From NCBI RefSeq assembly GCF_000744775.1, contig NZ_JQMP01000003.1, positions 1,302,001 through 1,366,000 of the forward strand: a stretch of DNA of 64,000 bases, in the 5' to 3' direction. The notes beneath the pieces are model-generated. The model made no database searches, was not told the origin of the DNA, and saw nothing but the letters and a program-made list of their open reading frames with translations. Below are positions 1 to 64,000 of the stretch, one piece after another (the stretch's first letter is position 1; every line of letters begins with the position of its first letter). The DNA is from Thermorudis peleae. Lineage in GTDB: Bacteria > Chloroflexota > Chloroflexia > Thermomicrobiales > Thermomicrobiaceae. Both the position numbers and the translations under genes were made by a program.

Positions 1-522
1 CAGTTTGACATTGCCGCGCTCAAGCCACGTGTCCAGTTGCTCGAGCCGGAGCCGGCCGGTGTCGTCAATGTCGAGGTACCGGAGGATAATGCCACGTTCC
101 TGGGCGAGGATTTGCCATGGAACGATGTTGCTGTGATGCTCCATCACGCTAAGGACGACGACATCACCTGACTGAAGGTTCGCTCGAGCCCAGCTATAAG
201 CAACCAGGTTAATCCCCTCGGTTGTATTGCGGACAAAGATACATTCACGCGGATCAGCGGCATGAATGAATGCGGCCACCTTGGCCCGCGCTTCGTCGTA
301 GGCCAGGGTGGCCGCTTCGCTCAGCTCATACACGCCGCGATGAATATTCGCGTTGATCGTGGTGTAGAACTGGGCCAGGGCATCAATGACCTGTCGTGGT
401 TTTTGTGACGTTGCCCCACTGTCGAGATAGACAAGCGGTTTGTCGCCACGGACACGTCGTTCGAAAATGGGAAAGTCTTGGCGGATCTTGGCAACGTCAA
501 GCATTGTTTGCGAGGGGCCCAT
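1..522 (-). CDS. sufS: Cysteine desulfurase SufS, N-terminal part (cut by window edge)
   Basis: PLP-dependent cysteine desulfurase that supplies persulfide sulfur to the SUF Fe-S assembly complex. The visible N-terminal part has the order expected of SufS: a start like MLDVAKIRQDFPIF, then YLDSGATSQKP, the NIHRGVYELS stretch and the VMEHHSNIVPW motif around the PLP-stacking histidine. The catalytic lysine and cysteine lie beyond the left edge. It follows sufD by about 20 bases, so it is the last visible gene of the suf operon. In-frame ATGs at 540, 522 and 504 compete. I prefer 522, because an AAGGGCAGGG purine tract lies just upstream. Confidence 0.93.
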   Translation of the reverse strand, partial: MGPSQTMLDVAKIRQDFPIFERRVRGDKPLVYLDSGATSQKPRQVIDALAQFYTTINANIHRGVYELSEAATLAYDEARAKVAAFIHAADPRECIFVRNTTEGINLVAYSWARANLQSGDVVVLSVMEHHSNIVPWQILAQERGIILRYLDIDDTGRLRLEQLDTWLERGNVKL

Positions 523-544
523 CGATGCCCTGCCCTTCATTTCA

Positions 545-1882
545 CTAGAGTCCAAGCTTGCGATCGATCGCGCGTCGGACCGTCTCTTGTACTTCGGGCA
601 CCGGAACGCGCTCGATAACCTCGTCGAAGAAGCCGTCGACAATCAGCTTAACGGCTTCAGTGCGGTTGATACCACGGCTCATAAGATAGAAGATGTATTC
701 CTCTTCCACTTGCCCCACTGTTGCCCCGTGTGTGCACCGGACGTCGTTTGCGCCGATTTCCAGTTTGGGCATGGTGTCAGCACGCGCTGTGGGCGACAGC
801 ACGAGGTTGCGGTTGGCCTGGTAGGCATCCGTCCGCTGCGCGTGCGGGAAGACCTTGATGAGCCCAGCGAAGACGGTGCGCGCGCGATCCTTAAGTGCCC
901 CCTTGTAGAGCAAATCGCTTGTCGCATACGGTGAGATGTGCCATTGCCGTGTCTGGTGGTCGAAGTGCTGGTTGTCGTCAGCAAAGTAGAGCCCGAGCAA
1001 CTCGGCTGTTGCACCAGGCCCAACCAGATCACTGGCGATGTAGGCTTTGCTCAGTCGAGAACCAAGGGCAACATTCAACGTATTGAGGATGGCGTCCTGG
1101 TGAACGTGCCCTTCCTGGGTCGTGAAGTTCCAGACCGAGCGCCCCCAGTCCTGCAGCTGAATGTAGCGGACCTGGGCACCTTCGCCGACGTAGAGTTCGA
1201 CGACATTGGAGGCGATCAGCGGCTCGTCAACGGTCGGTGATGCCCAGGTATCGATCAAGACGACCGAGGCACCTTCTTCGACGATTACGAGGGTATGGGC
1301 AAAGATGCCAGTGTTCGGCGTTTCTGCCCAGACAAAGCTCCGTAGCGGCAGTTCAACCTGAACGTTCTTGGGGACATACAAGAACGTGCCGCCGCTCCAA
1401 AAAGCCGCATGTAGAGCAGTGAATTTGTTGGTATCAGGCTTAACGATCTCAGTCATGAAGAAGCGCTGGACGAGTTCTGGAACTTCCGCGATCGCTGTCC
1501 CAAGGTCTGTGAAAATCACACCTTGTTCACGCAGCGCTGGGTCAAGCGTGGCAAAGGCTGGAGCAGCATCGACTTGGACGACAAGGCCGAGTCGCCGCGC
1601 TTCATCGCCCAGGATCTCGATCAGCGCTGGTGGCAACTCATCAACGCTGGCGACACGACGCTCGAGCGCCCCATAAGGCTTGACAGTATCGATCGGTAGT
1701 CGGCGGATATCGGTGCGCCGCCAGTCTTCATCGGTGCGGCTTGGCATCGGGATCTGTTCATAAAGCGCCCAGGCTTCGAGGCGCTTGGCGCGGACCCAGT
1801 CTGGCTCCTGCCGTTGCCATGAGAGTGCTTCAACAGCCTCGCGCGAGAAGCCGCGAGTTAACTCGGCAGTGACTGTGCTCAT
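545..1882 (-). CDS. sufD: Fe-S cluster assembly protein SufD
   Basis: A 445-residue component of the SufBCD scaffold, in which SufD pairs with SufB on a SufC ATPase dimer. The right-handed beta-helix core covers roughly residues 140-390. The C-terminal SufBD signature is clear: CTHGATVGQVEEEYIFYLMSRG, then the DGFFDEVIERVP tail. A GTG at 1894 also opens the frame but sits directly on a GGAGG, so the ATG at 1882, about 12 bases after that GGAGG, is the better start. It lies between sufB and sufS in the same orientation. Confidence 0.95.
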   Translation of the reverse strand: MSTVTAELTRGFSREAVEALSWQRQEPDWVRAKRLEAWALYEQIPMPSRTDEDWRRTDIRRLPIDTVKPYGALERRVASVDELPPALIEILGDEARRLGLVVQVDAAPAFATLDPALREQGVIFTDLGTAIAEVPELVQRFFMTEIVKPDTNKFTALHAAFWSGGTFLYVPKNVQVELPLRSFVWAETPNTGIFAHTLVIVEEGASVVLIDTWASPTVDEPLIASNVVELYVGEGAQVRYIQLQDWGRSVWNFTTQEGHVHQDAILNTLNVALGSRLSKAYIASDLVGPGATAELLGLYFADDNQHFDHQTRQWHISPYATSDLLYKGALKDRARTVFAGLIKVFPHAQRTDAYQANRNLVLSPTARADTMPKLEIGANDVRCTHGATVGQVEEEYIFYLMSRGINRTEAVKLIVDGFFDEVIERVPVPEVQETVRRAIDRKLGL

Positions 1883-1991
1883 TCGTCTGCTCACCCTCCG
1901 TTCTGTGCCTGGCTCGTGGACAACACGATGACATGAAGAGGCCGCTGGCTGGCGGAATCATGCCCAGCCAGCGGCCCAGCCCCCGACCTGA

Positions 1992-3404
1992 TCAGCCGAC
2001 TGACCCTTCCATCTCAAGCTGGATCAGTCGGTTCAGTTCGACTGCATACTCAAGTGGAAGTTCCTTCGTGATCGGCTCGATGAAGCCGTTCACGATCATG
2101 CTCATGGCTTCAGCCTCAGTTAGGCCGCGGCTCTGTAGGTAGAAGAGCTGCTCTTCGGCCACCTTGCTCACAGTTGCCTCATGGCCGATCGAGACCTGTT
2201 CCTCCTCGATCTCCATATATGGATAGGTGTCAGTTCGGCTCTGCTCATCGAGGAGGAGCGCGTCGCAGACGACGTTGGCGCGAACGTGGTGCGCGCCGCG
2301 GTGGACCTTCACCAGCCCGCGATAGCTCGATCGCCCTGTTCCCTTGGAGATGGACTTCGAGATGATCTGGGATGAGGTATACGGAGCGACGTGCACCATC
2401 TTGCCGCCAGCGTCTTGGTGCTGGCCGTCCGAGGCGAAGGCCACGGAAAGCACTTCACCGCGCGCGCCCGGCTCCATGAGCCAGACTGCCGGGTACTTCA
2501 TCGTGACCTTCGAGCCGAGGTTGCCATCGACCCACTCCATGGTCGCGTCGCGATAGGCGGCGGCTCGCTTCGTCACGAGGTTGTAGACGTTCTTCGACCA
2601 GTTCTGGATGGTCGTGTAGCGGCAGCGCGCGCCTTCTTTGACGATGATCTCGACGACTGCGCTGTGCAACGAGGCCGAGCTGTAGATCGGTGCGGTGCAA
2701 CCTTCGACGTAATGGACGTAGCCGCCCGGCTCGACGATAATCAGCGTCCGTTCAAACTGGCCCATGTTCTCTGAATTAATGCGGAAGTACGCCTGGAGTG
2801 GAATCTCGACCCGCACGTTCTCCGGTACATACACGAATGAGCCACCCGACCAGACTGCCGAGTTCAGTGCGGCGAATTTGTTATCGTTCGGTGGAACAAT
2901 CGTGCCAAAGTACTGCTTGACAAGGTCGGGGTACTCGCGAACGGCGGTGTCCATATCGACGAAAATGACCCCTTGCTTGGCCAGCTCCTCGCGCAGTGAG
3001 TGGTAGACTACTTCGGATTCGTACTGCGCGCCGACGCCAGCCAGGAACTTCCGCTCGGCCTCAGGGATGCCCAAGCGGTCAAAGGTACGACGAATCGTCT
3101 CCGGGACCTCGTCCCACGACGTGCTCTTCTTGTCAGTTGGGCGCACGTAGTAAACGATTTCGTCAAAGTTCAGCTCGCTGAGATCTGCTCCCCAGGTTGG
3201 TAGCGGCCGCTTCTCGAAATACTCGAGTGCCTTGAGACGGAACTGCCGCATCCACTCTGGTTCGCCTTTTATCCATGAGATCTGCTCGACGACTTCACGG
3301 TCGAGGCCCTTCCGCGCCTTGAACACGTACGTCTCGGGGTCGCGGAAGCCGTACTTGTATTCGGTTCCAAGCTGTTCGAGTTCAATTTCCGGTCTCGTTG
3401 CCAT
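1992..3404 (-). CDS. sufB: Fe-S cluster assembly protein SufB
   Basis: A 470-residue SufB, the main scaffold subunit on which the nascent Fe-S cluster is built. The N-terminus has the typical [24 protein letters not shown] region. The beta-helix core contains [21 protein letters not shown] and the [20 protein letters not shown] stretch with a conserved cysteine. The C-terminal [24 protein letters not shown] signature is intact. Length is normal for the family. A good AAGGTGGAG site lies just upstream of the ATG. Its C-terminal half resembles SufD, as usual for these paralogues. Confidence 0.97.
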
Positions 3405-3431
3405 TGCTCACTCCACCTTTCGCTCTGAGCG

Positions 3432-4220
3432 TTAGGAAGCTGCCTCGGCGTATGTCTCTTTGAGCCAGTCGTAGCCCTTGGCCTCAAGCTCTTCGGCAAG
3501 CTCCGGACCGCCTGAGGCAACGATCTTGCCGTCCAGCATCACGTGGACGAAGTGCGGGCGAATGTAGTTAAGGAGGCGCTGATAATGCGTGATGACCAGC
3601 AGCGCCATCGACGGATTGAACAGCGTGTTGACGCCGTCTGCGACGATGCGCAGTGCATCGATATCTAGTCCAGAGTCTGTTTCATCGAGGATGGCGAACT
3701 CCGGCTCGAGCATGGCCATCTGGACAATTTCTGCGCGCTTCTTCTCGCCCCCGGAGAACCCCTCGTTGAGGTAGCGGGACGCAAATCCTTCTTCCATCCG
3801 GAGCATGGCGAGCTTGTCACGCAGCAGGCGGCGGAATTCGCGCGGCGAGAGCGCCTTGTCCTCACCGAATCGCGCTTTCCGCACCGAGTTCACGGCAAGC
3901 CGCAGGAAGTTGGCCATCGTTACGCCGGGGATCGCCGTGGGATACTGAAAGGCCAGGAAAAGCCCACGCTTTGCCCGTTCGTCCGGCGAGAGCTCGAGCA
4001 GGTTTTCGCCTTTATACAGGATGCGTCCTTCGTAGACTTCATAGTTTGGGTGACCAGCAATCACGTACGCCAACGTGCTCTTGCCTGAGCCGTTGGGACC
4101 CATCATCGCGTGAATTTCGCCAGTGTTGATCACTAAATCGACCCCACGCAGGATTTCTTTCCCCTCGATCCCTGCATGGAGGTTTTCGATCACAAAGAGC
4201 GGTGTTGACTCTGCCGTCAT
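3432..4220 (-). CDS. sufC: SUF system ATPase SufC
   Basis: A 262-residue ABC-type ATPase that drives the SufBCD scaffold. It is not a transporter subunit and no permease is nearby. Walker A is GPNGSGKST at residues 41-49, the signature is FSGGEKKR, and Walker B is [12 protein letters not shown], the SufC-type variant. It is the first gene of the minus-strand suf operon (sufC-sufB-sufD-sufS), with a short gap to sufB. A GGAGG tract lies 12 bases before the ATG. Confidence 0.97.
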
Positions 4221-4259
4221 GAGCCTTTAATCCCTCCTATCCATCCAACACACGACATT

Positions 4260-4289
4260 ACTATACGCAATGGTTGCGAAATACAGCAA
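4260..4289 (-). promoter_or_regulatory. Predicted sigma-70-type promoter of the suf operon
   Basis: Reading on the minus strand, a TTGCTG -35 box (4284-4289) and a TATAGT -10 box (4260-4265) are separated by 18 bases, about 40 bases upstream of the sufC start. The -35 almost touches the stop codon of the upstream fur-like gene, so the suf genes can be transcribed independently of it. This is pattern matching only; no start site is known. Confidence 0.55.
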
Positions 4290-4290
4290 G

Positions 4291-4740
4291 CTAGGAGTTC
4301 CCGGTGGTCGCCTTGACACGCTCCTGTCCTGCCGCTTGTTTATCCTGACAACTGGGGCAGATGCCAGTGAAGACCGTCTGGTGGTCGTAGATGATGTAGC
4401 CCGTCTGCTCTTCAGCTACCTGCCGGGCTAAGAGCGCGATCGGCACTTCAACATCGAGCAGTTCACCGCAGATCGCACACTGCACGTGATCATGGCGGTC
4501 AGTTCGTCGATCGAAGAGCGCTGCCTGATCGCCGAACGTGTACTCCTGGATCAGCCCGTGCTCGGCGAGTAAGTGCAGCGTGCGGTAGACCGTGCCGTAG
4601 GCGATTGTCGGGTACTTGCGGCGAACGCGCTCGAAAATCTCCCCAGCGGTCAGGTGCCGTTCGGCATTCTGCACCTCAGCGTAGATTGCTGCTCGCTGTG
4701 GGGTCATGCGAAATGGTCGCTTGTTCTGCATATGCTGCAA
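4291..4740 (-). CDS. Fur/PerR family metalloregulator
   Basis: A Fur-superfamily repressor of about 149 residues. The N-terminal winged helix includes MTPQRAAIYAEV and YGTVYRTLHLL. The C-terminal dimerisation domain has HDHVQCAICGELLD and a later CPSC, giving the two CxxC pairs of the structural zinc site. I cannot tell Fur from PerR or Zur by eye. The frame can start at a TTG (4740), 4 bases after AGGAG, or at an ATG (4731). It lies between the suf operon and divergent sufU, which suggests iron or redox control of Fe-S assembly. A palindromic Fur-type box is just upstream. Confidence 0.92.
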   Translation of the reverse strand: MQHMQNKRPFRMTPQRAAIYAEVQNAERHLTAGEIFERVRRKYPTIAYGTVYRTLHLLAEHGLIQEYTFGDQAALFDRRTDRHDHVQCAICGELLDVEVPIALLARQVAEEQTGYIIYDHQTVFTGICPSCQDKQAAGQERVKATTGNS

Positions 4741-4753
4741 GTCACTCCTACGT

Positions 4754-4766
4754 GAGAATGATTCTC
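4754..4766. promoter_or_regulatory. Fur/PerR-box-like palindrome
   Basis: GAGAATGATTCTC is a perfect 6-1-6 inverted repeat, close in form to known Fur and PerR boxes. It sits between the fur-like gene and sufU, so it could act on both. Further TTCTC words follow a few bases later. Its use by the adjacent regulator is inferred. Confidence 0.65.
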
Positions 4767-4880
4767 GTTTTTCTCACTGCATACCTTACTAGATCAATCG
4801 GAATTCGTCAACCGCTGCGGTGTCCTAAATGGTAGGATTTCCCTGTGCATGGACGCGTGCGCATTTTTGGAGTGAACAGG

Positions 4881-5378
4881 ATGGACCGACAGGAACAGAT
4901 TGAACTCTTGGCCGAGCGCTACCGCTCACCGCGCTATCGCAAGCCGAATCCGCAGGCGGACGTCATCATGCCAGGAGGCAACCCAGGGTGTGGTGATGTA
5001 GTGACAATTTACTTGACAGTGGCTGACGATGGTAAGTCGATTGCTGACGTGACGTTCGAAGGTGAGGGCTGCACGATCAGTCAGGCCGCGGCCGATTTAC
5101 TCATCGAGGCTGTACGTGAAGAGGGCTGGTCGCTCGACGACGTGTTGTCAGCTGACTACCACGTGATGGAAGAACTGCTTGGCTCGGAAACCGTGCAGCT
5201 CCGTCCGCGTTGTGCCACGTTGGCGCTGGGGACGCTGAAGGCGGCGGTGACGAAGTTCAAGCGCGACCGCCTGCGGGAGGAAGCTGGTCTCGCTGCTGTT
5301 GAAGCCGAAAATGCCCAGTATGGCATCGTTACTGGCGAGGCAGCACACGATGCCACCCAGCACCGCACGCCACACTAA
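4881..5378 (+). CDS. sufU: SufU-like Fe-S cluster scaffold / sulfurtransferase
   Basis: A NifU-N-domain protein of 165 residues. The three conserved cysteines are visible at 37 (GNPGCGD), 64 (GEGCTIS) and 111 (RPRCATL), with Asp39. The RxRCATL context is SufU-like. However, the distance from the second to the third cysteine is about 47 residues, shorter than in classic Bacillus SufU and closer to IscU. The IscU LPPVK motif is absent. A good GGAG precedes the ATG at 4881. An in-frame upstream ATG at 4845 lacks support. It is divergent from the fur-like gene and presumably serves SufS. Confidence 0.88.
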   Translation: MDRQEQIELLAERYRSPRYRKPNPQADVIMPGGNPGCGDVVTIYLTVADDGKSIADVTFEGEGCTISQAAADLLIEAVREEGWSLDDVLSADYHVMEELLGSETVQLRPRCATLALGTLKAAVTKFKRDRLREEAGLAAVEAENAQYGIVTGEAAHDATQHRTPH

Positions 5379-5773
5379 TCCTCGTTGAGCGTATTCGGCG
5401 GCGCAGGGATGGTGGGCGGCGTGCGTCGCTGGGCACGCAAGTGGTTGACATAATCTTGAAGGTGCTGACGAAGCAAAGGGCCAAACCCGCTGACGGTGAC
5501 AAGTGTCGTCCCGCGTTTGCCGACTCCTGGCTGCACGAGGATTTCAGCGGTTACGCGCGGGAATGGTCCTTCGCGTTTTCCCAAGACATAGACCTGGTTT
5601 GGCCGGCCAGTGAATCCCGCCCGGTAGCCACGAGCTTGGAAGAAGGCGATCGCGTCGTTGAGGATGTCTTTGGCCTGGCGGGTCGTCACGACCTTACGTT
5701 GAAAGCTTTCCTGCGCGAGTGCTGCTGAGACTTCTTCCCGATGAATGAAGCCTTCGCTGGTCTTGTCTGTCAT
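5375..5773 (-). CDS. Conserved-looking hypothetical protein
   Basis: A 132-residue soluble protein starting MTDKTSEGFIHREEVSAAL. I do not recognise a family. The middle (FFQARGYRAGFTGRPNQVYVLGKREGPFPRVTAEILVQPG) looks like a folded alpha/beta domain, and the C-terminus is proline-rich. The ATG at 5773 has GAGG 8 bases upstream. The longer frame reaching 5872 runs through the terminator-like hairpin and is unlikely. Its stop overlaps the convergent sufU stop by 4 bases. Confidence 0.7.
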   Translation of the reverse strand: MTDKTSEGFIHREEVSAALAQESFQRKVVTTRQAKDILNDAIAFFQARGYRAGFTGRPNQVYVLGKREGPFPRVTAEILVQPGVGKRGTTLVTVSGFGPLLRQHLQDYVNHLRAQRRTPPTIPAPPNTLNED

Positions 5774-5827
5774 CGTTCCAGCCTCACTTGCCACATGTCG
5801 AACACAGGCTAGAGGGCAATACGAACT

Positions 5828-5859
5828 ACCCGCACTCCGGTTATGCCTGGAGTGCGGGT
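5828..5859 (-). terminator. Strong hairpin between convergent-free minus genes
   Basis: A perfect 11-bp stem (5828-5838 with 5849-5859) and a 10-base loop lie about 25 bases after the stop of the UPF0173 gene and upstream of the 5375-5773 gene. No clear U-tract follows, so it may be a weak intrinsic terminator or a 3'-end stabilising hairpin. Confidence 0.5.
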
Positions 5860-5884
5860 AAGAATGCAACATGCGGCACGTACG

Positions 5885-6571
5885 CTAGGCAAGCGTGTAC
5901 TGCTCGCCGGGAGCGAGCACAACGCAGACAGCTTCGGTTTGCGCTTCAACGTCGCGCTTGAAGGCGTGCGGATCTTGCTGAATCGGCGGGAACGTGTTGT
6001 AGTGGCAGGGTATGACAACGCGTGGCTTGAGCAGTTTCACCGCGCGAACGGCGTCGGCTGGCCCCATGGTGAAATGGTCGCCGATCGGCAAGACGGCGAG
6101 GTCGAGTCCCTCTTCACCGATCAATGCCATGTCACCAAAGAGGCAAGTGTCACCAGCGAAATAGAGCACCTTACCGCCGAAGCGTACAACGAAGCCAGCC
6201 GGGACGCCTGGCGCGGCGAAGGTATCGCCATAGGTCGAGGTGTGCCAGGCTGGAACGAGCTTGGCGCTGCCACCATCGAACTTCACTGTACCGCCATGGT
6301 TGGCGGGAATCGCTTCTGCTCCTTGCGAAGCAAGGTAGCTTCCCAGTTCGAAGGTGGCAATAATTGGTGCCTTCGTGCGCTTCGAGATCGCGACGGCATC
6401 CCCAACATGGTCGTTATGAGCGTGGGTAACGAGGATCGCGACGGGAGAAAGCTCTTCAGGTTTCGCGGCAGCGAGCGGATTACCCGTGAGGAACGGATCG
6501 ATTACTACCTGTTTGCCGTCTGCTTCGATCACGAACGCTGCATGTCCGAGGTATCGCACCGTTACTGCCAT
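5885..6571 (-). CDS. UPF0173-type metallo-beta-lactamase-fold hydrolase
   Basis: A 228-residue metal-dependent hydrolase of the UPF0173 family. The HxHxDH motif is THAHNDHVGD with H50, H52, D54 and H55. Later metal ligands fall in PAWHTSTYG, YFAGDTCLFGDM and VIPCHYNTFPP. Length and the MAVTVRYLGHAAF start are typical. The physiological substrate of this family is not established. AGGAGGAAAGGAG precedes the ATG. Confidence 0.9.
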   Translation of the reverse strand: MAVTVRYLGHAAFVIEADGKQVVIDPFLTGNPLAAAKPEELSPVAILVTHAHNDHVGDAVAISKRTKAPIIATFELGSYLASQGAEAIPANHGGTVKFDGGSAKLVPAWHTSTYGDTFAAPGVPAGFVVRFGGKVLYFAGDTCLFGDMALIGEEGLDLAVLPIGDHFTMGPADAVRAVKLLKPRVVIPCHYNTFPPIQQDPHAFKRDVEAQTEAVCVVLAPGEQYTLA

Positions 6572-6680
6572 TGGCCACTCCTTTCCTCCTGTTTTCCCTC
6601 ATAGCAGCCCTCTTATTATGGCGCGTGCTGCGCGGAAGCGAAACCGTCAAATCTCGCGCCGTCGCGGACCCCGGCCCGCG

Positions 6681-8291
6681 TTATGCTGCTCCTGGGCGCT
6701 CGTAGGCAACACGTCCCTCGATGATGGTGTAGTCGACCTTGATGGCAGCGATATCAGTTGGAGCGACACGCAGGAGGTCTGTCTCGAGGATCGTCAGGTC
6801 GGCGAGTTTGCCCGGCTCGATCGTGCCCTTGATATGCTCTTCAAATGTGGCATACGCACCGTTGTAGGTATAAGCGCGGACGGCCTCCAGCACCGTAATA
6901 CATTCTTCTGGCCAAAGAGTAGCTCCCTTGGCGTTCTGGCGTGTCACCATCGTCTGAATACCGAGGAGGGCGCTGGTTGAGCAGACTGGGGCATCGGTGC
7001 TGGCCGCGGCGATGATGCCGCGATCGAAGAATGTGCGCATGGCGTAGGTGTAGCGTAAGCGCTCGCGCGGCAAGGCTGCTGTGTAGGCTTCTTGAAAGTC
7101 GTATAAGAACGTCGTGCCGGGAATTGGGATCGCGTTCAACCGGGCGATGCGATCGAGGAGGTCTGGCCGTAGGATGCTGCAATGCTCGATCCGGTGACGA
7201 TGGTTCGGGCGCGGGGCGAGTGCAAGTGCTTCGTCATAGGCGTCAAGCAGGAGCTCGATTGCTGCATCGCCGATCGCGTGTGCACAGCACTGATAGCCAG
7301 CGAGGTGGGCGCGGATGATCTTCTGTTTGAGGACAGCCGGATCCTCGGTCCACAGTCCATAGTGGTCTTCTGTGCCTAGATATGGCTCTGACATCCGCGC
7401 GGTCCGTCCGCCAATGCTCCCGTCAAGAAAGAGTTTCATCGGACCAATGCGTAACCAGTGGTCGCCGAAGCCAGAGCGGAGCCCGAGTTCGGCAAATGGT
7501 TCGAAGAGGTCGTTGATGCGCACCATAAGTGTCGTGCGGACTGGTAGTTGCCCTGATTGGGCAAGATGCTGGTAGGCTGTGAATTCGCGGGCATTGCCAA
7601 TGCCGGCCTCGGCGACACTCGTGACGCCGTGCGAGAGGAACAGACGGCCGGCACTAATCAGCGCCTCCTCAATCTGCTCGACTGTTGGCTCAGGAATGCA
7701 TCGCCGTACTGCCTCAAGGGCTGCCTCGCGCACGACGCCGGTTGGTTCGCCGTGTACATCGCGGTCGATGGTGCCGCCTGGTGGGTCTGGCGTTGTCGCG
7801 GTGATTCCGGCCAAGGCCAGTCCCTGGCTGTTGACAACACCGATATGCCCACAGGCACGCACGAGCAGTACTGGATGCTGGGTAGTGGCACGGTCAAGAT
7901 CTGTCCGGCTCGGGTGTCGTCCCTCGGCAAGCCGGGCCTGGTCGTAGCCGCGAGCGATGATCCATGTCCCGGGCGGTGTCGAGCGCGCCCGTTCGGCGAT
8001 ACGCGCGACGAGTTCGTCAATGGTGCGCAATGGTGGAGTTCGGGCGTCAACTTCCCTGAGGGCATGGCCAACGGCCATTGGGTGGCAGTGCGCGTCGTTG
8101 AAGCCAGGGGTAACAGTTCGTCCATTGAGGTTAAGCACTTCGGTATGACGGCCAATCCATGGGCGAACCGTGTCGTCGTCGCCGACAGCTACAATTCGCC
8201 CGTGGAGGATGGCGACCGCTGTCGGATGGGCTGCAGGGCCAAGGTGGCCAGTTAAGATCTGGCCGTTGTAGAGAACAAGATCAGCGGCCAT
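6681..8291 (-). CDS. Amidohydrolase superfamily protein (YtcJ-like)
   Basis: A 536-residue TIM-barrel amidohydrolase. The N-terminal beta domain is followed by GFNDAHCHP with the HxH metal pair at 68 and 70. GARGYDQ-like text, AHAIGDAAIELLLDAYDEA and a late ASTDAPVCSTSALLGIQ segment carry the remaining ligands. The order matches the YtcJ/AepA-type subgroup (Amidohydro_3), whose substrates are mostly unknown. AAGGAG precedes the ATG. The next minus-strand gene upstream is a class V aminotransferase 15 bases away, so the two are probably co-transcribed. Confidence 0.88.
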   Translation of the reverse strand: MAADLVLYNGQILTGHLGPAAHPTAVAILHGRIVAVGDDDTVRPWIGRHTEVLNLNGRTVTPGFNDAHCHPMAVGHALREVDARTPPLRTIDELVARIAERARSTPPGTWIIARGYDQARLAEGRHPSRTDLDRATTQHPVLLVRACGHIGVVNSQGLALAGITATTPDPPGGTIDRDVHGEPTGVVREAALEAVRRCIPEPTVEQIEEALISAGRLFLSHGVTSVAEAGIGNAREFTAYQHLAQSGQLPVRTTLMVRINDLFEPFAELGLRSGFGDHWLRIGPMKLFLDGSIGGRTARMSEPYLGTEDHYGLWTEDPAVLKQKIIRAHLAGYQCCAHAIGDAAIELLLDAYDEALALAPRPNHRHRIEHCSILRPDLLDRIARLNAIPIPGTTFLYDFQEAYTAALPRERLRYTYAMRTFFDRGIIAAASTDAPVCSTSALLGIQTMVTRQNAKGATLWPEECITVLEAVRAYTYNGAYATFEEHIKGTIEPGKLADLTILETDLLRVAPTDIAAIKVDYTIIEGRVAYERPGAA

Positions 8292-8306
8292 GCTGGTGCT
8301 CCTTAA

Positions 8307-9512
8307 CTACGCGTGTGCTGTGCTCGGCGAGCAGTGCTTACGAAGCCGACGGATGGCATCGATGAGCTGGTCAATATCCTCTTCGGTGTTGTAGAAACCC
8401 GCCGAGAGCCGGATGCAGTAAGGATGGCTGATGAAGCGCACAATGACGTTGGCTTCTTGCCAGAGCGCCTGCACGAGCGCAGCTGGATCGCAGCCATCGA
8501 CAGTGAAGCAGACGAGGCCGGCCATGCAGTGGCGTGGTGTAATGACGTGAACGCCGTCGAGTTCACTCAGCGACTGCCACGCGTAGTCGCCGAGTTGCTG
8601 AATCCGCTCAAAAGCCCAGGGAAAACCCACTGTCGTGCGAATCCAGCGGATGCTTGCTGCTTGGCCAGCAATCGCTGGCATGTTCATGCCGCCGACTTCG
8701 AAGCGCTCAGCAGTTGCCTTCGGCAGTAGATAACCGCCGATTGGTTCAATGCCATGTGGCATAGCGAGTGAACTGTAGCCGGCAACGGTGAGCTGCAGAA
8801 TGTCGAGCGCATTGTCCGCGATGTAGACTGCTCCAGTGCCTTCAGGACCGCACAGCCACTTTTGTCCCGGGATGGCATAGACGTCGACGCCCAGCTCCGT
8901 CACATTGACGGGGATAGAGCCGGCTGACTGCGCGCCATCGACGACGACCAGGATGCCATGCTGGTGCGCAAGCTCGGTAACCGCACCAACGGGCAATATC
9001 GCGCCGGTGTTCCACGTCAGGTGGGAAAGCATGATCAGGCGTGTGCGTGGAGTGATCAGCCGTGCGATGGCGCCGACAACATCGCCGCCACCGTCGCCGA
9101 GTCTTGCCGTACGAATTGTGACCCCATAGCGTCGCGCGACAGTGAACAGTGGCGCTTGGCCACCTGGGTGCTCCATGTCTGTTGTGATGATTTCGTCTCC
9201 TGGTTGCCAGTTGATGCCGAGCACGCCAATGTTGATGCCGTCAGTTGTGTGGCGGGTGAGGGCGATGTTGTCTGGAGAGCAACCCAAGAGTGCGGCAACT
9301 TCCTCACGGGCTTGTCGCTTGAGGTCACTATTGATGAGGTAACGCTCTGGCACGATACGCCCATCGTCCAGTTCGGCTTCCGCGATGGCACGCATTGTCT
9401 CTTCCACCGGCCGCGGCAATGGGCCACAGGTGCCCGTGTTGAGGTAAACGTGCCGTGTTACTGCTGGCATGGCGTCGCGAATTGCTGCGACATTCGTTGT
9501 CTTTTCAGTCAT
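8307..9512 (-). CDS. Class V aminotransferase-fold PLP enzyme
   Basis: A 401-residue PLP enzyme of the cysteine desulfurase / isopenicillin-N-epimerase-like group. The PLP aspartate lies in VVVDGAQSAGSIPV, and the Schiff-base lysine is K218 in GQKWLCGPEGTG. Substrate cannot be told from sequence. It lacks the clear catalytic-cysteine loop of SufS, and sufS is elsewhere in the window, so a desulfurase role is less likely. The start at 9512 has GGGAGATC directly before it; an ATG at 9539 is also in frame. Confidence 0.85.
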   Translation of the reverse strand: MTEKTTNVAAIRDAMPAVTRHVYLNTGTCGPLPRPVEETMRAIAEAELDDGRIVPERYLINSDLKRQAREEVAALLGCSPDNIALTRHTTDGINIGVLGINWQPGDEIITTDMEHPGGQAPLFTVARRYGVTIRTARLGDGGGDVVGAIARLITPRTRLIMLSHLTWNTGAILPVGAVTELAHQHGILVVVDGAQSAGSIPVNVTELGVDVYAIPGQKWLCGPEGTGAVYIADNALDILQLTVAGYSSLAMPHGIEPIGGYLLPKATAERFEVGGMNMPAIAGQAASIRWIRTTVGFPWAFERIQQLGDYAWQSLSELDGVHVITPRHCMAGLVCFTVDGCDPAALVQALWQEANVIVRFISHPYCIRLSAGFYNTEEDIDQLIDAIRRLRKHCSPSTAHA

Positions 9513-9592
9513 GATCTCCCGTCTCCCGGCTTGCTCCAACCTTCTCCGCCTCTATACCCTGTATGCCGGGTTCTGTCAATCAGCACGACGGG

Positions 9593-10804
9593 CTAACAAG
9601 CGGCAAGGGCGTGTTCGAGGTCGGCGATAATATCCTCCGGGTCCTCAATACCGACCGAAAGCCGGACGAGCCCTTCCGTGATTCCCATGATCTGGCGTTG
9701 CTCCGGCGGGACGTTGCGGTGTGAGGCCATGATCGGGTAGAGGACTTCGGTGTACACGTCGCCGAGCGTTGTGGCGGGCACGATCATGCGGAGGGCGCGT
9801 AGGAACCGGAAGACCCGCTCGCGCGTGCCATCGCGAATCTCGAACGCGACCATCGCGCCATAGCGGCCGTCGGGGTAGAGCCGCCGCGCGGTTACGTGGC
9901 TCGGATGTGTCTCGAGCCCTGGGTAGTAGACCCGGCTGATACGTGGATGCTCGGCAAGCCAGCGTGCAACGATCGCGGCATTGTCACACTGACGCTGCAT
10001 GCGTAGCGGCAACGTCTTTAGCCCGCGAAGAACGAGCCACGCTTCGAACGGACCGAGCAGGCTACCGATGGCCTTGTTCATCTCGTTTAGTTCCCAGCGG
10101 CGATCGGCACTGGTGGCGATAACTCCGGCCATAACGTCGCCGTGGCCGCCAAGGTATTTGGTGGCGCTGTGCAGGACGTACTCGGCCCCGAGCGTGCCTG
10201 GGCGAATGAGGTACGGAGTGGCGAACGTACTATCAACCACGAGCTTGACCCCGTAGCGATGTGCGAGTTCTGCGAGGGCCGGAATGTCGGCGACACGGAG
10301 GAGCGGGTTCGAAATCGCCTCGCAGAGGACAAGTCGTACCCGCCCGTTGCCGGTTACAAGCGCCTGTTCGACTGCTGCAAGGTCGAGAATGTCGACAAAC
10401 GTTGTCTGGACGTTGAGCTGATGGTAGACAGCCTTGAGCAAGGTGATGGTCTGCCCGTAGAGATCGTGCGACGCGACGATCTGGTCGCCAGCTTCAACGT
10501 TGGCGAGGATGACAAGATTGACAGCAGCCATGCCCGAACCGACGGCGATGGCCGCTTCTTGCTCTTCGAGCGCGGCTACCGCTGTCTCGAGTGCCTGGAC
10601 GGTCGGGTTACCGTACCGGGCATAGGCGAAGACGCCTTCTGCCCCGCCGAGCGCTGCATCCAACTTCTCGAGATCGTCGTAGATGAATGTTGAGCTTGGA
10701 TAGATCGGCGTAGTGGTTGGAATGAAGTCACGTGGAGTCGGACGTTCGCCGGCATGGACAGCGCGGCTTGCGAAGCGCAACCAGGTGCGCGTTGTGTCGG
10801 CCAT
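9593..10804 (-). CDS. Cystathionine gamma-synthase / gamma-lyase family PLP enzyme
   Basis: A 403-residue Cys/Met-metabolism PLP enzyme. YARYGNPTVQALE, SGMAAVNLVILA, the DSTFATPYLIRP stretch and the Schiff-base lysine K216 in HSATKYLGGHGD are all present. The C-terminal SVGIEDPEDIIADLEHAL is typical. Synthase, gamma-lyase or O-acetylhomoserine sulfhydrylase cannot be separated by eye. It lies head-to-head with the endonuclease III gene. Confidence 0.93.
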   Translation of the reverse strand: MADTTRTWLRFASRAVHAGERPTPRDFIPTTTPIYPSSTFIYDDLEKLDAALGGAEGVFAYARYGNPTVQALETAVAALEEQEAAIAVGSGMAAVNLVILANVEAGDQIVASHDLYGQTITLLKAVYHQLNVQTTFVDILDLAAVEQALVTGNGRVRLVLCEAISNPLLRVADIPALAELAHRYGVKLVVDSTFATPYLIRPGTLGAEYVLHSATKYLGGHGDVMAGVIATSADRRWELNEMNKAIGSLLGPFEAWLVLRGLKTLPLRMQRQCDNAAIVARWLAEHPRISRVYYPGLETHPSHVTARRLYPDGRYGAMVAFEIRDGTRERVFRFLRALRMIVPATTLGDVYTEVLYPIMASHRNVPPEQRQIMGITEGLVRLSVGIEDPEDIIADLEHALAAC

Positions 10805-10903
10805 GTCTTTGGCATGCTCCTTCCTGACGAGTCGAGCACATCGGTTCAGCGCATCCAGTATAAGGGCTTGCTGTCCTACTCGCTGCGTCGCGCGGAGGAA
10901 GGT

Positions 10904-11563
10904 GTGACCGACATTGATCTTGCCCGTGCACTTGAGCGGATCCGTGAGGCCATTCGCCCGTATCCACCAGCGGCGCTCTTCGCGCTGGCTGAGGAGGGAT
11001 ACCGCTCAACCTTTGAGGTGCTCGTTGCCTGTGTGCTCTCCATCCGCACGCGCGATGAGACAACAGTGCCGGTTGCACGGCGGCTGTTTGCTGAGGCGCG
11101 CACGCCAGAAGCCTTGCTGCAGCTTGCTTCGTCTCGGCTCCTCGAACTAATCCGCCCGGTGACGTTTGCCGAGCAGAAAGTTGAAACGCTGCACGCGATT
11201 GCCCGCGACGTGCTGACACGCTATCACGGAGAAGTGCCGTGCACCGATGAAGCATTGCGCGGGTTTCGGGGCGTTGGCCCGAAATGCGCGAACCTCACCC
11301 TGACGATTGCCTGTGGCATCCCGCGCATCGCAGTCGACGTCCATGTCCAGCGCATCGTCAACCGCTGGGGATACGTGCGGACGCGCACACCAGAGGAGAC
11401 GCTCCAGGCACTTGAGGCACGCGTGCCCCGGGCACTCTGGGGAGAAATCAACCCGCTGCTTGTGCCGTTCGGCAAGCATTACTGCACGCCGAAACGGCCG
11501 TGGTGTTCGCGTTGCCCGGTTGCCGACATGTGCGCGCGTGTCGGCGTCAGCATCTCACGCTAA
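10904..11563 (+). CDS. nth: Endonuclease III-type DNA glycosylase
   Basis: HhH-GPD base-excision repair glycosylase/AP lyase. With the GTG start at 10904 (GGAGGAAGGT just upstream) it has 219 residues, close to the family norm. The catalytic lysine is K127 in FRGVGPKCANLTL and the catalytic aspartate is D145 in IAVDVHVQRI, with the correct spacing of 18. The C-terminal [4Fe-4S] loop is C194-x6-C201-x2-C204-x5-C210. A longer frame from 10754 would overlap the divergent gene and is unlikely. Confidence 0.92.
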   Translation: MTDIDLARALERIREAIRPYPPAALFALAEEGYRSTFEVLVACVLSIRTRDETTVPVARRLFAEARTPEALLQLASSRLLELIRPVTFAEQKVETLHAIARDVLTRYHGEVPCTDEALRGFRGVGPKCANLTLTIACGIPRIAVDVHVQRIVNRWGYVRTRTPEETLQALEARVPRALWGEINPLLVPFGKHYCTPKRPWCSRCPVADMCARVGVSISR

Positions 11564-11792
11564 CAATGTTGCAACAATGTTGACGAATCAATCGACTTGT
11601 GCTACCAAACAGATAGAGGGAATGCATGGTGAGAGAGAGGAGGGCTTGGCGACTGCCAGGACAGGGAGTGCTGTGTGGGGTGATGCGCGGGTGAAAGGGG
11701 GAAGAACGGCGCGTAAGAGGGGGTTCGGTCACTGTTTGAACGCGTACCGGACGGAATGTTGTCACGAACAAGGTGTGTAAGGAGTGAGGGAG

Positions 11793-13568
11793 ATGTCAAG
11801 GAAACGCTTGAGCCGCAAATGGCTCGTTTGGTTGACGTTGCTTTCGCTCTTCCTGCCGACGCTTGTCGCGTGCGGCGGTGGGAACGCGACGCCGACGCCA
11901 GCCCCCCAGCAGCAACAAGCTTCGCCGACGGCAGCGGCAGCACAAACGCCACAAGCAACCAAGGCCGCGAGCGCAACGACGCCAACTGCCCAAGGAACAC
12001 AGGCAACGGGGAATAAAGTCCTTCGCATTCACGAGTACACCTACCCCGATATCTTCGATCCTCAGAAGAGCTCTTTCAGTAACGAAATCGCTGTCCTGCA
12101 TATGAACTACGAAGGCTTGACGCAGCTCGACAAGAACATGAAGACCGTGCCAGCAGCGGCAGAGTCGTGGGAGTTTAGCCCCGACGGGCTGACCCTGACG
12201 TTCCATCTCCGCGCTGGCCTGAAGTACAGCGACGGGACGCCGCTAACGGCCGAGAACTTCCGTTACGCTGTCGAGCGCACCTGCGACCCCAAGACCGCGG
12301 GCGAGTACCAATCGATTCTCTTTGACATCGTCGGCTGCGAGGACTTTGCGAGTGTTGACCCGAAGGACACGCAGAAGTACGAAGCAGCCCGGCAAAAGCT
12401 CGGTGTTTCGGCGCCGGACGATCGGACGCTGGTGATTAAGCTAACACACCCAGCGCCGTACTTCCCGACCATTGCATCGCTTTGGGTCTTCTACCCGGCT
12501 CGTAAAGAGCTGATCGAGAAAGGCGGTGACAACTGGTGGAAGGACCCGAAGCTGCAGATCGGCAATGGCCCGTTCCAGATCACCGAGATCGTCGAGGATC
12601 AGCTGATTCGCTTTAAGGCGAATCCCAACTACTGGGCAGGTCGGCCCAAGCTCGATGGTATTGACATCGTCTATCAGAAAGAGAGTAGCGTTGCGCTCGA
12701 AGCCTATAAGGCTGGCCAACTTGACATGTTCTCGCCTGATCCCTCACAGTTGCCAGCAATTAAGAACGATCCTGAACTGAGCAAGCAGCTCGTCCAGTAC
12801 ACCGCCGCGACCACGATTAACCTGTCGTTCAACCTGACGAAGGAGCCGTTTACCGACAAAAACGTCCGGCTTGCCTTCTCTTATGCGTTCGACCGCAAGA
12901 CCTATTGCGAGCAGGTGCGTAACGGTGACTGCAAGCCGACGCTTGAGTGGATTCCGCCTGGGATTCCCGGCAACGCCAACATCGACAAGTATGGATTTGA
13001 CCCACAGAAAGCAAAGGAAGCACTAGCGCAGTCGAAGTATGGCGGTCCGGATAAGCTGCCGCCGATCAAGCTGACCTACAACAGTGACGATCCTGCGAAC
13101 CAGGCGCGCATGGAATGGATTGCGGGCCAGTTCCGCGACATTCTCGGCGTCAACATTACCCTTGATCCGGTCGACGGTAAGACGCTGGTGGCCATGCGCA
13201 AGGACATCAAGACGTATCCGCAGATGACACCAGCTGGCTGGATCGAGGACTATCCAGACCCGCAGAACTGGCTCAGTGTGTACTGGAAGTGCGATGCGAC
13301 CTTTGCGCAGCGCTTCGGGTATTGCAATAAGCAATTTGACGATCTCGTGACCCAGGCTGACAAGGAGCTTGACCCGAACAAGCGCGTGCAGCTCTATCAG
13401 CAGGCTGAGCAAATCTTGGTGGATGACGTGCCCGGTCCCTTCCTGTACAACCCGATCAATCGCTTCCTGGTCAAGCCGTATGTGACTGGGTACACGCCAA
13501 CGCCAAGTGATGATGCCTTCCCGGGTGAGTTCGGGTCACTGCTCACGCTTGATATTCAGCCCCACTAA
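11793..13568 (+). CDS. Family-5 ABC substrate-binding lipoprotein (peptide type)
   Basis: A 591-residue extracytoplasmic solute-binding protein. The signal sequence ends in a lipobox-like LPTLVACGGG, followed by an Ala/Thr/Pro/Gln-rich linker to about residue 70. The SBP family-5 domain follows, with WEFSPDGLTLTFHLRAGLKYSDGTPLTAENFRYAVER. Ligand is probably a peptide or similar; nickel or opine cannot be excluded. ATG at 11793 has AAGGAG 8 bases upstream. Two permease genes follow. No ATPase gene is present, so the energising subunits must be encoded elsewhere. Confidence 0.93.
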   Translation: MSRKRLSRKWLVWLTLLSLFLPTLVACGGGNATPTPAPQQQQASPTAAAAQTPQATKAASATTPTAQGTQATGNKVLRIHEYTYPDIFDPQKSSFSNEIAVLHMNYEGLTQLDKNMKTVPAAAESWEFSPDGLTLTFHLRAGLKYSDGTPLTAENFRYAVERTCDPKTAGEYQSILFDIVGCEDFASVDPKDTQKYEAARQKLGVSAPDDRTLVIKLTHPAPYFPTIASLWVFYPARKELIEKGGDNWWKDPKLQIGNGPFQITEIVEDQLIRFKANPNYWAGRPKLDGIDIVYQKESSVALEAYKAGQLDMFSPDPSQLPAIKNDPELSKQLVQYTAATTINLSFNLTKEPFTDKNVRLAFSYAFDRKTYCEQVRNGDCKPTLEWIPPGIPGNANIDKYGFDPQKAKEALAQSKYGGPDKLPPIKLTYNSDDPANQARMEWIAGQFRDILGVNITLDPVDGKTLVAMRKDIKTYPQMTPAGWIEDYPDPQNWLSVYWKCDATFAQRFGYCNKQFDDLVTQADKELDPNKRVQLYQQAEQILVDDVPGPFLYNPINRFLVKPYVTGYTPTPSDDAFPGEFGSLLTLDIQPH

Positions 13569-13647
13569 GGCGTGGGTGCGAGAGGCGGTGGGCGGGACAG
13601 GGATGATCCCCTGTCCCGCTTGGCCTGCATGAGGGAATGGGGTCGCA

Positions 13648-14658
13648 ATGTTTCTCAGCTTTGTGATTCGGCGCGTACTCTGGCTCATCCCCGTCATCCT
13701 GACGGTCTCATTCATCACGTTCTTCTTGATGCACCGTGCCCCTGGTGGGCCGTGGGATCAAGAGAAGAATGTTGCACCAGCGACGTTGGAAGCGCTGAAC
13801 GCGAAGTTCGGCTTAGATAAGCCAGAATGGTTTAACCCTGATGAAGTGCGAACGGCGTGGGCTCATGGTGAGCGCAATCCCTTGCGCCTAGCCCGTGATT
13901 TCCTGGACAGCCAGTTCTTCAACTATCTCTTCAATCTTGCCCACGGCGATCTTGGTCCATCCTATCGTTCTCGCGGCTCAGAGTCGGTCCAGAGCATTCT
14001 TATCCGAAAATTCCCGGTAACGGCGAAAGTTGGCCTTGTGGCAACTGTCTTTGCGCTTGTTGTCGGAATCCCCCTTGGTGTTTTCGGAGCACTGCGGCAA
14101 AACTCCTGGATCGATTACCTTAGCCTTGGCATCGCAACAACCGGTGTCTCTGTGCCGAGCTTTATCATCGGGGTCTTGCTCATTATTGCGTTGAGCCAGT
14201 GGTTTGGCGTCAAGCCGATTCGCAGTCCAGAGGAGTGGGAAGGGTTCTCGACTGCCTATATTCTGCCGGGCATCGTCCTTGGTCTCGGCACGATGTCATA
14301 TATCACGCGCCTCACGCGCTCAGCGATGCTTGAAGTCATCAGGCAGGATTACATCCGAACAGCACGGGCCAAGGGGCTGCGCGAACCGACAATTATCACA
14401 CGGCATATGCTCCGCAACGCCCTCATTTCGGTCATCACGATCCTCGGTCCGGCAATTGCTGGCTTGGTCACCGGCTCGTTCATCATCGAGTCGATCTTTA
14501 ACGTGCCGGGGATGGGCCGCGAATATGTGCAGGCGATTGCCGCGCGCGACTACTCAATGATTATGGGCACCACGCTGTTTTATGCCGTGATGGTCGCCAT
14601 CGCAAACCTGTGGGTCGACATCATGTACGGGCTACTCGATCCCCGCATTCGGATTTAG
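13648..14658 (+). CDS. ABC permease, OppB/DppB type
   Basis: A 336-residue inner-membrane permease with about six transmembrane helices and the N-terminal RRVLWLIPVILTVSFITFFLMH typical of DppB/OppB. The EAA-type loop for ATPase contact is around DYIRTARAKGLREPTIITRHMLRNALI. A long periplasmic insert between helices 1 and 2 (about residues 40-125) is a common feature of this family. It is the first of two permeases behind the binding protein. Confidence 0.94.
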   Translation: MFLSFVIRRVLWLIPVILTVSFITFFLMHRAPGGPWDQEKNVAPATLEALNAKFGLDKPEWFNPDEVRTAWAHGERNPLRLARDFLDSQFFNYLFNLAHGDLGPSYRSRGSESVQSILIRKFPVTAKVGLVATVFALVVGIPLGVFGALRQNSWIDYLSLGIATTGVSVPSFIIGVLLIIALSQWFGVKPIRSPEEWEGFSTAYILPGIVLGLGTMSYITRLTRSAMLEVIRQDYIRTARAKGLREPTIITRHMLRNALISVITILGPAIAGLVTGSFIIESIFNVPGMGREYVQAIAARDYSMIMGTTLFYAVMVAIANLWVDIMYGLLDPRIRI

Positions 14659-14667
14659 GAGGATCAC

Positions 14668-15660
14668 ATGGCGAGCACGACAACTGCGGTCGGTGCGCTT
14701 GACGAACGGTTCCTCCTGCGGCATCCGCCCCGGAGCTTGTGGAGCGACGCATGGCGACGGTTTCGGCGGAACAAAATGGCCATCGTTGGCGTGGTGTACT
14801 TGCTCTTCCTGGCGATCGTTGCGATCTTTGCCCCAGTCATTGCACCCCATAATCCGGTCAAGACCGACGTTGCTCACGCGGGTGTCTACCGCCAGGCGGC
14901 GTGGATTCACGACCCGAACCCGATGCGCACCGGGACATGGGAGTACCCGCTTGGGACGGACGCCGTTGGTCGCGACGTGTTCAGTCGGCTGATCTATGGC
15001 ACGCGCGTATCACTGATCGTCGGATTTATCCCGATGATCTGTACGTTACTGATTGGCACGGTCATTGGCCTAATTGCCGGGTACGCCGGAGGGCGGATCG
15101 ATAACTTGCTCATGCGCTTTACCGACGTGATCTACGCGTTTCCGGACTTGCTGTTCTTCATCATCATGCAGGTCGCGTTCCGCGACGCCTGGTTTGGCCG
15201 GCTGCTCAACGGGCTGGTTCTGCTCTTCATCACCCTTTCGCTTGTGAACTGGACGGGCGTGGCGCGGCTTGTACGGGGCGAAGTGTTAGCCCTCAAGCAA
15301 AAAGAATTTGTGGAAGCTGCTCGAACAATCGGTGCGCCGACCTCGCAAATCCTGCTCCGGCATATCTTGCCGAATGCCCTAGGGCCAATCATCGTGGTCG
15401 GTGCGTACATCGTACCAGGCGCAATTATCTCTGAAGCAATCTTGAGTTATCTTGGTATTGGCGTTCGTCCGAGTGTCCGCCTGGATGCGCCGTTTCCGAC
15501 AAGCTGGGGCAGCATGATCCTGGACGGCTCACGGGCGTGGGAATCCCAGCCGTGGATGCTGATCGCGCCGAGTTTGGCGATTGCGCTCATTACCTTGGCC
15601 TTCACGTTTGTCGGCGATGGTCTCCGTGATGCGCTCGATCCGCGGCAGAGTGAACGCTAG
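14668..15660 (+). CDS. ABC permease, OppC/DppC type
   Basis: A 330-residue partner permease. It has a cytoplasmic N-terminus with WRRFRRNKMAIVGVVYLLFL and the EYPLGTDAVGRDVFSRLIYGTRVSL signature of the OppC/DppC group. The EAA loop is near KEFVEAARTIGAPTSQILLRHILPNALGP. It follows the OppB-type gene by 9 bases with an AGGAGG site between. The two form the transmembrane channel for the binding protein encoded upstream. Confidence 0.94.
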   Translation: MASTTTAVGALDERFLLRHPPRSLWSDAWRRFRRNKMAIVGVVYLLFLAIVAIFAPVIAPHNPVKTDVAHAGVYRQAAWIHDPNPMRTGTWEYPLGTDAVGRDVFSRLIYGTRVSLIVGFIPMICTLLIGTVIGLIAGYAGGRIDNLLMRFTDVIYAFPDLLFFIIMQVAFRDAWFGRLLNGLVLLFITLSLVNWTGVARLVRGEVLALKQKEFVEAARTIGAPTSQILLRHILPNALGPIIVVGAYIVPGAIISEAILSYLGIGVRPSVRLDAPFPTSWGSMILDGSRAWESQPWMLIAPSLAIALITLAFTFVGDGLRDALDPRQSER

Positions 15661-15667
15661 CGGTAGC

Positions 15668-15696
15668 TTGCCAGCGCAGACGGCTAGTGTTAGGCT
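15668..15696 (+). promoter_or_regulatory. Predicted promoter of the thi operon
   Basis: TTGCCA (15668-15673) and TAGGCT (15691-15696) with a 17-base spacer lie directly upstream of the TPP riboswitch and just after the stop of the OppC-type gene. It would give a transcript starting near 15703, immediately before the aptamer. Confidence 0.5.
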
Positions 15697-15710
15697 AGGA
15701 GTGACGGTTG

Positions 15711-15797
15711 CCAGGGGTGCGCAGAGGCGCTGAGAGGCTGGGCGCGCGGCCCGCCAACCCTCCGAACCTGATCTGGGTAATACCAGCGCAGGGACGG
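15711..15797 (+). promoter_or_regulatory. TPP riboswitch (THI element)
   Basis: The conserved THI-box sequence is readable in order: GGGGTGC, GCTGAGAGG, ACCCTCCGAACCTGATCT, GGGTAATACCAGCGCAGGGA. It binds thiamine pyrophosphate. A GC-rich hairpin with a T run lies 30 bases downstream, and thiD follows, so control is most likely by transcription termination. The conserved GGGGTGC (15714-15720) can also pair with GCACCCC (15856-15862) downstream of the terminator. Confidence 0.95.
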
Positions 15798-15825
15798 CAC
15801 CGGATCGCGATCCGCTCACTCCGCA

Positions 15826-15853
15826 ACCGCCGAACCGCAAGGTCGGCGGTTTT
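15826..15853 (+). terminator. Riboswitch-controlled intrinsic terminator
   Basis: ACCGCCGA (15826-15833) pairs perfectly with TCGGCGGT (15843-15850), and a TTTT run closes the stem. Two more inner C-G pairs are possible. It lies between the TPP aptamer and the thiD ribosome-binding site, the usual place for an expression-platform terminator. Confidence 0.8.
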
Positions 15854-15888
15854 CTGCACCCCAGGCCAATGCAGGAAAGGAGACGCGG

Positions 15889-16719
15889 ATGACGGCACAC
15901 ACTGTGCCCAAAGCGGTGACCATCGCCGGCTCGGACTCCGGGGCAGGCGCTGGAATTCAGGCTGACCTCAAGACCTTCTCAGCGCTCGGCGTCTACGGGT
16001 CAACGGTGATTACGGCTGTAACGGCGCAAAACACCCTCGGTGTGGCAGCCGTGCACGACATTCCACCCGAAATTGTTCGCGCGCAGCTTGACGCGGTGAT
16101 GACGGACATCGGGGCACAAGCGGCTAAGACCGGCATGCTGAGTTCCGCGCTGATTATCGACGCCGTCGCCGCTGGGATTCGGGCGCATGGTATCCGCAAC
16201 CTGGTCGTTGACCCGGTTATGGTTGCCAAAAGTGGCGATCGACTGCTGCGTGAGGATGCAATTGCTGCGCTGAAGCAACAGATTTTTCCCCTTGCGCTCG
16301 TCATTACTCCAAACATCTGGGAGGCACAGGTGCTGACAGGGTATGAGATCACGAGTGAGGCTGATATGCGCGAGGCAGCTCGTGCTCTCTATGCGCTCGG
16401 CCCACGGTACGTCGTCGTGAAAGGCGGACACCTGGCTGGTGAGCCGGTTGATCTCCTCTTCGACGGCGAGTCATTCGAACGCTTCGTCTTACCCCGCGTG
16501 CCGACACGCCACACCCATGGCACGGGATGCACATTCTCGGCCGCGATTGCTGCATTCCTGGCGCGTGGGCATGACGTGCCAAGTGCGGTCTGGCAAGCAA
16601 AATGCTATTTACACGAGGCGTTACAGCATGCGTATCCGATCGGCGCGGGGCAGTCGCCAGTTCACCATTTTTATGCATGGTGGCCAGCCAGGGCTGAAGC
16701 ACAGCAGGAGGTGCAGTGA
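15889..16719 (+). CDS. thiD: Hydroxymethylpyrimidine/phosphomethylpyrimidine kinase
   Basis: A 276-residue ribokinase-fold kinase that phosphorylates HMP and then HMP-P in thiamine biosynthesis. Signatures: [27 protein letters not shown] near the N-terminus, [29 protein letters not shown], and the catalytic [14 protein letters not shown]. It is the first gene of the thi operon behind the TPP riboswitch, with AAAGGAG upstream. The stop overlaps the thiG start. Confidence 0.96.
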
Positions 16720-17528
16720 TGGTCGAAACGGCTGAAACAGTTCGGGTGGAAGATCGTCCACTGAAGATCGCCGACCGCGAGTTCCGCTCGCGACTCATTC
16801 TTGGCACGGGAAAGTGGCGCTCGCATGAGGAGATGCTGGCGGCGTTTGAGGCAGCCGAGTGCGAGATGATTACAGTGGCGCTCCGGCGCATCAACTTCGA
16901 CGATCCGCAGAGCCGCAGTATCCTTGAAGTCATCGACTGGTCAAAGTATCAGATTCTGCCGAACACCGCTGGTTGCCGCACAGCGGAAGAGGCGATCCGC
17001 GTGGCACGGCTTGCGCGGGCGATGGGACTCTCGAATTGGATTAAGCTTGAGGTGATTCCCGACCCGAAGTACTTGCTGCCCGATCCCATTGGGACCTTTG
17101 AAGCGGCACGTGTGCTTGTCCGCGAAGGCTTCGTTGTCCTGCCCTACATCAACGCTGACCCTGTGCTCGCCAAGCGACTGGAGGAGATCGGCTGTGCAAC
17201 GGTGATGCCGCTTGGTTCGCCGATTGGCTCAGGGCAAGGCTTGCCAGATTTTCGCGGCATCCAAATCATCATCGAGCAGGCGAACGTACCGGTGATTGTG
17301 GATGCGGGTATTGGCGCACCATCTGACGCTGCGTTGGCAATGGAACTGGGAGCCGATGCCTGCCTGATTAACACGGCGATTGCGCAAGCTGGTGACCCTG
17401 TAAGAATGGCACGGGCGATGCGGCTGGCAATTGAAGCTGGGCGGCTCTGCTACTTGGCTGGGCGCATCCCGAAGAAGCCGTATGCCGCGGCCAGCAGCCC
17501 GCTCGAAGGCATCGTTGGACGGAGCTAA
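16719..17528 (+). CDS. thiG: Thiazole synthase ThiG
   Basis: A 269-residue TIM-barrel enzyme that forms the thiazole phosphate ring from ThiS-thiocarboxylate, DXP and an imine. [11 protein letters not shown], the Schiff-base lysine K109 in [30 protein letters not shown] and [13 protein letters not shown] are all present. ATG at 16719 overlaps the thiD stop (ATG/TGA), and AGGAGG lies 7 bases before it. The imine supplier (ThiH or ThiO) and the ThiF adenylase are not in this window. Confidence 0.96.
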
Positions 17529-17530
17529 CC

Positions 17531-18205
17531 GTGCAGCGGGGTGCCTGGTCGCCAGAACGACTGCGGGCTGCGTTGCGCGTCTACGTCATCACTGACCAGA
17601 CGTTAGCGCGTGGCCGCTCGCAAGCCGAACTCGTTGCCCAGGCCCTTGAAGGTGGAGCAACAGCTGTGCAGCTCCGTTGGAAGAGCGGCCCGCTACGGGA
17701 TGCGGTCGAATTGGGGCGTGTGCTGCGCCAGCTCTGCCGTGCAGCTGGGGCCCTCTTTATCGTCAACGACCGCCTTGACCTTGCGCTCGCGGTCGAGGCG
17801 GATGGCGTACACCTCGGGGTGACGGATCTGCCGGTTGCTGAGGCGCGACGGCTAGGCGGAGATGATCTCGTCATTGGCTTTTCGCCAGAGACGCTCGAGC
17901 AGGCGCAAGAGGCTGAAGCAGCAGGTGCAGACTACCTTGGTGTTGGGCCGATTTATGCCACGACGACGAAGCCCGACGCCGGTGCGCCAGTGGGCGTGGC
18001 ACATGTACAGGCGATCGTGCAGCGTGTCCATATTCCAGTCGTTGGTATTGGGGGAATTACCGCGGCGAACGCAGCGGAGGTGATCCGAGCTGGCGCCGCC
18101 GGAGTTGCCGTGATCGCCGCGGTCTTTGGTGCTGAAGACGTGCGCGGGGCAGCGGCTGCGTTACGCCAGGTCGTCGACGCTGCACGAGGTGAGCGCGGCA
18201 GATGA
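17531..18205 (+). CDS. thiE: Thiamine-phosphate synthase ThiE
   Basis: A 224-residue TIM-barrel enzyme that joins HMP-PP and thiazole phosphate. YVITDQTLARGRS, VQLRWKSG (normally VQLREK), LFIVNDRLDLALAVEADGVHLG and DYLGVGPIYATTTKPDAG are present. Position 2 bases after the thiG stop implies co-translation from a GTG start. It is followed by a paralogue of the TenI type, which makes the ThiE assignment of this copy secure by comparison. Confidence 0.94.
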   Translation: MQRGAWSPERLRAALRVYVITDQTLARGRSQAELVAQALEGGATAVQLRWKSGPLRDAVELGRVLRQLCRAAGALFIVNDRLDLALAVEADGVHLGVTDLPVAEARRLGGDDLVIGFSPETLEQAQEAEAAGADYLGVGPIYATTTKPDAGAPVGVAHVQAIVQRVHIPVVGIGGITAANAAEVIRAGAAGVAVIAAVFGAEDVRGAAAALRQVVDAARGERGR

Positions 18206-18837
18206 AGCACATTCCACGCTTCCACGTGCTGAGTCAGCGTACGTTGTTGCCACTGGCAACCCTCATCGATCTGCTCGAGCCGTTGGCGGCGGCGGGCGTC
18301 GAGGCGTTCCACCTCCGGGAGAAGGATCTTCCTGGTGGCATCTTGCTTGACCTCGCGCAGCAGTGTCGCCAGCGATTAGGGGGACAAGCAGCGCTCTTTG
18401 TTAACGAGCGGCTGGATGTTGCGCTGCTGTCCCAGGCTGACGGTGTGCAGTTGCCAGAACAGGGCATCCCAGTAGCGGCAGCGCGGCATCTGCTCGGCCC
18501 GCACATGCTAATTGGCCGGTCGGTGCACGATGTTGCGGGAGCGCGGCATGCCGAGGAGGCGGGAGCCGACTTCCTTCTCTTCGGCAATGTCTACGAGACG
18601 ACGAGCAAGCCTGGCGTGACGGGCCGTGGGCTTGCTGCCCTGCGCGAGGTCGTGGCAGCCTGTCACCTGCCCGTGATCGCGATCGGCGGGATCACGCCTG
18701 AGCGGGTGCCCGAGGTGCTGGCGGTCGGCGCGTGGGGGATCGCGGTCATCTCGGGGGTGCTCGCGGCGTCAGACCCAGTGGCGGCAGCGCGGCGCTATCA
18801 CCAAGCGCTGAATGAGGGGGATGGCCGTGCAGCTTGA
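18202..18837 (+). CDS. tenI: Thiazole tautomerase TenI (ThiE paralogue)
   Basis: A 211-residue ThiE-fold protein with FHLREKDLPGG, LFVNERLDVALLSQADGVQLPE and DFLLFGNVYETTSKPG. The GRSVHD segment carries His109, matching the catalytic histidine context of TenI rather than ThiE. TenI isomerises the ThiG product to the aromatic thiazole. It overlaps thiE by 4 bases and thiS by about 17. Confidence 0.82.
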   Translation: MKHIPRFHVLSQRTLLPLATLIDLLEPLAAAGVEAFHLREKDLPGGILLDLAQQCRQRLGGQAALFVNERLDVALLSQADGVQLPEQGIPVAAARHLLGPHMLIGRSVHDVAGARHAEEAGADFLLFGNVYETTSKPGVTGRGLAALREVVAACHLPVIAIGGITPERVPEVLAVGAWGIAVISGVLAASDPVAAARRYHQALNEGDGRAA

Positions 18838-19093
18838 GTTAGTGATCAATGGTAAGCGGATGACGCTCGAGAGCGTGCAGACGATTGCTGACTTGCTCCG
18901 TGTACGGGGACTAAACCCGCAACTAGTCGCCGTCGAGCACAATGGTGAAATTGTGCCCCGCGATCAGTTTGACCAGCGTGTATTGCACGATGGTGACCAG
19001 CTGGAGATTGTCCACTTCGTCGGGGGTGGCAGTCCGGCGCACGGCACCCGTTCTAGGATAAGGAGGCATCCTGGTCGTCCTGTGCCTCGGTGA
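18821..19093 (+). CDS. thiS: Sulfur carrier ThiS with unexpected C-terminal extension
   Basis: A ubiquitin-like sulfur carrier for ThiG. The first 70 residues are ordinary ThiS and reach LEIVHFVGGG, where ThiS normally stops so that the terminal glycine can be adenylated. Here the frame continues for 20 residues (SPAHGTRSRIRRHPGRPVPR) and overlaps the convergent downstream gene by 41 bases. Either the protein must be trimmed, or a frameshift or base error removed the stop near 19032. ATG 18821 or GTG 18827 can serve as the start. Confidence 0.88.
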   Translation: MAVQLELVINGKRMTLESVQTIADLLRVRGLNPQLVAVEHNGEIVPRDQFDQRVLHDGDQLEIVHFVGGGSPAHGTRSRIRRHPGRPVPR

Positions 19094-19424
19094 GCAGCGG
19101 TGGCTCCCAGAGATGTGCGGCCAGATCAACCTGGTACTCGGCGACGAAGCGAACCCCTTCAGCTTCGAGCAACCCGCGCATGATGGCTGGGTGCCCCCAG
19201 GCCCAGCCACCAGTCAGCTCACCGTTGCGATTGACGACACGGTGGGCAACTGCTGCGACGTCTGGCGGGGAGTGGTGCAATAGCCAGCCGACCATGCGGG
19301 CTGAGCGCCCAGCGCCAGCAGCCCGCGCGATTCTACCGTAGGTGGTGACACGCCCTGGTGGAATCCGTTTGACGATGGCGAAGACGCGCGCCGCGAACGG
19401 GCTCAGTTTGGTCGTGTCAGTCAT
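19053..19424 (-). CDS. Alkyltransferase-like protein (MGMT fold without active Cys)
   Basis: A 123-residue protein of the O6-alkylguanine transferase DNA-binding fold. FAARVFAIVKRIPPGRVTTYGRIARAAG and SARMVGWLLHHSP match the HTH and arginine-finger region. The PCHRV active site reads VAHRVVN here, so the acceptor cysteine is alanine (A60). That places it among alkyltransferase-like (ATL) proteins, which bind lesions and recruit nucleotide excision repair. It converges on thiS. Confidence 0.88.
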   Translation of the reverse strand: MTDTTKLSPFAARVFAIVKRIPPGRVTTYGRIARAAGAGRSARMVGWLLHHSPPDVAAVAHRVVNRNGELTGGWAWGHPAIMRGLLEAEGVRFVAEYQVDLAAHLWEPPLLTEAQDDQDASLS

Positions 19425-19430
19425 GGTCGA

Positions 19431-19820
19431 TTATCTCCCCTTTCGGCCGATGATCAGGATGCCGGCCACGATGAAGAAAGTGCCAAGCCAACCCCGCGGA
19501 GTGATCGGCTCATGAAAGAGCCAGGCTGCGGCGAGCACTTGGACGCCGATAACCGCCAGCCCAGTCGTCACCGGGTACGCAATGGAAAGTGGCACGAGGC
19601 GGAGCAACGCCGTCAGCGTGATGACGGTGATGAAGCCAGCCACATTGCCGATTACTTGCCAGAAGAGAAAGCGTTCCCATGTTGCGCTATCAGCCGAGAA
19701 GCGAAACGCTGCTCCAGCGATGATATTAAACGCGAGATTGGCAAGTGTTAGCCCGACCGCGACGACGAACTGGCCAGTGTGTGGCAACCAGGCATCGATC
19801 CACGCGCGGTGACCGTTCAT
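19431..19820 (-). CDS. Small EamA/SMR-type membrane protein
   Basis: A 129-residue protein with four predicted transmembrane helices (about 17-37, 48-70, 75-95, 105-125). The pattern of YPVTTGLAVIGVQVLAAAWLFHEPITPRGWLGTFFIVAGILIIG is typical of the EamA/small-multidrug-resistance fold. It is too short for a full ten-helix EamA transporter, so it would act as a dimer. Substrate unknown. GGGGAAGGG precedes the ATG. It probably shares a transcript with the ATL gene 6 bases downstream. Confidence 0.8.
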   Translation of the reverse strand: MNGHRAWIDAWLPHTGQFVVAVGLTLANLAFNIIAGAAFRFSADSATWERFLFWQVIGNVAGFITVITLTALLRLVPLSIAYPVTTGLAVIGVQVLAAAWLFHEPITPRGWLGTFFIVAGILIIGRKGR

Positions 19821-20052
19821 AACCCTTCCCCTTTCGCTAGACAGGGGACGCCGCGCTGGTGCCCTTCACTAATCCGACGCCCCCCGTTGCTACCCCCACG
19901 TGCTCTGCACGAGAGCATACCGCTCATGGGCGCACCTGGAGCGTTCGTCACTCGGGAGTGCGGTAGACTTGATGCGGAAACTGAACCCGCAGTTGAGCGT
20001 GGGCACAGGACGCCCACTACTGCTCACGCGGAGAGCATAGGGGATAGCATCA

Positions 20053-22662
20053 ATGCGAGGATTTCTGAGCAAGATCTTTGGCGATCCGAACGAGCGTGAG
20101 CTCAAGCGACTGCGCAAGATCGTCGACAGCATCAACGCGCTTGAACCGGAGATGCAAGCGCTGTCCGACGAGGCACTCCGAGCCAAGACGGAGGAGTTCA
20201 AGGCGCGGCTTGCCGAGGGGGAAACACTCGACGACCTTCTGCCCGAAGCGTTTGCAACGGTACGCGAGGCTGCCCGGCGCACGATCAACATGCGCCACTT
20301 TGATGTCCAGCTCATGGCTGGCATCGTCCTCCACGAGGGCAAAATCGCCGAGATGAAGACGGGCGAAGGCAAGACGCTCGTCGCTACCTTGCCGCTCTAC
20401 TTGAACGCGCTGCTCGGACGCGGCTGCCACCTGGTTACCCCGAACGACTACCTGGCGCGAGTCGGTGGTGGCTGGATGGGGCCGATCTACCACTTCCTTG
20501 GCTTGCGTGTCGGGGTGATCTGCCATGAATTCTCAGCGATCTACGACCCAGAATATCAAGATCCAAACCCAAGCCCCGATGACCGGCTCAACCATTGGCG
20601 ACCTGTTTCCCGACGCGAGGCGTACCTGGCCGACATTACCTATGGCACGAACAACGAGTTCGGCTTTGACTATCTACGTGACAACTTGGTGTATCGGCCA
20701 GAAGATCTCGTCCAGCGCGAACTCTACTACGCGATTGTTGATGAGGTCGATAACATCTTGATCGATGAAGCGCGGACACCACTCATTATTTCCGGTCCAG
20801 CCCATGAGACTGTCGACCGCTACTACCAGTTTGCCCAGATTGCGCGGCAGCTGAAAAAGGACGTCCACTATACTGTTGACCTCAAGTACCGAGCGATTAC
20901 CCTGACTGATGCTGGCATTGACCGAGTTGAGCAACTCTTGAACATCCCGCCCGGCCAAAGCCTCTACGACGACCGTTATGCTGATCTTGTTCACTACCTC
21001 GAACAGGCGCTGAAGGCGAAGGAGTTGTTCCATCGTGACCGCGACTATATCGTGCGCGATGGTGAAATCATCATTGTCGACGAGTTCACCGGACGCTTGA
21101 TGCCCGGCCGCCGTTACAGCGAGGGCTTGCACCAGGCAATCGAGGCCAAAGAAGGCGTTCGGGTTCGTAGCGAGACGGTGACGCAGGCGACCATCACGTT
21201 CCAAAACTACTTCCGTATGTACGAAAAGCTTGCTGGCATGACTGGTACCGCTGCGACCGAGGCCGAGGAATTTGCCACCATCTACAACCTCGAGGTCGTC
21301 GTCATCCCAACGCACAAGCCGATGATCCGCATCGACTACCCCGACGTGGTCTACCGTACAGAAGAAGCGAAGTTCCGCGCTGTGGTGCGTGAGATCAAGG
21401 AGATGCATGCCCAAGGACGGCCGGTGCTTGTCGGGACGACGTCGATTGAGAAAAGCGAATACTTGAGCAATCTACTCAAGCGTGAGGGCATCCCCCACGA
21501 AGTTCTCAATGCGAAGCATCACGAGCGCGAGGCATTGATCGTCGCGAAGGCCGGGCAGCCTGGCGCGGTGACGATTGCGACGAACATGGCTGGGCGCGGC
21601 ACGGACATCGTGCTGGGCCCGGGCGTGGCTGAGAAGGGCGGACTGCATGTCATTGGCACCGAGCGTCATGAGGCACGGCGTATCGACAACCAGCTGCGTG
21701 GGCGCGCTGGCCGTCAGGGCGATCCCGGCTCGAGCCGCTTCTTCGTCTCTCTTGAGGACGAGTTATTGCGGCGCTTCGGCTCCGACCGCATTCAAGGACT
21801 GCTTGACCGGCTCGGCGTCGACGATGATACGCCAATCGAGCATCCACTGGTTTCGCGGACGATCGAGAGTGCGCAGACGAAAGTTGAAGGCTACAACTTT
21901 GACCTGCGCAAGCACCTAGTTGAATACGATAATGTGATCAACAAACACCGTGAGGTCATTTACGCCGAACGACGCAAGATCATCCAGGGCGAGAACCTGC
22001 GTGACAACGTGCTCGCGATGATCGAGCGACAAGTCGCGCAGATGGTCGAGCAGGCGTTTACACGCGAAAGTACTGAGGGGCCTGATGTTGAAGGCCTGGC
22101 TCGAGCATTCTGTGGCCTTCTGAATGATCCAGCCGCGGTTACCCCTGCAGAGCTGAGCGGGCGTTCGGCAGACGAAGTCAAGGAGTTGCTGCAGGAGCGC
22201 GCGCTGGCACGCTATGCGGCGCGCGAGGCCGAACTCGGTGAAGAGACGATGCGCACCCTTGAGCGGCTCGTGATGCTGCGGGTTATTGACCAGCTCTGGG
22301 TCGAACACCTCACCGAGATGGAGCACATGCGCCAGAGCATCGGCTTGCAGGCCTACGGGCAGATCGATCCGCTAGTGGCCTACAAGACTGAGGGCTACCG
22401 GATGTTCCAGCAGTTGCTCAAGAACATCGAGTACGACGTCAGCCACCTGATGTACCGTGTGCAACTGGCGCCGGCGATCACGCGGCCGGTGCTGCAAGGC
22501 GGTGTTCCAAACCGGTCAGGCGATGGCAACGGTAGTCGCCCGGCGAAGAAGCGCAAGGTTGGTCGTAACGACCCCTGTCCATGCGGTAGTGGCAAGAAAT
22601 ACAAGCAGTGCTGCTTGCCAAAGGAGCTGGGGGCGCGTGCTGCTGTTCCTTCGAGCAAGTAG
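20053..22662 (+). CDS. secA: Preprotein translocase ATPase SecA
   Basis: An 869-residue motor of the Sec pathway. Walker A is [18 protein letters not shown], the DEAD-type motif is [21 protein letters not shown], and later motifs include [14 protein letters not shown] and [19 protein letters not shown] helical scaffold region and a long linker follow. The C-terminus keeps the zinc-binding SEC-C motif ([19 protein letters not shown]), which binds SecB or ribosomes in other species. secG and tatA lie far downstream in the window. An upstream region of about 230 bases separates it from the divergent SMR-type gene. Confidence 0.98.
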
Positions 22663-22673
22663 CGCCGCATCTC

Positions 22674-22727
22674 CTCACCCGGATCTACCACGCTCTCTGC
22701 TCGCATACCGAGCAGGATAGGGGTGAG
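22674..22727 (+). terminator. Nested inverted repeat after secA
   Basis: CTCACCC (22674-22680) pairs with GGGTGAG (22721-22727), and inside it CTGCTCG (22697-22703) pairs with CGAGCAG (22709-22715). It begins 11 bases after the secA stop. No T-tract follows, so it is at best a weak intrinsic terminator or a 3'-end structure. The remaining ~200 bases before the tRNA promoter show nothing else I can name. Confidence 0.4.
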
Positions 22728-22936
22728 GGAGTGCGGGATTGCTGCTAACTTGGCACGTTCTGCCTCCATGGAAGCGGCATGCTGCGGGGAGGGGAATGCT
22801 GCCCAGCGTGAGCGTTCCTTGCCGATGCTTCTTCTGTGTTTTCTTCTTGCCTCGGTGAGAACATAGCATTGGCATGGCTATTCTGGATGCCCCCTTTTGC
22901 TGCTTCGGAGGGGAATCGGGATGCAGGAATATACAC

Positions 22937-22966
22937 TTGCCATACATGCTAAAGACCTGCTATACT
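22937..22966 (+). promoter_or_regulatory. Promoter of tRNA-Lys
   Basis: TTGCCA (22937-22942), an 18-base spacer and TATACT (22961-22966) lie 32 bases before the mature tRNA. The local base composition is AT-richer than its surroundings. Confidence 0.7.
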
Positions 22967-22972
22967 AAGGCA

Positions 22973-22995
22973 CTGCGTGGGGAAATGCCACGCAG
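22973..22995 (+). other. Leader hairpin of the tRNA-Lys transcript
   Basis: CTGCGTGG and CCACGCAG form a perfect 8-bp stem around a 7-base loop, ending 3 bases before the tRNA 5' end. It would form a 5'-leader structure in the pre-tRNA, possibly affecting RNase P processing. Confidence 0.55.
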
Positions 22996-22998
22996 CAT

Positions 22999-23074
<76 letters not shown>

Positions 23075-23904
23075 CGTAAACCCGCAACAGGACGCGGAAC
23101 CACGCCACCGGTTGGCTTCCGCTGCGTGTCGCTCACGCCGCGTGTCCTGCAATCATGCTGCAATGCGCACGGCGGCCAGGTGGCCTTCGGTTGCAGCGGC
23201 TGGCGTTTGGCATGCTGCGGCCTGTGCGGAACGAGCTGCTTCCGCGTTTGACTGGCAAACCGACTGGCACTCGCCAGCCGTTGCCCGTGCCCCTCGCGAC
23301 GGAGCGCGAAGCCGCAGCGTCGTTGCCGACAGGCTGGCCGTCCGCTGCGTGCCTTGCAGCCTTGCAGCAAGCAGCGTTCATGGTGACTGGCAACGACAAG
23401 CGACCGTCCCCTGGTGCGACCACCCCGCGGGCGTACTTTTCCATCTCCGGCACGCGCTTATCGGAGGATGACCCCGCGACCGCGCCGCGCGCCAGCTGCG
23501 CGCGTGTGCCGACTCGACGCGAAGCGCGCCGTCATGACACGGAGCAGGCGTGCGTTCCCGCGCATGGCCTGACCCCGATGCGTAGCCGGAACGTGGCATG
23601 CCGATGGTGCGCGTGGTTGTGGGCGTGGCAGGCCCACGGGTGCGGCCAGAACGCGCGCACCGTGTCGCGCGGTGTAGGGTACGCGAGCCGCCTGCGCTGC
23701 CCATGCAGGGGAACGCGGGGTTGTCGACGCCCTGCGGCTCGGTCGCCATCCATGCGTGGGAAACGCCTCCTGCTCCGCCTGTCCACCGTGCGGCTGGGGC
23801 TGATATCGCGGTTCAGGCGGAGGGAAACGCAGGACGGGAACCCCGTGGTTCCCGTTACCGGGTGCACGCTTGACACAACGGCAACGCGTACAAAGGAGTG
23901 AGCC
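23075..23904. other. 830-base region without a convincing gene
   Basis: Very GC-rich sequence dominated by GTGC/GCAC words. Several long frames are open on both strands, but they are rich in Arg, Pro, Cys and Ala with no recognisable motif. A perfect 9-bp hairpin (23834-23855) precedes the next gene. I found no duplicated piece of the tRNA-Lys 3' end that would mark an integration site. Confidence 0.6.
23834..23855. other. Perfect short hairpin upstream of the 23905 gene
   Basis: ACGGGAACC and GGTTCCCGT form a 9-bp stem around a 4-base CCGT loop, 50 bases before the start codon of the next gene. No T-tract follows. It may be a leader structure or the terminus of an upstream transcript. Confidence 0.45.
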
Positions 23905-24660
23905 ATGCAGCGGGCAGATCAGATCTGGCAGGGCTTTCGTCGGCAACGGTGGTGGGTGCAACTGCTTGGCTGGCTGTTCTTCTGGGGCGTGCTTGCGGCC
24001 ATCTGGCTTGCGCGGCGGCCTGGGCGTGGCTGGCTTGTGGTTGCCGCTATCCCGGCGCTGCTCTGGTTCGGAACGTGCGCGACCATCGTGACCCCATCCA
24101 CGCCGTCGCCGACCCCGTCCCTCGCCTCCGTCCAGGGGGCCGTCAACGCTCCGACGCTCCCTCCGCCTCGTCCAACGCCGCCACCGACCCCGACACCAGC
24201 ACCGACGCCGACACCAGCACCAACGCCAACACCAGCACCAACGCCGACACCAGCACCGACCCCGACACCAGCGTTCACGCCGGAAGAGGAACGGTACCGC
24301 GCCGCTATTCGTGATCAGGCGGAGCGGATGCAGCGCTCCTTGCAGCGGTTCGTCGATCATATCCAACGCATGCAGAAAGAACCAGGGCTGCTCTTTGACC
24401 AGCAGTGGCGCATCGAGGTCGCAGCCGAGCTAGCGACCTGGAAGCTGATTCGTGATGAAGCGAGAGCGCTCACTCCGCCGCCACGCTTCGCGTCGTTTCA
24501 TGCATTCTATCTCGACGGGCTTGAGAAGTTTGCTCAAGCAGCTGACGACTTCGCCTACGGCGTCGATCATCTCGATGCCGAGCGGATCCAGAAGGCTTCG
24601 GATGAGATCAAGCAGGCGAGTCAATCGTTCAACCAGGCGCTCGCGCAACTCCCGCAATGA
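23905..24660 (+). CDS. Membrane-anchored protein with Thr-Pro repeat linker
   Basis: A 251-residue protein I do not recognise as a named family. Residues about 17-55 hold two hydrophobic segments (WVQLLGWLFFWGVLAAIWLA and WLVVAAIPALLWFGTCA). Residues about 65-125 are a PTPAPTPTPAP repeat, and the C-terminal ~125 residues are a charged helical domain (RYRAAIRDQAERMQRSLQRFVDHIQ to the end) likely outside the membrane. AAGGAG lies 8 bases before the ATG. The repeat is encoded by near-identical 12-18 base units, so its length may vary between strains. Confidence 0.85.
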   Translation: MQRADQIWQGFRRQRWWVQLLGWLFFWGVLAAIWLARRPGRGWLVVAAIPALLWFGTCATIVTPSTPSPTPSLASVQGAVNAPTLPPPRPTPPPTPTPAPTPTPAPTPTPAPTPTPAPTPTPAFTPEEERYRAAIRDQAERMQRSLQRFVDHIQRMQKEPGLLFDQQWRIEVAAELATWKLIRDEARALTPPPRFASFHAFYLDGLEKFAQAADDFAYGVDHLDAERIQKASDEIKQASQSFNQALAQLPQ

Positions 24661-24724
24661 GGGCATACGTGGGCAAGCGTGGGCGCGGGTGACACGCGAC
24701 AGCGTCCAAAACGGGTAATGCAAG

Positions 24725-24754
24725 CTGTCATGCCATTGACCGATACGCTATGGT
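24725..24754 (+). promoter_or_regulatory. Possible promoter of the small two-gene operon
   Basis: CTGTCA (24725-24730) and TATGGT (24749-24754) with an 18-base spacer lie about 35 bases upstream of the 24789 start. Both boxes are only partial matches to consensus. Confidence 0.35.
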
Positions 24755-24788
24755 AGATGGAGGATCCAAATGTGGAGGGAGCACGGGC

Positions 24789-25058
24789 ATGCTCCAGGAT
24801 CAGACACAGAGCACCGAGCGCATTCGCCAGAACAAGGCGGAATTGCGCCGCCAGCGTAACCCCGAGGGGCAGCGTCAGTTCGCTGAGGAGCGCCGGGCGG
24901 CCATCGCCGCGTTTGAGGCGCGCTACGGCATTCCCTCTGACCAGATCCACCAGGCGATCGAGGAGGGGCGCCTGGCAGAAACCTTCGAGGTCAACCAGTG
25001 GCTGCACCTCTGGGAGATCGAACAGCATGCCCGGCGCAAGGCCCGGACAACACGGTGA
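24789..25058 (+). CDS. Small charged helical protein, possible antitoxin partner
   Basis: An 89-residue protein starting MLQDQTQSTERIRQNKAELRRQRNPEGQRQFAEERRAAI. It is strongly helical and charged, with a GIPSDQIHQAIEEGRLAE segment that could be a helix-turn-helix. I do not recognise a family. A GGAGGGAG tract lies 7-8 bases before the ATG. Its 3' end overlaps the start of the next gene by about 32 bases, the tight arrangement common in toxin-antitoxin pairs. The antitoxin role is inferred only from that context. Confidence 0.7.
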   Translation: MLQDQTQSTERIRQNKAELRRQRNPEGQRQFAEERRAAIAAFEARYGIPSDQIHQAIEEGRLAETFEVNQWLHLWEIEQHARRKARTTR

Positions 25059-25533
25059 CCCGCACGGGTGGAATAGCCTCGACAACGACGTGAAGACACA
25101 TCAAGGCTCCCTCGCGTTCTGGGAACGACGGGGATTCCTCATCAACGACGCGCTCGAGTGGCGCACGGCAGAGGGCGGGAATCGCCTCACCATCCGGGGC
25201 CGGTTGCACGTTCGTGGTGGGTACAGCATTGCTGTTGACAAAGTCCTCGCCGTGCGCGTTGCCCGTGGGCGGCGTGAGGTACAGACTGTGCGCTCTGCCT
25301 ACCAGGCTTTGCGGGAGTTGCCGGATGGCCAGGTGCGCGAACGCTTTCGCTATGACAATGACCATCAGTATAGCCGTGAAGGTCACCTGGACGCGCATCA
25401 CAAGCATGTGTACGACCGGCATGGGAAGGAACAGGTCGTCTGGGTTGGCCGGGACAACTGGCCGACCCTCCACAAGGTGATCGACGAACTCTACGAACTG
25501 GCCCTCCAGCTCAACGACACACTCTGGCAGTGA
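25027..25533 (+). CDS. Possible TumE/DUF6516-like toxin protein
   Basis: A protein of 168 residues (ATG 25027) or 147 (GTG 25090). The text RFRYDNDHQYSREGHLDAHHKHVYDRHGK, with its YDN and closely spaced histidines, resembles the conserved core of the DUF6516/TumE toxin group. The preceding beta-rich LTIRGRLHVRGGYSIAVDKVLAVRV fits too. I recall this family only in outline, so the match is tentative. The frame overlaps the upstream helical protein, suggesting translational coupling. A GGGAG lies 13 bases before ATG 25027. Confidence 0.6.
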   Translation: MPGARPGQHGDPHGWNSLDNDVKTHQGSLAFWERRGFLINDALEWRTAEGGNRLTIRGRLHVRGGYSIAVDKVLAVRVARGRREVQTVRSAYQALRELPDGQVRERFRYDNDHQYSREGHLDAHHKHVYDRHGKEQVVWVGRDNWPTLHKVIDELYELALQLNDTLWQ

Positions 25534-25780
25534 GTGCGTGAGGAGCAGGCAACGGCACCCCGTGGCCGTGGCGCGCGGCAACCTCCAGGCGCGCCGACGG
25601 CTGCTGGGAACGGGCGCTGCCCACGTCACGTTCACGCAGCACCAGCACGCCTCTGTCAGCTGACGCGTTGCCTGCCCCTGCTGCCGCTGCCGCGCTGGCC
25701 GCCTGCCACAGCCATACCCGGCCTCAGCGCCAGCCGGGCCCGTCCTGCCGGGCGGCTAGCATTCCCCCACACGCGTGCAC

Positions 25781-25933
25781 CGTCTGACGCTCCCCCGCTG
25801 TTTCTGACGCACTTTCTGACGCTCGTGCGTCAGGGGAGCGTCAGAAACATTTTCCGCATGCAGACGCGGATCTTTTCGTGCTTTCTGACGCTTCTGACGG
25901 TTCTGACGCTCCTTTGCACGACGTTTCTGGTGT
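25781..25933 (-). repeat. CGTCAGAA element, copy A
   Basis: Member of a six-copy family. Read on the minus strand it has four parts: a head beginning ACACCAGAAACGTCGTGC, two or three GCGTCAGAA-type words, a core containing TCCGC and GCGGA that can pair around an 8-base loop, and an inverted arm GGAGCGTCAG/CTGACGCTCC. A tail with further CGTCAGA words follows. Eight exact CGTCAG/CTGACG hexamers are present. The core resembles copies D and F; the tail (CCCTGACGCACGAGCGTCAG) matches copy E. Confidence 0.9.
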
Positions 25934-26003
25934 CCCTCCTTCCCATGCATGCTTGGCCTGGTGCGCACACGCCGTGACGGCCACCTGCCGCCGGTGCTCG
26001 GCT

Positions 26004-26154
26004 GCTGACGCTCCCGTGGTGGTTCTGACGCTCGTCTGACGCACCCGGCCGTGAGGAGCGTCAGAAGCATTTTCCGCATGCAGACAAGCATTTTCACCGG
26101 TACCCCGCGGGTTTCTGACGCTTCTGACGCTCGTTTGCAGCACGTTTCTGGTGT
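26004..26154 (-). repeat. CGTCAGAA element, copy B
   Basis: Same architecture on the minus strand, with six exact CGTCAG/CTGACG hexamers. The arms GAGCGTCAGAAGC and GCTTCTGACGCTC are perfect complements. The core (ACCCGCGGGGTACCGGTG and ATGCTTGTCTGCATG) is nearly identical to copy E over about 55 bases, while the tail (GTGCGTCAGACGAGCGTCAG, then CCACCACG) matches copy D. Confidence 0.9.
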
Positions 26155-26370
26155 GCAGCAGCCAGGCGTCTCACGGCCTGCCACTCCGCCCAGCGGCTGT
26201 GCCGTCTAGCCGCCTGCCCGCGACACGCACCGGCTGTGCCCGGCTGTGCCGCCCGCCTGGTGGTGCACCGCCCCGCACCCGACCCGGTCTGACACCCCCG
26301 CGGAACGCTGCCACGCCTGCCACACGGCTGGCCGGGCAGCTGCCCGACCGACGCGCCTGACACGCCCCCT

Positions 26371-26526
26371 GTTTCTGACGCCCTGCTGACGCGCTTCTGA
26401 CGCGTTTCTGACGCACCTGACGGTGAGGAGCGTCAGAAGCGTTTTCGGCTTCCTGATGCGGAAAATGACACGCCACCCGCGGGTTTCTGACGCTTCTGAC
26501 GCTCCTTTGCATGACTTTTCTGGTGT
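26371..26526 (-). repeat. CGTCAGAA element, copy C
   Basis: Same architecture on the minus strand, with eight exact hexamers. The arms GGAGCGTCAGAAGCG and CGCTTCTGACGCTCC are perfect over 15 bp. The core begins CCCGCGGG as in B and E but then diverges. The tail is its own variant. It is the copy nearest the secreted-protein gene, 300 bases upstream of its start. Confidence 0.9.
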
Positions 26527-26825
26527 TGCTCACCGGCTGGCTCTCCCCTGCCTGCTTGCCGGGGGTCGCAGTGCGAACAACCAGCCGTGGCCCGCGCACA
26601 CCCTCCAGCCCGGCGTGCGCACCGGCCTCCTGCCCCTGCGCACCACTCTGAACTAATGTGATGTCCCAAACAGCGGCAGGCCGCAGCAACCTCCACGACT
26701 GTCAAGCAACCGTGGGAACCCCACTCTTCCCGTCTCTCCCCGACAATCGAAGTGCGACACGCGCGAGTCCGAACGTGGCGGAGAACGCCGGCGTCATACG
26801 CCACCTGAGAGGGAAGGAGGATCAG

Positions 26826-28136
26826 ATGCGACGACCGACAGTTCTGTTCATTCTTGCTGCGCTGCTCCTCGGGCAGGTTGTCTCACTCGCTCGAGCAGCT
26901 GAAGTATTCGGCTCATACGAGTTCCAGCGGACATGGGAACGTACCGACCTGCCAGTCGCGCAGGGCGTGGTCGCGCGCACCTGGATGTGGGGACCGAATC
27001 CAATTACCCCGCGCCTGGCTGAAGCCTACGCCGAGGCGCAGGACGGCGGACGGTATGTCCAGTATTTCGATAAGACGCGCATGGAGCTGAACGAACGTGA
27101 GCCGTACGACTCGCCGTGGCGCGTCACGAACGGCCTGCTAGCCAAGGAACTGGTGACGGGCAAGCGACAGCTTGGCGACCAGCTGTTCCGCGACTACGGT
27201 CCAGCCCAGATCAACGTGGCCGGCGATCAAGACGATCCCAATGCGCCCACCTACGCCACGTTTACCGCGTTGCTGACCGCACCAGCGCTTCCGGTTGGCC
27301 AGACCATCACCGCCACCCTCGACCGGCAGGGGCATGTCGGCAACGACCCGAGCCTTGCCCGCTACGGTGTCACGGCCGCGATCCTGGTATCGGAAACCGG
27401 CCATACTGTTGCATCTCCGTTCTGGGCGTTCATGCAGAGCAGCGGCATCATCGCCGAATATGGCGCGTTTAAAGAAGGGCCGCTCTTCCCCAATCCGTTC
27501 TACGCGACCGGGTTTCCGATTACTGAGGCCTATTGGACAACTGTGCGGGTCGGCGGGGTGCCGAAGCAAGTCCTGGTGCAAGTCTTTGAGCGGCGCGTCT
27601 TGACCTACACGCCGGACAACCCGCCTGGCTGGCAGGTCGAGGCCGGGAACGTCGGCCAGCATTACTATCGCTGGCGCTACGAGCTTGCGCCCGATGTCGG
27701 CAGCCGGGCTAACCCCATCCCGCTTGGCCAGTCGGCGCTGGTCTACGGCAACTGGGAAATCCGGGTTGTCGACGTGATCCCCAACGCCACGGATCTGGTC
27801 CTTCGGGAAAATCGCTTTAATACGCCGCCCAAGCCGGGCTACCAGTTCTTCATCGCGACCGTCGAGGCGACCTACCACGGTCAGGGTTCCGCACGTTTTG
27901 ACGGAACGTATCGCCTGCGCGCGGTTGGCCCTGCCAATGTGTCCTACTCAACATTTGAAGATGACTGCGGCGTGATTCCGAACGAGATCAGCGATACGGA
28001 AGTCTTTACCGGCGGGACGATCCGCGGCAATGTGTGCTGGCAGGTGCGGTCAAGCGATGCCGCAGCCTTGCTGATGTATGATCGCGAGTCGCCGTCTGAC
28101 CGCTATGTGCCGACCTATTTCCGGCTCGCGCGCTGA
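26826..28136 (+). CDS. Secreted protein, Chloroflexota type, with DUF4352-like C-terminus
   Basis: A 436-residue exported protein. Signal peptide: MRRPTVLFILAALLLGQVVSLARA. The middle (FPITEAYWTTVRVGGVPKQVLVQVFERRVLTYTPDNPPGWQVEAGNVGQHYYRWRYE) is of a kind common in Chloroflexota extracellular proteins. The last ~130 residues (VYGNWEIRVVDVIPNATDLV, FFIATVEATYHG, two cysteines) look like a beta-sandwich DUF4352-like domain. Function unknown. AAGGAGG lies 6 bases before the ATG; a longer frame from 26658 is not needed. It is flanked by oppositely oriented sets of CGTCAGAA elements. Confidence 0.85.
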   Translation: MRRPTVLFILAALLLGQVVSLARAAEVFGSYEFQRTWERTDLPVAQGVVARTWMWGPNPITPRLAEAYAEAQDGGRYVQYFDKTRMELNEREPYDSPWRVTNGLLAKELVTGKRQLGDQLFRDYGPAQINVAGDQDDPNAPTYATFTALLTAPALPVGQTITATLDRQGHVGNDPSLARYGVTAAILVSETGHTVASPFWAFMQSSGIIAEYGAFKEGPLFPNPFYATGFPITEAYWTTVRVGGVPKQVLVQVFERRVLTYTPDNPPGWQVEAGNVGQHYYRWRYELAPDVGSRANPIPLGQSALVYGNWEIRVVDVIPNATDLVLRENRFNTPPKPGYQFFIATVEATYHGQGSARFDGTYRLRAVGPANVSYSTFEDDCGVIPNEISDTEVFTGGTIRGNVCWQVRSSDAAALLMYDRESPSDRYVPTYFRLAR

Positions 28137-28428
28137 GCGCCGGGCGCGCGTGGCAGGCGGTGGGATGGACCGCGTGCTGTCCTGTCGCGCGGTGGACATG
28201 GCGAGCGGCCCCCGGTGCGTGCCGTGGGGCCGTTTCGCTGTTCACGGCCTTGAGCGGGGAGGCAACCCGGTCACGGGCACGTGCGGAAAGCGGCGAGGCT
28301 ACCAGCACAGCGGTCAGGCTGCCCGTGCACGGAGCGTGGCCGGGATCACGGCTGCGACGGGAGGAGGGGGCCATGCCGGGAGCGTCAGACGGCGGGCGCG
28401 GCCAGGGCCGCTGTGCGTGCTGTGGCGA

Positions 28429-28591
28429 ACACCAGAAAAGTGCTGCAAACGAGCGTCAGAAGCGTCAGAAGCGTCAGAAAGTACGAAAAGATCCGCGTCA
28501 GTATGCGGAAAATCGTTCTGACGCTCGTCGCGATCGGGTGCGTCAGACGAGCGTCAGAAGGGCGTCAGAACCACCACGAGAGCGTCAAACG
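28429..28591 (+). repeat. CGTCAGAA element, copy D
   Basis: Forward-oriented copy. Head ACACCAGAAAAGTGCTGCAA, then three GCGTCAGAA words in tandem, core with TCCGC and GCGGA, returning arm TTCTGACGCTCG. Relative to copy F both arms change at the same position (CGAGCG with CGCTCG instead of GGAGCG with CGCTCC), which keeps the pairing. The tail matches copy B. Eight exact hexamers. An extra GCGTCAGA lies just upstream at about 28380. Confidence 0.9.
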
Positions 28592-28675
28592 GACGTCCCG
28601 TCATTGTGCACCGACGGCACGTCGCGCCTGCGGTTGTTGTGCTCGGGCCTAGGCCAAGCACGTGCAGGAAGATGA

Positions 28676-28828
28676 ACACCAGAAACGTCGTGCAAAGGAG
28701 CGTCAGAAGCGTCAGAAACCCGCGGGGTACCGGTGAAAATGCTTGTCTGCATGGGAAAATTGCTTCTGACGATCCCCTGACGCACGAGCGTCAGAAATGG
28801 CTGGGAGAGCGTCAGACGCGTCAGAAGG
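28676..28828 (+). repeat. CGTCAGAA element, copy E
   Basis: Forward-oriented copy. Head ACACCAGAAACGTCGTGC as in A, core nearly identical to B, tail as in A. Seven exact hexamers. One arm has a single mismatch (CTGACGATCC for CTGACGCTCC). Confidence 0.9.
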
Positions 28829-28876
28829 ACGCAGGGGCTGGGGCGTGGTTGCGGCGCTGGTCGGGTGCGCACCGGG

Positions 28877-29110
28877 CTGCCCGTGTGTGCGCGAGGGGGC
28901 TGTATGGAGGGCGAACGCGGGGTCGAGACGGTGGTTATCCTGCCCGTGTGTGCGCGAGGGGGCTGACGTCGGAGCGGACATGGGATTAAGACAACGATGC
29001 CCATCCTGCTCGCATGTGCGCGAGGGGGCTGACGTCAGCGTGGATGCGGGGTCACGAGGGCGGCCGTCCTGCCCAGGCGTGCTCGAGGGGGCTGACGCCG
29101 CCGGGATGGT
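28877..29110. repeat. Tandem array, units of 63, 66, 63 bp and a partial fourth
   Basis: Unit starts fall at 28877, 28940, 29006 and 29069. Each begins with a CTGCCCGTGTGTGCGCGAG-like motif followed by GGGGCTGACGTC in most units. Spacings are all multiples of three, and the + frame reads CPCVREGADV-type repeats without stops. No start, ribosome site or protein family supports coding. It sits between elements E and F. Confidence 0.75.
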
Positions 29111-29132
29111 GCTGACTCCTGCAGGGTGCTGC

Positions 29133-29284
29133 ACACCAGAAACGTGCTGCAAAGGAGCGTCAGAAGCGTCAGAAACGTCAGAAACCACGGGAAGATCCGC
29201 GTCGGCATGCGGAAATTGCTTCTGACGCTCCCCTGCGTCAAGTGCGTCAGAAACGACGGTGGGTGCGTCAGACGTGTCAGAAGG
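29133..29284 (+). repeat. CGTCAGAA element, copy F
   Basis: Forward-oriented copy. Head ACACCAGAAACGTGCTGCAA, arms GGAGCGTCAGAAGC (29154-29167) and GCTTCTGACGCTCC (29218-29231) perfect over 14 bp, core of the A/D type with TCCGC and GCGGA. Six exact hexamers. The tail is a shorter variant. Confidence 0.9.
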
Positions 29285-29575
29285 CCAGGCCGTCGGCTGT
29301 GCCGACCGTGTGTGCGCCTCCGTTGGCGGACGGCTGTGCGATTGGGCTATGAGCCGGGCGGGTCGCGGATGGAGGCAGCCGCTGCAATGGGCGGCCGGTG
29401 CTGGGCTGTGCCGGCCGCGCGTGCGCCTCCGCGGGCGCGCGGCTGGACGGCGGTCACCGGCGTCATGCCTGGTTGCCGGCGGGGACGCAGGCGGCGTGGG
29501 CCGTGAGATGGGCGTGGTCGGGGATGGTGGCAGCATGACGTACCGGTCGTGATGAGCAAACTGGTAGAATGATGG

Positions 29576-29809
29576 GTGAAGCCGCCGTCTGACCAAGGGG
29601 AGATGCCGACGAAGCCGCCCCGGACGTCGCTGAGGCTGACCCGAAGGCCCCGCAAGCGCAAGACGGAGCTGGATGACGACCGACCGCTTGACCCCAGCGA
29701 AATCAATGTGGACAAGTGGGTCAATGACATCCTCGTCTTTGAGACCGTTGGCTACGACCTGGTCTCGGAGGATGCGCGCCGCCGCATGCGTCTCCCTCCT
29801 TCTTCCTGA
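29576..29809 (+). CDS. Small hypothetical protein
   Basis: A 77-residue frame from a GTG at 29576, or 68 residues from the ATG at 29603. The N-terminal half is basic and proline-rich. The C-terminal half (LDPSEINVDKWVNDILVFETVGYDLVSEDARRRMR) has the balanced composition of a real folded helix, unlike the surrounding filler frames. No family recognised. AAGGGGAG lies too close to the ATG to be ideal. Confidence 0.4.
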   Translation: MKPPSDQGEMPTKPPRTSLRLTRRPRKRKTELDDDRPLDPSEINVDKWVNDILVFETVGYDLVSEDARRRMRLPPSS

Positions 29810-30467
29810 CGCGCACCTGAGCAGCCCAGTGCCCCGCTCCGGCAGCGCGTCACCGGGGCGCCGTGGAACGGGTGCGCTGCTGCCCGCATGCCCGCAGGCC
29901 ACAGGGCGGTTCTGAACGCGATGGCCAGGGGCTGTGCGTACCACGGGCACGGCCTGTGCTGTGCTGCACGTGCGTTCATGGCGGCAGGTGATGGCGCGGG
30001 CGAGGTGCGTGCCACGTGGGCAATACGCGGCATGATGCACGCAACAGCGTGCTTGTGGCTTCCATGCCGAAGCGATGTGCGTCACGCGTGCGACACGCGG
30101 CGTGCTGCACGGTGACGGCGCCGCGTGCTCGACTGCCACGTGCCCTCTGGCCACTGCTCGCGGCGCACCGGACGCGACCGCGCTGCCGTCTGCGGTCACG
30201 GCTGCGGGCCGCGCCGCACTGGGCACGAGGAGGGGCAAGGATCTCGACCGTTCGCTGCAGCGCGTGCTGCGGGCCGCTGTGCCTGGCGAGGGGAGTGGCA
30301 CGGCTGGCGCGCTTCCCTGTGCTCGCGCTCCGTGGTTGCGCGTCGCGGCGAGGCATTCGTGGTGCACGTTTGACCAAACGAGAACGCTGCCTGTATACTG
30401 CGCCGTAGTCTGCGACGACCGCGGTTGCGAGGCAGAAGCGTTCGGACGTGAGGAGGGAGCACACAGG
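29810..30467. other. 660-base region without a gene, with the promoter of the next operon
   Basis: GC-rich filler of the same style as 23.1-23.9 kb, then a promoter at 30370-30399. An open frame from 30075 joins the downstream binding-protein gene in frame, but it reads Arg/Cys-rich text and precedes a proper signal peptide, so I treat it as chance. Confidence 0.55.
30370..30399 (+). promoter_or_regulatory. Promoter of the branched-chain-type ABC operon
   Basis: TTGACC (30370-30375), an 18-base spacer and TATACT (30394-30399), about 70 bases upstream of the binding-protein start. Both boxes are close to consensus, and no other gene starts between. Confidence 0.7.
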
Positions 30468-31829
30468 ATGATGCGGCGGCAGCGTCTGCGGCTGTCACTG
30501 GTTGGCTTGCTCTGCGCGCTTGGTCTGGTGGTTGCGGCCTGCGGTGGCGCGGCAACGCCGACTCCGGCCACCGGCGCCGCTGGGAGTGCTGCGTCGCCGA
30601 CCAAGGCGACGTCGGCGACAACGGCGACCACCCCAGCTGCGGCGAGCACGACGAGCTCCGGCGGCCAGGCAGCAAGCGGTGACGTGATCAAGATCGGCGT
30701 CGTCCTGCCGATTACCGGGAGCGAGGCGAAGCCTGGGCAGTACCAGAAAGAAGGTATCGAGCTCGCCGTCAAGCAGATCAACGACCAGGGCGGCGTCATG
30801 GTCAAGAGCCTGGGCAAGAAGCTGCCGATCCAGATCGTCTTCTACGACGATGGGTCGGATCAGGCGAAGTCGGCGTCGCTTGTCGAACGGGCGATGAGTT
30901 CCGATAAGGTGGTCGCGGTGATCGGCGGCTACTCGACGGCGCTTGGGCAAGCGGAGTCGGTGATGGCTGACCGCTATCAAACCGTCTGGATCACGCCCGG
31001 TGCCGCGGCCAGCTCCATCTTTGCCCAGGGGTACCAGTGGATCTTTGGGACGCTCAGCCCGGTCGATCAGCTGGGCTATACCACGATGCAGTTCCTCGGC
31101 TGGCTCGTCGATCAGGGCAAGCTCCAGAAGGGGCTCAAGATCGCGCTGGTCGTTGAGAACACCGATCACGGCGTCGACTACGTCAACGGCATCCAGCAGT
31201 GGATCAAGGAGCACCCCGGCTACTTCACCGTCGTCCTGAACGAGAAGTTCGAACTCAACAGCACGGACTTCTCCGGCCTGCTCCAGAAGGTGCAAGCGGC
31301 CAATGCTGACATCTTCCTCTCCGATGCTCACCTGCCGGACTATATCACCATGCAGCGGCAGTACACGCAGCTTGGCCTGCACCATCAGATGATCAGCTAC
31401 GGCGCACGTGGGCCGGAAGCCGACGCGCGCAAGGCCCTTGGTGATGCGGTGAACTACATCTTCGCCGGTATCTGGTGGTCGTCGAGCCTCCCCTACCCTC
31501 AGGTGAAGCAGTTCGTGCAAGACTACACCGCTTTCACGGGCCATGCGCCGGACTCCTGGTATGCCGCGCCGGCCTATGAAGCCGTACGCGCGCTCGCGGC
31601 CGCGATCGAGCAGGCTGGCTCGCTCGACCACAAAGCGATCCGCGATGCGCTGCGCCAGGTCGATCTCAAGCCGTCCTTGCTGCCCGGGCAGGAATTGAAG
31701 TTCCAGCAGAACGGGCAGGTGAAGACCCCGTTCGTCATTGTGCAGAACAAGCCGGGCGGCAAGGTCGACATCGTCTACCCGCAGGACTCGGCGACGGGTG
31801 ATCCCGTGGCGCCGATCCCGCGCTCGTAG
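30468..31829 (+). CDS. Branched-chain amino acid-type ABC binding lipoprotein
   Basis: A 453-residue periplasmic-binding protein of the LivJ/leucine-binding type. Signal with lipobox LGLVVAACGGA, a low-complexity Ala/Thr linker to about residue 65, then the domain IKIGVVLPITGSEAKPGQYQKEGIELAVKQIND. VAVIGGYSTALGQAESVMADRYQ and the SFxAA-like later repeats fit the family. The ligand could be amino acids, urea or amides. It heads a five-gene operon with both permeases and both ATPases. Confidence 0.92.
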   Translation: MMRRQRLRLSLVGLLCALGLVVAACGGAATPTPATGAAGSAASPTKATSATTATTPAAASTTSSGGQAASGDVIKIGVVLPITGSEAKPGQYQKEGIELAVKQINDQGGVMVKSLGKKLPIQIVFYDDGSDQAKSASLVERAMSSDKVVAVIGGYSTALGQAESVMADRYQTVWITPGAAASSIFAQGYQWIFGTLSPVDQLGYTTMQFLGWLVDQGKLQKGLKIALVVENTDHGVDYVNGIQQWIKEHPGYFTVVLNEKFELNSTDFSGLLQKVQAANADIFLSDAHLPDYITMQRQYTQLGLHHQMISYGARGPEADARKALGDAVNYIFAGIWWSSSLPYPQVKQFVQDYTAFTGHAPDSWYAAPAYEAVRALAAAIEQAGSLDHKAIRDALRQVDLKPSLLPGQELKFQQNGQVKTPFVIVQNKPGGKVDIVYPQDSATGDPVAPIPRS

Positions 31830-31847
31830 TACTAGGGACGTGACACG

Positions 31848-32738
31848 GTGAGTGCGGCGCAGTTTGTCAACCTGCTGGTCGCGGCCCTACTCCTGGCGGG
31901 CGTCTACGCCATCATGTCCTACGGGCTGGCGCTGGCCTATGGCGTCATGAAGCTGGTGAACCTGGCGCATGCCGGCTTCATGATGCTCGGCGCGTACCTG
32001 ACGCTCGAGGCCTTTCGCCGGCTCGGGCTCGACCCCTTGCTCGGGGCCATTGTGACCGCTGGCGTGCTCTGGCTCGTCGGCATGGGGGTGTACTGGCTGC
32101 TGGTGCGGCACGTGCCGACGAGCGATGAGCCGACGTTGCCGTCGCTCCTGCTGCTGTTCGGCGTGTGGCTCGTGCTCCAGAACATCGGCTACCTTCTCTG
32201 GGGGACGCAAGACCAGGCGATCCTCACGCCGCGCACGCTCCAGACGATCCGGCTGGGGCCGGTGACGCTGCCAGTCGTGCGCGTGCTGGTCTTCCTGGTC
32301 GCGCTGGTCGGCCTGGCGGTGCTCCACCTCGTGCTTGGGCGCACGTGGTTCGGCCGGGCGGTGCGTGCCCTGACGCAGAACCGGCAGGCCAGCCGCATCG
32401 TCGGCATCGACGTCGGGCGCACGGCGATGCTCGCGTTCGGCGCGAGTACGGCTTTCTCCGGGCTGGCTGGGGGGCTGCTCGCCACGCTCTACTCGTTCAA
32501 CCCCGACTTTGGTGGGCCGTTCCTGCTGCGCTCATTCGTGATCATCGTGCTCGGGGGATTGGAATCGTTTGCGGGGGTGGCCCTGGGCGGGCTTGTCCTG
32601 GCCCTGCTTGAGACGTTCAGCGTGCTCGTCATCCCCGCTGGCTATCAGCTCGCGCTCTCGTTTGGCCTGCTGGTCGTGGCCTTGCTGGTGTTGCCCGGCG
32701 GGCTGCCGAGCCTCTTTGCCTGGCGGAGGCGCCTATGA
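31848..32738 (+). CDS. livH: Branched-chain-type ABC permease LivH
   Basis: A 296-residue inner-membrane permease, about eight helices. AIMSYGLALAYGVMKLVNLAHAGFMMLGAYL at the N-terminus and ALTQNRQASRIVGIDVGRTAMLAFGASTAFSGLAGGLLATLY are diagnostic. GTG start at 31848. It overlaps livM by 4 bases. The gene symbol reflects family; substrate is not proven. Confidence 0.92.
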   Translation: MSAAQFVNLLVAALLLAGVYAIMSYGLALAYGVMKLVNLAHAGFMMLGAYLTLEAFRRLGLDPLLGAIVTAGVLWLVGMGVYWLLVRHVPTSDEPTLPSLLLLFGVWLVLQNIGYLLWGTQDQAILTPRTLQTIRLGPVTLPVVRVLVFLVALVGLAVLHLVLGRTWFGRAVRALTQNRQASRIVGIDVGRTAMLAFGASTAFSGLAGGLLATLYSFNPDFGGPFLLRSFVIIVLGGLESFAGVALGGLVLALLETFSVLVIPAGYQLALSFGLLVVALLVLPGGLPSLFAWRRRL

Positions 32739-33733
32739 GTTCGACGAAGTCGCAGGCGGTCGCGCCCGCCGCTGTTGGCGTCTCCTGGCAGTCGTGGGTG
32801 CGGCAGGCTGCGCCGATGGTGCTGGCCGGTGTGGCTGGGGCAGTCATCCCCCTGCTCCGTGGTGATCCGAACACGATCCGCCTGCTCTTCATCGCCTACG
32901 TCTGGGTCATCACGAGCATCGCCTGGAACATTCTCGGCGGCTTCACCGGCCAGGTCTCCTTCGGCTTTGCCGTCTTCTACGGCCTCGGCGCCTACACCAC
33001 CGCGCTGCTGATCACGCGCGCCAGCCTCCACCCCTACCTCGCCTATCTTGCTGGCGGCGTGCTGGCCGCGCTGGCCTCGCTGGTCATCGGCGTGCCGGCC
33101 TTCCGCCTGCGTGGCCCGTACTTTGCCATCGCGACCATTGGCGTCAGTGAGACGGTGCGCGTGATTGCCAACAACCTCAAGCTGACAGGGGGCGCCAGTG
33201 GGTTCCGGGTCGTCGAGCGCCGGCCGTTCAACCAGCTCGAGCACTACTACGTTGCCCTACTCGTCGCGCTCGGCGCGCTGGCGCTGACGCTCGTGCTCGC
33301 GCGGACGCGTGCCGGGCTGGCGATGCGGGCCGTGCGCGATGACCAGGATGCGGCGGCGGCGGTTGGCATCGACCCCTTCCGCTGGAAGCTCATCGCCCAC
33401 GCGCTCGCCGCGCTGCTCACTGGCATCGCGGGCGGCGTGTTTGCGCGCTATGCTGCTTTCATCCACCCCGGGGGCGTCTTCGCCTTCCAGACGGGCGTGG
33501 CCATCCTGCTCATGCCGGTCATTGGCGGGTTAGGAACACTCTGGGGGCCGGTCTTCGGCGGCTTGATCTACGGCATCGTCCAGGAGCAGCTGATCGCCCG
33601 CTTCCCCCAGATCCACCTGCTGCTGTATGGCATCCTGCTCATCCTCATTATCCTCTTTGAGCCGGGCGGGCTTGTTGGCCTCGCGCGTCGCGTGCAGCGC
33701 CGCCTCAGTGCCGGTCGTGGGAGGGGGAGCTGA
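32735..33733 (+). CDS. livM: Branched-chain-type ABC permease LivM
   Basis: A 332-residue permease partner. It carries the LivM pattern NILGGFTGQVSFGFAVFYGLGAYTTALL, PAFRLRGPYFAIATIGVSETVRVIANN and AVRDDQDAAAAVGIDPFRWKLIAHALAALLTGIAGGVFA. Start and stop overlap neighbours (32735 with livH, 33733 with livG), showing translational coupling. Confidence 0.92.
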   Translation: MSSTKSQAVAPAAVGVSWQSWVRQAAPMVLAGVAGAVIPLLRGDPNTIRLLFIAYVWVITSIAWNILGGFTGQVSFGFAVFYGLGAYTTALLITRASLHPYLAYLAGGVLAALASLVIGVPAFRLRGPYFAIATIGVSETVRVIANNLKLTGGASGFRVVERRPFNQLEHYYVALLVALGALALTLVLARTRAGLAMRAVRDDQDAAAAVGIDPFRWKLIAHALAALLTGIAGGVFARYAAFIHPGGVFAFQTGVAILLMPVIGGLGTLWGPVFGGLIYGIVQEQLIARFPQIHLLLYGILLILIILFEPGGLVGLARRVQRRLSAGRGRGS

Positions 33734-34476
33734 TGCTACGCCTCGCGCCACTCCTCCGCGTTGAGCAGGTCACGCGGGTCTTCGGGGGCCTCGTCGCGGT
33801 GCGCGATGTCTCGCTCGACGTCTTCCCCGGCGAAATCCTCGGCCTCATTGGCCCCAACGGCGCCGGCAAAACCACGCTGTTCTCGATGATCGCCGGTGCG
33901 CTGCGTCCCACGCGCGGGCGGATCCTGTTCGAAGGGCACGACGTGACGCGCCTGGCGATCCAGCAGCGGGTCGCGCGTGGCATTGTGCGCACGCACCAGA
34001 TTCCACGGCCCTTCCGGTCGATGACCGTCTTCGACAATGTGCTGGCCGCCGCTGCCTTCGGCCGAGCCGGCAGCCGCGATGCCCATCGCCGGGCCATGGA
34101 GAGCCTCGCGTTCGTCGGCCTGGCTGACCTCGCGCGTGCGCCAGCTGATGGCCTCTCCGTCGGCAACCAGAAGCGGCTGGAGCTGGCACGGGCGCTGGCG
34201 GCACAGCCACGTCTGCTGCTGCTTGACGAGATCGGCGGTGGGCTGACCGAGCAGGAGCTCGCCACCATTCTCGACGTCATCCGCCGTATCCGCGCCCAGG
34301 AAGGGGTGACGGTGCTGTACATTGAACATAATATGCGCGCGGTCATGGCCGTGAGCGACCGCGTTGTCGCCCTCGATGGGGGGCAAAAGATCGCTGAGGG
34401 GACGCCCGAGCAGGTGCAGCGCGACCCGGCGGTGATCGAGGCCTATCTTGGTCAGCCAGTTGATGGGCAGGGCTAA
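33733..34476 (+). CDS. livG: ABC ATPase LivG
   Basis: A 247-residue nucleotide-binding subunit. Walker A is GPNGAGKTTLFSMIAGALRPTRG, and the LivG-specific RTHQIPRPFRSMTVFDNVL follows. LSVGNQKRLELARAL replaces the usual LSGGQ signature, and Walker B is LLLLDEIGGGLTEQE. Some of these are divergent from textbook ABC signatures. It pairs with LivF. Confidence 0.92.
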   Translation: MLRLAPLLRVEQVTRVFGGLVAVRDVSLDVFPGEILGLIGPNGAGKTTLFSMIAGALRPTRGRILFEGHDVTRLAIQQRVARGIVRTHQIPRPFRSMTVFDNVLAAAAFGRAGSRDAHRRAMESLAFVGLADLARAPADGLSVGNQKRLELARALAAQPRLLLLDEIGGGLTEQELATILDVIRRIRAQEGVTVLYIEHNMRAVMAVSDRVVALDGGQKIAEGTPEQVQRDPAVIEAYLGQPVDGQG

Positions 34477-34477
34477 G

Positions 34478-35212
34478 ATGAACGCCACCACCGTGCCGTT
34501 GCTCAGCCTCACGGACATCGCTGCGGGCTACGGCGAGACGCAAGTGCTCTGGGGCGTGTCGCTGGCAGTGCGCGGCGGGCAGGTCACGGCGCTCCTTGGC
34601 CCCAACGGCGCCGGCAAGACGACCACGCTCCGCGTCATCGCCGGCCTCCTCCCCGCGTGGGGAGGCACGCTGACGTTTGACGGCCAGGACATCACCCGTC
34701 TGCCGCCGCACGAGCGCGTCGACCGCGGCATCGTCCTCGTGCCGGAGGGGCGGCAGCTCTGGCCGCGCATGACGGTCGAGGAGAACCTGCTCCTGGGGGC
34801 TTATCGGCCACACCTACGGGCGCGGATTCCCCAGAACCTTGAGCGCGTCTACACGCTCTTCCCGCGCCTTGCTGAGCGTCGGCGGCAGCTGGCTGGCACG
34901 CTCTCGGGCGGCGAGCAGCAGATGGTCGCCCTCGGCCGGGGCATGATGGCCGAGCCACGCGTGCTCTTGCTCGACGAGCCCTCGCTCGGCCTCGCGCCGC
35001 GGGTCGTCGCCGATATGTTTGCCGTCATCCGCGCCATTGCCGAGCAGGGGGTGACCATCCTCCTCGTCGAGCAGGCAGTGACGAACGCGCTGGCAGTTGC
35101 CCAGTACGGCTACGTCCTTGAGACCGGCCGGATTGTGCTGGAAGGCGAGACCGCTCAGCTCCGCGCCAACCCACACGTCCAGCAGGCCTATCTCGGCGTG
35201 CTCCCCACCTAG
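34478..35212 (+). CDS. livF: ABC ATPase LivF
   Basis: A 244-residue second ATPase. Walker A is GPNGAGKTTTLRVIAGLLPAWGG, followed by RGIVLVPEGRQLWPRMTVEENLLLGAY (typical LivF), signature LSGGEQQMVALGRGMM and Walker B LLLDEPSLGLAPRVV. ATG at 34478 lies just after the livG stop. A longer frame from 34448 would overlap livG and is not needed. Last gene of the operon. Confidence 0.93.
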   Translation: MNATTVPLLSLTDIAAGYGETQVLWGVSLAVRGGQVTALLGPNGAGKTTTLRVIAGLLPAWGGTLTFDGQDITRLPPHERVDRGIVLVPEGRQLWPRMTVEENLLLGAYRPHLRARIPQNLERVYTLFPRLAERRRQLAGTLSGGEQQMVALGRGMMAEPRVLLLDEPSLGLAPRVVADMFAVIRAIAEQGVTILLVEQAVTNALAVAQYGYVLETGRIVLEGETAQLRANPHVQQAYLGVLPT

Positions 35213-35563
35213 GGGGCCTCGCCGAACCGCACACGCGCTAGCTGCTGACGCCGCCATAGTGGCGAGCGGCTCACGCACTGGCCGTGGCGCCATCGCGCGC
35301 AGCCTCGAGGGCAGCGCGAGCCCAGCGCTGCTGGCCAGGATCAGCGCCGACTGGCCAGCCGGGAGCGCCGGGTGGGAACGGGCGTGTTCGCACGGTTGAC
35401 AGCGCGCCATTCAATGTCCGCCATGCCCTACCTGAGTAGGCCGGTGGGAACGGCTACGTTCTCGCGGTTGACGGCGCTCCAGCGGTCACGCCTGGCACAC
35501 AAAAGGCCGTGCACCTGGTGTGGGTTACCAGGTGCACGACGCGTGGAGCAGAGCGGTTGGGCG
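35213..35563. other. 350-base intergenic region with a direct repeat
   Basis: Two related segments around GGTGGGAACGG and CGCGGTTGAC (about 35367-35405 and 35440-35477) repeat with a period near 73 bases. The right end is the terminator of the minus-strand membrane genes. Nothing coding is seen. Confidence 0.5.
35501..35538 (-). terminator. Intrinsic terminator of the SPW membrane-protein genes
   Basis: CGTGCACCTGGT (35508-35519) and ACCAGGTGCACG (35527-35538) form a perfect 12-bp stem with a 7-base loop. On the minus strand a GGCC and a TTTT run follow. It lies 26 bases after the stop of the 35564 gene. Confidence 0.8.
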
Positions 35564-35836
35564 TTAGGCAGTGGCTGCTGTGGAGTCAGCCTCGCTCGCT
35601 TCCAGCTCAGCAGCCTGAATCAGTGCGCGGAGCCCGAGCCCGATGTGCAGGGCAATGCCGATGAGCGATGCCGCGATCAGGACGCCGCCGACGACGACGT
35701 CGTTAATCGTCGCATGCGTCCAGTGCGCGCCACGGGGCTGGGTATTGAGTGCGGCCGGGGCAATGATCATCCAGATCCCCGCGGCGAGCGTCAGCACGAG
35801 GGTGATGATGCCTGGTGAGAGCAATCGCGTCTTCAT
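35564..35836 (-). CDS. Small SPW-type membrane protein
   Basis: A 90-residue protein with two hydrophobic segments (GIITLVLTLAAGIWMIIAPAAL and VVVGGVLIAASLIGIALHIGLGL). The WMIIAPAAL...HWTHATINDVVVGG pattern matches one SPW-repeat unit. Function unknown. The ATG overlaps the stop of the next gene upstream (ATGA), and a good terminator follows. Confidence 0.75.
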   Translation of the reverse strand: MKTRLLSPGIITLVLTLAAGIWMIIAPAALNTQPRGAHWTHATINDVVVGGVLIAASLIGIALHIGLGLRALIQAAELEASEADSTAATA

Positions 35837-36318
35837 CCTTGCTGCCCTCCGATCTGGGTGGTCACCGGTTGCTGGCTGTTGCTGCCCGAGCGGGCCTGGC
35901 GGCGCTCAGCCAGTTCGGCGGCGAGCGTCGTGGCCAGCAGCGCCATCGTCCGCTCAAGCTCGTCGTGGTAGGGCGAACCCGCGGCCGCTGGCGCCGCCGG
36001 CTGGGGCGCAGCCGCAGCTGGCTGGCCAACCCAGGCCGGCATCTGCGGCACTGGCTGCGGCCGTGGCTTCAGCACGCCGGCCGCGCGCAGCTCGCCGACC
36101 ACCGAGAGCGAGAACAGGACGATCCCGATGACCGACAGGATCACCACAGCAAGGCCGGTCCAGAAGTCGTTCTTCGTCGCGTCCGTCCAGCTCCCGCCGT
36201 TCTGATAGCCGATCGCAAACGGTGCGACCATCAGCCAGGCACCCGCCAGCCCTGTCACGAGGCTCGCCGCGATGCCCCAGAGGTGTCGGCCGATCGCGAC
36301 CGGACGTCGTCGTGCCAT
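35833..36318 (-). CDS. SPW-type membrane protein with Pro/Ala-rich tail
   Basis: A 161-residue protein. The first ~80 residues hold two membrane segments in the SPW pattern (GAWLMVAPFAIGYQNGGSWTDATKNDFWTGLAVVILSVIGIV). A Pro/Ala linker (residues ~85-115) leads to a short helical C-terminus. It is a paralogue of the 90-residue downstream protein. AGGAGG precedes the ATG. Confidence 0.75.
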   Translation of the reverse strand: MARRRPVAIGRHLWGIAASLVTGLAGAWLMVAPFAIGYQNGGSWTDATKNDFWTGLAVVILSVIGIVLFSLSVVGELRAAGVLKPRPQPVPQMPAWVGQPAAAAPQPAAPAAAGSPYHDELERTMALLATTLAAELAERRQARSGSNSQQPVTTQIGGQQG

Positions 36319-36350
36319 ATCCTGCCTCCTTTCCCCTCACTTGCCTTCCG

Positions 36351-38408
36351 TTACTCACGCGTTGGTTCGCGCAGTGGCTGCGTCATGAACACGGCGCTCG
36401 TGGCGTTCGCGCCGTTCACCGTCACGCCGTTCCCGTTGAATGAACCCGCCTCATGGGCATTCCCGTTGCCGTTCACGGCCTGCGGTGACGCGTAGCGCAG
36501 GAGCAGCGTCACCGCCGCTGGCTCAAGGAGTTCTTCGGCAACGTGTCGCGCGCGTTCGACCGGGCTGGCCGTCGGCGGCAGCTGGCCATCAGCGAGCGTG
36601 GCAAGTGCCTCAACCAAGTCAGGGTCGGGGTTCGGCTGCTTGGCTTCACGTGCGATCAGGGCCAGCGTCAGCCCGAGCAGTGCAGCGGCGCGCCCGTCCC
36701 GCCGTGCCGGAACCGCCGGCGCCTCGGCGGACATGCCGTCAGCTGGCACCCCGCCTTCGCCGAGCCCAGCAGTGCTTGCGCCGTGCGTCCGCCGCAGCGG
36801 AATCTCCGGCAGGAAGAGCGTCGTGACGAAGCTCAGCACCATCGCGATCGCGCTGATCAGGAACAGGCTGGTGATGGCGACCGAGAGGCTTTCGCGCAGC
36901 GCCTGCATGAACTGGGTGTAGAGCTGCAGCCCCTGCGGGCCAAACGCCGCAAACGCCTGCTGGATTTGCCGCGCCGCTTCTGGCGACTGGAGCGCCTGCG
37001 GATTCTGCGTCAGCAGGTGCAGCCGGTCGGCGGGGATCATCGTCTTGAGGGCCGCTGGCAGCCGGTTGTTGATCTCGTGCTGGAAGCGGTTGGTCATCAG
37101 CGTGCCGAGCACGGCCACGCCGATCGTGCCGCCGATCGAGCGGAAGAACTGCAGGTTCGCCGTCACTTCACCGAGCTTCTGCAACGGGAACGCGTTCTGG
37201 ACAACGATCGTGAAGAGGCTCATCAGCACGCCGATGCCGAGACCGACCACGATCATGTTGCGGATGACCATGCCCGCGGTCGCGTCGACCGGCATCCGCC
37301 AGAGCAGGATGTTGCCAACGGTCGCGATCGCCAGCCCAGCCAGCGCCAGGATCTTGTACTTCCCAGTGCGGGCCAGGATTTGCCCACCGACGATGCTGCT
37401 CACCATGAAGCCGAGCATCATCGGCGTCAGCAGCGTGCCTGAGTTCGTCGCCGACTTGCCGACGACAGCCTGCAGGAAGAGCGGGATGTACATAATCGCG
37501 CCGAACATTCCCGCGCTGACCAGGAAGGACGCAAGCGTGCTAATCGCGAAGATGCGATTCAGGAAGAGCCGCGGGGTGATGATCGGCTCAGCCGCGCGGG
37601 GCTCGACGACGAACAGGCAGAGGCTGAGCATGACGACCGCGATGGCGAAGCAGGTCAGCACCTGCCACGAGCCCCACGGGTATTCGGTTCCGGCCCAGGA
37701 GAAGCCGAGGAGCAGCGGCACCGCGCCAGCGATGAGGGTAATGGCCCCAAGCACGTCGATCGTGTGCTCAATGCGCCGCACCTGGCCAGGGAGCGCGATG
37801 CCGGCGGTGATGACGGCCAGCACGCCCACCGGCATGTTGACGTAGAAGACCCACCGCCAGCCCCAGTGGTCGGTCAGCCAGCCACCGAGCGACGGCCCGA
37901 CGATGGTCGACAGGCCGAAGACGGCCATCGTCAGTCCCTGCCACTTGCCGCGTTCAGCGGGCGGGAAGATGTCGCCGATGATTGCGATCGCGATCGGCAT
38001 CATTGCGCCGGCGCCCAGGCCCTGCAGCCCGCGGAAGAGGATCAGCTGGGTCATGCTGTGGGCCTGGCCGCACAACGCTGACCCCAGCATGAAGATGATC
38101 ATGCCCCCGAGGAAGAAGATGCGTCGGCCGTAAATATCCGACAGCTTGCCGTAAATCGGAATGGAAACGGTCGAGGCGAGCATGTAGGCGGTAAAGACCC
38201 ACGAGTAATGGTTTAACCCGTTCAGCTCGGCGATAATACGCGGCATCGCCGTGCCGACGACGGTTTGATCCAGTGAGCTAAGCAGCATGCCGAGCAGCAC
38301 ACCCGCGATGATCAGGATGAGCCGTTCTCGGCTGACGCTTGCTCGCAGTGATTGCACCGGGGCCGCGCCAGCCGCCTGGCGTGACGTCGGTGCAACTGCC
38401 TGTGCCAC
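36351..38408 (-). CDS. DHA2-type MFS drug/efflux transporter
   Basis: A 685-residue transporter with 14 predicted membrane helices. Motif A-type sequence is YGKLSDIYGRR, motif C-type is LGGWLTDHWGWRWVFYVNMPVG, and SSLDQTVVGTAMPRI is the usual DHA2 start. A ~150-residue C-terminal extension after the last helix is unusual. GTG at 38408 follows GGAGG with 9 bases between. It lies 22 bases behind a MarR gene and is probably regulated by it. Confidence 0.92.
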   Translation of the reverse strand: MAQAVAPTSRQAAGAAPVQSLRASVSRERLILIIAGVLLGMLLSSLDQTVVGTAMPRIIAELNGLNHYSWVFTAYMLASTVSIPIYGKLSDIYGRRIFFLGGMIIFMLGSALCGQAHSMTQLILFRGLQGLGAGAMMPIAIAIIGDIFPPAERGKWQGLTMAVFGLSTIVGPSLGGWLTDHWGWRWVFYVNMPVGVLAVITAGIALPGQVRRIEHTIDVLGAITLIAGAVPLLLGFSWAGTEYPWGSWQVLTCFAIAVVMLSLCLFVVEPRAAEPIITPRLFLNRIFAISTLASFLVSAGMFGAIMYIPLFLQAVVGKSATNSGTLLTPMMLGFMVSSIVGGQILARTGKYKILALAGLAIATVGNILLWRMPVDATAGMVIRNMIVVGLGIGVLMSLFTIVVQNAFPLQKLGEVTANLQFFRSIGGTIGVAVLGTLMTNRFQHEINNRLPAALKTMIPADRLHLLTQNPQALQSPEAARQIQQAFAAFGPQGLQLYTQFMQALRESLSVAITSLFLISAIAMVLSFVTTLFLPEIPLRRTHGASTAGLGEGGVPADGMSAEAPAVPARRDGRAAALLGLTLALIAREAKQPNPDPDLVEALATLADGQLPPTASPVERARHVAEELLEPAAVTLLLRYASPQAVNGNGNAHEAGSFNGNGVTVNGANATSAVFMTQPLREPTRE

Positions 38409-38430
38409 GAGTCGATCCCTCCTTCCCTTC

Positions 38431-38943
38431 CTATGCCGACGCCTGAGCAATCGGATCCACAACCGGAGTCACTATCTCCTGCTGTGCACATGCGATCTGA
38501 TTCACATCTACGCCCGCGACGCGAACCAACGCCCGCAAGCCGGTTGCCAGCGCCTCCAGCTCCTCCGCCGTGAGCTGCTCGAGCCAGAGCCGGAACTGCT
38601 CACCATGCGCCCAGTCGCGCAACTGGTGATGCAACTCTTCGCCCTCGCGTGTCAGCGTCACGATCGTTCGCCGTCGGTCGTGCGGATCTTCCGTCCGCTG
38701 GGCAAGCCCTGCCTGCACGAGCTTGTCGACCAGGTGGCTTGCCGTCGGCGCGCTCACCTGCAGGCGGCTCGCCAGCTCACTGACCGTCGCCTGGCCGATG
38801 CCTGCCAGGAGGATCAGCAGCTTCAATTGCGCCATGGTGAGGTCGAGCGCGGCCAGCTTCGGCAGCGCGCGTGGCCCAGCCACCCGTGCCAGTGCCCGGG
38901 CGAGGGTTAAGACTTCAGTGATGAGTGGTGTCATCGGCACCAT
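38431..38943 (-). CDS. MarR-family transcriptional regulator
   Basis: A 170-residue winged-helix regulator. TMAQLKLLILLAGIGQATVSELASRLQVSAPTASHLVDKLVQAGLAQRTEDPHDRRRTIVTLTREGEEL is a standard MarR core. It precedes the efflux gene on the same transcript, the usual arrangement for autoregulated efflux control. AAGGAGG lies before ATG 38943. An alternative ATG at 38958 precedes the ribosome site. Confidence 0.93.
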   Translation of the reverse strand: MVPMTPLITEVLTLARALARVAGPRALPKLAALDLTMAQLKLLILLAGIGQATVSELASRLQVSAPTASHLVDKLVQAGLAQRTEDPHDRRRTIVTLTREGEELHHQLRDWAHGEQFRLWLEQLTAEELEALATGLRALVRVAGVDVNQIACAQQEIVTPVVDPIAQASA

Positions 38944-38966
38944 CGCGCCTCCTTCCATGGCAGGAG

Positions 38967-38995
38967 AGGATACTGCAATGCTTCGATTGTGTCAA
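38967..38995 (-). promoter_or_regulatory. Promoter of the marR-efflux operon
   Basis: On the minus strand TTGACA (38990-38995), a 17-base spacer and TATCCT (38967-38972). The -35 is a perfect consensus. It lies 24 bases upstream of the MarR start, giving a short leader. Confidence 0.75.
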
Positions 38996-39010
38996 GGGAT
39001 TTGCTGACAC
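38989..39010. promoter_or_regulatory. Candidate MarR operator
   Basis: GTGTCA and TGACAC form a perfect 6-bp inverted repeat separated by 10 bases. The left arm overlaps the -35 box of the marR-efflux promoter. Its position is what autorepression would need; binding is inferred. Confidence 0.5.
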
Positions 39011-39135
39011 CAAAAGATATGAACGGATCAGCAGGAATTGTCGGTCTGTTCACAAATTCGCCGGTAAGGGCAGCAGCGACATGGTATCCTGAGGCGTGAC
39101 GAGGCAATGGTAGAGAGCTACGGGAAGGGGGAACC

Positions 39136-39345
39136 ATGCGGATCAGCGCACGCAACCAGCTTCGCGGAACGGTCAAGGCGGTCAAGCACGGGACGGTCGT
39201 AAGCGAGGTCGTGCTCGACATCGGCAACGGGCAGGAGCTGGTGTCGGTCATTACCCGCGAGTCGGCCGAGCAGCTTGGTCTGGCGCCGGGCATGGCGGTC
39301 GTGGCCATCATCAAGTCGACCGAGGTCATGATCGCGGCCGAGTAA
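39136..39345 (+). CDS. Small Mop/TOBE-domain protein (molbindin-like)
   Basis: A 69-residue protein made of one Mop/TOBE domain (SARNQLRGTVKAVKHGTVVSEVVLDIGNGQELVSVITRESAEQLGLAPGMAVVAIIKSTEVMI). Such stand-alone domains bind molybdate or tungstate in the cytoplasm. No molybdenum transporter is near, so its role here is unclear. GGGAAGGGGG precedes the ATG. Confidence 0.9.
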   Translation: MRISARNQLRGTVKAVKHGTVVSEVVLDIGNGQELVSVITRESAEQLGLAPGMAVVAIIKSTEVMIAAE

Positions 39346-39670
39346 GCCTCTGGCCGCACGTTCCAGCCGGCGTGCCCTAGCACATGGCGGTGTGGCCTTG
39401 CCAGCCATGAAGCTGAGGGCCCGGCCGTCGCCGCCAGCTGACTGTTCCTGCTCGCGTTGCATAGCATGGTGTTGACTGTGGCGTGACCTGGTCTATAGCT
39501 GAGCGGCCGGTGCGCGACCGTCTGCCGTGCCCGGCTGTGTCGTTGTGCCGGCTGAGGCCAGCGAGAGTGACGGAAGGCGGCCAGGGCTGGCGCGTGTTGC
39601 GGCAAACGGGCAGGGACACGTCCAGGGCGACTGCAATGCGCCGCCCTGGACGCGGGCAGGAAGGCGCGCG
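39346..39670. other. 325-base intergenic region with an orphan promoter
   Basis: No gene is seen. TTGACT (39472-39477), a 16-base spacer and TATAGC (39494-39499) look like a good forward promoter, but the next gene downstream runs in the opposite direction. Confidence 0.5.
39472..39499 (+). promoter_or_regulatory. Orphan forward promoter
   Basis: Near-consensus -35 TTGACT and -10 TATAGC with a 16-base spacer. Transcription from it would enter the 3' end of the oppositely oriented lipoprotein gene, producing a small or antisense RNA if active. Confidence 0.4.
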
Positions 39671-41332
39671 TTAGGGGATTTCCGGCACGGTGCAGGCTTC
39701 GATCTGCATGGGCTTCGCCCCGGCGCAATTGCGCACGTCAGCGCTGCCCAATTGACCAGTGACGGTGGCATTGAACGTCACGGTGACGCTCTGCCCAGGC
39801 GCCAGCGCTGGCCCGTTGCAGAGCACCTGCCCCCCGCTGAAGCTGCAGGACCAGCCGCTCAGGCTGGCGCTAAACGGCCCGCTGAACGTCATGCCGCTCG
39901 GCTGGCTGTCGCTGATAGTGAGCGTTGTCCACGGGGTGGTGCAGCCAGCCGGCCCAGCATTGGTGAGGGTGATAGTCACCTTGGCTGGGTGCCCGGACTG
40001 TGTTGGCTTGGCAGGATTGCCGCCATCTGTCAGGACCACCTGCTTGGCTAAGCGATACTGGCAGAACACTGCCTGCTGCGTCGGCGTCGGCGCGATCGTT
40101 GGGGTTGCCGGTGGTTGCCCGGCTGGTACGGTCGCGCAGGCGTGATTGTTCTGTGGGGTATTGTCAGCAACATCAGACACCGTCGCGCAGTTCTGCGTCC
40201 CTGGCTTGGCCTGCGCCGTCAGGGTGAAAGTCGCGCTATAGCCTGGTGGGAGCGGATTGGCTGCCATGCATTGCCAGGTTGGCGTGCAGCTCCACCCGGC
40301 GGTGCCGCCCGATTCCGTCACGCTGGGGGCTGAGGCATAGGCCATGCCGGTTGGCTGTGGGTCATTGACCGTTTCACCCGATGGACATTGCCCCGAGCCA
40401 ACGTTCGTCACAGTGACGGTGATCACAAAGACGCCAGGTGTGCTTGTAGAATCGATCGTCTTGGTGATTTGCAGGTCGCAGTGTGTCGATGGAGGCGGCG
40501 TGCCAACTGGTGCTGTCGGATTGGGCCCCTTTGTCGGGATGGGCGTCGGTGGCACTACTGTTGCCGGTACCGCCGTCGCGGGCACGACCGTGACGGGAAC
40601 AGCCGTCGCGGGCATCGGTCCGCCCCCGGTTGACCCGGTCGGTGTCGGCAGCTGCTCATGCAGGCACAGCCGGAGCGTGAGGTAGTCGACGCTCGTGTCG
40701 TCCTCGATCTGGACGTCGAGAACACCAGAGCTGTTCATCGCTGCGACCACGCTTGGATTGAGCGTCACGGTGAGCAGCTGCGGTGTGGGGTAGTTCGATG
40801 AATTCCACGGGTTTGGGAGCAGCCCAGTGATGCTGCCGGCTGTGCCGATGCGCGTCTGATAGACGAGGGCTGGGGTTGCCCCGCTAGAGAGGGCCAGACC
40901 GTCGTTCTCTGGCTCACCACTCAGCGGCTTCACGCGTGTTTCGAGTTGCGCTGCCACGATGAGCCCGCCGCTTGGTAAGCCGGTGAACGAATGCAGGAGA
41001 TGCTGGTTCGGTACGGTGCCATCGAACCCTGTTTGCGGCGGATTACCCACCGCGCTCACGAACGCTGGGCGGGGCGATGGGGCAGGGTCAGGGCTCGCAG
41101 CGAACTGATCATCTGCACCCGCCGTATACGTCTTCACCATGCCAGGAGCCGGACACTGAAAGGCCGTTCCGGTTCCTGGGTTGCCGGGGGTCAACGAAAT
41201 CGGCGTCTGCGGAACTTTTGTGGGGAGCACTGCGGTCGCGACTGGGGTCAGGTTCCCCTTGCACGCCGCAAGTATGAGCACAAGCGCAAGCAACATGCTC
41301 GAGACGATGGTCGGGCGAACGCGAGCTTGCAT
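39671..41332 (-). CDS. Surface lipoprotein with two DUF11-like domains
   Basis: A 553-residue exported lipoprotein. The signal ends LLALVLILAACKGNLTP (lipobox). Residues ~50-220 are a domain shared with the next upstream gene (ALSSGATPALVYQTRIGTAGS, WNSSNYP, SGVLDVQIEDDTSVDYLTLRLCL). A Pro/Thr/Val linker follows, then two DUF11-type repeats (CDLQITKTIDSTSTPGVFVITVTVTNVGSGQCPSGETVNDPQP and CQYRLAKQVVLTDGG...TLTNAGPAGC). DUF11 domains are common in bacterial surface proteins. ATG 41332 follows GGAGG with 7 bases between. Confidence 0.85.
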   Translation of the reverse strand: MQARVRPTIVSSMLLALVLILAACKGNLTPVATAVLPTKVPQTPISLTPGNPGTGTAFQCPAPGMVKTYTAGADDQFAASPDPAPSPRPAFVSAVGNPPQTGFDGTVPNQHLLHSFTGLPSGGLIVAAQLETRVKPLSGEPENDGLALSSGATPALVYQTRIGTAGSITGLLPNPWNSSNYPTPQLLTVTLNPSVVAAMNSSGVLDVQIEDDTSVDYLTLRLCLHEQLPTPTGSTGGGPMPATAVPVTVVPATAVPATVVPPTPIPTKGPNPTAPVGTPPPSTHCDLQITKTIDSTSTPGVFVITVTVTNVGSGQCPSGETVNDPQPTGMAYASAPSVTESGGTAGWSCTPTWQCMAANPLPPGYSATFTLTAQAKPGTQNCATVSDVADNTPQNNHACATVPAGQPPATPTIAPTPTQQAVFCQYRLAKQVVLTDGGNPAKPTQSGHPAKVTITLTNAGPAGCTTPWTTLTISDSQPSGMTFSGPFSASLSGWSCSFSGGQVLCNGPALAPGQSVTVTFNATVTGQLGSADVRNCAGAKPMQIEACTVPEIP

Positions 41333-41408
41333 CACGCTATCCTCCTTCGACACACATCGAGCTTCTGCACACGTCGAGCGACACCGGAGCAGTTGGACTT
41401 CCGCTCTG

Positions 41409-42794
41409 CTACTGCACGGTGACGCACTGCAGGTTGTTCTTCGGGTTCAGGTCAGCATTCTGTGGCACGATGCCCTGCGCACAGTTCCGTGCGGGCTTCT
41501 GGGTCACCGTCGCCGAGAAGCTGATGGTCACGCTGTACCCAGCAGGCAGCGGATTCACTGCCGTGCAGCTATTGCCACTGCATGACCAGTCGGATGCTGC
41601 TCCCGCTGGGGTGAAGACGAGTGGCCCACCGAACGTCATTGATCCGGGCGGCGTCGGGTTGTCACTGATCTGGGTGCCAACGGGGCAGGGCCCTGAACCA
41701 GCGTTGTGCACCACAATGATCACCGCGTAGAGTCCTGGTTGCGTGGTCGGCTGCATGAGCTTATCGACCACGAGGTCGCATCCGCTGGTGGGCGTGGCCG
41801 TCGGCTGCGGCGTTGGTGTTGGCTGCGGCGTTGCTGTCGGGGCGACCGTTGGCGTAGCCGTCGGCATCGGCGTTGGTGTGGGGGTGGCAACGGGGACGAC
41901 GGTGACACCCACGATCACCGTTGGCTGCTTCACGATCGTCGGGGTCGGCGTTGGACTCGGCAACGGCACGGGGGTCAGGCCGCCACTGACCACCGTCCCC
42001 TTCTTGATCGGGGTCGGGGTTGGCGTCGGCTCGGTGTCGAGGGCGGTTGTCGGCCCGGTCACTGTCGCTGGCACAGCGGTGAGGGGCGGTTTGGGCGTTG
42101 GTGTTGCAGTCGGCGTCAGTGTCGGGGTCGGTGTTGGCGCGGGAAGGCACAGCAGAAGCTGGATCAGTTGCACCTGGGTATCATCGCCGATCGCGACGTC
42201 CAGCACGCCTGCAGCGAGGATCGTGCTGAGCTGCGATGCGCTGAACACGTAGGAGAAGGGGACAAAGTTCGGATAATTGCTCGGCGTCCAGGCATTGGGC
42301 ATGACGCCTGCCGTGCTCCCGCTCGTGCCGAACTGAAACTGCCCGAGTTGCGTCGGCGTTGCCCCACTGTACAGCTTGGTTCGATCGTCCTGTGACGCTG
42401 GGGAGGCTGGAGGGCGTGCCGAGATGTGCAGGATACCGGCGAGTGGCGTCGTAGGTGCACTGACGGTGAAGGTATGGAGATACCAGGTCGATCCTGACAT
42501 AACGCTCAGGTTGATCTGGCTGTAGTATGACGGGTTACCGAGGGTCGTGAGCAAGGCAGGGCGCGGAGTCAGCGCTTGGCCGTTGCCGACACCTTGTGCC
42601 ACCTGGACTGTTCCAGCCGGGCACCACGTGTTGCCACTGCTTGCCCCGGGAGTTGGTAAGGGGATCGTCGGGGTCGGCGATGGCGTCGGGGATGCTGGCT
42701 GCCCAGCAAGCCAGCCGCTACACGCTGCCAGCACAAGTGCACTCACGAGCAGCGCAATCAGCCAAAACGGTCGAGGAGAAAACAGGATTCGCAC
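41409..42794 (-). CDS. Paralogous surface lipoprotein with one DUF11-like domain
   Basis: A 461-residue paralogue of the 39671 gene. Lipobox LVSALVLAACSGWL, a PTPSPTPTIPLPTP linker, then the shared N-terminal domain (LYSGATPTQLGQFQFGTSGSTAGVMPNAWTPSNYP, GVLDVAIGDDTQVQLIQLLLCL). A very long Thr/Pro linker (about residues 220-345) leads to a single DUF11-type domain (CDLVVDKLMQPTTQPGLYAVIIVVHNAGSGPC). GTG start with GGAG upstream. It lies 140 bases behind the ECF sigma gene, in the same orientation. Confidence 0.85.
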   Translation of the reverse strand: MRILFSPRPFWLIALLVSALVLAACSGWLAGQPASPTPSPTPTIPLPTPGASSGNTWCPAGTVQVAQGVGNGQALTPRPALLTTLGNPSYYSQINLSVMSGSTWYLHTFTVSAPTTPLAGILHISARPPASPASQDDRTKLYSGATPTQLGQFQFGTSGSTAGVMPNAWTPSNYPNFVPFSYVFSASQLSTILAAGVLDVAIGDDTQVQLIQLLLCLPAPTPTPTLTPTATPTPKPPLTAVPATVTGPTTALDTEPTPTPTPIKKGTVVSGGLTPVPLPSPTPTPTIVKQPTVIVGVTVVPVATPTPTPMPTATPTVAPTATPQPTPTPQPTATPTSGCDLVVDKLMQPTTQPGLYAVIIVVHNAGSGPCPVGTQISDNPTPPGSMTFGGPLVFTPAGAASDWSCSGNSCTAVNPLPAGYSVTISFSATVTQKPARNCAQGIVPQNADLNPKNNLQCVTVQ

Positions 42795-42934
42795 GTCCCA
42801 CTCCTTTCATGACGCACCCAGACACGAGCACCGTCGGCAACGATCAGCGGTCTTGCGGCTCCGGGTGCGTCACCGTGCGGTGCGCATCCCGTTCTCCCGA
42901 TACAACGCGTGAGCTGCGTGATTCCTTACACGTG

Positions 42935-44236
42935 TTATCGGCAAACGAGCGTCAATGTATGCGTCGAACCGCGCGCCAGGGGCAGGTGGCGCGTCCCCTG
43001 GCCGAGCAATTCCTGCCCGTCCCACAGGACCTGCGCAAGATCGACGTCAATGCGGATCTGGACGGGTACCCCGTCGATGGCCAGGTCGGCTGCAGCCGGC
43101 GTTACCGTCGTACGCAGTGTGCCAAGCGGCAGGTGCCAGTGCACCGGCTGACCTGGCTCCAGCACGGTTGGTAACCCGGTTGCTCGCGCTACAAGATCAC
43201 CAGCCCCGCCAAAGCGCAACTCAAGCGGCGGACAGTTAGCAGTCTGGAGGGAAACGTCAACGGTGCCCCAGAGCGCTCCAGCCACGCCGAGCGCGGTCAA
43301 GGCGACGAGGGCAACCGTCCCGATCACGACTTTCCCCAACGCCGTGCTGGTCAACCAGTGACCGGCGCGAGACGGCGCCGAGGATGGTGTTGCTGGCGCA
43401 GTTGCGGGCCGCATTGCCTGCGTGACCCGCTCGCGCAGTGTCTCTCGCAAGGCTGGACTTGGCACAATGGGCACAAGCGCCGGGAGGAGTTCAACTGCGG
43501 TCGCGTAGCGGCGGCGGTTACGCTGGCAAACCTCGCACTGGTTGGCATGACGCGCAACGGCTCGCCGCAATGCTGGCGTTAAGTCAGCCGGAAGGGTGTA
43601 GCCGGCCAGCAAGGACGCAAGGGCGGGGCAGTCGGCGCGTCCACGCTTGGCCAGGATGAGCGTGGTGAGACTCTCCTCAAGGGCGTCGCGAAGGCGGCTC
43701 AGGCGCGTGTGGATGCTGCCGCGGCTTGCGCCGGTTGCCTGCGCGATTTCCTCGGGCGAAAGGCCTTGCCGCACGCTGAGATCGAGCAAGGCATAGTCAG
43801 CCGGGTTCAGCCCACGGGCTGCCTGCCAGACGAGGGCCGCGAGCTCAGCTTGCGACGCAGCAGCCTCAGGGTCATCACCAGCCCCGCTGCTCAGCTGGGC
43901 CGGTTGCCACTCGTCTCCCTCCGGCGTGCGCAGCGCCGACAGCGGCGTTGTCCGCCGGCGGCGCAGCTGGTCGATCGCCACGTTCCGGGCAATCGTGAAG
44001 AGCCATGGACGCACGCCACCCTGCGGTGGGCGCTCGCGCAACGCCGTCAGGGCTTTGAGGAATGTCTCCTGGGTCGCATCAGCCGCTGCCTCGCGGTCGC
44101 CGAGCAGCCGGGCCGTAAAGTCATAGATCCGGTCGACATACCGTTCATAGAGCGTGACGAACGCGTTGTCGTCACCGTGTGAGAAGCGGTACACGAGTTC
44201 ATCATCAGTTGGGGCAAGCGCGATCTCCGTTGTCAT
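42935..44236 (-). CDS. ECF sigma factor fused to anti-sigma-like membrane protein
   Basis: A 433-residue fusion. Residues ~12-90 are sigma region 2 (DDELVYRFSHGDDNAFVTLYERYVDRIYDFTARLLGDREAAADATQETF). Residues ~135-190 are sigma region 4 (LSPEEIAQATGASRGSIHTRLSRLRDAL). A zinc-finger-like H230-x3-C234-x2-C237 (HANQCEVC) follows, then a Pro-rich linker, one membrane helix (~300-323) and a ~110-residue outer domain. Anti-sigma zinc fingers are usually separate proteins. ATG 44236; the frame extends upstream to 44446 without support. Two lipoprotein genes follow. Confidence 0.88.
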   Translation of the reverse strand: MTTEIALAPTDDELVYRFSHGDDNAFVTLYERYVDRIYDFTARLLGDREAAADATQETFLKALTALRERPPQGGVRPWLFTIARNVAIDQLRRRRTTPLSALRTPEGDEWQPAQLSSGAGDDPEAAASQAELAALVWQAARGLNPADYALLDLSVRQGLSPEEIAQATGASRGSIHTRLSRLRDALEESLTTLILAKRGRADCPALASLLAGYTLPADLTPALRRAVARHANQCEVCQRNRRRYATAVELLPALVPIVPSPALRETLRERVTQAMRPATAPATPSSAPSRAGHWLTSTALGKVVIGTVALVALTALGVAGALWGTVDVSLQTANCPPLELRFGGAGDLVARATGLPTVLEPGQPVHWHLPLGTLRTTVTPAAADLAIDGVPVQIRIDVDLAQVLWDGQELLGQGTRHLPLARGSTHTLTLVCR

Positions 44237-45060
44237 GGCACGGTACCCACGCCCAGTCCTGACTCCCCATGGAAAATTCTTGGCAGCGATCGTAGCATAC
44301 CCACGCCAGGGACGCGAGTCAGAGGGGCGGATAAACCACCCCGCTGTGTATTCCACGCAGACCCCTGCCTGTTTCTCACAGGATGAGCCTTCCGCTCTAG
44401 CGTAAGCGTTTCCTGGAACCAGAACGCGTCGCGCATTGCACTCCACCCTCAGGCTGGACAGCTCTGGCGGAAACGTCTTCTGGAGCCAGAACAGTCACCC
44501 GCCTGCTCCTGCAGCAACGTCGCCGCAGTGGATACTGCTCGCGCCCACTGTGTTGCGGTGAGGCGTGCTGCGTTGTTCGTGGTTGCTCGCTGCCTCGCTG
44601 TCCTGGCGAGGGACTGGGTGGTGACGTCCTCAAGCAGCAACGGTGGGCATGCGGCGTGCGTCGTCCATTCCCACACGATGCCGCCGCGTGCTGCATACGG
44701 TCAGGGTTCCCTGTCGCGGGGGGCGACGTTCAGCTTGCTGGATGGTGCCAGTGCGCCTTCTCCTCCAGAACCGTCTCGTTCCGGTCGTCGAATGAGGGCT
44801 CCGTCGGAGCGGGAGCAGTACTCGCCCTCGGGCTCGACCGTCTTGCCTGTGATCTAACGAGGGGGCTCCGTTGGCGTGGGAACAGTACGGCAATCCCGGC
44901 GGTTTGGCGCTCACGGCAGAGGCGCGAGCGTAGCTGTGGGGTAAACGCGCGCGTGGCTGTAGAGTAAAGCGGGGCAACGAGGCTCCCGGCCTCGCGATAC
45001 CCGGCCGTTTCTGCTGTCAACTGACAGCAGAAAGGAGGATAGTCATGAGGCGAGATGCAG
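44237..45060. other. 820-base gene-free region with a near-repeat
   Basis: No convincing gene. TGGAACCAGAAC and TGGAGCCAGAAC recur about 70 bases apart near 44410-44500. A second pair, GAGGGCTCCGTCGG with GAGCAGTAC and GAGGGGGCTCCGTTGG with GAACAGTAC, lies about 67 bases apart (44794-44821 and 44859-44890). Sigma-factor promoters were not obvious. Confidence 0.5.
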
Positions 45061-45133
45061 AGCGGGAGACGGGATTCGAACCCGCGACAACCGGCTTGGA
45101 AGGCCGGCACTCTGCCAACTGAGTTACTCCCGC
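45061..45133 (-). tRNA. tRNA-Gly (TCC)
   Basis: Minus-strand cloverleaf. Acceptor stem GCGGGAG/CTCCCGC, anticodon arm GCCGG-CCTTCCAAG-type loop with anticodon TCC, T arm GGTTCGAATCC. CCA is not encoded, unlike tRNA-Lys. It follows tRNA-Pro closely and is probably co-transcribed. Confidence 0.95.
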
Positions 45134-45144
45134 AACAAAACCGG

Positions 45145-45217
45145 TCGGGGTGAGAGGACTCGAACCTCCGACCTCAGCGTCCCAAACGCCGCGCGCTACC
45201 AACTGCGCCACACCCCG
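45145..45217 (-). tRNA. tRNA-Pro (TGG)
   Basis: Minus-strand cloverleaf. Acceptor stem CGGGGTG/CACCCCG, anticodon loop TTTGGGA with anticodon TGG, T arm GGTTCGAGTCC. CCA is not encoded. It lies 11 bases upstream of tRNA-Gly. Confidence 0.95.
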
Positions 45218-45659
45218 ATCCGTCATTTGCACCCCATAGTATAGCAGAATCGCCGTCATCGTGCACGTCCCTGCCCCCTGCTCCGCCATGTGACGCCTCG
45301 CTACTCCCCGTGAATAGCGGGGGCGTCCTGCGAGTGCCCCAGTGACGCAGTTCCCGTTCCCATTGCTGCTCGCTCGATCGTCTGGAGCTGTGGCTGGCTC
45401 AGCTCTTGCCTGCCCTGCTCTGGCTCGTCGCTGTGCCGGCGTTCCCGTTTCCGGCCAGCTATGCCACGCTGCGGGATTGTTCCGGTATATCGTGGCCGTG
45501 TATCCTTGCCGTACATGAGGCGGAGCTCTCCCAGCCGGGCGCCTTTACCGAGTCTGCACACGGCACGGGCCGTCCTCAAGGAGGAGGGCTCTGCACCCCG
45601 CGTGTATTCCCCTTTCTGTGCTTGCCTGCCGGAACGGAACGATCAGTGTGAGAGTCGAC
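45218..45659. other. 440-base intergenic region
   Basis: Holds the likely tRNA promoter at its left end (TATACT on the minus strand at 45238-45243). The rest shows open frames but none with a family match or convincing composition. Confidence 0.5.
45238..45243 (-). promoter_or_regulatory. -10 box of the tRNA-Pro/tRNA-Gly unit
   Basis: TATACT on the minus strand, 21 bases before the tRNA-Pro 5' end. The -35 region is not a good match, so only the -10 is called. Confidence 0.4.
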
Positions 45660-46151
45660 ATGACGCATGCGAATCGCCTCGTTGTGCTGACAGGGCTGGC
45701 GCTCCTTGTGCTCGCGGCCGCCACGATCGTCGTCGTGCTGCTTGCTGAGCGACAGCCTCCGCCTCCGTTTCCCTCAGATTCACCCGAGGCAACCGTGCTG
45801 GCCTACCTGGAAGCGCTCCGCTCGGCCGAGCGCGAGCGCGTGCTCGCTCTGCTGTCGACGGATGCGCGAAGCGAGCTTGAACGCCGCGAGCGCGATCCGT
45901 TTTTTCGGGTTGAGGACATGCTGCACATGGCTCGTCAGTCTCTCCGCGAATCCCGGATTCGCCTTGGTTCAGTCGAGCGCCGTGCTGATCATGCTACGGT
46001 GACGCTCCTCATTGAGCGGAGTTCACCACAGGTCGACATCGGTTTTCCGTTCCCGAACGTGAGCGGCGGGCCGGTAAGCTCTACCCGTACCCTCAGGCTC
46101 GTTCGTGAAGATGATGCCTGGAAGATCGATGAACTGGCGTTCTTCTTCTGA
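45660..46151 (+). CDS. Membrane-anchored small protein (DUF4878-like)
   Basis: A 163-residue protein with one N-terminal membrane helix (NRLVVLTGLALLVLAAATIVVVLLAE) and an outer alpha+beta domain. SPEATVLAYLEALRSAERERVLALLSTDARSELE, then a strand-rich end (ATVTLLIERSS, TLRLVREDDAWKIDELAFFF), resembles the NTF2-like/DUF4878 group. The family assignment is tentative. The gene is 15 bases upstream of the DUF5671-repeat gene and probably co-transcribed. Confidence 0.75.
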   Translation: MTHANRLVVLTGLALLVLAAATIVVVLLAERQPPPPFPSDSPEATVLAYLEALRSAERERVLALLSTDARSELERRERDPFFRVEDMLHMARQSLRESRIRLGSVERRADHATVTLLIERSSPQVDIGFPFPNVSGGPVSSTRTLRLVREDDAWKIDELAFFF

Positions 46152-46166
46152 GCGGCGGGAGGAAAC

Positions 46167-47792
46167 ATGGGACATGTCCGTCGCCTCTACCTCTCTGTCG
46201 TTGCTGGCGTGAGCCTGGCTGTCTGGGCGACTGGTGCTGTCCTGCTCCTGCGGCAACTCGTGCTCGCGGTGTGGGATGCTGCGACAGGCGTCGTGCTCTT
46301 CGCTGGCGGCACCGTTTGGCGCCAACAGCTTGGCGTCAGCCTTGCCCTGGTGCTCGTCGGCCTGCCGGTGTGGGCACTGCACTGGAGCTGGATCGAACGC
46401 ATCAGCGCGCGTGAGCCTGCAGAGCGGCGGTCAGTTGTCCGAGCCTTGTACCAGGCCGTTGTGTTAGCCGTGACCTTCTCAACCTGGATCCGGAGTGCCG
46501 TCGCCGTGCTCGCTGCGCTCCTGCGTGCCATGCTCGGTGCGGAGGGTGTCAGTGACGTTGCGCCGCTTGTGCAGGACGGCGTGCCGGCACTCCTCGTCAG
46601 CGGTGGCGTGTGGTGGTTCCATCGCCGGTGGCTCCGCATCGACTGCCAGTTAGCCGAGCGGCGGGGGGCTGCAGCGTGGATCCCGCAACTCTACTGGTAT
46701 AGCGCAACGGGCACTGGGCTGACCTTGCTGGTGGTCGGCGTCGCGTTGCTCCTGCGTGCCGCGCTCGATGCCGTTCTCCCGGCGACCGTGCTCGTCGGGT
46801 CGTTGCACACCGCTGTGTCACGCGCGCTTGCGCTTTCCGTCAGTGGGCTCGTGGCGTGGGGGCTGCACTGGCCGGCAGTGCTCCAGGGCACACTCGACGC
46901 AGCGCCAGCTGACCAACGGCGTTCGGCCATCCACTGGGGCTATCTCACCGTCGTCGTCTTTGCCAGCCTCGCAACGCTGCTTGCCGCGCTCACGGTTGTG
47001 CTCCAGGTCGCGTTGGGCTGGATCGTGGGTGTTTCGGATGGCGACACCGTTGCTCGGACTCGGCAGATACTGCAGCCGCTTACCTGGCTGCTACCGGCCT
47101 TGCTGGTCTGGTGGTACCACCGTGCAGTGCTGCGCCATGAGGCGGCGGTGAACGCCACTCTTCAGCCGGCCGGCACAGACTGGTTCACGAATGCCGGTCG
47201 CGTGCTGCGCTACGGGTCGGCGTTTGTTGCCTTGCTCTTTGCTGGACTCGGGCTCAGCCGCATGGTGAGTCTGCTGGTCGATGCACTCTTCGCGCTGCTT
47301 GTCAGCCAGCCGGTTGGGAGTTGGCGACGTGATTTGGCTTTCGGTCTGGCAGTGGCGGGCTCCGGCAGCGGCGCCTGGCTCGTCTTCTGGCGCGCGATCC
47401 TTGCAAGCTGGGCCCGCGATCCATCCGGAGAGCGGAGTAGCCTGAGTCGCCGGGCCTATCTCTACGCGACGCTCGGCGTGAGTGTCCTTGCGCTGCTCGG
47501 GTCAGCTGCGTCGGTGCTTGCGCGCCTGCTGAGCTGGCTGCTCGGCGCTGAGAGCGCAGCGGTTGCCCTGACGAGCAGCGCGCCGGCCTTGGGAATCATG
47601 CTTGTTGCCCTCATGGTGCTTGCCTACCATGGCCAGGTCTTACGACGCGATCTGCGCGAGGCTGGGGCCGCGCCAGCGGCTGGCGCGACGGTGCGCCTTG
47701 TGCTCCGTCTGCCGCCTGGCAGCGATCCTGAGGGCGTTGTGCAGGAGCTTGCAGCACATCTTCCACCGGGGGCACAGCTTGAACGCAGGTAG
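46167..47792 (+). CDS. Membrane protein of six tandem DUF5671-like repeats
   Basis: A 541-residue protein made of six ~85-residue repeats, each with two membrane helices: starts near VRRLYLSVVAGVSL, RALYQAVVLAVTF, PQLYWYSATGTGL, HWGYLTVVVFASL, GRVLRYGSAFVAL and RRAYLYATLGVSV. Several end in WxLHWxW- or WWxHRRWL-type text. This gives 12 helices with no transport motif. A ~50-residue cytoplasmic tail closes it. The unit resembles DUF5671, normally found as one or two copies. Function unknown. Confidence 0.82.
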   Translation: MGHVRRLYLSVVAGVSLAVWATGAVLLLRQLVLAVWDAATGVVLFAGGTVWRQQLGVSLALVLVGLPVWALHWSWIERISAREPAERRSVVRALYQAVVLAVTFSTWIRSAVAVLAALLRAMLGAEGVSDVAPLVQDGVPALLVSGGVWWFHRRWLRIDCQLAERRGAAAWIPQLYWYSATGTGLTLLVVGVALLLRAALDAVLPATVLVGSLHTAVSRALALSVSGLVAWGLHWPAVLQGTLDAAPADQRRSAIHWGYLTVVVFASLATLLAALTVVLQVALGWIVGVSDGDTVARTRQILQPLTWLLPALLVWWYHRAVLRHEAAVNATLQPAGTDWFTNAGRVLRYGSAFVALLFAGLGLSRMVSLLVDALFALLVSQPVGSWRRDLAFGLAVAGSGSGAWLVFWRAILASWARDPSGERSSLSRRAYLYATLGVSVLALLGSAASVLARLLSWLLGAESAAVALTSSAPALGIMLVALMVLAYHGQVLRRDLREAGAAPAAGATVRLVLRLPPGSDPEGVVQELAAHLPPGAQLERR

Positions 47793-47944
47793 GCTCGCCT
47801 AACAGTGGACGACGCTGAGTAGCGTGATAGCCATGATGCAACTGACCGACGAGACCGGCTTGGCGCCCTGCTGGGTCAGCCTCAGCGTGCAGGCGGTTCC
47901 GCGCGCCGGCGAGCTCCGGTTCGGTGCGACGCACTCGCTGTCGT

Positions 47945-49171
47945 TTAGGTGGTCGCTGCTTCGCGTGGCACGAGTCGGGCAAAGCGCCGCTTGCCGACCT
48001 GGAGGACGACTGGCCGGGTGAGTTGGACGATGTGTTCGGGATCGTCGACGCGTTGCCCGTCCAGCCGCACACCACCCTGCTGGATCAGCCGCCGCGCCTC
48101 GTTGTTGCTGCCTGCCATGCCAGCCTGCACTAGCAGCGTCACCAGCCGTTGCTCGGGGTCGACCAGCACGTCTGGCAGCGTCTCGGGAAGCTCATGACGG
48201 CGGAAGAGGCGGTCGAAGTGCTCCCGGGCTTGCTCGGCCGCTTCCGGACTATGCAGGTCACGGACGACAGTCAGTGCCAGCTGCTCTTTGACGTCACGCG
48301 GGTTGATTTCCCCGCGTTCCATGCCTGCTAGCCAGGCGTCAATACGCTCCTCAGGAATGTCAGTCAGCAGCCGCAGGTAGTCGCCGATGAGGTGGTCAGG
48401 GATCGACATCAGTTTACCGAACATCTCCTCAGGCGGCTCGGTCACGCCGATGTAGTTGCCATAACTCTTGCTCATCTTCAGCGTGCCATCGGTGCCGACG
48501 AGCAGGGGGACTGTCAGGATGTCCTGTGGCTCTTGGCCGTATTCGCGCTGGATGTCGCGGCCGACAAGCAGGTTGAAGGTCTGGTCTGTGCCACCGATTT
48601 CCACATCGGCCTGGATTGCTACCGAGTCGTATGCCTGCAGCAGCGGGTAGAGCAGTTCGGTGATGGCGATCGGCGAGCCTTCAGCGTAGCGGCGCGCAAA
48701 ATCGTCGCGGTCGAGCATCTTGGCTACCGTGTATTTCGCCGTCAGGTGGATGACGTCGGCGAGCGTGAACCGGTCGAACCAGCGACTCTGCCAGGTAATC
48801 TCTGTTCGGCTCACGTCGACAACTTTGAAGAATTGATCAAGGTAGGTCTGGGCGTTAGCGCGCACTTCCTCTTCGCTCAGCATCGTGCGCTGTGACGAAC
48901 GACCGGATGGGTCACCGATCCGCGCTGTCCAATCGCCGACAATCACCACAACGTGATGGCCAAGCTCCTGGAACTCGCGGAGCTTGCGGAAGCACACATA
49001 ATGCCCGAGGTGGATATCCGGTCGGCTTGGATCGACGCCGTACTTGACGCGGATTGGCCGATCGCCAAGCAGTTTGCGGCGCAGGCTGTCACGTGCAATG
49101 ACATCGACAACGCCGCGCGTGAGCAAGCGATCGACCGCGGCTTCACGGTTGTGGCGTGGCATCGTGTTCAT
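47945..49171 (-). CDS. tyrS: Tyrosyl-tRNA synthetase
   Basis: A 408-residue class I aminoacyl-tRNA synthetase. The HIGH-type motif is PDIHLGH, KMSKS is LKMSKSYGNYIG, and the C-terminal ~70 residues form an S4 RNA-binding domain. Sequence style (VKYGVDPSRPDIHLGHYVCFRKLREFQELGH) is that of the shorter TyrZ-like subgroup. The start ATG 49171 overlaps the ribF stop (ATGA), which fixes the start and couples translation. Confidence 0.96.
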   Translation of the reverse strand: MNTMPRHNREAAVDRLLTRGVVDVIARDSLRRKLLGDRPIRVKYGVDPSRPDIHLGHYVCFRKLREFQELGHHVVVIVGDWTARIGDPSGRSSQRTMLSEEEVRANAQTYLDQFFKVVDVSRTEITWQSRWFDRFTLADVIHLTAKYTVAKMLDRDDFARRYAEGSPIAITELLYPLLQAYDSVAIQADVEIGGTDQTFNLLVGRDIQREYGQEPQDILTVPLLVGTDGTLKMSKSYGNYIGVTEPPEEMFGKLMSIPDHLIGDYLRLLTDIPEERIDAWLAGMERGEINPRDVKEQLALTVVRDLHSPEAAEQAREHFDRLFRRHELPETLPDVLVDPEQRLVTLLVQAGMAGSNNEARRLIQQGGVRLDGQRVDDPEHIVQLTRPVVLQVGKRRFARLVPREAATT

Positions 49172-50166
49172 GGGCGATGCTTCACCCCTTTCGGCTGGTT
49201 CAGCAGCGTCCACGTCAATGGTGGCGGCCAATCGGCAGGCAGTGCGGCGAGCGCAGCCCGGCCAGCTTGCTCGTCCCGCTGCATCTGCTCAATGAGTGCA
49301 TCGACGCTCTCAAAAGCCTGGTCGCCACGGAGTCGCTCGACGAAGAGCACGTGCACGGTCTTCCCATAGAGCACGATATCGCGGTCGAGGAGGTAGACCT
49401 CGATGGTGCGCATTTCTTCGTGGAACGTCGGTCGCACGCCGATGTAGACCAAGGCGTCGAGCAATGTTGGATCGGTATCAATGGCGACGCGTGCGGCATA
49501 GATCCCGTCAGCCGGTACGGCCAGGCGTGCTGGGAGCGCGAGGTTGGCTGTTGGAAAGCCGAGGAGCCGCCCACGCCGTCGCCCTTCAACGACGGTGCCT
49601 GAGAGCACGTACGGCCGGCCGAGCAAGGCCGCGGCTGTTGCCACGTCGCCGGCCGCGATGGCCTGGCGGATTGCCGTGCTGCTCAGTGGCGTATGGTCGG
49701 TGGTGATGCGCGAGACAATGGTGACGCGAAAGCCATAGCGTTCACTCAGCTGTTGCAACAATGCTGGCGTACCACGGCGATTGTGTCCAAAATGGAAATC
49801 GTCGCCCACGACGAATCCAGCCAGCCCAAGCGCGCAGAGGTGGTCGACGAACGCTTCTGGCTCCTGTTGGGCGAATTCACGGGTGAATGGCTCGACGACG
49901 ACGAGATCGACGCCGCAGCTGAGAATCACGTTGACCCGTTGCTCCGTCGTGCAGAGGCGGGGCGGTGCTGCCTCAGGGCGAAGCACCTCGCCGGGGAGCG
50001 GGTCAAACGTCAAGGCGACGCTTGCGGCCTGCGCTTCTCGCGCCGCAGTCACCAGGCGTTCCAGCAAGTACTGGTGACCGCGGTGCACGCCATCGAAGTT
50101 GCCGATCGTCAGGACAAAGCGCCGACCATTCAGGGCGCTCAGCTCGCTGAGGACTTGCTCCGTCAT
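49168..50166 (-). CDS. ribF: Bifunctional riboflavin kinase / FAD synthetase
   Basis: A 332-residue enzyme that makes FMN and FAD. The N-terminal nucleotidyltransferase has TIGNFDGVHRGHQYLLERL and VVGDDFHFGHNRRG. The C-terminal riboflavin kinase has GRPYVLSGTVVEGRRRGRLLGFPTANL and NIGVRPTF-like IGVRPTFHEEMRTIEVYLLD. It lies between truB and tyrS, as in many bacteria where ribF follows truB. Confidence 0.96.
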   Translation of the reverse strand: MTEQVLSELSALNGRRFVLTIGNFDGVHRGHQYLLERLVTAAREAQAASVALTFDPLPGEVLRPEAAPPRLCTTEQRVNVILSCGVDLVVVEPFTREFAQQEPEAFVDHLCALGLAGFVVGDDFHFGHNRRGTPALLQQLSERYGFRVTIVSRITTDHTPLSSTAIRQAIAAGDVATAAALLGRPYVLSGTVVEGRRRGRLLGFPTANLALPARLAVPADGIYAARVAIDTDPTLLDALVYIGVRPTFHEEMRTIEVYLLDRDIVLYGKTVHVLFVERLRGDQAFESVDALIEQMQRDEQAGRAALAALPADWPPPLTWTLLNQPKGVKHRP

Positions 50167-50187
50167 GCGCCTGTTGCTCCGCTCGTT

Positions 50188-51078
50188 TCACTGTCCCGTT
50201 ACAAGAACGGGGCGCCACCGTCCCGTGCTCGCTGGTCGGGCCAGGCCGGCCCAGTAACCATCGTGGGTATAGACCCGGGCAAGCAGATCGGGCACAGCGG
50301 GTGCCGAAAGCCGCACCGGCGACCCATGATACCATGCTGCCTCGTCCTGCTCCGACAGGATGAGCGCCGGGCCAGCGCTGAGGGCATCTTCTGGTGGCAG
50401 CGCAAAGAGGCTCCAGGTCTCCGGCGATAACCCAGCCTCGAGTTCATCGATCGTCCACGCTTGCGCCAGCGTAAACCGGCCGACGCGGGTACGAACGAGA
50501 CCGTGGAGGTATCCCCCCGTCCCAAGCGCTGCGCCAATGTCGCGCGCCAGTGAGCGCACATATGTGCCTTTGCTGCAGTCGACGACAACCACCAGGTCGG
50601 GGTAGTGATAGAAAAGCAACGACAGTCTGCTGATCGTTACCCGGCGCGGTGGTGCAGACACGTCCTGTCCTGCGCGGGCTCGCCGATAGAGCGGCGTGCC
50701 GTCGACTTTGATGGCCGAAAACCGCGGCGGAACCTGCACAATCTCTCCCTGGAACCGCTGCAGCGTCGCCTCGACGTCAGCTTGGCTCGGAGGCGTTGCC
50801 TCCGTGATCGCGGTGATCTCGCCCTCGAGATCGTCCGTCGTCGTTTCGACGCCCAGCACAACGTGCGCGACATATTGCTTGTCGGCTTCTTGCAGGTACG
50901 GCAAGAGCCGCGTTGCACTGCCGACCGCAACGACTAAGACGCCTTCGGCCGCTGGGTCGAGCGTCCCGGCATGCCCGACCTGGCGCGTCTTCACCCGGCG
51001 CCGGAGCCAGGCCACGGCGTCGTGTGATGTCCAGCCGCGCGGCTTATCAAGGATCAGCAGGCCGCTCAGCGATGGCAT
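50188..51078 (-). CDS. truB: tRNA pseudouridine-55 synthase TruB
   Basis: A 296-residue enzyme with GLLILDKPRGWTSHDAVAWLR and the catalytic aspartate in VGHAGTLDPAAEGVLVVAVG. SKGTYVRSLARDIGAALG follows. ATG 51078 is preferred; a long upstream extension is chance. It overlaps nrnA by 32 bases. Same operon as nusA-infB-rbfA. Confidence 0.96.
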   Translation of the reverse strand: MPSLSGLLILDKPRGWTSHDAVAWLRRRVKTRQVGHAGTLDPAAEGVLVVAVGSATRLLPYLQEADKQYVAHVVLGVETTTDDLEGEITAITEATPPSQADVEATLQRFQGEIVQVPPRFSAIKVDGTPLYRRARAGQDVSAPPRRVTISRLSLLFYHYPDLVVVVDCSKGTYVRSLARDIGAALGTGGYLHGLVRTRVGRFTLAQAWTIDELEAGLSPETWSLFALPPEDALSAGPALILSEQDEAAWYHGSPVRLSAPAVPDLLARVYTHDGYWAGLARPASTGRWRPVLVTGQ

Positions 51079-52108
51079 AGGGACTTCCCGTGCGCTGCAA
51101 CTGATCAGCAACGGCCATGGCGACTGCCTCGAGGAACGCGTCACGCGACGCTGGCCCAGGGGGAAGGCGGCATCCAGCGGCTCGGCTGTGTCCACCTCCG
51201 CCGAATTGGGCGGCGATGGCTGCGACATCGATCTGCTCGCTCGCCGAGCGGATGCTTACGCGCCAGTTCTCAGGTTGCTGGTAGAACATCACGGCGACGA
51301 GCGTCTGATCGACGCCGAGCAAGAAATTGACGATGCCCTCTCCCTCGGCCGGCGTCGCACCGCTCTCGGCCAGCATCTCCGGCGTAATTTCTGTCCAGAT
51401 AATCGGCGGCCGTAGCTGTGCCCGGCTCAAGGCCAAGCCCCACAGCCGAACTGTTGAGTAGGGCTTGCTGCGGAATAACGCGGCAACGACGCGCTCCAGG
51501 TCCGCGCCGCGTTCAAGCAACGTTGCCACGAGCCGGAGCGTCTGTGGCCGCGTGCTGGATGTTTGCAAGCTGAGCGTGTCGCCGTAGATGCCGCTGAGCA
51601 AGCACGTTGCCAGTGGTGGTGTGATCGGCTCCTCAAGGAGGATGAGCCACTCCGCGAGGACTTCGGTCGTCGCCGCAGCCTCTGGATCGACCAGGTTCAC
51701 GAGTCCAAACCGTGTGTTGGTGACGTGGTGGTCGATGTTGATGAGCGGAACGCGACCATCGAACCATTGCGGAGCAGCGCGATAGAGCGGGCCAAGGCGT
51801 GACGGATCGGCGCAATCAACGAGGGCGATGCAGTCAGCGGGTGGTGTGCTGTCTTCTGTCGGCGAAAGCACGGCAAGTTCGCTACTGTCGGGGAGGAAGG
51901 CAAGCGCTGGCGGCAAGCGCCCATCGCCAATGGTTGGTATCGTCTGCACCCCGTGCTGACGCAGCACCAGGTGTAGCGCCAGCGTCGAGGCGACAGCGTC
52001 TGCGTCGGGGTTCGCGTGGGTAGCAATGAGCACACCCGCGCTGTGCGCCAGCAGCTGCCATGCACGCTGCGCGTTTTCGCGTGAGAATGGCGCGATCAGA
52101 TCAGGCAT
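51047..52108 (-). CDS. nrnA: DHH-family phosphoesterase NrnA-like (nanoRNase/pAp phosphatase)
   Basis: A 353-residue DHH/DHHA1 protein. THANPDADAVASTLAL and the DHH motif in NIDHHVTNTRFG are followed by CLLSGIYGDTLSLQTSSTRP. DHHA1 ends in FGGGGHSRAAGCRLP. NrnA degrades short oligonucleotides and pAp. ATG 52108 overlaps the rbfA stop by 8 bases. Confidence 0.92.
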   Translation of the reverse strand: MPDLIAPFSRENAQRAWQLLAHSAGVLIATHANPDADAVASTLALHLVLRQHGVQTIPTIGDGRLPPALAFLPDSSELAVLSPTEDSTPPADCIALVDCADPSRLGPLYRAAPQWFDGRVPLINIDHHVTNTRFGLVNLVDPEAAATTEVLAEWLILLEEPITPPLATCLLSGIYGDTLSLQTSSTRPQTLRLVATLLERGADLERVVAALFRSKPYSTVRLWGLALSRAQLRPPIIWTEITPEMLAESGATPAEGEGIVNFLLGVDQTLVAVMFYQQPENWRVSIRSASEQIDVAAIAAQFGGGGHSRAAGCRLPPGPASRDAFLEAVAMAVADQLQRTGSPYAIAERPADP

Positions 52109-52499
52109 TGCCGTGCTCGTCCTCTGCGTTCGGTGTTGTCGCCTCCTCCGGGTGTAGCTGGCCATGCAGCGCGTTCAACGCGCGGGCGACCTGCTCGGCA
52201 TACTCCATTGAACGATCGAGCCGGAAGCGCAGCTCTGGGATGTGACGAGTGTGCATGCGCGGCTTGAGCAGCCGCCGGATGAAGCCGCTCGCGCCGTTGA
52301 GCGCCGTAATCGCCGCCTCTTGTTCTTCAGGACTGCCAAAGACTGAGGTGAAGACTTTGGCATATCGCAGGTCAGGGCTGACCTCGACTCGGGTAATGCT
52401 GATGAACCCGAGTCGAGGATCCCGCATCTCGCGCCGGATAATCTCACTAATTTCATCGCGTAAGAATTCGGCAATGCGCTGTTGTCGATAGGCGCTCAT
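52101..52499 (-). CDS. rbfA: Ribosome-binding factor A
   Basis: A 132-residue KH-fold factor for 30S maturation. RIAEFLRDEISEIIRREMRDPRLGFISITRVEVSPDLRYAKVFTSVFG, then RRLLKPRMHTRHIPELRFRLDRSMEYAEQV are typical. It follows infB by about 60 bases and overlaps nrnA. Confidence 0.96.
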   Translation of the reverse strand: MSAYRQQRIAEFLRDEISEIIRREMRDPRLGFISITRVEVSPDLRYAKVFTSVFGSPEEQEAAITALNGASGFIRRLLKPRMHTRHIPELRFRLDRSMEYAEQVARALNALHGQLHPEEATTPNAEDEHGNA

Positions 52500-52560
52500 C
52501 GCTTCGCCTCCTTACGACATCCGGTGTACCAGCTGGACACTGGTGCACCCAGCGGATGAG

Positions 52561-54450
52561 CTAGCGCTGCCCTTCGCGCTTGGCCGCTCCATCGCTCGAG
52601 CGCCGCACTTCTTCAACATGATAGAACTCGATCTGATCGCCAACCTGAACCTCATTAAACCCGTCAATCACCATCCCGCATTCGTAGCCAGCAGCGACTT
52701 CACGCACGTCGTCCTTGAACCGCCGCAGCGAGGCGATCGTGCCTTCGTGGATGACAACGCCGTTGCGTAAGACGCGAACGCGTGAAGAGCGGAGCGCTTT
52801 GCCACTGACGACATAGAGCCCAGCGACGACTGTGCGGTTGGGGAGCCGGAACGTCTCGCGCACTTCAGCGTAGCCATCGGTCACTTCTTGCTGCTCTGGA
52901 GCAAGCAGACCAGTCAGCGCCGCTTTGACATCATCGAGCAAGTGATAGATGACGTTGTAATACCGGATATCAACGCCGGTCTCGTCAGCGGCGCGCCGTG
53001 CGGCGACGTCCGGCCGCACGTTGAAGCCGATCACCACCGCGCCGGCCGTTGCCGCAAGCTTCACGTCGGATTCGGAGATTGCTCCAACGCCACTGTGGAG
53101 AATCGTCACGCCGACGTCCGGCACATCGTCGCTCAGCTTCGCGAGCGCGTTCTGAATCGCCTCGAGCGAGCCTTGCACGTCAGCCTTCAGCACAAGGCGC
53201 AACTCACGGGTTTCGCCCTCCTTGAGTCGCGTCGCCAGTTCATCCAGGCGAACAGCGCGCAGCGTCACGCTTTCGGCGCGGCGCTGTCGCGCGTGCTCTT
53301 CAGCGAGTTCGCGCGCGGTCTTCTCGTCCGGCACGACTTGAAGCCGGTCGCCTGCTTCGGGCAGATCGAGTAACCCCAGGATCTCGACGGGTGTCGAGGG
53401 GCCAGCGCGCCGGACGCGCCGTCCGCGGTCATCGAACATTGCACGGATGCGTCCCCACGTGCCGCCGACGACGACGATGTCGCGGAGCTGCAACGTGCCT
53501 GATTGCACGAGCACGGTCGCCACCGGCCCACGGTTGGGATCAACTTTCGCCTCGATGATTACGCCGATTGCCGGCTTATTGGGGTTTGCCTTTAGCTCCA
53601 TCAGGTCAGCGACGAGCAGGATCATCTCCAGCAGGTCTTCGATGCCGAGGCGCTGCTTTGCGGAAACCTCGACAACCGGGACATCGCCGCCAAACTCTTC
53701 CGGAATCACTCCGATTTCGGCCAGTTGCTGCTTCACCCGCATCGGGTTTGCTGTCGGCAGGTCAATCTTGTTAATCGCAACGATGATCGGCACGTTCGCA
53801 GCCTTCGCATGGCTGATCGCCTCGCGCGTCTGCGGCATCACGCCATCATCGGCTGCAACGACGAGCACGGCGATATCTGTGACCTGGGCCCCGCGTGCCC
53901 GCATCGCCGTGAAGGCCTCGTGCCCTGGCGTATCCAGGAAGGTAATTTTCCGTCCCTGCACCTCGACCTGGTACGCGCCGATGTGCTGGGTAATCCCCCC
54001 CGCTTCGCCCTCCGCCACGTTGGTATGCCGGATGGCGTCAAGCAGCTTCGTCTTCCCGTGATCGACATGCCCCATCACGGTCACGACGGGCGGGCGTGGC
54101 TGTGCTTCTGGGTCCTGTGCTTCTGCCTTGAGCTCCGCCTCGAGCGCTTCGACGCCTTGGCCGGTCTCTGGCGTGCGCTCTTCAGTCTCAATGCCGAATT
54201 CGGCGGCTACTGCAGCCGCCGTCTCGTAGTCGATCTGCTGGTTAATACCGGCCAGAACGCCGCGACGCATTAATGCTTTGATGACGTCGACAACGCTCAC
54301 GCCGATTGCCTCGGCGAATGCGCCGACCGTCATGACACTGTCGAGGACGACCGGGCCATTCAAGGTCGCGGTCGCGCTCGGCTTTGCCGCTGGCGCTGCT
54401 GCCCGGTGTTGCCTGGCATGGTTGCGGTCACGCTTGGTTTTCTGGCTCAT
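52561..54450 (-). CDS. infB: Translation initiation factor IF-2
   Basis: A 629-residue IF-2, short because the N-terminal linker is brief. The IF2_N helix bundle is at ~35-90 ([26 protein letters not shown]). G1 is GHVDHGKT (127-134), and the G domain continues through [17 protein letters not shown] and NKIDLP. C-terminal domains 3 and 4 close it. The start overlaps ylxR by 23 bases. Confidence 0.98.
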
Positions 54451-54820
54451 TGGTCGCCTCCTTTAGCTCAGCGTCAGAGTACGCCGGTGAGGTTGTTGCA
54501 AGGTCAGGGGTATCGTCCCGGCGAATGTGCAGGTCTGCGTAGCGCAGCAGCTCAGCCCGGAACTCCGGCGGCACGGTCGTGCGCAACGCCCGGTCGAGGG
54601 CATCAGTCTGGGCAGCAAGCTCCCAGCAGCGAAACCGCCGGCAGAGATAGGCTCCGCGGCCATTCCGCTTGCCCGTTGGGTCGATGGCCAATGTACCCTC
54701 CGGTGTGCGCACAATGCGCACGAACGTGCGCTTGGCATCCTTGGTATGGCACACCACGCACGTGCGCAACGGAATGTGCTTCAGTCGTGGCTGCTTTCGC
54801 CGCTTCGTCGGTTCCGGCAT
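54428..54820 (-). CDS. ylxR: YlxR-family RNA-binding protein (DUF448)
   Basis: A 130-residue protein with RTCVVCHTKDAKRTFVRIVRTPEGTLAIDPTGKRNGRGAYLCRR, the DUF448 core. In other species YlxR binds RNase P RNA or regulates transcription. It lies between nusA and infB as usual. AAAGGAG precedes ATG 54820. The C-terminal ~40 residues beyond the core are unusual in length. Confidence 0.93.
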   Translation of the reverse strand: MPEPTKRRKQPRLKHIPLRTCVVCHTKDAKRTFVRIVRTPEGTLAIDPTGKRNGRGAYLCRRFRCWELAAQTDALDRALRTTVPPEFRAELLRYADLHIRRDDTPDLATTSPAYSDAELKEATNEPENQA

Positions 54821-54853
54821 CGGCTGGCGCTCCTTTCTGCCTGGCCGCATGGG

Positions 54854-56176
54854 TTAGGATGCGGTCGAGGCGGTTTCTTCCGTCAAGGGTAGCGCTCGCC
54901 CCGTCTCAAAGTCGTACCGTGCCCGCAACTCTCGGTCGTAGTAGACGTTGACAACGCCGTTGACCAACTCGACGTCGACGCTCTTCATAATGAGGTCGCT
55001 CGGCAGCGGGCCAAACTCACGCTCGCGAACGCTGATCGTGCCGTCAGCCCGCACGAGGCGTGGCTGGCGACCAAAGACCATGAAGTCTTGCGGCGGCATC
55101 TCGGGCATCCGGTAGCTGGCCGCTTCGGCAAAAATGCCCTCCTCGGCCACCGAGTCACGATCTTTCACGTCAATCCGCCAGCCGGTGAGCTTATAGGCCA
55201 GCCGGGCATTCTGCCCGTCCTTGCCAATGGCCTGCGACATCTGCTCCGGCGGGACAATCACCCGCGCCACCTTTTCGGCCTCGTTCAAAATGACGCTGAT
55301 CGGCTTGGCTGGACTGAGCGCATTGGCAATAAACGTCCGGATGTCCGGCGACCACTCGATGACGTCGATTTTTTCGCCGGAAAGCTCGGTGACGATGTTT
55401 TGAATGCGCACGCCGCGGACGCCCACGCACGCGCCCACTGGGTCGACCTTCTCCTGCCGTGCCGCCACGGCGACCTTCGAGCGCTGGCCGGGTTCACGGG
55501 CGATCGCCATGACCTCGACCGCGCCACTGAAGATTTCTGGCACTTCGAGCTCGAGCAGCCGCTTGATTAAGTTCGGATGCGTGCGTGAGACGACGAGTTG
55601 CGGCCCGCGTGGATCCTTGTTGATATCAAGCAAGTACACCTTAATGCGCTGGCCGGGGCGATACCGCTCGTTTGGAATTTGCTCCCGTGCCGGCATAATT
55701 GCCTCGGCCTTGCCGAGGTCGATAATGACGGCACGCGGATCAGCCCGGTGTACGATGCCCGTGAGCACTTCGCCGATCCGGTCATGGTATTCCTTGTAGA
55801 TCATCTCGCGCTCGTAGTCGCGGATCCGCTGCATGATCACCTGCTTCGCGGTCTGCGCGGCGATCCGCCCGAAGTTGTTTGGTGTCCGCTCGAGCTTGAC
55901 GATATCGCCGACGACCGCCTTCGGGTCGACCTTGCGCGCTTCCTCGACCGTGATCTCGCGGGCAGGATCCGTGACGCGTTCAACGACGCGCTTGGGCGCG
56001 AGAATGTGAATTTTGCCAGTGTTCACGTCAATGAACACTTCGACTTCTTCGTCAGAGCCCGTCATCTTCTTGTACACCGTGCGAAGCGCTTGCTGGACGG
56101 ATTCCATGACCGCTTCGCGCGGGATGCCGCGCTCGGCAGCGATCTGTGCGATGGCAGTGTACAAATCGCTCTTCAT
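54854..56176 (-). CDS. nusA: Transcription factor NusA
   Basis: A 440-residue NusA. The N-terminal domain (residues ~1-130) and S1 domain (REQIPNERYRPGQRIKVYLLDINKD) precede two KH domains: VGACVGVRGVRIQNIVTELSGEKIDVIEW and IGKDGQNARLAYKLTGWRIDV. A short C-terminal tail follows. Extra acidic repeats are absent. AAGGAGG precedes ATG 56176. rimP, which normally lies upstream of nusA, is missing here; the upstream gene is divergent. Confidence 0.97.
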   Translation of the reverse strand: MKSDLYTAIAQIAAERGIPREAVMESVQQALRTVYKKMTGSDEEVEVFIDVNTGKIHILAPKRVVERVTDPAREITVEEARKVDPKAVVGDIVKLERTPNNFGRIAAQTAKQVIMQRIRDYEREMIYKEYHDRIGEVLTGIVHRADPRAVIIDLGKAEAIMPAREQIPNERYRPGQRIKVYLLDINKDPRGPQLVVSRTHPNLIKRLLELEVPEIFSGAVEVMAIAREPGQRSKVAVAARQEKVDPVGACVGVRGVRIQNIVTELSGEKIDVIEWSPDIRTFIANALSPAKPISVILNEAEKVARVIVPPEQMSQAIGKDGQNARLAYKLTGWRIDVKDRDSVAEEGIFAEAASYRMPEMPPQDFMVFGRQPRLVRADGTISVREREFGPLPSDLIMKSVDVELVNGVVNVYYDRELRARYDFETGRALPLTEETASTAS

Positions 56177-56234
56177 CGCGGTGTCCCTCCTTGTCTTTGG
56201 CGTGATCTCACCTGTGCCGTTCTGCTGGCTGAGG

Positions 56235-56264
56235 CAAAAATTAAAGTGGGCAAGCTGCCCACTT
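56235..56264 (-). terminator. Terminator-like hairpin in the nusA leader
   Basis: On the minus strand AAGTGGGCA and TGCCCACTT (56244-56252 with 56256-56264) form a perfect 9-bp stem with a 3-base loop, followed by TTAATTTTTG. It lies downstream of the nusA -10 box and upstream of its start codon. No minus-strand gene precedes it, so it must act in the nusA leader. Confidence 0.75.
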
Positions 56265-56290
56265 CGCACAGGGCAGATCCATTCATTAAG

Positions 56291-56296
56291 AGTATA
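56291..56296 (-). promoter_or_regulatory. -10 box of the nusA operon
   Basis: TATACT on the minus strand. The matching -35 (CGTACA at 17 bases) is weak. A start near 56284 would give a leader of about 108 bases containing the terminator-like hairpin. Confidence 0.5.
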
Positions 56297-56345
56297 CCAA
56301 ACCTGCGCTGCGCTGTACGGAGTGGTTGGGGCGGGCAGGGGGCGT

Positions 56346-56351
56346 TATACT
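56346..56351 (+). promoter_or_regulatory. -10 box of the yvcK operon
   Basis: TATACT on the plus strand, 37 bases before the YvcK start. The -35 region (TGGTTG/TTGGGG) is poor at standard spacing. Confidence 0.4.
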
Positions 56352-56388
56352 AGCCCTGACTGCGGTGGGATTGGTGGCGGGGGTAGGG

Positions 56389-58828
<2,440 letters not shown>

Positions 58829-58853
58829 GCACCGACGGGGAGGGAGAGGGCTC

Positions 58854-60041
58854 GTGAGACTCCGAACACTTCGCGATCTGCCCGTCCAGGGCCGGCGCGT
58901 CCTGCTCCGGGCTGATTTCAACGTCCCACTCCAGGATGGTCATGTGGCCGATGATACGCGCATCCGCGCGACGCTCCCGACAATCCAGTGGCTGCGTGAC
59001 CAGGGCGCTCGCGTCATTGCCTGCTCGCACCTTGGCCGTCCCAAGGGCAAGGTCGATGAACGGTTGCGTCTCGCGCCAGTTGCTGAGCGTCTGAGTCAGC
59101 TGCTGGGCGTGTCAGTACGGTATGCGCACGACATCGTTGGTCCTGAAGCGCATGCGCTGGCCCGTGAGCTTGGCGATGGCGACGTGGGACTGCTGGAAAA
59201 CCTGCGGTTTGATCCGCGCGAAGAACAGAATGACCCTGAGTTCGCTGCGGAATTAGCTGCCCTCGCCGACTGCTACGTCAACGATGCCTTTGGTGCAGCC
59301 CACCGCGCTCATGCCTCGGTCGTTGGTGTTGCCCAACGGCTCCCGTCAGCAGCCGGGTTCCTTCTGGAGCGCGAAGTCACTGCGCTGAGCCGCGTCCTTG
59401 AAGCGAACGATCATCCCTTCGTCGTCGTCCTTGGTGGAGCTAAGATCTCTGACAAGATTGGGGTGATCAAGCAACTGCTCCAACGTGCCGATGCGATCTT
59501 GCTTGGCGGTGGCATGGCAAACACGTTCTTGAAAGCTGCTGGATACCAGGTCGGTCGGTCACTGGTCGAAGATGATCACCTCGACACAGCCTCGTCGCTG
59601 CGCGAGCAGGCCGCTGCCCGTGGCGTCCAGCTGCTCTTGCCGCGCGATGTCGTCGTTGCCCCGAGCCTTGATGACAGTGCGCATCGCGCCGTTGTTTCGG
59701 TCGACGCGGTGCCGGCCGATGCCGCCATCTTCGATATTGGTCCAGAGACGGTTGCGGCCTTCGCTGCAGTCATCCAGCCAGCTGCACTCGTCGTCTGGAA
59801 TGGCCCGCTCGGTGTCTACGAAAACCCGGCCTTCCGCGAAGGAACCCGTGGCGTAGCCCAAGCGATTGCGGCCTGTCAGGGGTACACGGTCGTTGGCGGC
59901 GGTGATTCCGCAGCCGCGCTCCAAGAACTGGGCCTTGCCGACAGCGTTGATCACCTCTCAACCGGCGGTGGCGCAACGCTCGAGTTTCTCGAGGGAAAGC
60001 AACTTCCCGGCATTCAGGTCTTGATGGAGCACGACGCATGA
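58854..60041 (+). CDS. pgk: Phosphoglycerate kinase
   Basis: A 395-residue kinase. RVLLRADFNVPLQDGHVADDTRIRATLPTIQWLRDQGA, LLENLRFDPREEQNDPEFA and GGGDSAAALQELGLADSVDHLSTGGGATLEFLEGK are all in place. GTG start at 58854 with AGGGAGAGG upstream. Its stop overlaps the tpiA start. Confidence 0.97.
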   Translation: MRLRTLRDLPVQGRRVLLRADFNVPLQDGHVADDTRIRATLPTIQWLRDQGARVIACSHLGRPKGKVDERLRLAPVAERLSQLLGVSVRYAHDIVGPEAHALARELGDGDVGLLENLRFDPREEQNDPEFAAELAALADCYVNDAFGAAHRAHASVVGVAQRLPSAAGFLLEREVTALSRVLEANDHPFVVVLGGAKISDKIGVIKQLLQRADAILLGGGMANTFLKAAGYQVGRSLVEDDHLDTASSLREQAAARGVQLLLPRDVVVAPSLDDSAHRAVVSVDAVPADAAIFDIGPETVAAFAAVIQPAALVVWNGPLGVYENPAFREGTRGVAQAIAACQGYTVVGGGDSAAALQELGLADSVDHLSTGGGATLEFLEGKQLPGIQVLMEHDA

Positions 60042-60835
60042 GGCCTGGGCGACGTCCGCTCATTGCTGGAAACTGGAAGATGCACACCAGCTATGAGGAA
60101 GCGCTCGCGCTTGCTCGCGGGTGCGTTGAGCGGATTCCTGCATCTCTCGCAGTCGACGTTGCGATTCACCCACCGTTCATCTGGCTTGTGCCAGTCAGCA
60201 AGGTGCTGGAGGGCTCAGCAATCGCGCTTGGCGCGCAAAACTGTGCCGCGCGTGAGGATGGCCCGCTCACTGGCGAAGTCTCGGCGCATATGCTTGCACC
60301 ATTTTGCCGCTACGTGATCGTTGGCCACAGCGAACGCCGACTACTCCTGCATGAAGACGACGCAGCAATCGCGGCCAAGCTTCGCCTCGTCTTTGACCAC
60401 GGCATGACGCCGATTCTTTGTGTCGGTGAGCAGCTTGCGCAGCGTGAAGCCGGCCAAGCCGGTGAGGTTGTGACACAACAGCTTCGGGCGGCCCTAGATG
60501 GCTTGACGCCGGATCGGCTTGCTCGTCTCGTCATCGCCTATGAGCCAGTCTGGGCTATTGGGACCGGTGTCCCTGCGACGCCTGCTGACGCTGAAGCCAT
60601 GGCCCAGTTGATTCGTGCCGTTGTTGCCGAACTCGGCACTGATGGAGCTGCGCTGCGCGTCCTCTACGGCGGCAGCGTCAACGCGACGAATGCGGCAGGA
60701 TTTCTCGCAATGCCGGCGATTGATGGGGCGCTTGTCGGCGGGGCAAGCCTGGATGTGGAACAATTCAGCGCGATTGTGCAGGCCGCCGAAGCGCTCTACC
60801 AGCAAGCGGCTGATCAGGCAACGATGGAGGCGTAA
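60038..60835 (+). CDS. tpiA: Triosephosphate isomerase
   Basis: A 265-residue TIM barrel. Lys14 in GNWKMH, His97 in VGHSERR and Glu169 in IAYEPVWAIGTG are the catalytic residues. GGSVNATNAAGFLAMPAIDGALVGGASLD forms the phosphate site. It overlaps pgk by 4 bases and is followed by secG after 6. Confidence 0.97.
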   Translation: MRPGRRPLIAGNWKMHTSYEEALALARGCVERIPASLAVDVAIHPPFIWLVPVSKVLEGSAIALGAQNCAAREDGPLTGEVSAHMLAPFCRYVIVGHSERRLLLHEDDAAIAAKLRLVFDHGMTPILCVGEQLAQREAGQAGEVVTQQLRAALDGLTPDRLARLVIAYEPVWAIGTGVPATPADAEAMAQLIRAVVAELGTDGAALRVLYGGSVNATNAAGFLAMPAIDGALVGGASLDVEQFSAIVQAAEALYQQAADQATMEA

Positions 60836-60841
60836 CGTTCG

Positions 60842-61069
60842 ATGGAGACAGCACTCTATATCGCGCTCATCTTAGTTTCCATTCTCTTGATTCTGGTCAT
60901 CTTGTTGCAGAGCAAGGGCTCTGCGTTCAGTGGGGCATTTGGTGGCGATCCGTCGGCCATTTACCATACTCGCCGTGGGGTTGAGCGCTTGCTCTTCCAG
61001 TTGACGATCGTGGTCGCGGCCATCTTTGTTGTTCTGGCGCTCGTTGCACAACTGGTGTTGTCGAGGTAA
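60842..61069 (+). CDS. secG: Preprotein translocase subunit SecG
   Basis: A 75-residue protein with two membrane helices (about 5-22 and 53-73) and the family text LVILLQSKGSAFSGAFGG. It completes the SecYEG channel that SecA (at 20-22.7 kb) drives. tpiA-secG adjacency is conserved in many bacteria. Confidence 0.95.
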   Translation: METALYIALILVSILLILVILLQSKGSAFSGAFGGDPSAIYHTRRGVERLLFQLTIVVAAIFVVLALVAQLVLSR

Positions 61070-61103
61070 GCAAGCAGTTGTCGTGAGGTAGGGTTCTGTT
61101 CGC

Positions 61104-62768
61104 GTGCGCAGAAGCTGGCGAACCAGCTGGGCTGTCACAACAGTCCTGGTGTTGCTAGCGCTGAGTGTTGGTCTTGGGCGATACCTGCTCTCGTCCCACG
61201 GCTCAGCGGCCCAGCTGAATCCGAGCCCGACGCCGAGCCCAACCGCAACGCTCCCGCCCCGTCCAGGCGGTACCTATACTGAGGGAACCCTCTCGAAACC
61301 CCAGACCCTGAATCCGTTCTTCGCCACCATGCAAATCGAGCGTGATATCGCAGCGATCCTCTTTGACCCGCTGGTCGGCCTTGATGCAAGTGGTCAGCCG
61401 ATACCGAGCCTTGCGACGAGCTGGAAGCTCAGTGATGACGGCCGAACCTACACGCTGACTCTCCGCGCTGACGTTACCTGGCACGACGGCACGCCGTTCA
61501 CCGCCAGTGATGTGCTCTACACGATTCGCTTACTCCAGGCACCTGACTTCCCCGGCGATCCAACCCTCTCTCACTTTTGGCGCAGCGTCGTTGTCTCAAG
61601 TTCTTCTCCAACAGAGGTGCGCTTCACACTGCCTGCACCGTTTTCACCCTTCTTGAATTACCTCTCAATCCCGATCCTGCCGGCCCATCGGCTGGCAGGT
61701 GTCTTGCCGCGTGATCTTCCAACCGACAGTTTCAGCACTTCGCCAATTGGCACCGGCCCCTATCGCCTGGTGCAGTTCGACGCTGAGCGAGGGACCGTAA
61801 CGCTCGCGCGCTACGACGGCTACTATGGTGAGAAGCCATATCTCGACCAGGTTATCATCCGCGCCTATCCGGATGTGCCGGCGCTCGCTCAAGCCTTTGC
61901 GAGCGGCGCCATTCAGGGGATTGGTACGCCGCCAATTGACCTCCTCCTGCGGCCAGGGGCACTTGGCTCCCATGCCCGCATCTATGCCCCACTTGTGCCG
62001 GGCTACACCGCGCTCTTCTTTAACCTGCGCGATCAGCTCTTTGCTGATGTGCGTGTTCGGCAAGCGATTGCCCTGGCAATCGATCGCCAACATCTCGTCC
62101 AGGATGCCCTGCATCAGCTTGCCGAACCTGGGAGCAGCCCAGTACCGGCCTCGCTCTGGGCGTATGCACCGCAGCCGGCTACTGTCAATCTCGATCGTGC
62201 GCGACAATTACTGAATGAAGCCGGCTGGCAGGATCAGAATGGTGTGCTCCAACGCAATGGAACGCCATTCCGCTTCACCTTGCTCGTCAACAGCGATGAT
62301 CCGCAGCGGCTCGCGGCAGCGCAGGCGGTGGCGAGTGCCCTTGGACAGTTGCACATGCAGGTGACCGTGCAAGCGCTTTCGCCGGCCGCACTTGAACAAA
62401 CCCTGCTCAACCGGCAGTTTACCGCTGCAATCTATGGGTGGTATGCCCGACAGGGTGATCCTGATAGCTTCACCCTGTGGAGTTCAAGCCAGGTCGATAG
62501 TGGGGCCAATATCAGTGGCTTTCGTAACCAGGCAGTCGATACGTTGCTTCAGCAAGCGCGCACAACAGCCGCTGAAGCGGACCGCAAGGCGCTCTATGCT
62601 GAATTCCAGCGTGTCTTTGCGGAGCAAGTGCCAGCGGTGATCCTTTACTATCCCCGCCTTCCCTTTGTGGTGAGTGACACGATTGGCGGCGTTGATGCCA
62701 CACCGCTGGTTTCCCCAAGCGATCGGCTCCGTGAAGTGATCCATTGGTACCTGGTTGCACCGAAGTAG
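61104..62768 (+). CDS. Family-5 ABC substrate-binding protein
   Basis: A 554-residue extracytoplasmic solute-binding protein with an N-terminal hydrophobic segment (TSWAVTTVLVLLALSVGLGRYLL) and no lipobox cysteine, then a Pro/Thr linker. The domain starts GGTYTEGTLSKPQTLNPFFATMQIERDIAAILFDPLV, with WKLSDDGRTYTLTLRADVTWHDGTPFTASDVLYT. No permease or ATPase genes adjoin. It is unlike the 11.8-kb binding protein in its anchor. GTG start. Confidence 0.9.
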   Translation: MRRSWRTSWAVTTVLVLLALSVGLGRYLLSSHGSAAQLNPSPTPSPTATLPPRPGGTYTEGTLSKPQTLNPFFATMQIERDIAAILFDPLVGLDASGQPIPSLATSWKLSDDGRTYTLTLRADVTWHDGTPFTASDVLYTIRLLQAPDFPGDPTLSHFWRSVVVSSSSPTEVRFTLPAPFSPFLNYLSIPILPAHRLAGVLPRDLPTDSFSTSPIGTGPYRLVQFDAERGTVTLARYDGYYGEKPYLDQVIIRAYPDVPALAQAFASGAIQGIGTPPIDLLLRPGALGSHARIYAPLVPGYTALFFNLRDQLFADVRVRQAIALAIDRQHLVQDALHQLAEPGSSPVPASLWAYAPQPATVNLDRARQLLNEAGWQDQNGVLQRNGTPFRFTLLVNSDDPQRLAAAQAVASALGQLHMQVTVQALSPAALEQTLLNRQFTAAIYGWYARQGDPDSFTLWSSSQVDSGANISGFRNQAVDTLLQQARTTAAEADRKALYAEFQRVFAEQVPAVILYYPRLPFVVSDTIGGVDATPLVSPSDRLREVIHWYLVAPK

Positions 62769-62842
62769 TGTCGGACGTCGCTGGCGCGAGTATACTTGCG
62801 CTAGGCCAGCGCGAGGCCATGAGTTGAGGGGAGTATTCATCA

Positions 62843-63031
62843 ATGTTTGGATCGTTGGGCTGGCAAGAGCTGCTGCTGATCCTGCTTATCGTGCTCATTA
62901 TCTTTGGTGCTGGCAAGTTGCCCGAGATCGGGAGTGCGCTTGGCCGCAGCATTCGTGAGTTCCGCCGCGCTACCCACGAAGAGGAGCTGGCGAGCCAGCA
63001 GCAGGACGCTGCACACAAGGACATTTCATAG
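62843..63031 (+). CDS. tatA: Sec-independent translocase TatA
   Basis: A 62-residue TatA. One membrane helix followed by the amphipathic helix in [39 protein letters not shown] (FGxGKLPE motif). The acidic tail is short. A TATACT box lies ~50 bases upstream in a region with short inverted repeats. It may share exported-protein functions with nearby Sec genes. Confidence 0.94.
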
Positions 63032-63079
63032 TACCGCGTTCAGCTGCCTTCTGTGCGTCAGATTTGTCTCGGCAGACGG

Positions 63080-63334
63080 TCACGGCTCATCACGGAAGAA
63101 GGTGATGAGCCGATCGTTTGTTGGTGCCTCGCCGTCCAGGATCTCGACAAAGGCGATGCGTGTCCAGGGGTAGAGGAAATGGGTCGCTCCCGGGGTGACG
63201 AAGCTGAGCGACTTGCCGTCGCGTCGCCGTGGGTTGCGCAAGACTAAGAACTGGTCTTGGGGATTCGGCAACGCGTCGATTTCGGCAACGAATGGATCCT
63301 CATTGTAAATATGAACGACAACCCGGTACCCCAT
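63080..63334 (-). CDS. Small hypothetical protein
   Basis: An 84-residue protein starting MGYRVVVHIYNEDPFVAEIDALPNPQDQFLVLRNPRRRDGKSL. It appears a compact beta-rich fold. No family recognised. AGGAGAAGG lies upstream of the ATG. It converges on tatA and lies 39 bases downstream of the beta-propeller gene. Confidence 0.7.
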   Translation of the reverse strand: MGYRVVVHIYNEDPFVAEIDALPNPQDQFLVLRNPRRRDGKSLSFVTPGATHFLYPWTRIAFVEILDGEAPTNDRLITFFRDEP

Positions 63335-63373
63335 CCACCTTCTCCTTTCCTCTGCTGCTGGTAATGCTCGGTC

Positions 63374-64000
63374 TCAGCGCCGGAGGGCATAAACCCGCCC
63401 ATCGAATGCCCCGAAGATGACGGCGTGGGGAGCAATTGCTGGCCGACTCACGATTGGCGCATTGACCTCGTACGTCCAGCGAATGCTTCCATCGGCAGTA
63501 AATGCAACGAACCGACCATCAACGGTACCAACGTAGCCGAGGACGTCGTCCGCATTTGGCGCTCCGGTGATTTGTGATCCAAGCTTAGCCTGCCAGAGGA
63601 AAGTGCCATCTCCAATATGGCCGGCCCAGAGCGTACCATCGCTCACGCCTACGATAACCGTCTCGCCCCAGACCAAAGGCGTCGCGACAATCGGTGGGCC
63701 AAGCGTAATCTGCCAATGGACTGCACCAGTCTCCAAGACGATTGCCCACAGTTTGCCACCAAGTGTGGCGACCAGCACAAGGTCCGCAGCAAGGGTTGGA
63801 CTCGCCAGAATTGGTGCATCAAGTTGACAACGCCAGCATTCCTCACCACTTGTCAGTGACCAGGCATAGACCGTGCGATCTTCACTCGCCGCAAGAACGC
63901 GCGATTGTGCAAGCAGGGGGCTGGCGCGGATTGGCCCGCGCGTATGCCGTCGCCAGAGCAATGTCCCCGTCAGCGCATCGAGGGCGTAACACATGCCGTC
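63374..64000 (-). CDS. PQQ-type beta-propeller repeat protein (cut by window edge)
   Basis: The C-terminal 208 codons of a larger minus-strand gene; the frame is open to the window edge and upstream codons (DGMCYALDALTG) continue it. About five WD/PQQ-like blades are visible, each with text like YALDALTGTLLWRR, AWSLTSGEECWR, AIVLETGAVHWQ and AFTADGSIRWTY. Binding of PQQ is not implied. Whether it carries a signal or fused domain cannot be seen. Confidence 0.85.
   Translation of the reverse strand, partial: DGMCYALDALTGTLLWRRHTRGPIRASPLLAQSRVLAASEDRTVYAWSLTSGEECWRCQLDAPILASPTLAADLVLVATLGGKLWAIVLETGAVHWQITLGPPIVATPLVWGETVIVGVSDGTLWAGHIGDGTFLWQAKLGSQITGAPNADDVLGYVGTVDGRFVAFTADGSIRWTYEVNAPIVSRPAIAPHAVIFGAFDGRVYALRR

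Follow-up and report, generated by a model that had tools for sequence, protein, structure and literature searches.

The six repeat copies found in the window (the whole 64,000-nucleotide stretch analysed here, which belongs to contig C3 in a genome of 2.93 Mb) are most probably iteron modules of an element encoding a primase-helicase of the D5/SaPI PriRep type. Such modules normally lie inside the 3′ end of the primase-helicase gene, and in the window they appear to have been orphaned and multiplied (probability about 0.8). The identification follows from the occurrence of the same repeats within the 3′ end of one primase-helicase gene, and of word clusters with a conserved layout at that place in its relatives, and it is documented by homology, place in the gene, word statistics, layout, a predicted helicase fold and the remnant of such a gene beside the repeats.

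The copies are arranged as two inverted triplets around a gene for a secreted protein (Table 1), as the preliminary description had proposed with coordinates and motifs that are all correct. Each consists of 9-bp words (GCGTCAGAA) at fixed spacing and in two orientations, with a core of about 45 bp in the middle. The layout of the words in the window copies is < 20 < 11 < 23 > 46 < 9 < 9 < (arrowheads give orientation), and the spacing is exact in every copy. A ACACCAGAAA head, tandem 9-bp words, inverted arms and a tail had been described for each copy and are all present; CGTCAG, put at six to eight per copy, was counted on both strands as 8 (A), 6 (B), 8 (C), 8 (D), 7 (E) and 6 (F), while the length range of 150–163 bp needs a small correction to 152–163 bp. 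Within 25781–29284 there are 32 occurrences of the octamer CGTCAGAA, against none in the remaining 60.4 kb of the window. Pairs of copies facing each other across the secreted-protein gene are 86–90% complementary over 98–123 bp. The spacer between E and F (28877–29100) contains further direct repeats, of the CTGCCCGTGTGTGCGCGAGGGGGCTG type, which are coding sequence in the related gene on C4 described below. By sequence comparison the secreted protein is one of a large set of chromosomal paralogues in this order; it has no Pfam or NCBIfam match. A tRNA-Lys gene (window 22999) was considered as an attachment site and rejected, as no duplicated fragment of it was found in the sequences compared.

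Table 1. Repeat copies and neighbouring genes in the window.
Feature	Position	Strand	Description
Copy A	25781..25933	-	Orphan iteron module of the left array; collinear with q3-q1 on C4
Copy B	26002..26154	-	Orphan iteron module; q2-like in its left half and q3-like in its right (exchange with A)
Copy C	26366..26526	-	Orphan iteron module; counterpart of q1
Secreted-protein gene	26826..28136	+	Between the two triplets
Copy D	28429..28591	+	Orphan iteron module, q2-like
Copy E	28675..28828	+	Orphan iteron module; at broken end of primase-helicase remnant
Primase-helicase 3′ remnant	28712..29356	-	In frame; 67% identical to residues 875-1057 of C4 protein
Copy F	29133..29284	+	Orphan iteron module; inside primase-helicase remnant

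A DNA search of the whole genome located the repeat unit solely at the window site and at C4:228160-233280, where there are five copies. Two of these (p1 and p2) are opposite the other three (q1–q3) with 3.8 kb between, giving inverted arrays as in the window; the genes enclosed at the two sites are different and unrelated. The left array of the window is collinear with q3–q1, spacers included (84% over 786 bp), and the right array matches q2–q3 in its first part and p2–p1 in its second. Of the 11 copies at the two sites, nine are not part of an intact gene, an uncommon situation among the elements sampled. Scans of GTDB genomes and IMG/VR with the exact core gave zero matches, indicating that the GCGTCAGA version of the module is rare. 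Elsewhere on C4, 46 bp from the 3′ end and flank of a tRNA-Cys gene are duplicated at 96% identity (L031:7328-7373 and 9817-9862). The two stretches, with two genes between them (305 and 232 aa), resemble the ends of a small tRNA-integrated element, in which no integrase was seen; the idea that the repeats are part of this element was rejected, since the arrays lie outside its bounds.

An uninterrupted ORF on C4, coding for a primase-helicase of 1277 aa, contains both p1 and p2 in its 3′ part. The N-terminal half of the protein matches phage DNA primases, and its motifs include a CHC2-like zinc finger, toprim, and Walker motifs including Walker A. The preliminary description had taken the presence of the units inside coding genes to speak against its own account, and these two copies are a case of exactly that. 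In the window, the in-frame remnant aligns with the C4 protein over 205 residues (67% identity), with one 22-residue insertion. The right triplet overlaps this remnant at E–F, suggesting that it grew from such a gene, now mostly lost at this site. Among related genes, the primase-helicase at L068:5996-9529 is 90% identical to the C4 protein over its N-terminal 360 residues and carries a helicase of another class (AAA_25), a recent domain swap. A further, small contig of the genome that contains the window (L226, contig C2, 13,034 bp) has a disrupted primase-type gene, whose product bears an HDAEN-like motif and a repeated tail, as well as several inverted duplicated stretches; it is probably another such element, or an assembly knot.

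Relatives of the helicase were gathered from GTDB genomes and IMG/VR with the helicase-half alignment (A3), and come from many phyla. Of 118 relatives, 86 have their best 8-mer four or more times within 450 nt past the helicase domain, the word being on both strands in 78 and repeated at an exact 9-bp step in 60; the loci are partly near-identical, so these counts are not fully independent. A clear word cluster is absent in the other 32. Control windows reached the same count of at least four in 0, 3 and 1 of 122 cases (gene body) and in 2/99 and 2/101 (flanks). An earlier run over 900 nt, compared with 40 dinucleotide shuffles for each locus, gave 71/121 loci. Of 762 word hits, 696 fall within the ORF, and in the rest of each locus the words hardly occur. 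Each locus has its own word, CGTC is contained in 75/89 of them, and a 15–21-bp core like TTCCGCATGCCGACGCGGA is common to modules with different words. Usually, three direct words at 9 bp are followed by a gap of about 35–58 bp and several inverted words, then by one direct word, a gap of about 31–46 bp and two or three inverted words at 9 bp. Of this layout, the copies in the window have the second half; the leading triplet of direct words is missing. Depending on the strand, a given word falls in different reading frames and encodes different peptides, which places the constraint on the DNA. Some Thermomicrobiaceae primases whose helicase is of the different AAA_25 type (G002, G007 and the C1 paralogue) have clusters at the same place. 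The neighbourhoods of two relatives, one with a serine integrase (L067) and one with phage-type head and repressor proteins (L072), fit mobile elements, as expected. Many primase-helicases of this type appear to have a candidate origin of their own, each with a distinct word, within the final few hundred bases of the gene.

The fold was predicted for a homologue (L104) that is about 65% identical to the helicase half of the C4 protein. The model was built on 58 sequences and has a mean pLDDT of 91.7; a single-sequence fold (pLDDT 43) was discarded. The best match of the 58-sequence model is the SaPI5 primase-helicase (7ola_C; Z 19.0, rmsd 5.4, 354 residues aligned), followed by vaccinia/mpox D5/E5, ASFV PrimPol and NrS-1. 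Solved structures searched by sequence returned mostly ABC-type and other P-loop matches. The end of the model (residues 382–454), just before the iterons, is a small helix-strand domain that we infer to be a winged helix.

These features suggest how the modules may have worked and spread. The intragenic module would most likely be the replication origin of the element itself: the predicted winged-helix domain encoded just upstream would bind the words, after which the helicase would load, melt the DNA and prime. In this genome, one element with the intact C4 gene may have amplified its own module, leaving arrays behind at two chromosomal sites. The gene in the window would then have decayed to its 3′ remnant, with the modules staying as inverted triplets around a host gene for a secreted protein, and the initiator encoded on C4 should still be able to bind them.

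The closest known counterparts are the origins of staphylococcal islands and related elements. SaPI Rep and SCCmec Cch2 each use their C-terminal domain to bind iterons directly downstream of their own gene (PMC7581432), and PICI origins have two iteron sets flanking an AT-rich melting region (PMC6092414). Shared with these systems are a self-loading D5-like helicase (here by predicted fold), iterons right after the helicase C-terminal domain, two sets of words, and words specific to the element (PMC7581432, PMC6092414). As in iteron-type origins generally, the repeats are short, regular and element-specific, and are associated with a gene for a helicase whose fold is of the D5/PriRep kind (as predicted on L104). 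They differ in position, for the SaPI/PICI and SCCmec origins are immediately 3′ of the rep gene whereas the words here are nearly all (696/762) within the ORF. The middle of the PICI origin is AT-rich, while that of the window copies, judged by eye, is not obviously so.

Origins inside replication genes are known from several systems. In the telomere phages PY54 and N15 the origin is inside repA, and RepA, like the protein here, is a primase-helicase. The remaining cases share the position of the origin within the initiator coding sequence but have other initiator proteins: lambda O, in what is described of it in PMC7157519, and repABC repC and the lactococcal replisome organizer genes (PMC3155836, PMC8965321). 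All of these differ from the present modules, which have a 9-bp word grammar common to many phyla and copies outside the gene. Iteron clusters away from the main origin occur in satellite P4, where crr binds the primase-helicase, and in plasmid P1, where incA controls copy number; their words and proteins are different, and the clusters described here are chromosomal and apart from an intact element. Extra copies of phage origins in a host, which the orphan arrays resemble as putative additional origin copies, are represented by the PER sequences of phage Sfi21 and the lactococcal P335 phages (PMC6356513, PMC8965321).

The conservation of their words bears on what became of the orphan arrays. 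When the non-coding arrays A–C and q3–q1 are compared, 17 of the 23 words match exactly, where shifted masks predict 10.2 (p = 0.004), whereas taken as a whole the copies (84.9% identical) have diverged as much as the spacers (86.9%). The comparison of D–E is weaker (p = 0.039), and that of E–F with p2–p1 gives no excess of identical words (p = 0.27). These results give moderate support to the view that words lying outside genes were preserved for some time; a divergence lower than expected makes some function possible, and also allows decay. In a sister genus (L069), the orthologous site has a single copy left, with flanks about 92% identical, and a stretch matching 28077–28559 is inverted, including about 60 bp at the end of the secreted-protein gene; recombination between inverted copies would account for both the inversion and the loss of copies. 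The modules of three other elements (G011, G001 and G007), searched in their own and related genomes, gave only short weak matches beyond the gene and its homologues, so that in the three tested the modules stay single-copy.

Close to an even chance, if a little below it, is given to the view that the arrays are debris with no present role, produced by tandem duplication in a resident element and then by inversion, partial deletion and decay. The truncated primase-helicase remnant, the shuffled order of the copies with the exchange between A and B, the single copy and inversion left at the same site in the sister genus, and the lack of any integrase seen near the arrays all agree with this, but the preferential conservation of words between non-coding arrays and their exact spacing in every copy do not. 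It is slightly favoured over a second possibility, which we consider doubtful: that the arrays are decoy or incompatibility sites, titrating or handcuffing the initiator that an incoming element with matching words would bring, by analogy with the PER of lactic acid bacteria (PMC8965321, PMC6356513). Such a role would suit the excess of identical non-coding words in copies that otherwise diverge as fast as their spacers, the exact spacing, the presence of a cognate initiator gene in the genome and the lack of orphan amplification in the three other elements; the weaker D–E result, the absence of an excess in E–F and the reduction to one copy in the sister genome count against it. Initiation of forks from both inverted arrays, so that induction of an element over-replicates the segment between and increases the dosage of the gene within it, is very unlikely. 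The arrays are paired in inverted orientation around 2–4 kb at both chromosomal sites, but the enclosed genes are unrelated and the inversion could be an accident of recombination. Taken in general, that the inverted arrays are a working device of either kind, capturing the primase-helicase of a matching element in defence or firing to amplify the enclosed gene, is improbable; if true, then with a 9-bp intragenic word grammar that crosses phyla they would be domesticated phage origins.

There is little to commend the view that the words are chance copies of low-complexity peptide repeats in the primase tail, with no function as DNA: p1 and p2 do encode SDA-rich peptides, but the words are found in either orientation and in every frame, where they encode different peptides, and are also kept in non-coding arrays, so the frame and strand pattern contradicts a protein-level explanation. 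Least credible of all is a structured RNA or MITE-like transposon, for although the arms within each copy can form hairpins, the main helix pairs an invariant iteron with an inverted iteron and no compensatory base changes are supported among the copies (covariation term -0.07 kcal/mol), an Rfam scan of the interval found no RNA family, no terminal repeat pair was seen for any single copy, and the copies have moved as arrays, with common spacers, one set being in a replication gene. Among the three guesses first offered for the repeats, RNA structure and a mobile non-autonomous element as then stated find no support, and a protein-binding array fits, the D5/SaPI-type primase-helicase being the candidate protein.

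Read as iteron modules, a previously unnamed repeat becomes a legible signal. Candidate intragenic origins would make the replication origins of phages and satellites predictable from sequence in many phyla, and allow one to ask which chromosomes hold stray copies able to interfere with matching elements. Elsewhere in the window, a TPP riboswitch was found at 15703–15812 on the forward strand (Rfam RF00059, 67.5 bits).

Follow-up and report, generated by a model that had tools for sequence, protein, structure and literature searches.

A single-chain ECF sigma/anti-sigma protein of Thermorudis peleae and the pairing of its outer domain with DUF11 lipoprotein genes

Fusions of an ECF sigma factor with its anti-sigma have already been published, namely ECF52, ECF48 and ECF53 of Actinobacteria and IutY of Pseudomonas putida, as described in the available portions of two papers (PMC8999054, PMC5826349). 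According to the same portions, ECF52 is exclusive to Actinobacteria and harbours a proline-rich stretch and a carbohydrate-binding module (PMC5826349, PMC8999054). In the available text of PMC8999054, activation by proteolysis is expected for ECF48, ECF52 and ECF53, and cleavage by Prc and RseP was shown experimentally for IutY (ECF243), in which the sigma is fused to a membrane-bound anti-sigma. Single-chain fusions are few in the literature covered, where, as far as the available parts of the papers go, the tested examples are IutY and SCO4117. The genome paper of Thermomicrobium roseum, in the portion available, reports the absence of genes for outer-membrane proteins, considers a standard outer membrane unlikely and mentions the term 'sigma factor' solely for FliA (PMC2615216).

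We analysed a stretch of 64,000 nucleotides of the Thermorudis peleae genome (contig NZ_JQMP01000003.1, positions 1,302,001 to 1,366,000 of the forward strand), hereafter called the window, with coordinates counted from its first letter. It harbours a single open frame, starting with an ATG at 44236, whose product combines an ECF sigma, a zinc segment, a membrane helix and an outer domain (Table 1). An alternative in-frame GTG upstream, at 44446, would extend the protein to 503 aa, but, with residues numbered from the ATG, similarity to the orthologues sets in only at residue 8-10, which counts against the longer form. The protein has the sigma-70 regions 2 and 4 without region 3 that characterize ECF sigma factors (Pfam, TIGR02937), with a match to the NCBIfam entry TIGR02937 (sigma70-ECF) at 93.3 bits for a cut-off of 42.9 and a region 4 match only slightly above its own cut-off. 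The seven other ECF matches in the source genome all lie in frames of normal size (205-265 aa). The initial annotation proposed an ECF sigma that carries a finger, a helix and an outer domain in one chain and one frame, and this is a real entity according to Pfam, NCBIfam, hydropathy and the orthologues described below.

Table 1. Features of the fused sigma gene and of the lipoprotein genes, in window coordinates
Feature	Coordinates	Strand	Evidence
Fused ECF sigma / ZAS anti-sigma / membrane / outer-domain protein, 433 aa	42935..44236	(-)	Open frame, Pfam, NCBIfam, orthologues
Sigma region 2, residues 29-95	43952..44152	(-)	Pfam PF04542 Sigma70_r2, 3.5e-16, 59.2 bits, cut-off 24
Sigma region 4, residues 136-186	43679..43831	(-)	Pfam PF08281 Sigma70_r4_2, 8.4e-6, 25.8 bits, cut-off 25.7
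ZAS-type zinc segment, C203-x26-H230-x3-C234-x2-C237	43526..43630	(-)	Ligands invariant in 7/7 aligned family sequences; profile match to RskA-type anti-sigma
Single membrane helix, about residues 299-321	43274..43342	(-)	Hydropathy up to 2.28; helix 299-322 in structure model
Outer beta domain, residues 325-433, invariant C335 and C432	42938..43264	(-)	Alignment; AlphaFold2 model
Lipoprotein A: lipobox, Cys-framed N-terminal domain, Pro/Thr-rich stalk, one DUF11-like domain	41409..42794	(-)	LAAC lipobox
Lipoprotein B: same plan as A, two DUF11 domains	39671..41353	(-)	Pfam DUF11, 3.6e-21; LAAC lipobox
Candidate housekeeping-type -10 element TACGAT, upstream of the sigma gene	44289..44294	(-)	By eye; weak

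Anti-sigma domains of the ZAS type (class I) harbour the motif C/H-x~25-H-x3-C-x2-C adjoining the sigma. Of the five Cys residues of the window protein, three are in its finger segment and the other two, C335 and C432, frame the outer domain; all five, as well as H230, are invariant across the seven aligned family sequences. C203, absent from the initial description of the finger, is likely the fourth zinc ligand. The ligand pattern is visible by eye in all 24 fused proteins that we collected. The Pfam zf-HC2 signature gave no match with the window protein at E values up to 1; among ten phylum relatives scanned, it matched two above its cut-off (38.2 bits in G327 and 23.2 bits in G492) and three below. 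Positions 204-281 of a profile built for the family match a separate anti-sigma encoded in this genome (E 3.4e-6, iE 4.9e-6). This protein, at locus L047, adjoins another sigma and is identified as an RskA-type anti-sigma by its zf-HC2 (5.3e-11) and RskA_C (1.6e-23) domains. The match argues that the finger segment is an anti-sigma domain, and two-gene and fused arrangements therefore coexist in one genome. The initial statement that sigma and anti-sigma are normally separate has to be qualified by the fusions already in print (ECF52, ECF48, ECF53 and IutY). Hydropathy indicates one membrane helix per protein in all nine proteins aligned. The full-length structure model has a mean pLDDT of 62.4 overall and is poor near the ZAS segment.

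The outer domain, of approximately 109 residues, was modelled with AlphaFold2 from ten sequences (mean pLDDT of 90.4, pTM of 0.80) as nine strands and one helix, and its two Cys residues make it disulphide-capable. In the window protein, it corresponds to no recognised Pfam family. Foldseek searches with the model gave nothing at E <= 0.001, a profile search of the PDB sequences gave a best E value of 0.17, and the best VIA-align 2 hit was a streptococcal pilin (Z 5.3 over 83 residues, 3.4 A), rated middling by the tool. Comparisons with the N-terminal domain of the lipoproteins or with DUF11 revealed no homology (hhalign probability under 1%). Of note, another genome (G287) codes for a small, separate membrane protein (L078, 6616-7302 (+)) with a window-type outer domain and a helix, without sigma or ZAS segments, in addition to a fused sigma with another outer domain.

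We searched 41 genomes, i.e., that of T. peleae and 40 relatives, all of which yielded ECF matches. The full-length fused protein was found in just seven of them (T. peleae, G002, G005, G009, G011, G013 and G016), which belong to three genera of the same family and represent 7 of its 21 genomes. The six family orthologues share 53-57% identity with the window protein in the search and 51-55% over the alignment. A class-wide profile search retrieved 9 of 158 genomes at E <= 1e-40, corresponding to the same seven and two looser matches (G030 and G025). Thermomicrobium roseum DSM 5159 harbours a full-length orthologue on its megaplasmid (TRD_RS13910), annotated merely as 'RNA polymerase sigma factor', and two genomes from a distant family of the same phylum (G400 and G341) have preserved the whole layout, including the window-type outer domain. 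Because the layout is preserved in every orthologue found, it is not due to chance. The initial annotation had called for a look at sister genomes, mindful of a frameshift or of relatives with separate genes. The same fusion is present in six family genomes, T. roseum and the two distant genomes, and no split orthologue was found among the genomes searched. An assembly frameshift joining two genes is excluded, as the fusion is in one frame in all seven family genomes, T. roseum and the two distant genomes. A contig search with the single window protein as query gave a plain ECF of Parapedobacter as its sole match.

Sampling 400 genomes of the phylum yielded 16 with a match at E <= 1e-36, which is a lower bound since no more than four candidates per genome were scored at this threshold. 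Fused sequences were chosen with the full-length profile, and this selection favours fused proteins. Ten of the 16 genomes lie outside the family and harbour eleven fused genes, two of them in one genome. All eleven proteins share the sigma-ZAS-helix core, and their outer parts vary: they are of the window type in G400 and G341, several consist of long Pro/Thr-rich stalks and further domains, and that of G492 is a right-handed beta helix (Pfam, 6.5e-10). In the two looser matches of the class-wide search, G030 and G025, the outer part resembles a carboxypeptidase-regulatory-like domain (E values of 2e-6 and 0.0011, both below the cut-off). In a tree of sigma domains, 23 of the 24 fused proteins, including those of Actinomycetota, are on one branch (SH-aLRT 97, a quick method that provided the only support values, with several long branches in the tree), apart from 28 unfused ECFs, a narrow comparison set made up of the best-matching ECFs of one order and of the source genome. 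The remaining fused protein, from G327, is placed among the unfused ECFs. A constraint uniting all 24 fused proteins was not rejected (p-AU 0.108), and one uniting the 21 non-actinobacterial fused proteins was weakly rejected (p-AU 0.0385). Because 23 of the 24 group together and G327 is elsewhere, the sequences suggest one main fusion event with later exchange of outer domains, plus at least one independent fusion.

The two paralogous lipoprotein genes that the initial annotation placed after the sigma gene are both present. That of lipoprotein A is on the same strand, about 140 bases downstream, and that of lipoprotein B probably starts with an ATG near 41332. The Pfam DUF11 signature matches lipoprotein B above its cut-off (76.1 bits) and lipoprotein A below it (15 bits for a cut-off of 24.6); a profile made from their own and related DUF11 domains, hence not independent, detects the domain in both. 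The usual set downstream of the sigma gene, found in G005, G013, G009 and T. roseum, comprises three lipoproteins with one, one and two DUF11 domains, and the same three-lipoprotein set is present in the distant G400 and G341, with a Laminin-G-type domain (2.2e-31) in one lipoprotein of G400. G002 has one DUF11 lipoprotein gene adjoining the sigma gene and a second copy elsewhere. Altogether, intact DUF11 genes are found downstream in 8 of the 10 window-type loci (the window, G002, G005, G009, G013, T. roseum, G400 and G341). In G016, the contig with the sigma gene ends and the three-lipoprotein set is on a separate contig. In G011 (L042), a broken DUF11 lipoprotein remnant readable in three frames lies just downstream of the sigma gene, and a lipoprotein A-like gene is found elsewhere in the genome.

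Of the 21 family genomes, 7 match the lipoprotein A DUF11 domain strongly (E <= 2.6e-33), and these are precisely the ones that harbour the fused sigma. Weaker DUF11 matches were obtained in G018 and G019 (3.4e-18 and 2.2e-16), on contigs ending inside lipoprotein genes, and a search for a fused sigma in these two genomes found none. No DUF11 gene was found beside the 14 fused sigma genes with other outer domains, within flanks of unequal lengths (about 3 to 15 kb), which argues that the pairing with DUF11 lipoproteins follows the outer domain. This co-occurrence supports the sigma-lipoprotein association much better than the initial annotation, made from the window alone, could know, and the novelty is in the neighbourhood: this outer domain is accompanied by DUF11 lipoproteins, usually three. 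We also observed that the DUF11 domain of lipoprotein A (41412-41810 (-)) is 74% identical to its counterpart in the distant G400, compared with 53-58% identity to its best own-family matches. For the sigma protein the order is opposite, with 36% identity to G400 and 56% within the family, and domain exchange or horizontal transfer therefore likely accounts for these sequence similarities.

The upstream neighbour of the sigma gene is not conserved, with tRNA genes in the window, an annotated aspartokinase gene in T. roseum, and aspartokinase genes recognised by eye in G002, G005, G009, G013 and G016. Orthologues show, by eye, TAGGAT or TACTAT in similar places to the candidate -10 element of the window. 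The suggestion that a shared promoter motif might be found did not hold: simple scans of five lineages gave no ECF-type motif common to the sigma gene and the lipoprotein genes. These scans looked for dyads made of 5 and 4 exactly matching bases with a spacing of 13-19, in the sigma-upstream regions and in the sigma-lipoprotein gaps. In each set, one dyad reached three lineages; shuffles averaged 0.03 with a maximum of 1 for the sigma set, and 0.13 with a maximum of 2 for the lipoprotein set. The sigma-set dyad, GGATA-N19-GCGA, sits in a conserved 20-base element of the divergent aspartokinase-sigma gap (L039 6921, L040 8447, L041 9784, L042 9087, L043 6755 and L044 1844), which is perhaps the aspartokinase promoter. 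This element occurs once per genome in four of the five genomes searched (the four relatives) and is absent from the window genome as well as from the T. roseum and G400/G341 loci. Given this distribution, the element is not one that the sigma gene shares with the lipoproteins. The octamer CGTTGTAT, just past the sigma stop codon in the window, G009 and T. roseum, reaches three of the five lineages, as do 22 of 40 shuffles.

Two further observations were made in the window. Upstream of the sigma gene, TTCTGG[CT]TCCAG occurs in two copies 67 bases apart (44413-44424 and 44480-44491 (-)); the palindrome-like pattern TTCTGGNTCCAG has four occurrences in the genome, its reversed control has zero, and this repeat is possibly an operator. 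The gene at 46167-47792 (+) codes for a 541-aa protein with three DUF5671 stretches (7.1e-48), probably a multi-pass membrane protein.

We consider it fairly probable that the window protein is a self-inhibited, membrane-tethered ECF sigma freed by regulated proteolysis, with the lipoproteins as its targets, its signal partners or both. The sequences establish the domain layout, its conservation, the pairing with lipoprotein genes and an M50 protease in the genome; zinc binding, targets and signal are inferred, as are inhibition in cis and cleavage, which its anatomy and its published relatives suggest. The ZAS segment would hold sigma regions 2 and 4 of the same chain inactive, and the single helix would display the small, disulphide-capable beta domain outside. 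Sensing of a cue by this domain would lead to site-1 cleavage outside, after which an M50 (RseP-type) protease would make the site-2 cut within the helix. Once the ZAS stub is trimmed, the sigma would be free to reprogramme RNA polymerase. The source genome has six matches to M50 proteases (best 186.7 bits); as nearly all genomes have such proteases (all 14 of the 14 controls), their presence carries little weight. From gene position and co-occurrence, the downstream lipoprotein genes would be the most likely sigma targets, and the outer domain may in addition monitor the lipoproteins themselves. Several points speak against this scheme: there is no common ECF promoter in our scans, the sole promoter-like sequence preceding the sigma gene resembles, by eye, a housekeeping one, the window protein is below zf-HC2 detection, the full-length model is too poor near the ZAS segment to display a contact with the sigma, and G011 retains the sigma despite the decay of the adjacent lipoprotein gene, albeit with a lipoprotein A-like gene elsewhere. 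The absence of a common motif would also suit lipoproteins that are signal partners only, transducer-like and holding the regulator off, and so would the fact that their presence tracks the type of outer domain rather than the sigma core, as seen at the 14 loci without DUF11. Nevertheless, a same-strand position so close downstream is equally compatible with target genes, and a lipobox-anchored protein on a long stalk need not contact the regulator, and we regard the partners-only role as rather unlikely.

The tethered sigma might also be active without proteolysis, if the protein were opened by binding to the outer domain or by a change of redox state or zinc in the ZAS segment, as in soluble redox-responsive anti-sigmas. 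ZAS domains have this same C-H-C-C ligand set, and some of them are responsive to thiol oxidation. Conformational activation is known for other ECFs with C-terminal extensions, according to the available text of PMC8999054. However, the anchor and the conserved outer domain indicate a signal from outside, and anchored relatives are cut (proven for IutY and expected for ECF48, ECF52 and ECF53 in the same portions of PMC8999054), making activity in the tethered state unlikely in our view. Finally, an extension that serves as a passive membrane anchor or is a decaying fusion, without regulation, would accord with an outer domain devoid of recognised family or clear fold match, but is very improbable given the family-wide conservation of the zinc ligands and of both outer Cys residues, and a sigma-ZAS core conserved phylum-wide with differing outer domains.

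A more tentative extension, which we place on the unlikely side, is that of a dedicated surface-layer switch. The outer domain would directly read the assembly state of the neighbouring DUF11 lipoproteins, distinguishing free or unassembled from assembled ones, and the freed sigma would set their expression; Chloroflexota-type bacteria and Actinomycetota would have reused the same old core with different sensors, each exchange bringing its own partner genes. Regardless of this scheme, the lineage forms a compact natural series, with the same core, different outer domains and, for one of these, fixed lipoprotein partners. It is well suited to asking how an anti-sigma acts in cis, whether release strictly requires proteolysis and how one sensor domain comes to replace another, and it gives a handle on the possible control of DUF11 surface lipoproteins in Thermomicrobiaceae. 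What merits testing is the association of one outer domain with a constant group of surface lipoproteins.

In titles and abstracts on ECF/anti-sigma fusions, Chloroflexi ECFs, T. roseum sigma factors and DUF11, a body of literature including few subscription papers, we recognised no description of this protein or of its DUF11 pairing. Compared with known systems, the RskA/RsiW-type anti-sigmas have a homologous ZAS segment, a helix and an outer domain, as exemplified by the L047 pair of the same genome, but they are coded by separate genes and have RskA_C outside. IutY belongs to iron-starvation cell-surface signalling, as described in the available text of PMC8999054; the window protein gave no Pfam match to FecR or STN at E values up to 1 and thus differs from the IutY type. 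For ECF48 and ECF53, the comparison is with their published description, in the portion of PMC8999054 available. Fused ECFs on actinobacterial replicons, from Kitasatospora (L129), Streptomyces sp. BHT-5-2 (L128) and Nonomuraea (L127), share the core and the branch of the sigma tree. Their outer parts consist of a stalk and a CAP domain in Kitasatospora (1.9e-20) and, by eye, in Streptomyces sp. BHT-5-2, and of a stalk and a domain without family assignment in Nonomuraea, and no DUF11 genes were found beside the three. ECF52 (SCO4117 of Streptomyces coelicolor) is alike in combining an ECF sigma, a zinc finger, a membrane region and an extracytoplasmic extension in one chain, according to the available portions of PMC5826349 and PMC8999054. 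In contrast to ECF52, the window protein has no carbohydrate-binding Pfam match and no proline-rich stalk, its nearest named relative is in Thermomicrobiaceae and not actinobacterial, and DUF11 lipoproteins are encoded downstream. The fusion of sigma and anti-sigma was thus known before, and the pairing of this outer domain with DUF11 lipoproteins is new.
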